Shown: one piece after another, positions 1 to 64,000 of the stretch | Layout: every line of letters begins with the position of its first letter | Position numbering within the stretch: the first letter of the stretch is position 1 | NCBI RefSeq assembly: GCF_900005765.1 | Contig: NC_041689.1 | Location: 310,001-374,000, forward strand | Length of the DNA: 64,000 nucleotides | Reading direction: 5' to 3' | Source of the DNA: Plasmodium relictum | Taxonomy: Eukaryota; Apicomplexa; Aconoidasida; Haemosporida; Plasmodiidae | The notes under the pieces: generated by a model | The model's input: only the letters and a program-made list of their open reading frames with translations | Databases searched by the model: none | What the model was told of the DNA's origin: nothing | Made by a program: the position numbers and the translations under genes

Positions 1-1493
1 AAATTGTTTTCTCTAGTGTTTCCATCTTCTAAATCCGTTTGAATAGATTTATTTAATGTTTTCGCATTTTTTATGTTAATTTTTTTCTTTTTTTTTTTTT
101 TACTACTTTGTAACTTACATAGAGAATTTTTTCTAAGATGCAACCTATATAAATTATCTATACTGAGATTTCTACTGCTTACATATTTATTATCTTTCTT
201 TTTTGTATTTATTCCATTGCTGTTTATGCTACGTAACTTTCTTTTCAAATTATGTTCTGATTCAAATTTATGCAAATAATTTTTATTTACTGAAGAATAT
301 CTTAATAAGTTGTTTGTTCCTGTTTGTTCATTTTTACTCTGAAAAAAACCGCAATAACTAATTTCTCCATTTTCTTCGCAGCTATTTACATTCCCTATTT
401 CTTTTTTTTTTTGAATATAATTTAAAACATATTTCAAATATAAATTATTTTTTATATCAGGATCATTTTCTATCCATGGTAATATTATATATTTCCCAAT
501 TAAGGAACTTTCAAATAATATTTTTGAAGCATATGTATTTTCAGCGATATGACTAGGCATTAATGAAAATAGATTAAATTTATTATCATTATATTTATAA
601 AATTCATATATATATATGAAGTAATTTTTTTTCAATTTCATATTTCTGAAATCATGATAATAAAGTAAAACTTCTTTATTTTTTTTTATGTCACTAATTA
701 TTTTTTCCTCTTTTTTTTTATAACTCATCCGTGAATTATCATTATTTTCCTCATTCTTTCTTTTATTTTCTTCTGTAAAATTTTCCTTTTTATTTTTACA
801 TAATAATTTTTTTTTTTTTTCCAAAATTAATTTTTCTATTTTACATATAGAACTTTTTTTCTTATCTCTAGAAGAAAATTTTCTTTTTATTAAATTATTA
901 TTAATTGTATTTATTATTCCTGTAAAAGAATTATTTTCGAATTTGTTTTCTTTTTCCTTTTCTTTTATATTTTCTTCGTTATTTTTTTTATTCCCTTTTC
1001 TGTTATTTTGTTTTTCTATTTTTTTTATTTCCTTAAACTTTGTTTTACATATTATTTCTTCTTTTTTTTCATTTTCTTTCTTTTTCTCTTTATGCTTTAT
1101 GACTTTCATTTGTTCTATTTCTTTTAATTTTTCTTTTTTTTTCTTTTCTTCTTCTATACACATTTTATTTTTACTTTTAAATGAAGACGATTTTCCATTT
1201 TTGTTTGCTTGTTCTCTTCCTTGTTTTTTATCATTTAACCGAGTAAAATGTTTGTTACTACTTTTTATGATTTCATTATTACTGTTCGTGTTACAATTTT
1301 TAATAAAATATTTATTAGATATTTCATTAAACTTATTTTTATATGATTTCCTTTTTATTTTATTAATGGTACTATTACTACCCTCTTTTAAGGAGTCTAT
1401 TTTTAGTTCATTATAAGTATCATTGTTGATTTTTATTGAATTGTTTTCATCATTTTTTTTTTTTTCTCTCACTTTACTAAATGTACACCCCAT
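1..1493 (-). CDS. Probable calpain, N-terminal part (partial at left edge)
   Basis: An open frame runs on the minus strand from an ATG at 1493 to the window edge (about 497 codons) and continues beyond it. I spot-checked several stretches of the frame and found no stop. The protein starts MGCTFSKV: Gly2 with Ser6 fits the N-myristoylation consensus and Cys3 is a candidate palmitoylation site. The rest seen here is Lys/Asn/Glu-rich low complexity with no recognisable catalytic domain. The Plasmodium calpain is known to have a long low-complexity N-terminus with a dually acylated start, and it lies at this end of the syntenic P. falciparum block as I remember it. The name therefore rests on the acylation motif and gene order, not on a protease domain. 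It could be another acylated Lys-rich protein. The coding call is firm, the name moderate. Confidence 0.6.
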   Translation of the reverse strand, partial: MGCTFSKVREKKKNDENNSIKINNDTYNELKIDSLKEGSNSTINKIKRKSYKNKFNEISNKYFIKNCNTNSNNEIIKSSNKHFTRLNDKKQGREQANKNGKSSSFKSKNKMCIEEEKKKKEKLKEIEQMKVIKHKEKKKENEKKEEIICKTKFKEIKKIEKQNNRKGNKKNNEENIKEKEKENKFENNSFTGIINTINNNLIKRKFSSRDKKKSSICKIEKLILEKKKKLLCKNKKENFTEENKRKNEENNDNSRMSYKKKEEKIISDIKKNKEVLLYYHDFRNMKLKKNYFIYIYEFYKYNDNKFNLFSLMPSHIAENTYASKILFESSLIGKYIILPWIENDPDIKNNLYLKYVLNYIQKKKEIGNVNSCEENGEISYCGFFQSKNEQTGTNNLLRYSSVNKNYLHKFESEHNLKRKLRSINSNGINTKKKDNKYVSSRNLSIDNLYRLHLRKNSLCKLQSSKKKKKKKINIKNAKTLNKSIQTDLEDGNTRENN

Positions 1494-2951
1494 ATCATTA
1501 TATGAAAATTTTTCATTTAGAAATTTGAATAAAATTCAGAAAAATAAAGAATAAATTTAATAAAAATACTTTTATTAAAATTAATACAAATATAAAAAAA
1601 TTAAAATATTTAAAAAAAAATTGCAATTTTACAAAATACAATTCTTTAATATTCATATACGTATATATATTTTTTTTCAAAAGAAAAATTTTTCTATATC
1701 AATATGATTACATTTTTTGTTAAAATCTATTAAATGAAAAAATATATATATTTATCAATTTTTTTTTTGTTTTTCTTAGTTAAAAAAAAAACTTTGAAAA
1801 AAAAAAAAAAATATTTTGTCACTTTAATAACATTGATCAAATAAAAGTAAAAAATGATAAAAACAAATTTAAACAATTTTCTTCATAAAAAAAAAAAATA
1901 AAAATTTTAAATAAACTAATCATTTATTTTGTTAATACAAAATAAAATTCTATTAACATCAAAATAATCAAAAACAAAATTTTAAAATAGGTATTAAATA
2001 AGAATTTAAAAAAAAAAATAAAGTAAAATAAATAAAAAATAATAAAAAATTTACAGATGAAATAATTTCTTCAGATTAAAATATGTAATTATTATAATTA
2101 TACATAATATAAAAAACTATATATTTACTGTAATTTATAAAAAGACAGAAATATACCAATAATTTTTTTTTTTAATCTACTATTAAAAAAAGAGAACAAA
2201 TCAAAAAGATATATAAAAATGGGAGGGAAAAAAAGAAAAAAATGTAGACACTAATAATATTATATATATTAACTAACATAATTAAATAGTTGTAAGTAAA
2301 TTTCTTTTTTATCAATAAAAGTTTTAAAAATATTATTAATGAAAAAGTACTACCTCCTTTTATTACATAAAATAAAAAAGAGTTTATTATTCTATACTAA
2401 GAAAAAAATAAAATAAAAAAAAGATATTTTATAAAGTCTTTTATAAAAGAATATTTTAGGAAAAAAAAAATGATAAAGTAAAATTAAATAATAAACTAAT
2501 AAAAATAATATTATATAAGTACAATTAAATATTTTATATATATATTTATAGAAGAATAGTAAATCCTTACAAATATCATTTCAAAAAAAAAAAGAATTAA
2601 TTGAAAATATCTTTGTTCTTCAAAATTATATCATTTCCCTTTTCTTGTAAAAAAAAATGTATAATTAAAAAGTTGAAACAAAAACTATAAGAAAAAATAA
2701 ACAGAAAAATACACATAAAAAAAAAAAAAAAATAGATAAATATGAATACTATGCATAAAAATAATTATAAGTATATAGATAAATTTTAAATGTGTTTTCA
2801 CAAAATTCAAAATTTTAAATAAATACTTTCTTATTAAAAAAAACTTCGTATAGAAGATACTATATATACACATATATATAATTAAAAAAAAAAAAGGTTT
2901 GATTTATGTAATATGTCTATTTAAGAAAAATTTTTTTTTCTTGCTTTTTTT
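1494..2951. other. Intergenic region between probable calpain and TMCO1-like gene
   Basis: This stretch holds the upstream region of the probable calpain and the 3' side of the TMCO1-like gene, both on the minus strand. It is made of A and T runs with short TA tracts. I see no coding-like island, RNA gene or repeat beyond homopolymers. Confidence 0.6.
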
Positions 2952-3518
2952 TTATTTCCACATATCAGCATTCTCATCAGGCATTTTAAAATCTCCAAAC
3001 ATTCCAGATGGTGGAGCGTATCCAAAAAATTTTTGAATGTTTTGTCTAGTTAACATAAGGGTTAATGTATAAATAAAAGTTGTTGAACAGTGATATATAT
3101 TTTTTTCCTGAACACCTGCATGAGTTATTAAGGTGAAAGGGAAGATAGGTTTAAAAGGTAAAATAGCAATTGTTAATCCTTCAAATAAACTAAATAATAT
3201 AGGCATCATTGACATAAAAATTAAACCAGTTATTACATTTGATTTTGTTTTTAATGATGCCATCATTTTTGTTTTTTGTGTGTAAATTTCTTCGGTAGAA
3301 ACTTTCTTTTTCCCCTTCTTTTGATCTAGTTTACTTATTAATCCATCTTCTTTCTCCTTTTGAACTTTTTCATATAACACTTTTATTTCTTCATTTAAAG
3401 ATATAAATTCATTCTTTCTATATACAAATAACCAACTTAAAAATTCAGAAAAAATTCCACATCCAATTGCTATTCCTATTATAATAAAAATATCAATCTT
3501 TTTTATACTGTCATCCAT
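2952..3518 (-). CDS. TMCO1: TMCO1-like ER membrane protein
   Basis: The 188-residue product starts at the ATG at 3518. The frame stays open a little further upstream, but only a GTG lies there, so the ATG is the start. An N-terminal hydrophobic helix is followed by a WLFVYR motif, a charged coiled-coil-like stretch rich in Lys and Glu (residues about 40–85), then two or three further hydrophobic helices. The motif RQNIQKFFGYAPP near residue 155 closely matches RQNIQKILGLAPS of animal TMCO1, and the length equals human TMCO1. The family belongs to the Oxa1/GET1/EMC3 insertase superfamily. It acts in the ER membrane with the translocon and has been described as a calcium-load-activated channel. 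It is divergent from the RuvB-like gene, with about 1.8 kb between them. The family assignment is strong; which function it serves here is not visible. Confidence 0.85.
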   Translation of the reverse strand: MDDSIKKIDIFIIIGIAIGCGIFSEFLSWLFVYRKNEFISLNEEIKVLYEKVQKEKEDGLISKLDQKKGKKKVSTEEIYTQKTKMMASLKTKSNVITGLIFMSMMPILFSLFEGLTIAILPFKPIFPFTLITHAGVQEKNIYHCSTTFIYTLTLMLTRQNIQKFFGYAPPSGMFGDFKMPDENADMWK

Positions 3519-6758
<3,240 letters not shown>

Positions 6759-8710
6759 AAATAAGTATAATAAATCATTTAAAAAAATAGATTAACTAAA
6801 AGTAAAATTTAATTTTGTAGCTTTGTCAAATATATTATTTAAAAAAAAAATATATATTCCTAATATTGATTAAACATATTATTGAATAATAAATTTTTGA
6901 GTATAACATAAATTTTAACACATAATTAATGCGTGTATAAGAAAATGAACAACAATTTATAGATTATATATTCGAAATATATATCTTTATATATAAAAAA
7001 TGTAACTCCACTATTTTAATGCACAAATGAATTCTGCATTTGTAATACATAATAAAATTTGTAAAAAGTTTGCTTTAATTATTTAATTATAATCTTTGTT
7101 TTATATATATATATATATTTTTTTTTTTATGTTGTAAAGTTTTTTTTTTATAATTACCAGTATTATTGATAATAACATAAAATCTATATATTTATATATA
7201 TGTCTTTTTTTTTTTTTCATTTTTCCTTTTGATATTATACATATAATATTTTTAAAAATTTATAACGGAAAAAAAATAGAATACTCTTCAATGTAATTTT
7301 CTATTTTTTTATATTTTAATTATTTTTTTTTTTTTTTTTTATTTCTCATTAATCAAAATGTAATTAATATTTTTTTATATATATTTTTATATATTTAGAT
7401 AAATGTTGTCTTAATATTTCTTTTATTTATTTACTTGAAATATATCTTTAAACAATAAAAAGTAAAAATATATACTGAATTAATAAAATTATTATATGAA
7501 AAAATTAATACACTCCAAAATATATATATAATTTTTTACTCATAAATATATAGAAAAAAAAAATCGTTCCAACAAATAAAATTTCCTGAATACTACATTA
7601 GTAATTACACAAATAAATTTTTTAAGAATTCAGAATATATTTTAATATAATTATTATTGATCTTTATTTTCATAAAATTTGAAATGAACAAGTCTTTAAT
7701 TTTTAAAATGGAATTTTCAGATATTTGTATGATTTGCAGTATGCATATAAAATCAAAAAAACAGTTTTAAAAATAACAAAAAAAATTAATTACACGCACA
7801 TGAATTTTATACTCATATCTTTTAAGAAATTTTCATTCTATTTCTTTAATATATATATATTTATATATATATTTAAATCTCTATAAATCTATTTTTTTAA
7901 AAATATTTTACAGCTTTACTGAAAAATTGTAGGAGAAAAAAAAAAAAAATGATCAACTAGCTGCAAATAAAAATTTAAAAAAAAAACACTAAAAAAAATA
8001 TTAATTAGATATAACAAAAAAATATTTCAGCAAGTTAAAACATAAATGTTAATAAATGTGTAAGCAAATAAATTTGTGAACAAGTATTTTACAACATTTT
8101 TTTTGTCATTTTCGTTCATGCATGTTTCAAATTGTATTTTTTGTCAAAATATTAATACAACTGAATTATTTTAAAAAAATAATATGAGATATATATATAT
8201 ATGAAAAGGCTATTTATAGAGATATCAATATATAAATTTTACTCTGAATATGTATCTATAAATATATATATATATATATATGCTTACTATATTTATAATA
8301 CAAAGTAAAAAGTATTTGTATATTTTTGATATATTTTTTTAAAGTACCAGAAAATAAAACTAAATTAATGTGAAAAAAAATTTACTCTATCATATTTTAT
8401 TATATATTCAATTTTTCCTTATTCTACTTGAATTTTGAATTTTTTTTTTTCATAATTTTTTTAAAAATTTTTATTGTTCGTGTTTTTTTTTTTATTTGAA
8501 AAATTGTTTCTAAGCATCTCCTATTAAGAATTGTTCTCTTTTATTTAACTTTTTTTCTGAACTTTTATGTTAGTAATATTTTTTTTTTTTTCTGGTGAAA
8601 ATTTTTTATTAAATAAGACAAGTGAATAATATGTATAGAAATAATGAAAAATTACCAAAAAAAATTATCTAAAAAACATGCAAATAAATATTATTCCATC
8701 AGCAAACAAA
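6759..8710. other. Intergenic region, RuvB-like to 14-3-3-like
   Basis: Two genes on the plus strand flank this 1.95 kb. It contains many T and A runs and TA tracts (for example 7105–7120 and 8262–8281). I see no coding island or RNA gene. Confidence 0.6.
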
Positions 8711-10698
8711 ATGCAGACAAATATTAAGGGTGTTTTATTACCTAACAAGGAAGAATTTATATATTGTTTAAAAATGCTAGATAATCTTGGATTCTATGAT
8801 GGTTAGAATATATGAAATATATTTTATTTAATTTTTTTTATTTATAACAAAAAATATCATGATTAACCCATTTTTTTTTTTTTTTTCTAAAATATAGAAA
8901 TGGTTTCATCTATTAAATCTTCTAATGTAGAAAATTATAATTTAAACTACAAAGAATCATTATTAATGGTGCTTAATTTTCATATATTTTATATATTCTT
9001 CCTAAATATATTCAATTTCTAAGAAGAAAACTGAAAAAAAAAAAATATATATATATATATGTATCATTTTATTATATTTATAATGCATTTTATATTTCTG
9101 AACTATATAAAACAAATGAGAAGTTATAAATAAATAATATTTATTAAAAAAGCATGTATACACACATTTATATATATATATATATATTTGTTTACTTATT
9201 TTTTTTCAATATTTATGATACAAAATAAAGTAATTAACAAATAAAAAACTTTTATTACGATTACATTTTTATTAATACTACTGTAATTTCTTTTTTGTAA
9301 TTAAAAGTAAATTGATATAAATAATATTGAATAAAAAATTGTGTGTTATAGAGTTCAATAATGACTTAAAAACAAAATGTAAGACTAAATATATTTAAAT
9401 GAAAATTTCTTCTTAGGGATCTTCTTTTAAGAATGCTTTGAATGTTAAAAGAAAGGAAAAGACAATAGTTGAAAATATAATATCAAATGAAAAATCTAGA
9501 GAGCAAGAAAAAGCTTGTGCAGAATTGCTAAAATCCAAACTAAATAAAGATATGAGAACCATTGAAAAAACTGCATACATTATCATTAAAATAAAATGTA
9601 TCCCCAGAACAACTGATGATGTAAAAATTCTTTTTTTTTTTTTTCTACATAATAGAAAAAAATAAAAATTATCATAAAAATGAAAATAAATGATTTAAAT
9701 TTACTTGATTACATTTTTGTAATAAATTTTTTATATTGTAAAAAGAAGAATTTATTTATGATATTATAAATTTATACTTCCCTCAAAATATTATATATTT
9801 CTGTTTTATTATTTTAATTTAGAAAATTCTATTGTTTTACTATCATTTATTGGGAGATATTATGAGATATTCTGCAGATACATTTCATAATATAGAGAAG
9901 AAAAAATTACATGAAAAAAGCTTGCAAGCATATTCTTTCGCCTTAAGAATTGCAAACAAAATAAAGATACCCCCTTCTAGTCCAACAATGTTAGAACTTT
10001 TAGTTAGTTTATCAGGTTAATATATATAATAGCGCATATTTAAAAAAAAAAAATTTAACATTTTTTTCTTTTGAAATTTTTTATAGTTCTTCATAAAGAT
10101 ATGGATAAAGATACAAATTTTGCTATAGAAATGGCAGCACAAGCATTTAGAGAAGCCATTCAAAATATGCATCTTCTAGAGTAATATATGAAATTACATA
10201 TTTATATAAAGATGTTTTAAAAATAATTACATTTTCAAAGATTACAATAATTTATAATAAATATTTAAGTACATATAATTTATCAATATCTAAAATATTT
10301 TGTTTATAATTTCTTATTCTACTTCATATTTATTTTATTATTGAAATAAAAATAAGATTAATAAGTGTTATAAAAATTATATTAATGATTATTTTTTTTT
10401 TTTCAGAAATGACGATGAATGCTCCAAAACAATTGGTATATTAGGTCTATTAAGGGATAACATAAATAAGTGGTGTAAAAGTAAGTTTTTCTTTTTTTTT
10501 AGTAATACAAAAAAGTTGCTATACATAATAATATTATAATTTTTTTTTTTTTTTTTTTTGAAATCTAAAATATGATTTTTTCTAAATACATTTTTATTTT
10601 ATATAGTTAGCGGAAGAAAAAATGTAAATGCTTTATTTGAAATAAAAGGAGAAAATTTTGATAAATATAAAAATATTATGAACAGCATTCATACATAA
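8711..10698 (+). CDS. Divergent 14-3-3-like protein (seven exons)
   Basis: Exons read as 8711–8801, 8898–8968, 9417–9620, 9823–10015, 10087–10180, 10407–10480 and 10607–10698. All introns are GT–AG and the joined frame gives 272 residues. The spliced protein follows the 14-3-3 fold: SSFKNAL matches the AYKN helix, LLGDIMRYSAD matches LKMKGDYYRYLAE, AYSFALRIA matches AYQEAYEIA, and LLRDNINKW matches LLRDNLTLW. The Arg-Tyr pair of the phosphopeptide pocket is kept in MRYS. The Asn of LNFSV, which holds the ligand backbone in classical members, is Ser here (LVSLSV). 14-3-3 proteins are dimeric phosphoserine/threonine readers. The lost Asn and weak overall similarity suggest altered or lost phosphopeptide binding. 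The C-terminus carries an extra Lys-rich tail of about 30 residues. The family call is good, function is open. Confidence 0.8.
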
Positions 10699-11657
10699 AT
10701 GAAGAAAAAAATTTAACAAAACAAAAACTTTACACAACTACTTTTAGAAATATTTAGATTAATTTTACTTTTTTGTTCTTTCATTTTGTCCATATTTCCT
10801 ATTAAATGTATCCCATTTTTTTATTTTGATATAATTCTTAATTTTATAAATAATTAATAAAATGAATTTATTTTAATTTTTTTCACTATATCTACAAAGA
10901 AGCTAATTATAATGTTTTTTATTTATTTCTTTAATATCCTATAAAATATCTTTCTTTAATCTTAATTTAACTTTTTTTTTGTAACAAATTTTTTCAATAA
11001 CTAAAAATATGTGTACATTATAATATGAATAACTCTAAATAAAACTATTCAATTATTTTGTTTCCTTTTTTTTTTTCTGAATATACTTCTATACATTTTA
11101 AAATTAAAAAAAAAAATTATCTAATTTCTCCTCTAAATGCTTTAAAGAATTTGCCACAACTTATAAAATTATATAAAAAAATATATTTTACTTCAATATA
11201 TACAATATAAATTATAATTTTTTAAAATGCAATTTCAATAAAAATATATGAAATGTAAAATATATTTTTTTTTTTTTTATGCAAATTTTGTATTTCTTAT
11301 AAAAAATAAAAGCATTAAATAATAATAATAATAATAATAATAAAAAGGAATTATATTTTAAACTTTACAAAAAAAAAAGAAGGTATACATGTCTATTAGT
11401 ATTATAAATGGTATTTACAAATATATATTTATAAAGTCAAAGAAATGTTCTATATGATATATTTCATTAAAGAGAATATATATTTTTAAAAAACAAAAAA
11501 AATAAGATAAAATACAATACAATTATATATATATATATAAATGAAACTAAGATAAAAAAGGAGAAAGAATTATAATTCTAATTTGCATATAATATTTCTA
11601 TATTTTTCTCATAAATGTATTATTAATGTAAATATATGTTAAGTATACATAAACATA
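10699..11657. other. Convergent 3' region
   Basis: The 14-3-3-like gene (+) and the 199-residue gene (−) converge here. It holds T and A runs and an AAT repeat at about 11320–11341. No gene is seen. Confidence 0.6.
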
Positions 11658-12257
11658 TTATTCCTCTTCATTTCTATATTCTGGGGGTATCCAATCAATA
11701 GGATTTACATCAGCATTTCTATATCTAACTGCTCTTCTAGCTTCAAGATACTGAGAAAAAGCATGATGATCAATTTCTCCACCATAATAATGCCAATGAA
11801 AGTGCTTGTAATATTCATCAGGATCGATTGAAACTTCTAATGGTTCAAATTTTTGTATATACATCGTAAAAGCAAAAATTGGTAAAACAGTAGCTACTAT
11901 TGAACCAACTAAAAGAAATAAAAATTGGAATTGGCCTAAAGTTGCCTTTAAAATTTGTTTATATGTAAAATGTTTTAAATAATCTTTATTGTTAAAAAAA
12001 GTAACTAATTCGTCAGGTGTCATTGAATGAATAGATGGGCCTGCCCAATTACCATATTGATAACCAGTTTCTTTTATTGTTCTTGTTTTAAAAATATCTA
12101 CCCATGGATAACTATGAACTTTTCTTGGATCTAGACCATTATATAATCTTGGTGCATTCCCTGCCTTGGGAATCTTAAACATTTCAGAAGTGGGATAATA
12201 AGATTGTAATGTTGCATTTGCAAACAAATATTTTATTTTACTTCTTGATATTGCCAT
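11658..12257 (-). CDS. Conserved single-pass membrane protein, possibly a mitochondrial respiratory-chain subunit
   Basis: A single open frame from a good ATG encodes 199 residues. One long hydrophobic segment (residues about 113–133, FLFLLVGSIVATVLPIFAF) separates a basic and aromatic N-terminal half (MAISRSKIKYLF…) from an acidic, His/Tyr-rich C-terminal half with HFHWHYYGGE and WIPPEYRNEEE. There is no cleaved signal peptide. A low-complexity-free sequence, one membrane pass, and a length near 200 resemble the lineage-specific subunits of the apicomplexan inner-membrane complexes (cytochrome oxidase or ATP synthase). I did not recognise a defined family, so this is an inference from appearance only. 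It is transcribed in tandem with the downstream-reading DGAT1-type gene. Confidence 0.75.
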   Translation of the reverse strand: MAISRSKIKYLFANATLQSYYPTSEMFKIPKAGNAPRLYNGLDPRKVHSYPWVDIFKTRTIKETGYQYGNWAGPSIHSMTPDELVTFFNNKDYLKHFTYKQILKATLGQFQFLFLLVGSIVATVLPIFAFTMYIQKFEPLEVSIDPDEYYKHFHWHYYGGEIDHHAFSQYLEARRAVRYRNADVNPIDWIPPEYRNEEE

Positions 12258-13684
12258 TATTCATAATATTCTTAAATAAACTTTTTAATATTATTGAAAT
12301 AAGTCTATTTTTTCAATTATTCTTAATATTTTTACTCTTTCTTTAATATTCCCTATCACTATATTTATATTTCCTATTATTTGATATATAATTATTTATC
12401 TCTTTTTATCTATGTATCTTTAATGAGCACTTTTTTGAAAATTATTTTCTACTAAATTTATTTTTAATTTACTATATACGTTATAATAAAAACCTATTAT
12501 TTTTGATAAATTTCATACAATTACCTGAAAAAATGTTCATACTATTTAAATAATTTCTTATTAATTTATATTTATTGTCAGATAATATCTTCTTTTCTGT
12601 AATTTCAATTAAGTAGGATCATAAAAAATGTTTTAGCCGGTAAAAAAAAAAAAAATAAATAAAATAGTGGAAAAAAATAATTCATAAAATAATAGTGTTT
12701 AAATATACTTTTTATTGTAATTTTCTAAAGTATATTTTAACATTTTTATTTTTATTTTTACTTTTATCTTTATTTTTTTATTTAATTTGTTCTCATTTTT
12801 ATTTTTATTTTGTTTTCATTTTTATTTTTATTTTTATTTTGTTTTTATTTTATTTTTTTCAATGAATATATAAAACATGCACTACTTATATTGCATAAAA
12901 ATTTAATTATTTATATATATTAATAAATATATATAATTTACACCATTTTATAGAAAATAAAAATTTAAGTTCTGCTTCATTCCAAATTTAATTATTTTAA
13001 ATGGTCTTTAAAAAAATTAAAAAAATTATTATAAAATGAGTTTATTTTATTATTTTAAGAAATATTAAACAAATTTTTTTTATATATTTCATTTTAAAAA
13101 TTATAATTTCTAAATTATGAAAAGAAAATTTATAAAATCGAACTCTTCATATAAAAAAAAAATTGATTTATATAAAAAATTCCTTCTTTTTTATATAGCA
13201 TAAATTAATAAAGAGATAAAATAAAACAGTGAAGTAAATTCTTCTCAAATTAAATTATAACTTAATGAATTCTTTATATATATTTTACTCAAAAAATAAA
13301 GAAATATTATTATTTTTTTATTATTCTTTAAAATTATAAGTCAAATTATAAAAAAGTGTCATAACCTAAGTTTTAAGAGTTATATATAAAATAAAAATGG
13401 AAAAAAAAAATCAATAAAAACTAATTCTAATTAGAATATATATTTTAAAACATATTTTATTTTGTAAGTATTTTTGTTTAATACATGGGAAAAATATAAT
13501 AAAAAAGAAAAAAGCGTTACATATTATATGTATTTTGCTTTAATTTAAAGAAAAGCGCCTATAAATTATTTATAAGATAAATGTAATTATCCTATGATTA
13601 ATTGTATCTATATATGTACAGTTTTAAAATATTTCCAAATTAAAAATTCATTTGTGAAATAACACAAAATTTACATTAGTTATT
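12258..13684. other. Intergenic region with T-rich minisatellite-like stretch
   Basis: This region is upstream of the 199-residue gene and 3' of the DGAT1-type gene, both on the minus strand. Positions about 12720–12860 are an almost pure pyrimidine-plus-A stretch built from TTTTTA units interrupted by TTTTG. The rest is AT-rich filler without coding potential. Confidence 0.55.
12738..12860. repeat. T-rich minisatellite of TTTTTA-type units
   Basis: Blocks of the form ATTTTTATTTT recur with spacer words such as TTTGTTTT and TTCTCA. It lies roughly 480–600 bp upstream of the 199-residue gene, where Plasmodium promoters often have dT tracts. No function is implied. Confidence 0.55.
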
Positions 13685-16619
13685 TTAATAATAATTTATT
13701 TTATTTATTTCATTAGCATATAGAATAAATATTAAGGGCATTCCTATAAAAAAATATTAAAAAAATAAAGTTACTTTAAATTGTTTTTTTATAGGGTATG
13801 TATATTATTTTTTATTACCTAATAAAATATTAGACCAAAATATTACATTTCCTATTGGTTTATTTTTATAAAAGTTCTCCCCTAACCATGAAAGTGGGAA
13901 TTGTAAAAACATCAAAAAAAATAAATAAAATTTACATGTATGAAAACAAGCTATCTATATATATATATATATATAAAAAAAAAAAAAAGAAATATGAGAA
14001 AAATTCACATTATTCAATTTGCTTGTTATATATATATATTTATTATTATAAGATAATTTAATTATATTATTAGTATATATTTTTATTCACCATTAATAAT
14101 TCGTGAAAAATTGCTGAAACCAGATAAGTTAAGATACATGCTTTAAATTTATTTAGCTGCCAAAAAAAAAAAAGAAAAGTAGAAAATGGAATATCAATGA
14201 ATTGAATTATAATATATACTGAATTTTTAGTAAATATTCTATTTATAATAAAAAATTGTTTGTAAATTGTATTGTTGAAATTTTTATATCTTGTTTTATT
14301 TATATAAAATTTATCGTAATCGTTTAGTAATAAAAGTATATAAAAATTTATATAACCTTATAATTATTTTTTGCCACTAAATAAACATGCTTAAACAACC
14401 AAGCTTGAACAACGTTATTCCATTTTCTTGAAAACTCGTACCATATTGTACTATTCCACCAATCCTTATAAAATAATAAATAGATATGTAATATATTTAA
14501 ATTATATAATATGTATTTGAATAAATAATCATTTATATACTTGGTAAAATTCCCTTTCTCCAAATTTCGTTATTTCAGCAAATAAATTACAAATGCACTC
14601 AAATATTAAATAAAAGGATGAGAGAAAAATTACTAAACATGGGAATATTAATCTATAAAAAACAAAAATAAACTTTTGAATTAACAATAATTACATTTTT
14701 CTTTTAAATATATATATATATATATATGTTTTTCACCTTATTACTGCTTCAAAAAATGATATATTATTTATGCGATATACAGTTGGTGCAATGAAAACAG
14801 TGTATGTCGTATATTCTATAATCTAATATAAATAAGATGTCATATTTCAAAATAAAAGAAGAATTTTAATGTGTAAAAATAAAATAATAAATATATATAT
14901 ATATATATATACATACCACAGTCAATAACAAACATATAATCTTTTGAGTAAAATATTTAAGTCTAAATTTTTTAATTCTATTAAAAAAAAAAGAATTAAA
15001 TCATAAAAAATTCTTCATTCTTAATTTTTTTTTTTCTATAATTATTTTAAAAAAATTGGAAACCTTTTGAAATTAAATTTATATATTAAAGAAGGGCATA
15101 TCATAAAATTTATATAATTCTTTATATTTAGCTATAAATAGAAAAATAATAATAAATATTATATTACAGAACAAAAATAATAGGTAAAATAAAACATCAT
15201 AATTTATAAATTATAAATAATTTTTTGAAGTTACATTTTTATAATTAACAAGATTATCATTTGGATTTCTTTTAGTATATTCTAAATTTGTAAATAAATA
15301 AGAGTGCATCTACAAAAAAATAAAAATATACACATAAAATAATCATATATTAAAAAAAAAAAAGAAAAAAAAGAAAAAGTTAATATAAATTATTTTTATA
15401 GTACAATATCTCCTAAATATTATTGAATCTAATATAAATAAATATTTCAAATATATATATTTTTAAATAATAAGAAATTAAAAATTTACTTTCATAAAAA
15501 ATATGTAAGATATTGAAATGACAAATCCACATGGAATAACTGTAAACCTATATATATATATATATATAAAATTCTCTATTTCATTATATATAAATATATA
15601 CATATATATTTATATTTATTTAATACTTAATATATATGCAACTAAGAAAAGTAAATATTATTATCCATATTTCTGAAAAACTTTGTAAAATTAGTAGTGT
15701 TGATATAGAAATTTTTTTATTTCTATATAAATAATATATAAAATATGTTCTAAAAAAAAAAAAAGAAAAAAATATTAATAAAACTAATTGAACAAATATA
15801 ATAATTTTGATGTGCAGATTTGTAATATATTTTATATATATATGTTTATATTTTTTTTTCTTTTTTTTTTTTATCTACATGAAAGAAAATAGAAATATTT
15901 TAAGACATAGAAAAATCTAAAAAAAAAATAAGAATAAATAAATAAATAAAATAGGTGATTTTATTTATATTTCACAATTTTAATTTTTATTTATTACAAA
16001 TAAAGGAAATTTTATAAACATTGATTTTAAAAACTAAAAAAAAAAAAAATAAGATAATAGAATAAAAAAATGAAAAAAAGAATTTCTTGAAAAATTATTT
16101 TGTATGCTACAAATTTTTATTATATTGAAAAAAAGAAGAAATAATTTTTTTTTATTTCTATTTTTATTTTTAAAATACTGAAGTATCTAGAAAGTATCCC
16201 TTTTCCAAAAAATTAACAACTGGAATAATCAAAGAGAAAAATAAACCTACATTAACTAAAGAAAAAATTTATTATATATTTTTTTTTTATCCAACTATTT
16301 TATTTAAAAATATAATTTTTATTAATTTTAATAAATATTATTTTTTTTTAATTTTATTCATTTTTTAATTACTTATTAAATTACTAAATCCATATAAGTT
16401 CGAAGACATAATAGGGGAGTTTTTATCGCATATATCTAGTTGAGAGGGAGTATATAAATTTCCCTGATTTTTCTCATTCTCTTTATTTACTTCATTTTTT
16501 TCTTGTTCATTTAATTTTTTATTGAACTTATTATCATTTTTTATTCTAACATATAATTTACTATTACAAAATTTTGGTACTATTTCACTTATAGTATTAG
16601 GTTGCACATTTATTTTCAT
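13685..16619 (-). CDS. DGAT1: DGAT1-type MBOAT acyltransferase (14 exons)
   Basis: Exons in transcription order: 16373–16619, 16179–16255, 15879–15916, 15627–15749, 15490–15547, 15235–15309, 15064–15131, 14917–14977, 14737–14822, 14541–14652, 14357–14464, 14091–14156, 13819–13954, 13685–13743. Every intron is GT–AG, every phase agrees, and the product is 437 residues. Hallmarks in order: FMICPSLIYKFNF (like FLFAPTLCYELNF of DGAT1), VFIAPTVYR, FAEITKFGEREFYQDWWNS carrying the FYxDWWN acyl-CoA motif, VSAIFHELLM with the catalytic His of the MBOAT family, and a closing GMPLIFILYANEI like GQPIAVLMYVHDY. About 80 soluble residues precede the first membrane helix. The enzyme would make triacylglycerol from diacylglycerol and acyl-CoA in the ER. 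The resemblance is to DGAT1 more than to sterol acyltransferases. The frame is intact. Confidence 0.9.
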
Positions 16620-19056
16620 TTTTTCAAAAATTATATATATAAACAAGTTACACAATGTGTTATTTATTTATTATAAAAATTGCATTTTTTTTTTTTATTT
16701 TTAAGAAAATGATGAAAACAGACTCTTTAGATTATATTTTATAAAAAAAAAAAAAAAAGCAAATTTAATAATTATTATATTAAAATATGGCAAAAAAAAA
16801 AAAAAAAAAATAAAATAATTCTCAAGATTCAAACTACCTAGAGTATTTTATTCACTTACTAGCAGTATGCTTACTTTATTACATGCTTTTAAATTTGTTC
16901 TTAAAAAAAAAATTAAATAAATAAATAGAACAAAAAGTTTGAAATGTAATAAAAAAAAAAAAAAAAAAAGCCAAAAAAAAGGAAAATATTACATAGTATA
17001 TAAAATATGTAGTCTCACTTTGAAAAAAAAAAAAATCTCTTAGAAACTGTTAGGCATTTTTTTCTGTATTTTCTCATTTATATTTTAATTAAAATTGAGT
17101 GAAACCTAGAGAACTTACAACTTTTGGTAGTAAACTTAAAGATAATTGTTTATAATTTTTCTCATTTTTTAATTATTGTAAGAAACCAACGAGACATATA
17201 AAAACATTAAAACAGTAATAAAAAAAAATAGAGAATTAATCAAAATTAAATATTTAAAAAAAAAAGGACTATCGGGTACAAAGAATTACTAAAATGAAAT
17301 AATAAATAAAAAATCAGAGAAACGTATTTATTAATTATTTATAACACTTACTAATATTTTAAATAAATAACGTTTTTTTTTTTTTTTAAATGAAACTTAC
17401 AAGACTCTAGACCTATTTTAGAATAGAAAAAATATAGTATTTTTTATTAATTTAAAATTTTAATAATTTTCCTTTATAATATAAAAATAAATAAATACAT
17501 ATATTTTAATAATTCATAAAATAAAATCCAATGAATTACAATTTTAATAACATAAAAAAAATTAAAATGAAAGAAAAGTTAGGAAATATCTATGAAATAA
17601 TGATTAAATTTTTTATATTAAATTAAAAAATACATTTGCTGTTATTTAATATTTCATGCACAATATTAAAAATTATTTTCTTAAACAATAATATTATAAA
17701 ATTTTAAATATATTATATAATAAAAAAGAATAAGTAAAACTTTGAGAATTTTTTCTAAATTTATGTTATCCTTACAATTTAAAATTTAGAGAATTTTTAG
17801 ATGAAAGAATAATATTAAATTTTAATGAGAAAAATATATTATTATATAAATCTATATTTATTTTTAATACTATTTTAAATAATAATTTTTAAAAATTCTT
17901 GAATAGGATGAAATAGAATGTGATGCCATATTTTCAAGTTATTTCTATTTATTATATATATATTTGTCTTAACTCTCCATATAGTATTTTCGTAATTTTA
18001 TTCTTGCCTCTTTATTTTTTCTTATTTTTATATATAAACGCAAAATAGAAAATATGTATTGTTTTTTCGTCTTTTTATACATTAGTTTAAAAATGGATTA
18101 CTTAAGAAAAGGGAGAATTGCTTAAATACAGTATAGTAATTTTTATAAATAATGTATTCTAAAAATATTATGTAAATAAAGATATCTCAAAACTAATTAA
18201 ATTTTAATATGTATAAAAAATAAAAAAAAAACAAAGAAAGTTATATTTGGAAAGACAAAAAAGTATTAGATAAAGTTATTTTTTTTTCATCTTATTTTAT
18301 TACTATTTTTTTTTTTTGTTCAAAAGTGCTGATTAAAAATATTAAGTAATTACAAAAAAGTTATATTGAAAAGAGAAAAAAAAAAAGAATTAGATAAATT
18401 ATTTACGAAAAATAATAAAGATATAAACACTTATTAAATAAATAAAATTATTTTAAGCTCAAAAAAATCTATGTGAAAAACAAACTATTATAGTTAATAT
18501 TTTTTAGTATATATATATATATAATTTTATAAAATAAAATCTTTGTATAAAAATATATATTTTATAATAAATATAATAATTTAAAAAAAACCAAAAATTA
18601 AAGGCTAAAAATATATTTTCTTTTTTTTTTTTTAAATATAGTAATAATATTATAATAATTCTGACTTCAAAAACACTTTAAATTATTCTCATTCTATATC
18701 AAATATTTATTTCAAGATAAAAAAAAAAAAAACCTGAATTTTATTCTTTAAATTTTTCTAAGAAAAAATAAACAATATAAAAAAAAAAATTCTTTACACT
18801 TTTTTTTTTATAAGTAAACACCCCTTTTTTATTTCATAATTTTTTCAGTAAAATAGGAAATATGTAAGAGTAAATAATTATTTAAAAGAATACATACAAT
18901 AATTATACATTTAAAAAGTATTTAACAAAAATAATTAAAATAAATGAATATATATTTCTAAAAATAACTAAAATATATAATTTTAAAATATTAAACTAAA
19001 AAAAATAGGGAACAAAAAAAAAAAAAAAATCAAAATATTAAAATTAAGATATTAAT

Positions 19057-19089
<33 letters not shown>

Positions 19090-19152
19090 TAACTTATAAA
19101 AAAAATATAAATTGATTCAAAGAAAAGGTATAAGTATTACAAAAAGATAAAA
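16620..19152. other. Divergent upstream region, DGAT1-type gene and PCNA1
   Basis: This 2.5 kb lies between divergent genes. It is crowded with poly(A) and poly(T) runs of 10–20 and TA tracts (around 18506–18522 and 19073–19090 just before PCNA1). No coding island or RNA gene is seen. Confidence 0.6.
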
Positions 19153-19977
19153 ATGTTAGAAGCAAAGTTAAATAATGCATCTATTTTAAAAAAATTATTT
19201 GAATGTATCAAAGATTTAGTAAATGATGCAAATGTTGATGCTGATGAAACTGGGTTAAAATTACAAGCATTAGATGGAAATCATGTATCCTTAGTTAGTT
19301 TACATTTATTAGATTCTGGTTTTTCACATTATAGATGTGACCGTGAAAGAGTTTTAGGTGTTAATATTGCATCATTAAATAAAGTTTTTAAATTATGTTC
19401 CGCTAATGAATCTGTTGTTATATCTAGTAAAGATGATGAAGACAATCTTAATTTTGTATTTGAAAATAACAAGGAAGACAAAGTCACAAACTTTTCTTTA
19501 AAATTAATGTCAATTGAATTAGATTCATTAAATATACCTGACTGTGAAGAAGGCTTTGATGCAGAAGTAGAGTTAAGTAGTAAAGAATTAACTAATATTT
19601 TTAGAAATTTATCTGAATTCTCAGATACTGTCTTTATTGAAATAGATTCAAATAGCATTAAATTTACAACAAAAGGATTAGTAGGGGATGCTGAAGTTGC
19701 ATTAAAACCAAGAGACTCAACAAGCGAAGATGACATAGGAGTTAATATAAAATCAAAAAAAAAAATTAAACAGTCATTTGCTATTAAATATTTAAATTTA
19801 TTCTCAAAATCTAACATTTTGTCAGATGTTGTTACTCTGGGATTAAGTGATAGTAGACCAATTGAATTTAGGTATGAAATAAAAGATACTTCACCTGACG
19901 CAGATACTTTAAAAATAGGTTTTGTTAAATTTTTCTTAGCACCGAAAATGGATGACGATATGGATAATAAAGATTAA
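19153..19977 (+). CDS. PCNA1: Proliferating cell nuclear antigen 1
   Basis: A single exon encodes 274 residues, the size known for Plasmodium PCNA1 and longer than the usual 258–261. MLEAKLNNASILKKLFE and LQALDGNHVSLVSLHL match the first half of the sliding clamp; the second half has IKFTTKGLVGDAEVAL and the C-terminal IGFVKFFLAPK, equivalent to MGHLKYYLAPK of other PCNAs. The extra length comes from a small insertion near residue 190 and an acidic tail (MDDDMDNKD). PCNA is a homotrimeric DNA clamp that tethers replicative polymerases and repair enzymes in the nucleus. Apicomplexans have a second PCNA elsewhere; this one, the closer relative of the canonical clamp, fits PCNA1 by length and neighbourhood. 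Confidence 0.95.
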   Translation: MLEAKLNNASILKKLFECIKDLVNDANVDADETGLKLQALDGNHVSLVSLHLLDSGFSHYRCDRERVLGVNIASLNKVFKLCSANESVVISSKDDEDNLNFVFENNKEDKVTNFSLKLMSIELDSLNIPDCEEGFDAEVELSSKELTNIFRNLSEFSDTVFIEIDSNSIKFTTKGLVGDAEVALKPRDSTSEDDIGVNIKSKKKIKQSFAIKYLNLFSKSNILSDVVTLGLSDSRPIEFRYEIKDTSPDADTLKIGFVKFFLAPKMDDDMDNKD

Positions 19978-20876
19978 AGTATATTTTTTTACATTTTTTT
20001 TTTTTTAATAATACTTCTAATATATATATTTATTAAAAATATCTTTTTAATAATCATTTAAACATATATATAGATCAATAAATAATATTAACTTTTTTTT
20101 TTATTTATAATATTTTAAGCTTTAAAAATATTTTAACCACTTTTTTTATTACATTATTAATTGAAAATAGACTACAATAAAATAAACTTATGTGAACAAT
20201 AAAAATAATTTTAAATAATAAAAAAAAAAAAAAAATAAATAAATAAATAAATAAAAAATAATAGAAATATATAAAATATATAAAATATGCAAATAAACTA
20301 GTAAATGTATAAAAAAATAAAATAAATAAAATTCAGTAGCATAAACAGTACATATATAATTCTGTAATATAATTAAAACTTCTATGTTGCAGTATACTTG
20401 AAATGTAAAAAAAGTTGAAAATTACAAAATAAAGTTTAAATAACTTCATATAAATCTTAAAGTTAAAATTATTTTTATATATATAAACTATTATTATTGA
20501 TATTTTTCATGAGAAAATATATATTTTTAAAATTGTTTTAAGTCTTGTTCTTCTTTTTATTTTTGAAATACAAACAACATTTTAATAATATTTCAATTTT
20601 TTTTATAATTTTTTTTAATAAATAGTTCTTATAGGATGCTCACATTCTTTTACAAATTCCTATATATGTTTAAAGAGAATACATTTTTATATATTTAATT
20701 TTTTTTTTTTTTTTTTTTTATAAATGTTCAAGAATACAAGAAAAAAAAAATAAGTCTTAAAAAGAAAAAAAAAGACATAGAAAAAAAATAAATATAATAT
20801 TACGATTTAAAGAACAGAATTATATTTTTTTATTTCCTGTATGTACAAGATAAAATAATTTTTTTTTTAAAACAAT
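19978..20876. other. Convergent 3' region, PCNA1 and GAC
   Basis: AT-rich filler with an AATA repeat at about 20236–20255 and a T run of about 20 at 20700–20719. No gene is seen. Confidence 0.6.
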
Positions 20877-23800
20877 TTAATAATTATAACTAGCTGCATC
20901 ACGCCACAATACAATTAAATCAACGAATGCATCTCTCTCTTTTTGTGTTTTTGTTTTAATAGGTAATTCTAATCCATTTGGGAATTCCTCAGTTGGTGGG
21001 CCAAAAACGCATAAAGTTACTTTTGTAGTAACTTTTCTAGGTTCCCTTTTATTACATGCTTTTAATGTTGGATGAGATAATCCTTTAGATATATTTTTTA
21101 TACGGACAATAGATATTTTAAAGATATTTTCCAAGTTTTCTCCAACTGTCCATTCAAAAGTACTTAAATCTTGACTTGCTTTCCATTTAAATGCTTGTCT
21201 TTGATCACTGTTATAAAATATTTTGCAAGAACCACCTTTTCTTAAGGTATCTTTTATATTAGATGGTAAATCATGAACACCATTTACATAAGGATCTACG
21301 TCAAATTCTGATAAGCTAAAATCAAAAATTAATAGAGTATCCTTAAATGCATCTAATGGATCTTCTGCTGAATTCATTGCATTTAATGTGAGCTGAACTT
21401 TCTGGAATATTTGCTTATCCTCTTTTTTATTGTTCATTTTTGATAATCCATTCTTAAATCCTTTTATAATATCTCTAGTGATGGTTGTATCATATACTTC
21501 TGCTGAATACATTGCAATGTTATCTATACATATAGACAATAATTGCATTATTATTGCATCTCCCCCAAAATTATTTAAATTCTCCTTAGCCAAAGCATCA
21601 AAACCTGATGCTGTCATTGAAATAATCCCTAATCGATGATACGCAAAATATGCTAATAAACCGAGAGATACCTTTTGTAGTCTTAATTGCTTTTGGTGGT
21701 GTTCTTCATTTGCACAAGTTAATACAGCTTGTATTATTGAATCTATCATTTCTTTATCCATACTAATATTATACCAACCTCCTAGTTTTGCATTATGCAA
21801 TTCTTCTTCTTCTTCAGGATATTCGTTTGTTACTCCTTCTACATTTTGTGTATAATATAATACACATAATAAAACACGCAATACTTCTAGCATTACAATT
21901 GATTGATTAATAGATTTGCATATAACATTTGCCACTGATGGAACACCTCCGCTATTGCAAAATTCATAAGCCAATTCTTCTGATTGAATCAAACGCCTAA
22001 CACATCTTAACGAAGCAACAACTAATTCAGTCATTTCAAATTCTCCAGTATCTGCTTCCATACAGCTAATTAAAATTCCGAATGCATTTGCTTTCACTAA
22101 TAAAGGCAAACTTGATTCAATTTTACATTGATTACTTAATAAATGAATTGCCAAGGCCAATAGATTAATATCATAATCATATAATTGTATAACATTAATC
22201 GTTGTTTCTATTCCACCATTATCAGCAAACATTTTAGCATTTTCATTTAATCTGCACAAGGAACATAAAATATCTAATAACAAAAATATTACTTTCGTAT
22301 CTTCTCTATTTTGCTTTAACACATTTAATACAGGTATTAATGTAACTCCAAAATTTTTCATATTTCTTTGTTCATTTTCCATAACCAAATTGGATAAAGT
22401 ACGTAAACCTGTCTCTAATTGTGCATCGGGAAATGATTCATTTAATTTATTTAACCAAGATTCATAAGATACTTCAATTTTTGCATCTAAGAAGTATTGA
22501 ATATTTGCCGTATATAAAGATAAGTTGGAAATGGCTTTAAATAAACTTTCAATACACCTCACTGCATTTTTATCATCACTTCCGTCATAACTTTTTAAAC
22601 ATTGTACTAACTCCGCAGGAGAACCATTCTTACCATAATGCTTCTTCATTTCCTCATTTTTAAACAAAATATTACAAAGTAAAACAGATGCGCCATTGGT
22701 TACATCAAAGTTAGATCTATATTCTCTTAAAATTCTAACGTTTAAATCTGGTCCTTTTAAATTACAAAAAATGGAACTATTTGCTTTATGATCTATACAC
22801 ATATTTGCTAATGCTAAACAACAGTTTGTTATTGTTGGCTCCATTTTTTCTACATTTAATGATCTTAACAATAAGTTTACACACGCTTCTATTCCTTTTA
22901 GTTCTCCAATTTTAGTTTTTATTTCCTTTACTACAGATAAACTACCAATTAAAAATAAAACATCTGGAAATATAATTTTATCTGTTTGTGGATTATTTAT
23001 AATGCTTATTAATCGAGCTAAAACACCAGCTTTTAATAATGTCTGAACATGTGCATCTGACACAATTTTTCTCATGGAACGGAAAACATGACGTAGGAGT
23101 AAAACAGTATAGTTACCTTTATCATAGTCATTCCATATTTCTATTAAATTATGAACAGCATTTGTCTTGTCATATACATTTCTATTGTAGGCTGTTCTGT
23201 CTATCAACAAAACACGACTTTTAAGAAACTCTTCTTTATTTTCTTTATCTAATGTCTTATCCATGTTTAAATCATTTACTGATTTACTTATAATATTTGG
23301 ATAATCTTTTATTTCTTTCACTATTTCTAAACCTTTTGGATTTTTAGTAAAAGCGCACATAGCACGGCATGAGTAATGTTTTACATTTTCACTACTTTGT
23401 TTAACTATTACATGAAAAGCGCTAGTATGGAATCCTTTTTTTGCAAGTTCAGAAATATTCTCTCCATCTTCACAAAATAATTCTATTGCCATATTACCGT
23501 AAGAATGATCAATTCCTGCTTCCGTGGTAGGTTTTAAGTCATCCTTATTATATATCTTTAATCGATCTAACACAAAATCCATTTCTTTTTCTAATGAAGG
23601 ATCTTGTAAAATATTAATAGGTGTCCCACTGGTTGTATATTGTGATAGAATATCATATACATCTTTACAAGTTTTCTCCCTTGGTTTATCATCATTTATT
23701 GCATTACGGATATTATTAATTCTAGTTTTCATATTATCAACGTAATCATCACCTAGTTCTCCTCTTCTCTTCTCAAGAGTATTTTCTAACTCTTCAAATA

Positions 23801-26800
23801 ATTTATATAATTCTTTATTATTAGCAAGTTGGCGACCTATTCCTTCATTCAATAACAAATTTTCCAAAGCTTGTAAAAATGCTTCTGCTGCTCCTATATC
23901 ACTTAATATATTATCTCGACTATTTTCTATTACAATTGGTAATGCAGAACTTAAGATTTTTGCAGCTATAGATGTATCATAAGAAGCTATTATTCCTAAT
24001 GCTTCTAAGGCAGATGCAGTTACTTCTGGGTTTTGTGCATATTCTATTAATCTTGCTAAATTATTTACCGCATTAATCTTTTCTACTGGTAAAATATGTA
24101 AAAATATTCCAGTTTCGGCGCAATCTTTTATCAATGCAGCATATGCTTTCATAATTTCTACCCTATCCTGTTCTGAATATCTAGACAAATTTTCTTCAGT
24201 TACTAAATCGCCAATTTTTTTTAATGCGTCAGTGGCTACTTTTTCATCTAATAAATTAGCCAAGATCATTTTATCCACTAAATTAATAAATTCCAATGTT
24301 CTATCTTTATTTGAACTTGAATTTAACAACAACTCGCAGTTTTGTATTATACGTTCAGTATTCATATTATTTGCATATCCAGAAGAATTCGCTGTTTCTG
24401 AAATAGCTCCCAGTAATTTCATTCCAGGTATGCATACAGAGTCACTTGATCTATTTGAATCCATAATTACTAATGTTTGGTCTATAAGATTTCCCATTGA
24501 ACCATTCCATTGTTTGTACAGCAATTTAGCACCTTCTTCATCTTTTGCTACTTGTTCTAAAAACTCGAATATTCCTTGTACAACTTCTGGTTTATTTTTA
24601 TGTTGTTCCAATGCTTCATAGGTACTATCTAATAGCTGCGGCAATTTATCCATTACCAATTGTTTCGTATATGGATTCAAAATACATCCAGCTAAAACAC
24701 TATAAACTGGGGATACAAATTTAGCATTTGATATTCCTATTTTATTGGAAATCATATCTGTATATTGATTTAAAGTTCCTGCTGAAGCTACTACCCATGA
24801 ACCCAATTGATCTTCATAATCATATTTTACGCGATCTACTAATCTTTTAGTAACTAACGCTACATTAGCTTGTAATGAAACATTATCTACTTCGGAAGCT
24901 AAATATTCATTTAATACCTGTAATGTAACTTCAGTGTATTGCAAAGCATCTTGAGGATCTTCTAAAGGAGCTCTCAAAAAAATTTCTAATTTACCAGTCA
25001 AGTTATCTATTTTTTGCACTGAATCAGGATCATCATTTTTAACATTTAATATTAATTTCATCAATTTTTTTACTTGCTCATCAGCTCCCATATACGAAAA
25101 CAATACACCTCCCAATTTCGAAATTTCTTCATTTTCGCTGTGGATCATAGTAACATCAGAAACTGTATCAATAGCACCTAACTCTTTTAATTGCATTTTG
25201 TCATTGGCATTACATAGTTTAACTAAAACTCTCAATATTTCTAATGCAGTTTCTTCATTATTCTTATTTTGACTTAAACTTCCTACCATTATTTTTATCG
25301 CAGAATGCTTATCTATTTTCATTTTTTCTTCTAGAGTAACATAATCTGCTATAATTGCTAAACATTTTGAACTTTCTTGAACAATAGGAAGATAATCTTG
25401 GTATTCTTCCATAATTTTAAATAAGTTATCGATAACAGGTGTTTTACTAGATATATGTACTATAATTTCTTCTTTATGAGTTCTTAATAGTTCGTGTAAC
25501 GCTTTTATAGCGTTTGCTCTAGAATTTTTATTTTTTTCTGAGTTACCTAATAATTTTACAATTAAAGAAACGAGTTCTTCATATTCTGGATGACTAATTA
25601 ATTGATTCACACGCTTTCCATCTGTACACATGCAAGCTAAACATCCACAAGTACTTTTTATAACAACGTCAGATTCTGCAAAATGATTTATTCCTGTACA
25701 CAGTTTTTTAACCATTCCTGAATTAAATGCAGTATCAGCGTTTGTTATATCATGCTTCATTAGTAAACTCAAGGATTCCAATATATTAGAAACAGCCTCT
25801 TCTGTGTAATCATTCCCAGGAAACTGTAATAGATCATATGCTTCTATTAATGCAGAGGTCATCTTATGTTTAGTTAGATGAACTAATCCAATTCTTGTTT
25901 GTGATATATTGATGCAGGCGTGGGCAACTTCTGATATAGTAGCATCAAATAAGCTTCTTCCTAAAATATCATAATCTTTACTAGTTATTGAATCGGCAGC
26001 TTTAGGATTACCTTTTAGCCATTTTTCAATATTAAAAAGAGATTCTCCTATATTACAACGAGCAGATATTTTACTTGCTTCAGGTGTCAATAGCAATTCA
26101 TTTAAGGAAACTAAACACTCGTGCAATTTTGCAATATTTTTTTCTTTCATAGCATTATCGCATAACTTTAATAATTCCTCAATCTCTTTTGATAATGAAT
26201 CTAAAGGCATCAACAACGCCAAAAGAGGAGCACATGTTATTTTTAATTTAGTGTTCTTTACATGTGTTCTCATGGCGGTTTGGAGAGGGCTTAGAGCATT
26301 TGCTTTTCTTAAAACTTCAATTGATTCAGGATTAATTTTAACTAAATTTGCTAAAACAGTAAATCCAATTATCTGCACATCAACATACATAGGAACTTTT
26401 TGAAGATAATTAACAATTTGCTTTACATATCCTTTATTAACCAAAATATCTGCACCTATCCTGTCACTACTAAGAAGTATATTATTTATGGCTGCAAGTA
26501 AATTCGTTTGAGTTAAACGAGAATCTGAGTATTTTTTCATTAATTTAAATATACTATCTAAACTTGCTTCTACAAGAGTGTCACTGCTTATTTTGTTTAC
26601 TTTTGTTAAATCATTAATGCATACTGCAGAAGTTATTAAAATGTTTTCATCTGGTTCTTCAGATTCTGCAATTCTTTTTACTTGTGTAATACACATTATA
26701 TCAACTATCGTTGCTATTACCTCATGTATCATAGAAGATGAATTTAATTTTAGTATCTTTATTGTCTTTAATCCAGCTTTAATTAATCTAGTTTGATCGT

Positions 26801-28941
26801 TAAATCTAGGTGATTCTATCCATGCCCTAATAGCATTAAAAACGGAATAATCAGCTCTTTTTGATTCTAGTATGCTTTTTAAGGGTTGTATTCTTGATAA
26901 TCCTGAAATAGCTGCTAAAGTTTTATATGCATCTTCAGGATTTGATTCAGCTGAGTTAATAACTGATTCTAAATTAGATATATGTCTTTGACAATCATTT
27001 TCAGTGGCCAATTTTTCCATAATTTTGGTTCCTTCTTGGATTATAACTTCTTCATTTTCATTTTCTAACATAATAGTTAACACAGCATCAACTACATGCT
27101 GATTGCTCATGTGACTTAAAGCATCAGAGGCAGTCAACATCTTACTTATTAATTTTAGTCCAATTTCTGCTATTTTTCTATCACTAGTTACTGTTGATAA
27201 GGCATCAGCAATTCCTGTCACACCTCCATATTGATTTATTGATTCAATTGACGTTATGTAGTCAGATAACCTAAAATATGCTGTAAGACAATTTAAAAGA
27301 TAATCAGTTTCTGTTAAATGATATTGAATACATGTTGATAAAATTTCTATTGCTTGATTATTCACCATATGTTCATGGAATTCATTAATCATTGAAGCAG
27401 AAGCTATACATTCCATGCTAGCCTTTGCTAATTCAACTGACTCCAATGAACCATATAATATAGGAAGTAGAGAAGCAAACAATGTATAATTATTTATTTC
27501 AGAAACATAATTGGAGCGAGAAACAAACGGGGTTAAAGCGTAACATATAGCACTTGCACATTCGGGATCATTAGGAAAATATGACAAAGCGGTACAAAGC
27601 GAGGCAATACCTCCATATTCATATACAATTGCAGCATGAGGAGGATTAGCTGAAATTCTCCCTAGCATTCTAGATGCTCCTGCTACTAATCGAGAAATTT
27701 TTTCAGGATTACTTTCATATTGTTGTAAACCACTATTAATTAATTCTATAAGTACAGGTATTCCTCCAGATTGAACAACCTTATCCGTTATTGAAGAAAT
27801 ATAAGAAAGAGAACTCAGTAATTCTAATGCAGCATCTTGTTCCTTTGATCCTTGCTCAGACTTTTTTAGTACATTTAAACAATCTGTTAACTGTTCTGGA
27901 CCTACAGCACATTTCATAGCATCACTTCCTTTTGAAACCACTCTAGGGTAAGACTTAAATTTATCTAGAATTAGTACAGATTTTTCAATTAAAGTTGGGT
28001 CTACATATCCATTTGCGGCCATATTTTTAATTGTATCAAAAGCTCCTTCAACTATAGCTGCAACATCATCATTTAAATTTTGAAATGACAAACACTGATC
28101 AATTAACTTGTGATGTGCTCCCTCATCATTTAAGGCCTTTGCGCCAGAAGAAGATTTAGCTGCAACTGACAAAGCACAAGCTATTCCCTTTCCCAATTTA
28201 GTGTTATATGTATTAGAAGTAAAAACATTTAATAAACCAATGCCTAGTTCTCCTCCTTCAATTTGAACATTTAATTCATTCATATTTTCAATAAATGACA
28301 TGCAATTTTTTACTGTTTCTTGATCTGATGGGGAACTTTTAATTATTTCTACTATGGCATCTACACCACCATCCGTTATTAATTTTTGTAAAGCTTCTTG
28401 ATCTTTTTCAGTACAACAGTAATCAGACATAGCACACAATATTTTACTTGAGCAAAAAAGAATGTCATCATCATCTTTATAATTAACTACTGCATTTTTT
28501 ATAGACCCTACAGCACCTCTATCCAAAGCATCATATGCATTTTCTTTGTATATTTTTGATGTTGGACTACAAAAATCAGATAAAGATCTTAATCCAAACA
28601 TCAACATACGTTTAAAGTTTTGATGCTGCATAATAGATGACACAGCAGTGCTAACTCCAGGATCACTTTCTCTTTTCACTGAAAAGAAAAAAAAATAAAT
28701 AAATATAATATATATATATCATAACTAAAACAAAGTGTCCACATCTTAGAATTTTAGTTCCTTCTTATATTTACATATATAAAGCACATAAAAATATATT
28801 TAAAACGTTAAATAAGAAAAAAAGCAGGTACTTCATTATAATATAACATTAAATAAAAAGATATTTCCTTCATAATAAGTTAAAATTTTTATATAAATGA
28901 TGTAATAATCCTTTTTTGTTTTTACCTTGTAATCTCGGCAT
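20877..28941 (-). CDS. GAC: Glideosome-associated connector (armadillo repeats plus PH-like domain)
   Basis: Two exons: 28926–28941 (16 bases, MPRLQ plus one base) and 20877–28678. The large frame opens only at a GTG that sits on the splice acceptor, so the tiny first exon with ATG supplies the start. The 2605-residue product is almost entirely helical armadillo/HEAT-type repeats, seen as recurring GGIPVLIELI, GGVTGIADAL and GGIETTINVIQ-type motifs. The last 130 residues form a PH-like module (GGSCKIFYN … WRDAASYNY). Both the length and layout match GAC of Toxoplasma and Plasmodium, which links cytoplasmic tails of surface adhesins to F-actin and binds phosphatidic acid during gliding and invasion. 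Low-complexity inserts are nearly absent, which points to structural constraint. Confidence 0.93.
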
Positions 28942-30126
28942 TTTGTTTAATACAATGTATTAATAAAAAATATAAGTTTAAAAATGATAAAATTGTAAGA
29001 TAAAGAATTAGATATATTCTTAATTGCTAATGAAAATACAGATTGCTGTAAAATTCTAATTTTTTTTTTTTTCTTATGAAATCAGAGTACAAAATAAAAT
29101 ACATTTAATTAAAAAATATTATTCTTAAAAAAAAAACATAATTGTAAATATAAAAATTATTTTATCATAAAAAATGTGCTAATATGTTAAAATACACTTA
29201 AAGACAAAATAAAGAAGAATCAAAATGAAAATATTTAAACATGAAATCACAATGTAAATTTGTTATCAGTACTTTAACTTGTATAAAATACTTATATTTT
29301 TTTAAAAGAATTGTGAATACACTGTTGTAAATACAATTGGAACATTTTTGGAAACTAAAAAAATAATGACAAAAAAAAAAAAAGAAAATATTATAAAATG
29401 AAAAAAATGAAAAAAAGGAGAAAGAAAAGAAAAGAAGAAAAAGAAGGAAAAAAAGGGAAAAAAGGAAAAAAAAGAAATAAAAGAGAGAATAAGAAAAAAT
29501 GAAAGTAAGCCCACATATATATATTATATGAAAACAATTAGAAAAATAAAATGTTTTTTTGATTAAAATTTTAACGTTTTCAAATTAAATTGTTTATTTT
29601 ATATAGTGTGCATTTGCATGTTCAATGAAATTATGTAACAATAGTCTTTTTTTTTTTTTCTATGATTAATTCATGAACTAGCTATAATATATATAGCATA
29701 TATTTTAATATATATGGTACATGCATTAAAAAAAAAAATTTTGTATATGATTTTTTAAAATTAAAAAAAATAAAATCTATGATTACTACACACAAATAAA
29801 AAAAAGGAGAAAATATGTTTAAAATTTTCATTCATTTTTATAAAAAAAAAAAAACTTAATTTACAATATCATATTTTATAATATTTAAACAATTTTGTAA
29901 ATAATAAATATATCATTTAAAAAGTTAATTTTTTACAACTCAGACAAATTTGCAACTAAGTTTGAGGAAATGTCCAGAATAGTTTTATCATTTGAATAAA
30001 ATATTTTCTTGTGTATAATAATTAATTTGTTTTTTAAAATAAAAAAATATTTCTTTTTTAGATAATTTTAATATATTTTAATTTTATATATATATATAAA
30101 ATGGTATTTTGATGCAAAAAAACTGA

Positions 30127-30159
<33 letters not shown>

Positions 30160-30328
30160 AATATATATATATATGTAAATATTTTTACACATATAAAACT
30201 GCTTTTAAATTGCTGTAAAATCATTTACTGAAAATTAAAATAAAAATTTTAAATTGTATATGATTATGTAAGTGGTGTGTGCTATAGTATAGTGAAAAAA
30301 AAAATATATATATATATATATCTGTTAA
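28942..30328. other. Intergenic region, GAC to COX2a
   Basis: This lies upstream of GAC and 3' of COX2a. It includes a purine-rich stretch at 29372–29515 and an uninterrupted run of 30 A at 30128–30157. The minus-strand Phe/Ser frame at 29302–29514 is a reading of that purine tract and was not accepted as a gene. Confidence 0.55.
30128..30157. repeat. Poly(A) homopolymer of 30
   Basis: An uninterrupted A run of 30, one of the longest homopolymers in the window, followed closely by a TA tract. Its exact length may be affected by sequencing. Confidence 0.85.
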
Positions 30329-31444
30329 TTATTCATCATCTTCTGGTGGAGACTCTACTTCATAAATCCAATACCTTAAAAAAAAAATATAAAAAAAAAT
30401 TTATGATGAAAAAAAAAAATAAATGAGTACGTATATATAAGAGCATGTAAAAAGTATTTCAAATATATTATGCAACTTAATTTTTTTAACTATATTATTA
30501 AAAAAAAAAATAGAAATAAGTACATAATGTAATGTTAAATATATATTTATGTAATGTAAAAAATAATTTAAAAAATTACATTTATTTTAAATAATGATTT
30601 TATAAAAACGTTGAATAAATAAAAAACAGAGAAATAAATAAATCAATAACCATAAAAGACTCACATTTGACATACTTTAATGAAATATTCTCATTTTTTT
30701 ATTTTAAATTAAAGTAGGTATGAAGTCAGTTAAGCATAGATAACATATATTTTTTTAACATGTTATTTAATTAACGATAATAATTTTTTTCTTTTTTTTT
30801 TAATTTTACCATTGTCGTCCTATAACTTTTACTGTCATTGTTGTGTGAACTATTTCATCTAACATATACAACATTGTGAAGCATGGAACAGCTATACTCA
30901 TAATTATAAGAGTTGGAATCCAAAAAAATAAAAATTCTACTTTTAAAACCATATTATAATTTCCCCATACATTTAATCTTGTTCTGGACCAAAAAGGAAT
31001 ATTATGTTGACTAACATTAAATAAATATTCTAATGGTTTTGTTTCTTCTCCTTTTATCATTTTTTGTCCATTTACTATTACAATATTTTGTTTTGGTGTA
31101 TTTGACCAATAATCATCCCAATGATAATTATCAAAATCGTATTCATGTTTTTTTGTACCATCTTCATTTAGGTGATCATGCGGATTACCATGATGATGAT
31201 CTATATGATGATATAACCCTTTTGTATGTACTCCATGATCATGAACATTTTCAACATGCATATTTTCTTTATCTTTAACTGCGTTTACATTACTAGTCAC
31301 TTTTTTATTTACTGTTGAAAATTTGTTACATCTTAATGGGATTTTTTCGACAAAATATGGTTTTAAGTAATGAATTTTATGATTATTTATTAAATAATTT
31401 ATATTTCTTAAACCGAAATATAATTTGGAATTCAACTTAAACAT
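30329..31444 (-). CDS. COX2A: Cytochrome c oxidase subunit 2a (N-terminal half of split COX2)
   Basis: Exons 30810–31444 and 30329–30374 join to 226 residues; the join restores GRQWYWIYEVESPPEDDE, the conserved COX2 segment. A Ser/Arg/Lys-containing presequence (about residues 1–45) suits mitochondrial import. Residues about 60–110 are an unusual His/Asp-rich stretch (VHDHGVHTKG, HHIDHHHGNPHDH). The hydrophobic segment WIPTLIIMSIAVPCFTMLYML with the following DEI equals the second COX2 helix (LPSLRILYLMDE). I see no separate first helix. In apicomplexans the mitochondrial cox2 gene is split into two nuclear genes; the CuA-binding half (COX2b) is encoded elsewhere and pairs with this one in complex IV. 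The product ends right after QWYWIYE, as expected for the split. Confidence 0.93.
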
Positions 31445-32764
31445 TTTATTTTTAAAGGAACAGACATTAAATATATAGAAAATAATAAAATTAAAAAAAA
31501 AAAAAATAAACTATATGTTTACACTAAAAAAACTTTAAAATGCTTTGTATTTTATTAAAGCAAAATAATAATAAAAAAATTTTGAAAATAATTTTTATAA
31601 GTTAATATAAAAATAATATATATTAAAAAGTATTTTTTTTAAAAAAAAAATGCTTTCAATTACGATGCTTTTTTCATTTAAGTTCCTCTGAACAAATTTT
31701 TAATAAAATGAAATACTATTTTTTATAACAGAATAAAAACTAAAAAATTCATTAAAACATATGGTTCATTATTTTTCTTTTATTTTCTTAAAATCTTGTT
31801 TAAAATAACCGAGTGCATGTTTATAAATTATTTCTTTTTTCAAATAAATGAAATTCTATAATGAATGTTTTTAATTTAATTTAAAAAAAAAAATAGTTAC
31901 TATTTACAAAAAAAAAATTATTATAAAAAGAACATAAATGCACTATTTTTGATTTAATATATAAATTTACATTATTATTAATATAAAATAAGAATAATTA
32001 ATGATTAAGCGTTTTAAAGTAAAATAATGTCCCTTTAATATTTTTTAAAAAAAAAGGATGTACACAAAATGAAGAAAAATTTCATGTGATATAAAATTAA
32101 ATTTTTTTTTCTTTTTAAAATACATATTTTTTTGTTTTTATTTAGATAGAGTTTATTTTCCTGGAACTTTTATCTTTTCTTATTATATTAATTTCTTTTT
32201 ATTTTTATCTTAAAATATTATAAAAGTTTAATTGAAAAGGCTATTATATTATTAAAGTACTATTTCATATATTTATATATATCTCTAAATATATACTATA
32301 AATTCATTAATATAAAAATATAAATATAAATATTATTTGTTAGTGTAAAAGGGAAAAATATAAATATGCAAATTGGTTATAAACTATTATGTATAATAGC
32401 TGATTAAAAAAGTATTCATTATTATAACATATTTTACCAAATATAAAAAATGAAAATAACAAAATAAGTAGGTAAACTAGAAAAGTAATAATCATAAGAA
32501 AAAAAAAAAAAAAAGACATTTCTAAACAGCAAAAACACATTTTAAAGATAAAAAAAAAAAAAAATTCCTGTAAAATATGTGAATAAAATGTTATATTAAA
32601 ATTATCACTGAAATAGTAGAAATAAAAAAGTAATTATTGGTAAATATTTTATTGTAATTTAATAAAAGTACTTTATGATAATTTCCCCTCTATTGATTTA
32701 TTATTTAAACTCATATTATTGAACAGAAATTGATCTTTTTTTTTTTTTAATAAATATAATAAAA
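31445..32764. other. Divergent upstream region, COX2a and IscX-like
   Basis: This 1.3 kb between two divergent, probably mitochondrial-protein genes should hold both promoters. It contains T and A runs only; I see no other gene or repeat of note. Confidence 0.6.
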
Positions 32765-33163
32765 ATGACGCATAATATAAAAAAATATGCTTGTTTAGTT
32801 TTAAATAACTTGAAAAAATATAGAAAAACTAGTTATATAAGTTGTAGGAACATTACATATTGTAATAATAATTTATATATATTATCATTTAATTCATTAA
32901 ATTGTAGTTTTAAAAGATTTTTTAATAACAACAAAAATGATGTAACTTTAGATTGGGAAAATTCAGATGATATAGCAGACTTACTTTTTGAAGAATATAA
33001 AAATATTGATCCTTTAACATTGAGATTTGAAGAATTAGAAAATATGATAGTAGATACAGTTGTAAACAAAAACAAAAAAAAGTTAAACGGAAGTTGTAAT
33101 GAAAGTGTTTTAGAAAATATTCAAATGAACTGGCTAGAAAAATACAATGAAGAGAATGATTAA
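32765..33163 (+). CDS. iscX: IscX-like iron–sulfur cluster assembly protein with organelle presequence
   Basis: A single exon encodes 132 residues. The last 75 follow bacterial IscX (YfhJ) along its whole length: LDWENSDDIADLLFEEY matches the W-x-D…IA..L…Y start, IDPLTLRFEELENMI matches LDPKTVRFTDMHQWI, and NESVLENIQMNWLEKY matches NEKILEAILLVWLDE. In bacteria this small acidic protein binds the cysteine desulfurase IscS and iron and modulates sulfur transfer. The first 55 residues are Lys/Arg/Asn-rich with almost no acidic residues, and resemble a mitochondrial presequence; there is no clear signal peptide for the apicoplast. It is divergent from COX2a. The match is by recalled motifs, not by a search. 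Confidence 0.8.
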   Translation: MTHNIKKYACLVLNNLKKYRKTSYISCRNITYCNNNLYILSFNSLNCSFKRFFNNNKNDVTLDWENSDDIADLLFEEYKNIDPLTLRFEELENMIVDTVVNKNKKKLNGSCNESVLENIQMNWLEKYNEEND

Positions 33164-34012
33164 ATATATTTTTTGATTTTCTGTTTTTTTTTAATATATA
33201 CATCATTAATTTGTTTTAATATATTTTAAGTTTTGAATTATCATAGTTTTTAAATTATGCATATATATTCATATATAAATAGAAAAAGAAGTTATCTTCG
33301 GTTATATATGAACATTAATAAAATACACTGAATATATATTTTTTAAATGTTTTTACTATTAAGAAAAAAAATTTCATTTTTTTTGTTTTAAATTATTTAT
33401 TTTACTTTATAATTATTTTTTTTTATATTTCTTTTAAAATTTAATACTTAAAATTATAAAAGTGCACCAACAATTCATGCAATATTTTTGCATAAAAGAA
33501 AATAAAATTACAAAAAAAAAAAAAATAATAAATAAATAATATAAATTGTTTGATTTAAAGATTTTTCTTTTACTTTATTCTTAATTATAGACATTCTTCT
33601 GTTTTGATCTTATTAAGTAAAGATTCTTTGTAAGATTAGGAAATATATTAATTTTTCATTAACTTTAATGTACATTAATATATTAATATGATAGCAATAC
33701 TAAGCGTTGTGATATTTTTACATTTTTATAATAAAAATTTCCCTGCACTTTATTAAATTTTTCCTTTTTAAAAAGCAAAAAATTAATTACAGGATATTAT
33801 AGTAAATTAAAAAGTAATATATCAATTAGATGCATAATATAACAATGTACGAAAATAAAAAGATTCTAAAAATTGAAAAAAAATAAAAGTGTTCAAAATT
33901 TTTTTTATATTGTTTTTTAAGACATATAATGTATATATTATTACATACATTGTCTAAAATATATCAATATACCTTTATTTTTTTTTTATCACTATGTTTT
34001 TCCATTCAATAG
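33164..34012. other. Intergenic region, IscX-like to PH/hydrolase gene
   Basis: AT-rich DNA between two plus-strand genes. A short hairpin (ATGCAA, loop of 5, TTGCAT) occurs near 33478. Nothing else is seen. Confidence 0.5.
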
Positions 34013-34804
34013 ATGATAAAAGCAATAAAAGAAAACTGTGTCAATAATATAGAAAGTGATATACAAGAAAAGGTTATTTTAATTATCTTTTAATTTTTAT
34101 AGAAGTTTTTTTTTCCAAATATTAATATAAATTTTTTGAATTCAGCAATGGATAGATTTTTCGGATGATTTTACTTTTTATTCAAACTACAACAAAATTT
34201 CATCAGTATTATTTAAAAAAAAAAAAAAAAAAAAAATATTATTCTGTCTATTTTTCCTATTGGTTTTTTCAGTATCATAAAGAAGGATATTTAGAAAAGA
34301 AATGCTCTAATTCATGGTGTGGTTATAAAAAAAGATGGTTTATTTTGAAGAATAAAAAATTATATTATTTTAAAGATAAAGAAAGTTTAAGGCCTTCTGG
34401 TGTTTTAGATTTAGATTTAATTCACATGAATATTAATGTAACTATGAAATATATTAATAATTTTTTATATTGAAATATTAATATTTGTAATATAAATATT
34501 TAAATAAAAAAAAGAAAAAATATATATATACATTAAATATAAAAATAAATAACAAGAATTATATTGCCTTAATGTAATAATAAAATGTTTCCATTATTAT
34601 AGTTTCAAATAATATTTATATTTTTATATCTTTTTTCTATTTTTTATTATAAATGACTTACACCCTTTTAAATATATTTAACTTGAATTGTTTAGTATGT
34701 AAATGGATTAAATAGGAAGAAAAAAATGGATGATTGTTTTTTATGTAATTTTAAAATACTGATATTAACTAATTATATTAAAATTTATATATTCAAGTAA
34801 TTTT

Positions 34805-34881
<77 letters not shown>

Positions 34882-36695
34882 CTGTAGATTGTATCGAATC
34901 AATAAAATATAAAAATGAGAATAAAAATGAATCATTTTTGATATTAAACCCAAAAAATACAGATATAGATTTTTATTTAAAAGTAAGTATGCTTATCGCA
35001 AAGTAAATATGAATAATATTTTTAAAAAGAGTTTTTTAATAAATATTATATTTAATTATGAAAATACATTTCTTACTATTCTCTTGAAGGGAGACGATGA
35101 AGAAATATTAGAGTGGTATAATTTACTAAATAGTTCAATAGACAATAAAAAAATTTTAAATCAGCCTAAATTTATTTTCTCAGAAAATAATTTTTGGAAA
35201 ATTGATAGAATATCTGTCGATGTTTTTGAAGCTATAGCAGATACAGGTGATATAGTACTATTTAGGTTAAAAATTTAAGAAAACAAAATTTTCTTTTCTT
35301 TTCCTTTTCTCTTTATCTTTTAATATATATCATAATTCATTTACACTTTTTTTTTTTTCAAAGGAAAAATAAATATTTTTTCTATTTACTATTTTTCAAA
35401 AATAAGTATTTTATTTTATTTTTTTAAATTTATTATAAAATTATCTTTTGTATTTCATTTTTAAAATAAGATCAAAGGTCACTTCCGCAAAACTGCAGAG
35501 AATAATAACAGGGGGAGAATACGACCATATTGGTATGATCTTAAGAAATGATAAAAATAATCTATTCCTTTTAGAAGCTATTTCAAACATGGTTTAAAAA
35601 AAAAATTATTATAAATATTCAAGTAAACAAAAAAATTATAAGAATATTTTTTTTAATTTTTTTTTTTTTTTTCTATAGGGCATTATTTTAACACCATGGA
35701 TCCTTTTTATAAAAAACAAATGGAATGAAAGTTATTCAAGGTACTTTAACTTTTTTTTTTTTTCCATTAAAGAAAATGAAATGCTTGAATATAAAAAAAA
35801 AAAAAAAAAGGAAAATACTATTTATTAAATAAATATTCAATGATTTTAATTAGAATTGCTCTAAGGCGTTTAACATGGAATAACTCTGAAGAGAACCTTC
35901 AAAATTTATTAGAGTTTTTGAAAAATACTATAGGAAAAAAATATGACTTAAAAATAGTTAATTTTCTTACTTCAAAAAATGGTAATTCAAATTAGTTTCT
36001 ACTATCTCAAAAAAATTTAATATGAACCTAAATCACTCTATATACACTGTTAATTCATTATAATAATAAAAAAAAAAAAAATTAAGCATACTGATATTTT
36101 ACTGTATATATATAAGCACATTTACAAAAAAATTTCTTTTTTATTTTTCTTTATATGATTCCGTATATTTATTTTTTTTTTATTCAGATGAAGAAAGTGG
36201 ATATTTTTGTTCAGAGCTAATAGGAGAATGCTGGAAGGCAAGTTTATTAAAAAAATCATACATAAACTAGAATGATAAAAAAAAAGGAAATTAATAATTT
36301 TAAGTATATACATTATTTTTTTAATTTTCATATTAATCATTAAAGATAATGGGAGTTATTCCTTTAAATACTTCCTGCTCTTATATTTTGCCAAGTATTT
36401 ATATACATTTACAAAAAAAATTATATATATAATCTATTATTTTATTGCTTTTTTTCTTTATATTTTGGACAGCTTTTGATTTATTTTTAATTAATATTAA
36501 ATAACTTCTGTTTTGAATTTTATTACAAAGAAAATTTTATGAATTCTATTTTTTATATATAAGAAAAGTAAATATGCATATTTTCTGTTTTGAATTTTTT
36601 AATTAGGCAATTTTTCTGAAAAATTTGAAGGAAAAATTAAGCTACAATCAGGGTGTCAACTAAATAATGAACTCTGTATAGATTTTTCTCTTTAA
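34013..36695 (+). CDS. PH domain joined to YiiX/NlpC-P60-like permuted papain fold (about 11 exons)
   Basis: Exons as read: 34013–34072, 34146–34205, 34273–34437, 34888–34982, 35090–35265, 35471–35591, 35679–35740, 35854–35981, 36188–36237, 36346–36394, 36607–36695; about 350 residues. The join between exons 3 and 4 is one base out of phase, so a micro-exon or another donor is missing there. The PH domain runs from KEGYLEKKC through KRWFILKNKKLYYFKD and GVLDLDLI to EEILEWYNLL. The second half has TGDIVLFR, YDHIGMILR with the candidate catalytic His, and YFCSELIGECW with the candidate Cys, an order typical of permuted papain-like (YiiX, DUF830) hydrolases. The PH domain suggests recruitment to membranes and the hydrolase could act on lipid or peptide amide bonds; the substrate is unknown. 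Intron 9 appears to use a GC donor. Confidence 0.82.
34808..34879. repeat. TA microsatellite (about 36 units) in intron 3 of the PH/hydrolase gene
   Basis: An uninterrupted TA dinucleotide run of about 72 bases ends a few bases before the exon 4 acceptor (TTTCTGTAG). It is the longest TA tract in the window. Confidence 0.9.
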
Positions 36696-37365
36696 ATATT
36701 TTACTTTTTTTTTTCTTTTTTAATTTTATTTTATAATTTCTATTTTTCATTTAATTAACCCTTATTGAATATTAAAATATTTTTCTTTTTTTAAACATAA
36801 TATATACAGAGAGAAAAAAAAAAGAGAATAAATTAGTTTTAATTGTATCAAAAAAATATTTTTTTTCATTATTTTATAATAATTTTTTTGTATTTTAATA
36901 GTTTACATATGCATCTATATTTTTCTTTTTTTCGTATCTACAAATTTCCATGGTATGTGTGCATTAAAATATTTTTACTAAGCTAAATTAAAATCTTAAA
37001 ATACAAAAAAAAAAAGAAAAAATTATTAGACATAAATGAAAATTTTGTTAGATTTATTTCAACAGATATATATTAATATTAGTGAAAATTCCTAATAAAA
37101 AATTTTAGTTATTATTATGAAATATAATATAATACGTAAAAAAATTGTCTAATTTTCTGAAATGATAAATAATTGGATATTAATTAAATTATAGGCAATT
37201 TTTAAAATTTAAGAAAAAAGAAATAAATTTATAGTTTAAACTAAAAAAAAAAAAAAAAAAGTAAGTAAATAAATAAAAATAGTAATAAAAAGCATCCATT
37301 AAAAAAGATAAAAAAGGAAAAAATATAAAAAATAAAAAACACTACTATAGAGTTGAACTACAAAA
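36696..37365. other. Intergenic region, PH/hydrolase gene to ADF2
   Basis: AT-rich DNA between two plus-strand genes; A run of about 18 at 37243–37260. No gene is seen. Confidence 0.6.
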
Positions 37366-37889
37366 ATGGTTTCAGGGGTTAAGGTATCTGATGAATGTGT
37401 TTATGAATTTAATAAACTGAAAATTAAGCATTTGCACAAATATATAATTTTCCGAATTGAAAATTGTGAAGAAGTTATTGTTGATTTATTAGAACAAGAT
37501 GTTGAATTAAAATATTATAGTGATATTATAACTCATATTAAAAATAATTTAAAAACAACAGAATGTAGATATATTATTGCTGGTAAATATATAAATTAAA
37601 CTTCATTTAAAATTTTTTTTCTCTTTCTCATGTTCATAATTAATTTAACTTATTTATTTATTATTAAATATTAGATATGCCAGTGCCTACTCCTGAAGGT
37701 GTATTAAGAAATAGGATTTATTTTATCTTTTGGTCTCCAGATTCAGCAAAGTCAAAGGAGAAAATGTTATATGCAGCATCAAAAGAATATCTAGTTAGAA
37801 AAATAAATGGAATTTTTAAGAGTTTAGAAATTACTTGTGATTTAGAAGAATTTGAAGATGAGTTAAAGGGAATAATTTTAAATACCTAA
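37366..37889 (+). CDS. ADF2: Actin-depolymerizing factor 2
   Basis: Exons 37366–37582 and 37675–37889 join within GAT to read RYIIADMPVPTPEGV, giving 143 residues, the size known for Plasmodium ADF2 and longer than ADF1 (122). MVSGVKVSDECVYEFNKLK is the family N-terminus, with the Ser3-like regulatory position kept. FIFWSPDSAKSKEKMLYAASKEYLVRKI covers the long actin-binding helix (compare KSKMLYASSKDAL of cofilins). ADF/cofilins bind actin monomers and sever or depolymerise filaments; ADF2 is the more canonical of the two Plasmodium proteins and can bind filaments. Another actin-linked gene, GAC, lies 9 kb away, which may be chance. Confidence 0.95.
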
Positions 37890-37925
37890 CTTAATAGAAA
37901 GTTGTTTCTAATATATTTACATAAA

Positions 37926-37981
<56 letters not shown>

Positions 37982-38269
37982 ACAATAATAATAATCATAT
38001 ATTAACACAACAATAATATAATAGTAAAAAAAAAAAAAAATTTTGACTTCAAAAAAAAAAAAATTATTTCATATACTTCTTTTAACTATTCGTAATTATT
38101 TATTTGCAAATAAACCTAACAAAATTATTTATCTAAATACTTTTAACATTTTTAATAATATTCTCGTCCGTTTTATTTTAATTAATTAAAAATAAATTTT
38201 CTGTTTAAAAAGAAAAGAATAAAATAAAATTTATAAGATTTATTTTTTAAAATTTGTTTAAATTTTTTT
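37890..38269. other. Convergent 3' region, ADF2 and polytopic membrane protein
   Basis: Contains a TA run at 37929–37978 and A runs at about 38026–38063. No gene is seen. Confidence 0.6.
37929..37978. repeat. TA microsatellite (about 25 units)
   Basis: An uninterrupted TA run of about 50 bases directly 3' of ADF2. Confidence 0.9.
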
Positions 38270-39933
38270 TTATATACTGAAATTACCATCTTGATGTAAG
38301 TTGTGGTCTTTAATTTTTTGTTTATGTTTTTTTTTAGATTTTTTATCTAACAAACTTTCTGTTATTTTAGATTTTATTTTCATTTCAATAGATTCTAACA
38401 TCTAAATAGAAATAATTTAATATATTAAATTATAATAGTAATAAATAAATTAGTTCAGTAAGATGTAATGAGACATTTATTATTATTATTTTTCTTTTTT
38501 ATTACATAAGCAAAACCAGGGAGAAAAAGAGATAAATAGTAGTTGAATTCTAAGTTTTTAATTTGATATACTCTCAGAAATATATATAAAAATTGCAAAG
38601 CAACAAATATCCTAAGGAAATTATTAGAATTAAGCGAAATTGTTATTTAGAATTTATAAAATATATATTTTTTTTTTTTACAAATTCATTGATAAACTGA
38701 AAATAATTGAGGCAATCATAGGGGCATTTGTAAATTTAAACATATTCGTTATATATGAGAATATTCCTATTAAATAAGAAATAAAAAAATTAATATAATA
38801 TTTAGATATATTAAATATGGAGTACATTAATTTTACTTTTTCTCTTTTTTTTTTAATGAAAAAAATTAATTTATGTATTAATATGTTTTTAACCATAAAA
38901 GGATAATATAGATATACAACTAAATGTTAATATATTAGCTGTAAGAAGTAAAAAAAAAAAGAAAGTAAATTTAAAATAAAATAAAAATAATTTATATATA
39001 TATTTATATTTATATATTTTTCTTCGAAATTTATAATTATAAATGATAATTTATTTGTATATTCTATATAAATAATAATATATATATGTTAGTCTTTTTC
39101 TATTGTCTAATTTTGTACTTAAAAAAATCCCAGTATTAAATGGGTTCCATTTATCTAATTATAAAAAAATAATATCAATATACATATATATATATATGTA
39201 ATACAAACTGTTAAAAACAATAAATTTAAACAAACCTTTATTCTTTTTTGAATAATTTAAAAGCAAATGAGTTGAATCTAAAAAAGAAAAAAAAGAATAT
39301 ATATCTAAAAAGGTGCATAATTTATATATAAAAAAAAAAAAATTACTTTCAAAAAAATTTGAAGAAAAAAAAAAAGTTAACATTTGGATCATAATTATAA
39401 TTACCCACAAGCCTAACATTAATTTTTAAAATGTTTTAACATTTTGTATATATATATATAATGGTATTGATATAATATATATTTATTTAAATACGTGAGA
39501 TATATTTAATAATGAAATTTACTAAAATATAATATGTAATTATAAATAAAAAAATATATATATATTTATATATAAATTATTATAGAAAAAATAAGAATAA
39601 GACAGATAACCAGATGTGATAAAAAATAATTTTAAGGATATTGAAAACTCTACTATTCTAATATAAAAAAAGTTCTTAAAAAAAAAAAAACTAGTTAAAA
39701 TAATTGCATATCATTTACTATAGAAAATTTTATAAAAATATGAGTTTTTAGATTTAATTTTTATATACCATTAAGATGTTAAAGATAATCATAACAGAAC
39801 CAAATAATATGAATGTAATAGACATATTTTCTATACAATTTTGTAAAGAATTTAACTTATCTTTTTTAACTTTTTGAATTTTATTTTCATAGGTTTTTAA
39901 ATTAGAATTATGGAATATATAATTTAGTATCAT
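38270..39933 (-). CDS. Unassigned polytopic membrane protein (at least five exons, centre unresolved)
   Basis: Exons supported by splice sites and open frames: 39769–39933 (starts MILNYIFHN), 39236–39277, 38682–38766, 38506–38611 and 38270–38401 (ends HQDGNFSI). The last three joins are phase-consistent. Between the first exon (ends in phase 0) and 39277 one or more bases must come from a further exon; a candidate is a micro-exon just after the AG at 39411–39412. The N-terminal 30 residues are Lys/Gln-rich, then come hydrophobic segments SITFILFGSVMIIF, MIASIIFSLSMNLL and IFVALQFLYIFLRVY, and the C-terminal tail is strongly basic (LLDKKSKKKHKQK). The pattern suggests three or four membrane helices with a cytosolic basic tail, perhaps in the ER. 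I do not recognise the family. Confidence 0.55.
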
Positions 39934-40915
39934 TTTGCTTATTCTATTTTAAAAAAGTAAATGACAAAAATAAGAATAAAAAAATAAAATTTCAATTAAA
40001 ACTAATTATTTGTTATTAATTCAAATTTTATTTACAAAAGTTATAATAGAACAATACAAAAAAAAAAAAAAAATAAATCATATATATATATAGAAGCAAA
40101 ATAAGATATAAAATTTTTTTATAGCACTTTTTATAAGAATATATTATATGTGTATCTACATTTGTATTTTCTTTTATACAAATAAAGTTTTATTTACATT
40201 ATAATATTTATATTTCTTATAAATGAAAAAAAGAAAAAAAAATTTTTACGTTTATGGTTCAAATATAGAAAATAAAAATCAGAATTTTTTTTTAAAGTGT
40301 TATTTACATAAAAAAATATAATATATTAACATTATAATAAGATACTATGAACATAAGATAAATAAAAGAATTTGATATATGGTATAAAGCATGTATAATA
40401 TAAAAATATGAGAAATTAAAAAAAAAATATATATAACAATAAAAAATTAAAGAAAATAAAAATACTATAAATTTATGCACTCTCATAGTATACATATATA
40501 CCTACACAAAAATAAAAAAAAGTAAAAAATGGACAAAGTAAAATTTATTACAAATTAAAAGTTAAAAAAAAAGGAAAAAATTGTAATAAAATAGTATTTT
40601 AATAAATAATACAAGTGAACAAATATAAATGTAATAATTTTAGTAAAATTATTACTAATAGCAAAACATATAGATTGATACATCTAATTTTTTAATGAAA
40701 TTTTAGGAAAATAATAATAATTTTGTAAAAAACAATGTAATTCATAATTGTTAAAAATACATATCATGTAATTATATTTAATATATATAACGAAATAAGT
40801 TTATCATCAAAGTTTAACTTTTGTTATTAAAATTTTGTTCTTCCCATGTTAAGGTTTTCACTTGAAATATTCATAATTCCAAATTTATTATTTTATTTTT
40901 TTTAATATTCCTTTT
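39934..40915. other. Intergenic region upstream of the membrane protein
   Basis: AT-rich DNA between tandem minus-strand genes. Hydrophobic frames such as 40304–40495 are translations of AT-rich DNA. Nothing is called. Confidence 0.6.
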
Positions 40916-42307
40916 TTATGTGAACATGTTTGGATTCATAAAATCTAAGGAAGCTTGAATTACAGTATCGGGGTTTCCTTTAATAATAGTTATATCTTCA
41001 CTTGATTCTTTCTTACTTTTTTTTTTCCTTTCCCTTACCTTTCTCTCTTTTTTAATTTTATTATTACTTTTTTTAATCTCTATATTATCTCCTTGTTTTT
41101 CATTTCTTACTACATTTTCATCTATATCTCTATTTTTTTTTTGTTTTATTCTTTCATATTTCTTTCTAGGTTTTTTAATTGTAGGTTCTTTTTCGGAATT
41201 TTCATTGTTTTTTGGTATTCTTCTTTTCCTTGGAGTTTTTTTTTTCTCATCAGTTTTGTTATACACATTATTATCTTTTTTATTTTTTAATTTACTTGAT
41301 TTCAACTTATCCCCTGATTTTAATATCAATTCATTTTTTTCATATCCCATGTATCTAATATAAACATTTTCGAAATGTTTTTTTATATCATCTGTATCAG
41401 GAACCATATCAAAGTGCAAATGATCAATAAGCGATGCTTGTTGCTTTCTTTGAAAGTTAAAAGAAAATAACATTAAAAAATATATATGCTTTATTTAAAA
41501 ATATATACATATATATCAATTTAAATTTGAAAATTTTAGTTAAAAAAATAATAAAAAAATGTTTACACAAGAAATAATACTAATTTCATTTTTTTTTTTT
41601 TTTTTTTTTTGATACCTCCAATTTACTGTAAATAATTTTTTACAAAAATCAAAATTCAAAATAACTTTGTAATCGTATGGAGTAATTTGTGTTAAAAGTC
41701 TTTTTTGATTATAACCAACCTGTATATGTTTAAACAAAAAAAACAAGCAAAAATGGATATTAAAATCAAAAATGCAGAAGTTTTATTAAAATATATATAT
41801 TTTTAATTTTTACACATTTTATTTTTTCTCAATTATTATTTAATATAATGTATATATATATATATATATTTCTTTTTTAATTACAAATGCAAATTCATTG
41901 GCTTTAGCTTTCACTGTTTCTAAATCAATTATACTCTCTGTGGTATTATTAAGTGATAAAGCAGTGTTCATTGTTTTTAGGTACTAACAAATAAAAAAAA
42001 AAGAAAATATGTTAAAATAAAAGAGAAACTTTTCTATTAATTTAATGTTATCATAATTACATCAAAAGTCTTATCCTCCACGAAATTTTCTTTATTTTTA
42101 TTTTTCCTTCTCCTTCTTTTTGGTTTCATTTGATTTTTCAAATACTCAACCTTTAAAAAAAAAATAAAAAATTATTTATAGAGATTTATATATTAATAGA
42201 TTTAAATATATATTTAAAATTTTTATGTATATACCCATTTATCATCAATAATTCTCTGATTAAAGTAAACTATTAGTGAGTTAATGTTCTACAAAGAAGA
42301 AAATCAG

Positions 42308-42344
<37 letters not shown>

Positions 42345-45121
42345 TAAAGATACATTTGTATTGCTATATAACTTTATATATATGCTTACTTGATGAACAG
42401 CTAGCTTAGTATTTTTAAACTTCGAATGTGAATGGTTTTTATTTTTTCCCAATAAATGAAAATATTGATCCAACCTATATTTGTTAGAAAATTCTATTAA
42501 AGGCCAAATTAAATTTAATCTATCCTTAAATGCTTTTTTTAACATATATACTATTTTCTCAACATTATTTATTACACATGTTACTCCAAATGTATTTTTT
42601 ATATTCTCTAGACATATATGAATTCTTTTTATAATTAGAAAATCTATTTTTTGGAGTTCCAGTTTTTCCATAAAAAAAGAGAAATTTTTTTTTTTTAAAT
42701 TACGTATATCTTTTTTTTTAAATAAAGACAGTAAATCTTTGTTCTTATTCACATTCTCATTTAAAGTAATTATATCATTTATATTTTTTCTATTGAAAAT
42801 TTTATTTATACAAAAACTGAACCTTTTATATTTTCTTCTTAATATATCAACTGTATTTATTTGATTGCTTGGAGGTTCACTAATTGGTACAGGAGTATTT
42901 TTTAAGTAAACTGAAAAATTATTATGTGGAAAACATAATTTTTTTGCACTTTTATTTTTTTTTAAATATATATTATTATTTTGATTATTATAAAAATCGT
43001 TAGGGTAAATATTTTTAAAATCGTAATTTCTCATCATTTCAGTAATTTCCATTTTTTTTGTTTTGGTTTTATTTTTTCGTATTCCTTTCTCTTTTTTCAC
43101 CATTTCTTTATTTAAATTTTCTTTTCTTGAATCATTTAATATTTTTTTTTTATTCCCTTTTTCGTAATCGTCTACTGAAAAATTTAATAGATACTTTGTT
43201 GAAGAATCCTGATTATCCATATAAATATTACTATTATTATTAATATTATTAAAATAACTTTTATCATGTAAGTTTTCGCTCATTTTTTTATTATGAGAAA
43301 AACTATCCAAATTGTTCATTACAGCTTGATAACTAGATTCTTTAATATTTTCCATGTGGAAATTTGAACATTCTTTATTTATTATCTCTTTTTTATTTTC
43401 TACTTCATCCTTGTTTATATTCATAGAATCTGTTTTATTTCTTTTATTATCTATCTTATAACTGTTATTTAATTTATAATATAATAAATTTAAATTATTT
43501 TTATCAATTTCTTTATTTTTATTATTATAAACAATTTCGTCCTCTATTTTTTTTTTTTTACTTGTCATATTATTGTTAGTTATATTTTTCTCAAATAAGT
43601 TATTGGATGATAAATTATTTTCCATAATATTAGAAGAGTAGCTTCTTTTTTTTTCTATTTCATTCAACTCTTGAACAGAAATTTTATTGAAATTTTTTTC
43701 ATTCATTTGATCTATCATATTATCATATGTAGATTGTGGATATTTTTTATCTAATGAATATAAATTATTATTTCCATTTTGTATATTTTCACCTAATATT
43801 TTATTGGAACTTATATCATTCACAATATTTTTTTCATTTAAATGTTTAAATAGGCTGTTTTCATCATTATTCATGCTTTTTAAATAAACTGTATTATTAT
43901 ATATATATTTTTTTGTACTATTTGTAAAATCCATATGCTTATCTAACTTATTTGTGATTGAATTATTTTTATCAAATTCATTAATACTTACATTACTATT
44001 TTCTAAATTATGTGTATTTAATACATTTCTGTTCAATACGTTAAAATTAGAAATATTATTAGAAAATGCAAATTTATTATTATTATTATTTATGGTTTTA
44101 TTCGCGTCTAAATGATCTTTTAATGATTTTTTTCTAATGTTATTATAATCATCAGTTACATTATTATAATTACTTATTTGTATATCAGTGCTACTATTAA
44201 TAGTATTTGTACTATGATCATTATTATTAACATTAAAGTTAACTTTACTATGTGTATTATTAATATTATTTTGATTATTTTTTAATAATGGATTATTATT
44301 GTATAAATTTTCATTACAAATATTTTTATATATACTATTATTACTTTTATTTGCTAAGTTATTTAAAGGGTTTATATTTGCATTGTTTGAAATAGAAGTA
44401 CTCTCTATATTGATATTATTTAGGAGGTTGTTTAAATTATTATTTATATTATTAATTAAATTATTGTCAATCTTATTATCATTATAAACGATATTATTTA
44501 AAAAACTATTGCTATTATTATCTTTACTCTCAATATTGTAATTATTATCATTATTAATAATAATACTACTATTATTATTACTACTCAAATTAATGATATC
44601 ATTATTATTATTACTACTCAAATTAATGATATCATTATTATTATTACTACTCAAATTAATGATATCATTATTATTATCATTACTTATATTAATACCATTA
44701 TTATTATTATAATAATTATTATCATTATTATAATTACTATCATTTTTAATATCATTATTATGGTTACTATCATTTTTAATATCATTATTATTACTACTAC
44801 TTATATTAATGCTATTATTATTATCACCATCAATATCATTAATATCGTTATTAATATTGTTATTACTCATATTAGCATTATCATTATTATTATTCATGTT
44901 CATGTTATCATTAGTATTATTATTATAATTATTAATACTATTATTATTTTTATTATTATCATTATTAATATTATTATTATTACTAATAATATTATCATTA
45001 TAATAATTACTATTATTATTATTACTCATATTAACATTATCATTATTAATAATAATACTACTATTATTATTACTACTCAAATTAATGATATCATTATTAT
45101 TATCATTACTTATATTAATAC

Positions 45122-45191
<70 letters not shown>

Positions 45192-48100
45192 GTTATTACT
45201 ATTATTACTATTATTACTATCATTATTAATATCGTTATTATTACTAATAATATTACTACTAATCGAAGTACAATCAGCGGTAATATTATTACTCATATTT
45301 ATATTATTTAAATTTGTTAAAGTCAAATCTTTTTTTTCTTTAATCTTCATTTGTAGTTCAAAAGAACATTTAATAATGTAATTGAAACTTAACATAGAAT
45401 GCTTTTCTAATTGATGTATTAAATCATTTAATCTGTTAGGATAAAATTTTTTTAAGTATGGTATAAAAGCTACATATTTTTTTTTATTTTCATTAAATTC
45501 TTTATTTAAAAATAGCCATATAAAATTGGAATCAACTTTTATTTGATCACTTTTAAATTTATCCTCTTTTTCTAATAATTCACTATTTGCATTTTTATTT
45601 TCTACATTAACTGATTCATCACATATATTCTTAATAGTTTCACTTTTTATATAATTGTGAGAGTTTATTTGCATAATGCCTTTTGTATTATCTTGCATAT
45701 TTGCATTTCCTTTTAATTTCATAATATATAAATCATTAACATTAATTTTATTATTTGATATGTTTTTATTATAATTTAAATGATTTATTTCATTCATATT
45801 ATTTACCTTATTAATATTATTTGAATTATTAACACTGTTTAAATTACTTGTAATATTTAAGTTATTTATATTCTTTAAATTATTTTTACTTTTAAAATTT
45901 CCTATAGGAGATAAGGAATTTTTTTTCTCTTGATTTATTTTATTTAAGCTAAAATTTTCATTTAAAGAAGAATGTGAATATAAATTACCTAAATAATTAT
46001 CATTATTTAAATTAACCAGACTATTTAAGTTATCATTATTGTTGCCTGTTATGATTTTTGAATTATTTAGTAATATGTTTTGATTTTGAGGTGACTGATC
46101 ATTGGAATTGCATAAATTATTATCTTTTAATATTGATGAATAATTGCTTATTTTATTTTCATTTAATTTGTTATTTTTTTTTTCTACACTCTTTGAACAA
46201 TCATTATAAAATTTTAATTTTTTATTTAGCATTTGATTATCTAATGAATCATTACAATTTCCTCTAGCCATTGAATGTGATATGGAATTATTCATATAAT
46301 TATTTTTATTATTAACGGAAATATTTTCGTTGTTAGATATATCGATATGTTGATCATTTAATGCATCATTGCTTTTCCTATTGCCATTTGCTGCAAAATT
46401 TTCCTTTTCCTTTTCTTTTTCTTTTTCTTTCTTTTTTTTTTTTATTAAACATTCAGGTAACATAGGTTGACTATGGGTAACAGTGCTATTTAAATTAGTA
46501 CTATCTAGCTTTTTCTTAACATCGCATTCCATATTATTTATATCAAAATTAATACTACTTTTTTCATTATTATTTGAGATATGTGAAGATAAATTTTGTT
46601 TTACTATAGGTGAAAGTAATTTTTGGCTGTTATCTTGAATGGATGAATTATTTATGTAATTAGAATTTTTTACTAAATTAAAATTATGTTCATTTATATA
46701 CATGTTTTGATTCGAATAATGCTTATTATTTATATTATATAGAGATGTTATATTCTTATCGTTTATATTTATATTACTATTTAATATGTCATTTTCTAAA
46801 TAACTACTTGTATCAGAATTATAACTCTTTTTTATTTCAGAATTTAAATTACTACTTAAATTTGATTTCGCTTTGTCCACCTTAAATTCATCTTTATTCA
46901 TGTTATTTTTTAAATTCTCATTCATGAACACCTTATCATTTAATGATAAATTTAAATATATATCATTGTTCAAATTACTATTCATATTTTTCATTGAATT
47001 ATTATTTAAAGTACTACTTTTATTTTTGTTATTATCCAAATCATTTAAATTGTTTATATTTTTATTATATATTTTTACATTAGGAATAGCAATGTTTATA
47101 TTATTTACATTAGTATTTAATTTATTCAAACTATCATTCTTATCTTTCAAATTATTAATTTTAATATTCGTATTATTTAAATAGCTAATATTATTTATGT
47201 TAGAGTTTAAGTTAATATTACTCATATTATTACTATTGTTATTATTTAAGTTATTAATCTTATCATTTAAATTTTTCATATTATATTTTATATTATTTAG
47301 ATTGCTCATTTTATTACCCAATATATTTATGTTATTCATATTATTATTTAAATTATTCATGTTATTAACGTTATTATTTAAATTACTTATATTCTTATTT
47401 AAGTTATTCATGTTATTAACGTTATTATTTAAATTACTTATATTATTATTTAAGTTATTCACATTATTATTAATAGAATTATTTAAATTATTTACGTTAT
47501 TATTTGTATTTTTGTCGTTCAAATTACTATTTACATTGTTTCCATTATTCATATTTAAATTTTTAAGATTGCTATTGCTACAACTATCATTTATATTAAT
47601 TATATTACTCAAGTTATTAGTTTTATTAATTCTATCAATAAAATCTTTTGTGTTAATTCTATTCAAATTATTTATATTATTTAAGTTATTATGCATACTA
47701 TTAATATCAGAACTTTTTAAAGTATTATTTTTATTAAGAAAAAGATTTCTATAATTGATTTGAGGATTATTGATATTTTCATCAATTGATCCAGTCATGT
47801 TATTATTCACATTTTTATGAAAATTATTATAATTCACAATATTAACTGGCTTATTTAAATTTTCATTTGCATTTTTAATCGAATTTTCATTCATCTTTTG
47901 TATTGTGTTTCCTATTTTTAAATTATTTAGTAAATATTGATTATTAGCATAACTATTATTATTTAAATCATTATTACTATAAATTAAATTATTATTATGA
48001 AAGTTAAAATTTTCCATTGAATTATTGCCAGGAGTATTATTTGATATCTCATTGACGGAATCGATAAAATTACTATTTTCATTTAAAGTATTATTATGAT

Positions 48101-48563
48101 GATCAATTTTTTTTTGCATGTTCATATTTAAAGTATTAGAATTATTGACATTATGGTAATTTGATATACTTTCTTTATTTCTATTATTATCAATTGCATT
48201 ATTTCCATAAGAAGAATTACTTTGAATTGTGTAAAAATTGTTATTAGATTTCATATTGCAATTTTTTATAAAATTTAAATTGTTATTAATGCTTAGTGAA
48301 TTATTTTTTTTTGAGCTATCATTTAATATATTATTTATATTATAGCTATTTAAATCGTTGTGGTTAATTACATGATCATTAGTAATATTTAATAAATTCA
48401 AATTTTCGTTTATATTACAATCCTCATTTAATGAATCATATAAAACTTTGTTATTTTGATATTTTATGAAATTTAATTCATTAATCTCATCATTATAATC
48501 ATTACTACTATTATATATAAAAGAATTATTTTTATTTATAATATTTTTACTGTTCTCATTCAT
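40916..48563 (-). CDS. Giant Asn-rich protein with basic C-terminal region (six exons)
   Basis: Exons in transcription order: 42390–48563, 42235–42288, 42061–42150, 41885–41983, 41616–41719 and 40916–41447. All introns are GT–AG, phases agree, and the product is 2350 residues. The start is the ATG at 48563 (MNENSKNI); further upstream the frame offers only TTG. Most of the first 1900 residues are Asn-dominated with Leu, Ile, Ser and Lys, including a poly-Asn run and tandem repeats. Less biased islands lie around residues 1010–1060 (FIWLFLNKEFNENKKKYVAF) and in the last 400, where FTVNWRKQQASLIDHLHFDM and a Lys/Arg-rich tail with PRKRRIPK and KKPRKKYERIK resemble nuclear-localisation signals. 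It is probably nuclear, of unknown function. The last 180 residues could be mistaken for a separate gene but join in frame. Confidence 0.85.
44581..44679 (-). repeat. 33-bp tandem repeat, three copies, inside the Asn-rich gene
   Basis: Three head-to-tail copies begin at 44581, 44614 and 44647 and encode NNNNDIINLSS each. A related single copy sits in a larger duplicated block near 45071–45125, so the tandem array looks like expansion within one copy of a duplicated segment. Confidence 0.85.
45123..45191 (-). repeat. Poly-Asn codon run (AAT)n
   Basis: A run of about 22 uninterrupted AAT codons on the minus strand, with further AAT-rich codons on both sides. In the opposite direction it reads as an Ile or Leu run, a shadow frame. 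Confidence 0.9.
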
Positions 48564-49351
48564 TATTTTTAATACCAAAAAAAATATTTTTTTATGAGGA
48601 GAAATTTTTATAACGCATGACAAATAACACGTAAAAAAATAAAATAAAATAAAATAAATAAAAAATTTTTGATTAACCTAATACTTCTAAATATTGAAAA
48701 ATTAAAAAAAAATAACAAAAATGACAAAATGTAAAGATAAAAAAGAATGGAATATCAATTATGAAGAAGAAAGATATTTAAAAGGTTATTATCTTTTTTT
48801 TTTTTTATATAAAAATGATTCAAGAATAAAAAAAAAAAAAAAAAACTAAACATATAAAATGCTTAATGCAGTTTTTATGTCTTAAAATGAATCAAAGGAT
48901 ATAATAAAACAAATTTTCTTAAATTTTTTCAGTTTTAAAAAATAGATAAAAATAAGAATTTATTTTCGTTAGGAAATAAAAATTAATTTGGCCTTTATAA
49001 ATATAAAAAAAAAGTATATGTATATATATATATATGATTGTTCGTATATATGAATAAATAAATGTATATAGAACTTATTATTTTCTTTAAACGATATTGT
49101 TACAAGTTTTAAAAAGATTGATTATATTAAATATATAAATATGCATATATAATGAATTAAATGATATAAAAAAAAATTTTTTTTAAAAATGTTCAATGAA
49201 GTAATTACTGTTTGAAATAAAAAAAAAACTTACAATTTTTAATGAAAACAATATACATTAAATTTTTTATCCTGTTTTACATATATATATTATTTGTACG
49301 TGTATATATATATATTAATTTATCTCATTAAAAAATTAAAAAAAAAAAAAA
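48564..49351. other. Region between Asn-rich gene and Sec24, with a possible tiny spliced ORF
   Basis: This stretch is upstream of the Asn-rich gene and 3' of Sec24. It is AT-rich filler apart from a short coding-like plus-strand piece at 48721–48784, described separately. Confidence 0.5.
48721..48949 (+). CDS. Tentative 26-residue spliced ORF
   Basis: An ATG in the usual Plasmodium context (A-rich upstream) opens MTKCKDKKEWNINYEEERYL, less AT-skewed than its surroundings. A GT donor follows at 48785 and a TTTTTTCAG acceptor ends at 48932; the join gives 26 residues ending VLKNR. It could be a micro-protein, a regulatory upstream ORF, or a relic of a longer gene. It faces away from the Asn-rich gene and may share its promoter. 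No family is recognised and the evidence is only local composition and splice signals. Confidence 0.25.
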
Positions 49352-52300
49352 TTAACGACCATGTGTTGTAGTATGTGGATTATTTAAAGCAGGGGCAAAT
49401 TGAGGAAATTTTGGGCCTAAAAAAAAAAAAAAAAATTATATATATATACATATAAAAATGTTTGGAGATAAAATGAAAGTCAAATTAAAGTCTGCATATA
49501 AAGGAATAGAAGAAAATGGTATTAATAAATAATAAAAAAAAAAAATAATAAACAAATAAATTATAGAAATTATGAATAAAAAGCAAAAAGGGTATATATA
49601 AATATTTAAATTAAAAATTTAAAAAAAGAAAATTTCATCTAAGGAAAAATAAAAGATAAAATAATAATGTATATAAATACACAATACTATAACATCGCTA
49701 CATCACATTACACATACTTTCTATTAATGAAAAAAAAAGTGTATAATAAAAAGACATTAATATATGATTTATTTAAAAGTTTAAAAATTGAAAAAAAAAA
49801 AAAAAATACATCTTAAAATATTGAAATGGACTTTATTTAAAATATAATTTCATATAAATATATTTAAAAATTAGTATTTATTTTTTTATTTTACAAATTT
49901 TTGCTAAGAATTCTTTTAGAGACATCATCATATGTTGAGACCTATCTTCAACTAAACTTGAAAAAAATCTGCAAAATTGTTTAAAAAAATAAAATGAAGC
50001 ATAAAAATATAAAAAATAAAATATTCAAAAATAAAATGATATATATATATATACATTATATGTGTTTATTAATAATGTATTATTACTTATATTCTAATGG
50101 ATCTCCTTGTTTTACAACTATTAATCTCATATATGGTGGAGTTCTAATTTTTCTTAAAGCATTAACTATATTTAAAATTTGTATTCCATAAGGATTACCT
50201 GTTGATCCTATTAAAAATTTATAATAAAAAAAAAAAGTATATACATATTTATCTTTAAGTATAACTCAATAATGAATATTTCTTCATTTTTAAATTACCT
50301 ATATGATTTTCAGCATAATCTGAATTTAATTGATCTAGAGATTGAACCCCAAAAACTGCATAAACCCATTGTGGATTAATACCCCTAAAAAATATATATA
50401 TATATATATTTAATAGAAATATAATATTATAAATTATCATATATATATATATATTTTGAGATAATACCTTCCTATCCACATGATAATAGTTTCTCCGTCT
50501 TCAATTATATAACAGCCATCTTGAGTCATGTTTTCACAAGTTAAATTCAAAGTATCAGGTAACATAATAGAGTTATTTTCATCATAATTTCCATGATGCT
50601 TTTCTAAGTTATGTAAACTAAACATTCTAGGATAAAAATATGCTTCTCTTGATTCGACTGGTATGTTTTCTATTCTTGACCAATGATATATTCTCAAGTC
50701 AGAGGGAACATCTCCACTGTCTCTAAAAGATACTGACTTTAACATACCTAAAATGTATATGGATAATAATTTGGCACTTTCTGATGGTAACAATTGAGAA
50801 GATAGCACTTGTGAGCAAAGTGTTTGAATTAAATTTCTTCCATCTGCTATTTTTCCTTTTTTACTTATATCAATTGCCTGATGAGATAATAATGATACGA
50901 CTACTTGAGGGTTAATAGAATCTGTTATAGTTTTAATATTTTGAGTAACTGGTAAAGCATAAGTATGAAGACGAATTCTTCTTTCTCCATTAGAGTTGGT
51001 ATATAGTAAAGCTGATTGAACATAGACGACAGAATCTTGAACTACATTTTCTTCTAAGTCAACAATAATAGAAAAGCTTTGACTAGAATGACAATTAGGT
51101 AAAGCTAATAAATCAACTCCTCTAAATTGAAAATTTCCATACCAGTTTGTAATTTTCCATCCTCTACTAATTCTTATTCTCATTACTGATTCCCATGCAG
51201 TTTCTGTTGTTAATGCAAATAATAATTCTTCTCTTAATTTTTCATTATATTGATGAACATTGAATTGCGGGTAATAGTATAAAGAACCTCCTGAATTTTT
51301 TATCAATGGATAAATTGTAGCTAAATCTAGATTATATAATGGACATGCAAATAAATCTACCGCTATTTGATACTGTGTTATATTTTGGGCTAATTCTGCA
51401 TATAAATTATTGTATGGAGTTAATAATTCTACTTCTCGTAATTTTGCATCGACAATATTATTTCCTGAGCTATTTGAACTATATATATTCTTATATTTGC
51501 TTTTTTCTTTAGTTTCCCTATTTAAATTAACTGTTAAATCTCCAATATTAGGCACTGATGACAAAAAAAATAAAAGTTTACCTCCTATTTTTTTCAGAAC
51601 CATAAATGCTGCTTTTAATGCATTACCTGCACAACAATCAGTAATTTTATTATTCCTCCACATATTAGGTAAGTTATCTAATAAATTGTCTATAATATTT
51701 TGACATTCATGAGCATTCACTAATATATCTTCTGGTAATGGAATAAAAATATCTTGTATATCTGGAACTATCATCATTTGTGTTTGTTTTAAATTAGAAT
51801 TTAAATTATAAAAATGAATAGTAGAATCAAAAGTTATAATTCCAATTAAAGTGCGAGAATCAAACGATTTTTTATTATTAATATCATTATTCTTTGGTAA
51901 TAACTTTTTTATAGTATTACAAATAACATCTAATAATCCTGAATTAACAGAAGTTACTGTTACATCAATTAAAAACAAATAAACAGGGGGTTGAGGAGGT
52001 CTTATCATGTAATCACTTGGAGCAATAAATTCTACACTACCTGTACATAATTCTGGTCTTTGAAAAAGATCTTTCCTTTTTCCTTTTTCATCTAATGGAA
52101 CAAAGTAAAATTGAGGAGTATCATTAATATGATAACACATATTACAATTCCACTTTTTTCCTCCTGATTCAAATCTCACAAAAGGATTAATATATGTTCG
52201 ACATTTCTTACATCGTACAACTGTTGAATTACCAAAATTTACTGATGACAATTCAGGATATCCATCAGGTATTGGAGCTAATGGTTGTATAACAAAACCT

Positions 52301-52836
52301 AGTGGTACATAAGATTTTTGTTTTAACGTTGTGTTAGCAGGCATATAACTTACTGAACTTTTAATAAAATGCGAAAAAGCATTAAATTGTAAAAGTTCTT
52401 GATAAGATTCATTTATAATTGGTTGTGCATTATTTACATTATTTGTATTATCAAAACCTAAAACATTTGCTGGCTGTTTTAAATTATTATTGTTTACATT
52501 GGGAATAAATTGATTTGCTACACCTCTATATTGTTGTTGATTTAAATAGGCATTTTGATTTGTTCCATCTCCGTAAATATTTTCATTTAAATTATTTGAT
52601 TGTATATTTGTTTGATTTTGTACATATATTCCTTGTTGTAATTGTTGTGGATGATAGTAATTTTGTGCGTAAATATTTTCATTTCCTTGTATATTATTAT
52701 TTGTAATCTCAGTATTACTATTATAAGAAAATGGATTATTTATTGGTTTATTTACATTATTTTGATTATTATAATTTGTATCATTATTATTATTATTATA
52801 ATAATTGTTAATCCCTCTATAATCATAAGGCTGCAT
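49352..52836 (-). CDS. SEC24A: COPII coat protein Sec24 (probable Sec24A, five exons)
   Basis: Exons in transcription order: 50468–52836, 50299–50384, 50087–50207, 49895–49968 and 49352–49416; 904 residues. The N-terminal 150 residues are Asn/Gln-rich and disordered. The zinc finger has CKKCRTYINPFVRF and WNCNMC (residues about 208–232), followed by the trunk start PPVYLFLIDVTV, helical domain and gelsolin-like end. Joins restore the conserved WIGRGINPQWVYAVFGV and then GSTGNPYGIQILNIV and FFSSLVEDRSQHMMMSLKEFL. Sec24 is the cargo-binding coat subunit at ER exit sites, paired with Sec23. If the last intron is not removed, the protein ends at KIKK (stop at 49878); the spliced version adds PKFPQFAPALNN and ends THGR. 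The neighbourhood matches P. falciparum Sec24a. Confidence 0.92.
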
Positions 52837-55519
52837 TTTAACTTATTTAAAGAATTTTTAATAATATAGATAGATAATATAAAAAAATTAATAATTTACA
52901 ATCTTTTTAAAAGAAAAAAAAATGTTTACGTATTTAATAAAAGTAAAACTAAAAATCAATTACATAGGGTACTACTTAATATAGTAAATAATTATATATA
53001 TATATATATATCTTTTCCTTTCTATTTTTTTATTTTTTATTATCTTTTTTTTTTTTTTTTTTTTTGGATATTTATTAACTTAGTTTCTACGTGAATTCAT
53101 AATTTTTTTTTAATCTTTATTAACATACTCATGATTTTGTAAAAAAATTAAAGTATTATTTTTATTATTTCAAAATTATATATATATATATACATATTTT
53201 TTTTCTTTATTTAAAAAGGTAATAAATAAAAATACAAATGGTACAACTTATTTTTTTCTTTATATATATATATAATATTTTTTCTTAAACCTTTATTTAT
53301 TATTTTATGTATTTTTTTTTTTTTTTTTTGGTTTTTTTAGATATTTTATTTCTTAATTTAAAGTTTTATAAATACATTCTTTTATTAAAAATTATTACAC
53401 TGAAAAAAATTTACAAAAAAAAAAAATAAGATACAATAAAATTATTCTGTATTATGTTTTAATTTAAAAAATGTACATATATATATATATATATATATTT
53501 TAACGGATTAATATTACTTTGTTAAAGTGTTTTCATTTTATCTTTTTTTAAAAAAAATACACTATTACATAAATATATATTTTAATATATGTATATATAT
53601 TATTATATTATTATTTCAAATTATCATTAATTTTTTTTTTTTTGTCCATTTTATATACATTCATGCATACTTATAAAATAAAAAAGGGAAAATTTTAATG
53701 GAAAAAATAATAAAATAAACATAGTTTAATTAAATAAATAACTAGTACATTTACTAATAAAGTAAAATTAACAATCAAATGTTAAACATAAAATAAACTA
53801 AAAATTAAAAAAAAAAAAGAATTTTTTAATATTATTTATTCTCTTAATTATTTTGGAATTTACTTTTAATTTTTTTTTTATTTCAATTTTTTTAAATACA
53901 TTAAACATTTACTTGTACAATAAAAAAAAATGATATGAATTATTATGAAATTAAATAGCAGTGAAAAAAAAATATATAATTAATAATATGGTTAAAAAGG
54001 CAAAGAAAAAAAAAATTATAAAATCAATTTTATTAATATAGATTAAAAATATATATACTTATAATTCATACATAAAGTAATAAAATTATTTAAAAATACT
54101 TAGTATAATTGTGTTATAAAGTTCTTTTTCATTTCCAATTAAATAAAATAATACTTATATATATATGTTATTATTTATATATATAATAATAATCACATTA
54201 TTTATAAAATTAATTTCCCAAATATATAAATATATAACTAGTTAAATATAAGTCTTAATTTATAACAATAATATTTATTATTCTAATAAGTAAAAAGAAA
54301 AATTAAGATATTTTTTATTTTTATTTTGCAATATTTTGTATTGAAAAAATAATTATGTAACGTAAATTTTCATATAAAGAAAAGTAAGACTCTATATTAT
54401 GCATCTATGCAATTTTGGTTAATCGTTTAATATTATATTTTTTTTTTTTTATAAACAGTACTTATATATATATCAGAGTATGTAGTACTTTATACTTATT
54501 AGGTAAATATGTTTTCTAATATAATATCTTGTTTTTAAGATTTTGTGCATTATTATGATTCCTATATTTTAGATTTTTTCAGGAATCAATAATTTTTAAT
54601 TTTCTTTATTAAAATAAATTTAAAGTCGCATTACTATTACAGTTTATATGGTTTAATAGTTTTCAAATATTAAAAAATTTTATCATCTATAATAATATCC
54701 AATTTTTTTTTTTTTATAAAATTTATACATTTTGTTCTTTGGATATAAAACAAAGTTGTATTTATTAAAATAAAAATAATTAAATTTAAGATGTAAAGAC
54801 TTTTTTAAAATAAAATAAATCTTCATATATTGACAGTATCTGATCTTAAAATTGTAACATTCAATTAAGTTCATAATTGTTTTTCTTTTTAATTTTTAAA
54901 TGAATACTATAAGTAGTCTAAGAACACAAAAATATAAGAAATATATTTAGCTAAAAAGAAAAAAGGTATTATAAGGTATTTTACTCTATAGCATTTATTT
55001 TATATTTTCCTATATTTTCATAAAGCAACTTTCTATATTATTTTCTTTATGAAAGCACAAATATTTATGCTTTTTAGGTTTATACATATATTTATAAATT
55101 TTTTAATTTATTTTTACTACTTTTTAATTAATATGGTTCTATTTTATTTTTATTTTATTTCATTTTTTTTTTTTTTATTACTTCCTATTTTATTTTATTT
55201 AACTTTATTGTATATTTTGTTAAATTCGTTAATATAACGTCATTTATTTAAAAAAAAAATATATACTTTTGCAAATGTTTGAGTTTTAAATGCATATATT
55301 TTAAACCAAACAAATTTATGATCATAATTATTATTCACTTAAATATAAAAATAATGTAATTTTTTTTTTTTTTTAAATCTTAAAAAAGATATTTATTAAT
55401 AAAAATTTTATGAAAATTTTAAATTATATTTATTCATAAAAAAAAATTTAATATATATAGATTTAATCAAAATTTATACATAAGAAAAACAATGTATATT
55501 TAAAAAAAAATTAAAAAAA
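52837..55519. other. Divergent upstream region, Sec24 and PRMT5
   Basis: A 2.7 kb stretch, the longest gene-free interval in the window. It holds T runs over 20 (for example 53047–53065 and 53310–53329) and TA tracts. Frames such as 54683–54874 and 55049–55237 read as Phe/Tyr/Ile-rich peptides and show no splice or composition support. No RNA gene is seen. Confidence 0.6.
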
Positions 55520-57487
55520 ATGCCTATAAAAAATAAATACGGAACACTAAAGATAGGAATAGAATGTGATTATAATGAAATAGAAAATTCTGATATAAAT
55601 GAATTAAATCCTGATTTTGTGGTTAGTAAATTATTTAAAGAGAATCAAATAAATAATAAATTTAATAATAATGATTTGTTTTTATCCAAAAATTCTTTAA
55701 ATAAGTATAAAGTGATTCCTTTATTTGGAAATAAATTTGAAGATAAGGACATATGGAAAAAAAATATTTATGGATTAATATCAGAATGGATTGATACAGA
55801 TAGCAGAAATGTAGAATATAGTAATTATTGTACAGATGCCTTAAATAAGGAACTGCAATGGTCTAGTTATATATCTATATCTAATTTAATCATTAATATG
55901 CCACATAAAATATGTGATAATTATGCAAGATGTATTAACTCATATATTCACAGTTACAACGGGGTATCAATAATAGTAAAAATACCTATAGCAAAAAAGA
56001 ATTATGATACTAATAATAATAATTCTTATGAAATATTAAATGGATGGAATTTATGGGCAAAATTTATTTCCTACTGTAATTTTAACTTGTCTAATTTGAG
56101 CGTAGGTATAGAATTAGTTAATTTAAAAAATATTGAAATAAATAGTCTAAATTTAGATATATGGAAATCAGAATCAGTTAAATTAATAATTATTCCACTA
56201 GATGCATTTATAAGTGACTCAAAAAATGGATATCCACATTTACCAAAAAAATTAAAAGACTTGTTAATATTTTTTTTTAGAAAAAATATGGATATTTTAT
56301 TGATTGATAAAAAAAATAGAGATTTTGATAATATAGAGAAAAAAGAAGTATGTGCTATTAATACAAAATTTAACTCAAATTTCAATTTTTTGAAATGCTG
56401 CATTTATTATTTAAAAAGATTGTTTTTATCTATTGAAAATTTTGATAAAGACCATTTGTTTGATAGCACTTATTGGGATTATTTACAAATACCTTTGCAG
56501 CCCTTAAAAGACAATTTGCCATCACAAACTTATGAAATATTTGAGAAAGATAAGACAAAATATGAGCAGTATGAAGTAGCCATAAGCAAGTATTTATCGG
56601 ATGAATTAAAGAAAAATAATAATAATAATAAAGGTAGCAATAAAAAGTTCATCATCTTTGTGGTAGGAGCAGGTAGAGGACCCCTTGTAGATTCTGCTTT
56701 GTTAGCCCTTGAAAAAAATAAAATAACTAATTTCCAGATTTATGCAATAGAAAAAAATTATAGTGCTTTTTTAGTGTTAGAAAATCGCTCTTTAAATGAT
56801 AAATGGAAAAATGTTAAGGTTATTCATAGTGATATGAGATATTTAAATATAAACGAGAAAGCTGATCTAATTGTTAGTGAATTATTGGGATCTTTTGGTG
56901 ACAATGAATTATTTCCTGAATGCTTAGATGGCGTACAAAAATATCTAAAAGATGACGGGATAAGTATACCAAAAAATTGTTTATCATACATTGAACCTAT
57001 TTCTTGTTCTCATTTATATCATAAAATAACTCAGAACAGTTTTACAGGGAATAATGAAATTTTTTATGTTGTAAATCTATATTCATATTGTAAAATTTCA
57101 GAAGGATCAAAAGAATGTTTCTATTTTGAAGTACCTACTATTAATATTAAAGAAGACAACACTCACAATAATCGTTATAAAAATATTAATTTTAAAATAA
57201 AAATGGATTCATACTTGCATGGATTTTTATGCTATTTTAAAAGTCAATTATATGATGACATTTATATATCAATTGAGCCAGATTCTCATACTATAAATTT
57301 GCATAGCTGGTATCCACTTTTTATTCCCTTAAATAAAATTATATTTTTAAAAAAAAATCAAAACTTATCTTTAAGTATTTGGAGATTAACTGATAATCAC
57401 AAAATCTGGTATGAATGGTGTATTAATGAACCTACTACTACACATATTCATAATTTCAATGCCCGATATTTTTCTATAGGAAGATAA
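55520..57487 (+). CDS. PRMT5: Protein arginine methyltransferase 5
   Basis: A single exon encodes 655 residues, close to human PRMT5 (637). The N-terminal half is a TIM-barrel-like domain with low-complexity inserts (short Asn runs). LQIPLQPLKDNLPSQTYEIF is the conserved linker before the catalytic domain. The SAM-binding loop is VVGAGRGPLVDSALLAL (residues about 387–403), and the double-E loop is VSELLGSFGDNELFPECLDG with both Glu residues present. YEVAISKYL resembles the Y-x-x-A-I segment. A C-terminal beta-barrel ends with NFNARYFSIGR. PRMT5 makes symmetric dimethylarginine on Sm proteins, histones and other targets, usually with MEP50. All catalytic motifs are intact. Confidence 0.96.
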   Translation: MPIKNKYGTLKIGIECDYNEIENSDINELNPDFVVSKLFKENQINNKFNNNDLFLSKNSLNKYKVIPLFGNKFEDKDIWKKNIYGLISEWIDTDSRNVEYSNYCTDALNKELQWSSYISISNLIINMPHKICDNYARCINSYIHSYNGVSIIVKIPIAKKNYDTNNNNSYEILNGWNLWAKFISYCNFNLSNLSVGIELVNLKNIEINSLNLDIWKSESVKLIIIPLDAFISDSKNGYPHLPKKLKDLLIFFFRKNMDILLIDKKNRDFDNIEKKEVCAINTKFNSNFNFLKCCIYYLKRLFLSIENFDKDHLFDSTYWDYLQIPLQPLKDNLPSQTYEIFEKDKTKYEQYEVAISKYLSDELKKNNNNNKGSNKKFIIFVVGAGRGPLVDSALLALEKNKITNFQIYAIEKNYSAFLVLENRSLNDKWKNVKVIHSDMRYLNINEKADLIVSELLGSFGDNELFPECLDGVQKYLKDDGISIPKNCLSYIEPISCSHLYHKITQNSFTGNNEIFYVVNLYSYCKISEGSKECFYFEVPTINIKEDNTHNNRYKNINFKIKMDSYLHGFLCYFKSQLYDDIYISIEPDSHTINLHSWYPLFIPLNKIIFLKKNQNLSLSIWRLTDNHKIWYEWCINEPTTTHIHNFNARYFSIGR

Positions 57488-60060
57488 TATTAAAATATAT
57501 ATATGTATATTGTAATTGTTTACCAAATAAATATTTTTAACCATTTTATTTTAATGTATCATTTATTTCACAAATTAAAAATTTTTTTTTATGTTTTATT
57601 AATAAAGATAGAGGAATTTTTGCTTTTTTCATAAGTAACATTATATTTTCAAATATTTAATTAATATTTTTAAAATTAATCATTTTCATTACTCAAAAAC
57701 TAGTGAAATATAATATTTAAAAGAAATTACTAATTTTTTTTTTTGTTAATCTAAAATACATTAGATCAGGAAACTATCATATTTTATGAGAAGATACCTT
57801 TTTTTTTTTTTTCTTATAAAATTGTATATGAAGTTTATATCTTTTTACTTATAATTTTCAATCCTATATAAAAAATATTAATTGAATTTATTTCAAGTTG
57901 TTTTAATTATTTATTATTAAGTATTATGCTTTTTATATACATATTACTATTTCTTCATTTTTTTTCTTTTCAAAATGAAAAATTATTTTACGATAAATGT
58001 TAGTATTCCTTTTTAAAAATATAACACAAATTTTTTTTTTTTAAATATTTACAAATTTTGTTAAATTATTCTAAATAATTTATATAAACAGCTTGATTCA
58101 GAAAAAAAAATATATTTATTTATGACTCGACAGATATATGAAGATAATTTATATTAAATAGATAAAAAAAAAGTTAAATACATTAATATACATTTATTAT
58201 ATATATTCTTTGTTATTATCTTATATTTTTTTATGTGTCTGTTAATAACACTTAAATTTTTTAAGATATATTAAATTAATAAAATATATAATGATATATA
58301 AAATAAAAATACTAAACTTGTTAGTTTACTTTAAAAATAATTCTACATATATATATAATACGATTTTCGTTTTTAAATCGAAAGTACTTACATATTATAA
58401 AATATCAATATACATAAAAATTATCGTGGATATTTTTTTATTTAATAGTATATTTATAAAGCATGTACTAATTTTTTTTCAATACATTTTTTTTTCTTCC
58501 TAAATTTCTTTTAGATTATTTTCTATCTCTTTTATGGTATCATCTTTGTTTTCATATAAATTTCCTTAACGCATTTAAGTAGTAATTTAACTAAATTTTT
58601 CTTTTTTTTTTTCATAGTAGAATTTTATATTATGTTATAATTTACATAATATTTTGAAATATATCAACACAAAATTAAGGAAAAGAAACTAAAAAAAAAA
58701 AAAATAAAATAAAATAATAAAAAATTGTTCTACGTTTTAAAATAATTAAAAGAACATAAATTTCTAGTTTTGTAGACTTAATAATCTAACACTTTTTCAA
58801 CTAAATATTTCACTTTTTTTTTTTTCTTAAAATAATACATTTAAAACTACTTTTTTTTCAAAATACAAGTATTCTACTAAATTTCTATTTAGTTCTTTTT
58901 TTTTTTAAATTGAGACATAATATTGTTATTCTTTTTTTTTTTTTTTGAAATTAATATTATTAATCTATAAATAAAAAGATAGTCAACATTAGCAGTATTT
59001 TACTGTATTTTTTGTTTATTTTATTTTATTTTATTTTTTTTTTTGGTATATGTTTTTGTTGTTTAATATTTCATACATGCTAATATAACAAAAAGAATGG
59101 TTTATTATAATTTTTTATTAAATTATATCAGTTAAATATGATAAAGTATTTATAACATTAAAAATTTCTTATTTCATATATTTTCCTACATTATTAAAAT
59201 ATAAAAAAATTTTGTTAAGTAATATAAATCTGAATTTACCATGTATAAAAAAATATTATATAAAATACAATAATTATATTTAATAAATTTCAAAATGTAT
59301 AACAAAAAAATTAATTTTGGTTTTTTATGTGTTTTTTATTTTAGGGAATTTTTTTTTTTTTTGCTAAATAAAAATAATATTTACATATAAAAAAGTGCAT
59401 TTTTATAATATTTTATTTTAATTTTTTTTATTTCATTTTATTTTATTTTTGTTTTTTTAATACCAGAACTTTTGTTTTTATATACATAATTTTTTTCTTT
59501 TTTAAAAAATATTTCATAAAATTGTATAATGTAATAAAAAAAAAAAATGAGAATATGAAATATTGATATTTAGATAAAATAAGCGAGAAAAAAAAAAATT
59601 AAGAAAAAAAATTTTGTTACATATAAACAAAAAAATAAGAGAATATATATGTATATATTCGTATATATTTATGTATTTTTAAAAATTATTATATATTTTT
59701 TAATGATCAGTAATTTATCTATATATTTCTTTTTATAATTTTAAAGCTCAATTTTCCATATATATAAAAATAAAAAATATATATTAATGGATCTGGTAGG
59801 AAAAAAAATAAAATAAAATAAAAATTGTATTGCATACGTATAAAATTTATCTAAGAGAATTAATACATTATATATATATATAATTTTATATTAAAAATTA
59901 AAAAAAAAAAAGAGTATAAAGGATATGTTTCTAATAAGTATAAATTTTAACCTTAATTTTTTAATGAAATAAATTTTTTATATTTATAAAATATCGTATC
60001 TCTAAGTTTTATTCTAATATATTTAGTTTTTTTTTTTTTTTTTATTCATGTCTTTTATAG
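57488..60060. other. Intergenic region, PRMT5 to RRM protein
   Basis: A 2.6 kb AT-rich stretch. The frame at 58291–58503 is Ile/Phe/Tyr-rich without coding signs. A possible 9-base first exon of the RRM gene (ATG at 59787) lies near the right end. No RNA gene is seen. Confidence 0.55.
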
Positions 60061-60069
60061 GAAAACAAG

Positions 60070-62162
60070 ATGGAATGGAATAAAAATTTTCAATCAAATA
60101 GTATATTTGTTTATAATTTTCCGAATGAATGGATGGAAAATGATATAAAAAAAGTAAAAAAATAAAATAAGACAAAAGAAAAAAAATACATAAAAAAAAA
60201 AAAAATTAATGTATATATTTGCATCAACAGGGAAATTTTCTTAATATAATCTTTTTATTTTTATTTTTTTTATTTTTTATCTATAAAGAACTTTATGATA
60301 TTTGGAACTATAAATAATATAATAATAGATAAAGATATTAGTGTTTATGCTTTTATTCAATTTAATGAGCCCGAATCACCTCAAAAGGCTATTGAAGTTA
60401 TGAATGGTAAAGAAATAAATGGAAAATTTTTGAAAGTTACCTCAAGAAAAATAGTAGACGAGTGCCTAGATATAAATACAACAAAAATAGATTCACAACA
60501 AAAATCACAAGTAAAAAAAAAAAAATATATTAAAATTAATAATAATAAAAATATACACTAATTTTATTGTATTTCATTTTCTATTTATTTCACTTTCTTT
60601 TTTTTTTTTTTATTTAAATATTCATATATTTTATATGATAATTTTACATAAACTTTTCTTTTTTATATTTAGTCAAGTAATGATAATAAAAAAACAACAT
60701 TGTTTGTTTTTTACCTACCTCCCCATTGGAATGATCAAGATTTATATGATGTAAATTATTGAAAATTTTTTTTAAAAAATTAATTGAAAAAAAAAAAATT
60801 TATAAATATTTATTTTTTTTTTTTTTTTTAAGAAATTTAAAACATTTGGTAATTTAGAAAGTGCCACCGTGGCAAAAAAAAATGATAAAACAAGTAAAGG
60901 ATATGGTTTTGTTGTATATACCGATCCACATAGTGCTGCACTAGCAATATCTAATATGAATAAAGTGGAAGTATATACAGGTAAAAGGCTCAAGGTAAGA
61001 ATTTCAAAAAAAATAAAATAAAATAAAATAGATAATAATAATATATATATATTTTATATTTTAATGTTTTATTTTATGATACTATATTTTACTGTTTTTA
61101 GGTTTTATTAAAATCTAACTCAAATGAAAATAATAAGAAAAAAATAAAGCCAGGATGCACGATTTTTGTATTTTATTTACCAAATGACTGGAGTGACAAA
61201 GACTTAAAAAGAGTAAAATGAAAAGAGACATTAAATAAAAAATAAATTAACACATAACAAATAAAACAGAATAAACAAAAAAATAAAAATATAATAAAGA
61301 TTAAAGAAATGAAAATTAACTAACATTTATATTGCTATTAATTTTAATATTTTTCTTTTTTTTTTTTTAGCACTTCTCACATTATGGTAATATAATTGGG
61401 GCTACAATAAAAAGAGAAACCAATGGAAAAAGTAGAGGGTATGGATTTATAAATTTTGAAAATCAGCAAAGTGCAATTAATGCTGTAGCAGGGATGAATG
61501 GTTTTAATGCAGGAAATAAATATTTAAAAGTTTCTATAAAAAAGGGAGAAGAACAGTATGTATTAAATAAATGAATGAAATTAAAATATATTTTTATAAT
61601 ATTTATTATTTGTGGGAATTCTTTTAATTTTATTTGTTTTTTATGTACCTTTAATAATTTCAACTTTTTTTTTTTTATGAAATTTTTAGATATTTAGCTC
61701 CTCAGTACTTAAATATAGATCGAATTCCTAACAATGTAATATAAGATGAAAAATAAAATATAAATATATTATTTTTATTAATATTTTAATAATTTATAAT
61801 AATAATTTTATTTACTTTTATCTTACTTTTTTCATATTTATAATTATTTTCTTATGTATTTTTATATATTTTTATATATTTTTATTTCTTTATAGTCTTA
61901 TACATCTCCACCACCACCCCCTCCTCCTATATCGTGTCATGGAAATGATTCATCAAATTTTGGGAATAATGAAATGTATCCTATTCAAAATAGTATACCA
62001 AATAATAGGTTTAATTCTCGTGTTTCAACAAACGATATTCATCAATCCTTTATTAATACTCAATATGGTCATTTTCCTTATAATTTTTTTAAAAATAATG
62101 AACAAGGGCCATATATTCAGAGAACTTATAACAAGACATATAACAACATGGGGAAAACATAA
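60070..62162 (+). CDS. RNA-binding protein with three RRM domains (eight coding exons, maybe nine)
   Basis: Exons 60070–60153, 60289–60510, 60673–60750, 60833–60994, 61102–61212, 61371–61555, 61690–61735 and 61896–62162 give 384 residues; all GT–AG with agreeing phases. Each RRM is split by an intron after its first helix. RNP2/RNP1 pairs are IFVYNFP/VYAFIQF (RRM1, degenerate RNP1), LFVFYLP/KGYGFVVY (RRM2) and IFVFYLP/RGYGFINF (RRM3). RRM2 and RRM3 resemble the CELF/Bruno type with the last domain closest. A Pro-rich piece (SPPPPPPPP) and an Asn/Tyr-rich tail follow. An acceptor directly before 60061 (TTTTATAG) fits a further upstream exon, ATG GAT CTG at 59787–59795, adding MDLENK. It is likely to act in mRNA splicing, stability or translation; targets are unknown. 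Confidence 0.88.
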
Positions 62163-63530
62163 ATTATTTATTTAAATATATTCGAAAATAAAAAAATAAA
62201 TTAAAACTTCTAAAGTTATATATGTGATAACATATATACACTTTTACTTTATTAAAAAAAAATTTTTTAAAAGAAATGTAACATATATATATATATATAT
62301 ATATATATACATGTCTACATTTTATATTGTTCAATTTTTCTTACAACACATTTCCATATGATAATAGTATAAAGATTTTAGAAATGTTTTATAATTTTCT
62401 TTTTTTTTTTTTTTTTTTTTTTTAAATATATTTTGTATTACTTTTTAAATTAACTTAATGAAATATACATTTATTTCAATTTTTTATGTTTTAAGAAAAA
62501 GCTTTTAAATTATGAATAATTTTTTTTAAAAAATATATATATATATGTGCATATTTATTTTTTTTTTTTTTAAAGAAAAAAAATAAAATATAGATAAAGT
62601 AATAATGAAAATAAATATTTTATTTGGGTTTATTTTTAATGAAATTTCTTTCCTTTTTATGTTTTGTATATATGCAATATATAAAAATACCCTGTATGCA
62701 TTTTCATTTTTTTAAAAATTAATATTTTATAAAGTAGATGGCTAATTTTAAATCTAAAAATATTACATTGGCAATTTTATTAACTTAATTTAGGTATTGT
62801 TTATATTAAAATTAATTAAAGAAATAATTCGTATACACGTTGTAACTTCTAAACCTACTTTAAAGTAGTAATAAAAAGGAATATTTATCCAAATAATATG
62901 CACTTGTTAATTATAAATATACCACTTTTTAATAAATTTAAATTTATAAATAAAAGCTGTTAGTATATATATTGTTAATTTATACATTTAAGCGAAAGCT
63001 CCGTCTCTCATAGCAAAATTTTGGATTTATTTTTTTTATAGAGCAGCATTTTAAAGAAAAAACTTTAAATCTTATTCTTTTTCATTTTTAAAAGATATAT
63101 AAATTCTTGTTATTTCATATTACTTAAAATAAATATGATTTACTTTAAAAAAAAGCTTCTATAAGCATATAACTTAAATTGATTTTTTATATTATGGATA
63201 TTTTTTTTTTGAAATCTTAGATTTACAGGTTTAAATTCACTTTTTTGGTTGTTTATTTATGACATAATTTTTTCTTTTACATACATAGAAAATAAAAATA
63301 TATATGAAAAAAATATAATGAATAGCTCATAATGGCAGAATATCATTAAAAAATATTTTTTCTTTTATAGAAAGTCAATCTAATTATATGTATATATATT
63401 TTTACTAAAAACTATGTTATGAAAAAATGTAATAAGTAATTTAAAATATATATATATATATATATTCATATAAATTAATGCAAATAATAAGCTTTTAAAT
63501 TTAAGATATAATTTTTATATAAAAAAAAAA
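62163..63530. other. Convergent 3' region, RRM protein and falcilysin
   Basis: AT-rich DNA with a TA run at about 62285–62308 and a T run at 62400–62422. A 14-bp perfect palindrome (CTACTTTAAAGTAG) lies near 62855, and a small patch with higher GC near 62991–63030. No gene is called. Confidence 0.5.
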
Positions 63531-64000
63531 CTATTCAATAAAAATTTTTTTAAAACTTGGATCAATATTAATTGTGTAATCATTTGCTTTTTCTTTGCTA
63601 GTTATAATAATAATATTTTTTTCAAATTCAGAAACTTTTTTTTCTATCAAATCTGCAAATTTATAGAAATCTTCCTTTTTAGTGTTCATAATACGATTTC
63701 TAAATTCAATTCTGTCTTCTTTTGTTTCATTTGTTATAATCCTTAAAAAGGATAGTTTGCTAAGTTCAATACCTCTTCGTGGTTTATCAATAGTTCCTAT
63801 AGCATTAATTATATATCTGAGTAGATCATTTTCAGTCATACTATCAGCCATTTTTCTTAAGCCTTGTGCTGATTCTCTAAATGTATTTAAAGTCTTTTCT
63901 AAATTAGGATCTCTTGCAGATAAAAATACTAAAATTCCATCATAATCAATGTCAGCAAAAACTCCATATGCACCATTTAACCCTCTTACAGTTTCCCATA
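63531..64000 (-). CDS. FLN: Falcilysin, C-terminal end (partial at right edge)
   Basis: The frame is open from the stop at 63531–63533 to the window edge, giving the last 156 residues. [20 protein letters not shown] is the VRG.GGAYG motif of the C-terminal half of M16C metalloproteases (pitrilysin/PreP type), which helps bind substrate in the closed chamber. [19 protein letters not shown] and a C-terminal [10 protein letters not shown] follow the M16C pattern. Falcilysin degrades haemoglobin peptides in the digestive vacuole and also processes transit peptides in the apicoplast; the zinc-binding HxxEH site lies outside this window. The name rests on the M16C motifs plus gene order next to the RRM gene and PRMT5. 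Other M16C proteins exist in Plasmodium, so a search is needed to exclude them. Confidence 0.85.

Follow-up and report, generated by a model that had tools for sequence, protein, structure and literature searches.

The locus examined here raises the question of whether the acyltransferase gene that it carries is the ordinary diacylglycerol acyltransferase (DGAT1) of Plasmodium relictum, a second copy of it or an enzyme of another kind. The window, the whole 64,000-nucleotide stretch of contig NC_041689.1 that was analysed (positions 310,001 to 374,000), had been described in a first-pass annotation as holding a DGAT1-type gene that might be an extra enzyme, a moved gene or a gene lost in P. 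falciparum. We favor, at a probability of about 65%, an intact second acyl-CoA-dependent MBOAT O-acyltransferase of the apicomplexan ACAT1-alpha type, putatively sterol-esterifying, ancestral in haemosporidians and lost toward mammalian Plasmodium. The flanking genes confirm the location given by the first-pass annotation, between a 199-residue gene and PCNA1. The former (11658..12257, minus strand) encodes an ApiCOX24-type cytochrome c oxidase subunit, residues 87-184 of which match PDB 9fq7 chain 4J 'Cytochrome c oxidase subunit 24' (E 1.7e-6), and the latter (19153..19977, plus strand) encodes a PCNA1-type protein of 274 amino acids with the Pfam domains PCNA_N and PCNA_C. The next neighbor is a 2600-codon frame (20877..28679, minus strand), which we take to be the glideosome-associated connector; its PDB match is 8bt6 'Putative anonymous antigen-1' with 2331 bits. 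A 2116-codon open frame on the minus strand of the window (42273-48623) has no Pfam match at E 0.001.

Joining three reading frames at GT...AG borders yields one gene on the minus strand (16619-13685) with 15 exons of 36-247 bases, encoding a 449-residue protein whose sole stop lies at the end. The start codon at 16619 and the stop codon at 13685 were verified, and the gene is intact at the position initially proposed. All 14 introns are of the GT...AG type and 75-200 bases long, with a GC content of 6-15% compared with 21.6% for the coding sequence, and retention of any of them (14/14) introduces an in-frame stop. Exon 1 (16373..16619) encodes the variable N-terminus (residues 1-83) and is followed by exon 2 (16179..16255) and by the 36-base exon 3 (FLKSMFIKFPLF, 15998..16033), which is found neither in the NCBI model nor in the first-pass annotation. 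The latter had overlooked it, giving 14 exons of 38-247 bases and 437 residues, and the gap to 449 is exactly the 12 residues of this exon. With a GC content of 11%, exon 3 cannot be separated from intron by composition alone; it adds 24.7 bits on an independent profile, and 5 of its 12 residues are identical to the public sequence P0003. Exons 4 (15879..15916), 5 (15627..15749) and 6 (15490..15547) are likewise absent from the NCBI model and are identical to P0003 at 6/13, 22/41 and 8/19 residues, respectively. Exon 6 ends in FFMK and exon 7 (15235..15309) opens with MHSY, completing an MKMHSY motif that contains His195. Exons 8 (15064..15131), 9 (14917..14977) and 10 (14737..14822) lead to exon 11 (14541..14652), whose last residues are the FYQ of FYQDWWN, and to exon 12 (14357..14464), which carries DWWNST...RKWN. 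Exon 13 (14091..14156), missing from both NCBI models, carries SAIFHE with the conserved His381 and is identical to P0003 at 15/22 residues; exon 14 (13819..13954) and exon 15 (13685..13743, stop codon included) complete the gene.

The 449-residue protein matches Pfam MBOAT (PF03062) with 60 bits against a curated cut-off of 27 and keeps the features of family membership, the conserved histidine and the FYxDWWN-type motif, which bears out the earlier recognition of an MBOAT protein from FYQDWWN and FHE. Residue counts cover 75 rows, made up of 74 of 121 proteins plus the window protein. Of the near-invariant family positions, 24/26 are retained, FYxDWWN and the FHE histidine among them; this histidine is present in 72/72 relatives as well as in the window protein. 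Chance joining of short open frames was ruled out, 20/20 shuffles scoring below zero on the relatives' profile.

The gene is already listed at NCBI as 'acyl CoA:diacylglycerol acyltransferase, putative', with five exons absent. The P. relictum model (P0001) has 342 amino acids and its P. gallinaceum counterpart (P0002) 337; both are without exons 3-6 and 13 and hence without the exon of the catalytic histidine. Dropping these five exons from the window gene reproduces P0001 letter for letter. All five skipped stretches are found in P0003, a 478-residue frame from a public assembled contig of 1633 bases. Since this frame is uninterrupted, its source must be RNA after splicing or a gene with few introns. 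Shuffled versions of exon 3 reached its match score to P0003 in 32/5000 cases and those of exon 4 in 5/5000, while exons 5, 6 and 13, each taken singly, were never equaled (0/5000). Exons 3-6 joined score 200 against P0003 (shuffle mean -42, 0/5000) and exon 13 alone scores 80 (shuffle mean -12, 0/5000). On the independent profile, built from 11 relatives that are all non-haemosporidian, the 15-exon model reaches 355.8 bits, the model without exon 3 as initially proposed 331.1 and the NCBI exon set 249.6, compared with 178.4 for the DGAT1 of the same genome and values below 0 for 20/20 shuffles. The exon shuffles against P0003 and the lower profile scores led us to reject both the 14-exon set and the NCBI exon set. 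The public record thus lacks five exons and, judged by sequence, probably has a wrong name; the gene models of both species are corrected here, as is, probably, the name. In section 17 of the genome paper (PMC5880244), gene models are described as corrected with orthology and transcriptome data; a gene that is silent in the transcriptome data and has no mammalian orthologue would escape both corrections, which may be how the errors went unnoticed. The same five exons being dropped in P0001 and P0002, further many-exon genes of both species may be mis-modelled likewise.

The ordinary DGAT1 of P. relictum sits elsewhere, at locus L001 on contig C8, as one open frame of 545 codons that is 100% identical over 99% of the query to the NCBI P. 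relictum diacylglycerol O-acyltransferase (P0016). The window gene is thus a second enzyme, and the first-pass suggestion of an extra acyltransferase, for which a DGAT1 elsewhere in the genome was to be the support, holds in this respect. The C8 frame is the sole MBOAT profile match in the genome, a search that the window gene escaped with its very short exons. When the joined protein was searched against the genome and the best candidates were scored, 11 matches were obtained, 10 from the gene's own stretch (contig C11) and one from the DGAT1 on C8. A further gene copy was rejected on these 11 matches, which represent the best candidates only and could miss MBOAT genes made of very short exons. 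Plasmodium DGAT1 (PfDGAT; P0016 in P. relictum) has the MBOAT family and the core motif in common with the window protein and differs in clade, locus and gene structure, one open frame as opposed to 15 exons. Against solved chains, the C8 protein scores 211.6 bits with DGAT1, 92.0 with SOAT2 and 85.7 with SOAT1. Its relatives, searched in a database clustered at 90% identity, include 13 mammalian Plasmodium names (three gorilla clades, ovale, ovale wallikeri, gonderi, vivax, coatneyi, fragile, brasilianum, cynomolgi, yoelii and vinckei), P. falciparum not being among the names. One DGAT labelled Piliocolobus tephrosceles (red colobus; P0033) is 63% identical over 62% to P. relictum DGAT1 and probably reflects a blood parasite in the sampled monkey.

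Two trees that include DGAT1 and ACAT proteins place the window protein apart from DGAT1. The first contained 58 rows and used a quick method; its main groups agree with those of the second, for which P0014, P0031, P0036, P0039, P0040, P0043, P0054, P0059, P0076, P0085, P0103, P0104 and P0115 were dropped and parts of two solved chains were added, giving 47 rows. P0001 was left out of both, being the same gene. In the 47-row tree, the closest partners of the window protein are P. gallinaceum and P0003 (100/100); the 'ACAT1-alpha' of Cardiosporidium joins next (P0004; 99/94, SH-aLRT 94 in the first tree), followed by ciliates (98/94) and finally by a fungal/environmental group (100/99), one member of which bears the name Sterol O-acyltransferase 2. 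DGAT1 rows are united separately (100/99), and animal SOAT makes up a further clade (100/100). Six tree rows, the window protein included, have an unusual amino-acid make-up, which calls for caution in reading the tree. In AU tests, joining the window clade to haemosporidian DGAT is rejected at p 1.3e-5, to apicomplexan DGAT at p 1.4e-6, to all DGAT1 at p 7.4e-4 and to animal SOAT at p 7.2e-5; the DGAT1 grouping was the prior claim of the first-pass annotation and the other groups were named after the first tree. A duplicated or moved DGAT1 was rejected on these tests. By its sequence relationships, the window gene is not a DGAT1 but probably of the apicomplexan ACAT1-alpha type, and the initial DGAT1-type label was not borne out. 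P0053 carries the label Schistocerca gregaria but falls with the amoeba Balamuthia (84/87) and not among animals; it probably entered the locust assembly as a contaminant.

Comparison with known enzymes of this clade shows both kinship and distance. The window protein is 36-37% identical to the Cardiosporidium cionae protein P0004 and has its motif set in common with it; its likeness to T. gondii ACAT1-alpha runs through the name shared with the Cardiosporidium protein. The fungal protein P0073 (Microsporum canis 'Sterol O-acyltransferase 2'), presumably of the ARE type, has MKMHSY, DWWNS and HEL in common with the window protein but is distant from it, and the fungal group's own support is just 90/83. 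Animal SOAT1/ACAT1 (PDB 6l47) aligns over the membrane region with 104 bits and likewise has the MKxH motif, but lies in the separate clade whose union with the window clade is rejected, which counts against an animal SOAT identity.

Three alternative readings of the gene deserve weighing. The window protein could still be a triglyceride-making enzyme of the DGAT1 type, arising as a second DGAT1 by duplication or as an ancient one, which would agree with the NCBI names of P0001 and P0002. Its best match among solved chains is indeed a DGAT1 chain (DGAT1 106.7 and 102.2 bits, SOAT1 104.0, SOAT2 84.9). The lead over SOAT1 amounts to 3 bits when the single sequence is used and to 30 with a four-sequence clade profile, in which DGAT1 9vjm scores 197 bits, DGAT1 6vp0 167.4, level with SOAT1 at 166.6, and SOAT2 139. 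These rankings decide little, since the fungal sterol-named P0073 also places a DGAT1 chain on top (97 versus 84 bits). Among 19 positions diagnostic for DGAT1 as opposed to animal SOAT, 8 are DGAT1-like in the window protein, 2 are SOAT-like and 9 are neither. Against this stand the rejection of all three DGAT groupings, the true DGAT1 on contig C8 and His195 of MKMHSY, which occurs in 0/29 DGAT1 rows and in 40/43 other relatives and which we count toward a sterol acceptor. We regard a DGAT1-type enzyme as unlikely.

The reading that the gene is decaying, with the 337-342-residue public models as its true product, draws on the fact that exons 3-6 and 13 are skipped in both models and that the skip stays in frame for P. 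relictum. All five exons nevertheless have an open frame between AG and GT borders, are conserved in P0003 and are worth 106 bits on the independent profile, and the skipped product would lack His381 and, by crude hydropathy, membrane segments; we give this reading hardly any credence. It is conceivable, if improbable, that the enzyme belongs to the ACAT1-alpha clade and has changed its acceptor in haemosporidians, using another alcohol or having dual specificity. Three residues common to P0003 are haemosporidian-only at otherwise conserved sites, unlike in the Cardiosporidium/Toxoplasma ACAT1-alpha type: E322 in exon 11 (14652-14541; D in 71/72 relatives), Q347 in exon 12 (14464-14357; H in 64/72) and Y374 in exon 13 (14156-14091; F in 72/72). 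These substitutions could alter activity, and the stem branch is long (0.99), but the core catalytic motif is intact, as are 24 of the 26 family positions noted above.

For the preferred reading, an intact ACAT1-alpha-type enzyme, we hypothesize that the protein sits in the ER membrane, where it would take a fatty acyl group from acyl-CoA and, through His381 catalysis inside the membrane, transfer it most likely to a host-derived sterol. The resulting sterol esters would be destined for lipid droplets, and the enzyme would act alongside the triglyceride-making DGAT1 of contig C8. A sterol acceptor is our best guess because of the kinship with Cardiosporidium ACAT1-alpha and because the Toxoplasma ACATs are said to make cholesteryl esters. 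The T. gondii ACAT1-alpha (TGGT1_263710) is reported to matter for host cholesterol storage in lipid bodies (PMC10128063). Cholesteryl ester production is credited to TgACAT1 as well as TgACAT2, with severe growth defects when either is lost and lethality when both are (PMC5469497). The substrate is taken from the names of relatives, given the 8/2/9 split of diagnostic positions, the rejected SOAT grouping and a clade profile that favors DGAT1 9vjm. Counting against a sterol, neither Toxoplasma nor any other coccidian contributed a clade member to the 15 and 33 hits of two protein searches for the window type, and the coccidian hits of the DGAT1 relative search are of the DGAT type. Kinship to the characterized Toxoplasma enzyme is therefore traced through the Cardiosporidium name. 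Published reports disagree on Plasmodium's own sterol ester synthesis. The title of one study, as given in a reference list, speaks of a lack of cholesterol esters in P. falciparum-infected erythrocytes, while cholesteryl ester is stated to accumulate in gametocyte-infected cells (PMC4744411), and a review ties several P. falciparum proteins to cholesteryl ester storage, yet gives only PfDGAT in its table (PMC8851939).

Among named Plasmodium species, only P. relictum and P. gallinaceum yielded the window-type protein in the two protein searches (15 and 33 hits, several of which carry no species name). No mammalian Plasmodium match was among these hits, although the same database holds DGAT1 of the 13 mammalian names. 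A hit in these searches must have five-residue words in common with the query and be 0.55-1.75 times as long; the searches support, without proving, absence of the gene from mammalian Plasmodium. The flanking genes agree with this. In the sources consulted, P. falciparum ApiCOX24 is PF3D7_1362000 (PMC8217502, PMC6156079) and PCNA1 is PF3D7_1361900 on the minus strand of chromosome 13 (PMC6446197); because these numbers are consecutive, they suggest, as gene numbers only, that no gene is annotated between the two. Loss from P. falciparum, one of the options of the first-pass annotation, is favored by the consecutive flanks and the bird-only named hits, though what was lost would not be a DGAT1.

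The gene is present in both bird Plasmodium at NCBI and in a third haemosporidian-like sequence, P0003. Cardiosporidium, an apicomplexan of the order Nephromycida, carries both kinds of enzyme, the ACAT1-alpha-named P0004 and the DGAT P0042. With the bird species placed outside the mammalian ones (PMC5880244), this distribution fits, by parsimony, one loss on the mammalian stem, and gain by transfer in bird species is not needed. The gene would have been present in the haemosporidian ancestor and lost en route to mammalian Plasmodium. A broader scenario, to which we give slightly less than an even chance, is that bird malaria still makes sterol (or another neutral) esters with the ancestral ACAT1-alpha enzyme, a storage pathway dropped on the move to mammals with their anucleate red cells, and that annotation hid it through the dropped catalytic exon in both species and the DGAT name. 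In section 7 of the genome paper, blood-stage expression is given for only 2/50 bird-malaria-specific genes, a figure for the group as a whole, which we count against our reading (PMC5880244). Term searches at word starts found no 'transferase' in the main text of PMC5880244 and no 'acyltransferase' in that of PMC8093664, and among open-licence papers on bird malaria acyltransferases none is about this gene by title or abstract start. The kind of enzyme is already known; the interest lies in its probable loss from the mammalian lineage and in the retention of an ACAT-type enzyme by bird malaria. With a complete gene of this type in bird malaria and none found in mammalian Plasmodium, presence and absence can be compared inside one genus.

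P0003 may derive from a haemosporidian outside Plasmodium, as judged from distances and from the branching of a DGAT1 sequence, P0018, that need not come from the same organism. In the first tree, P0003 is 0.79 from P. relictum compared with 0.25 for P. gallinaceum (3.2 times as far), and for DGAT1 the corresponding distances are 0.37 for P0018 and 0.10 (3.7 times). In the second tree, P0018 branches outside the five Plasmodium DGAT1 rows with support of 100/99.
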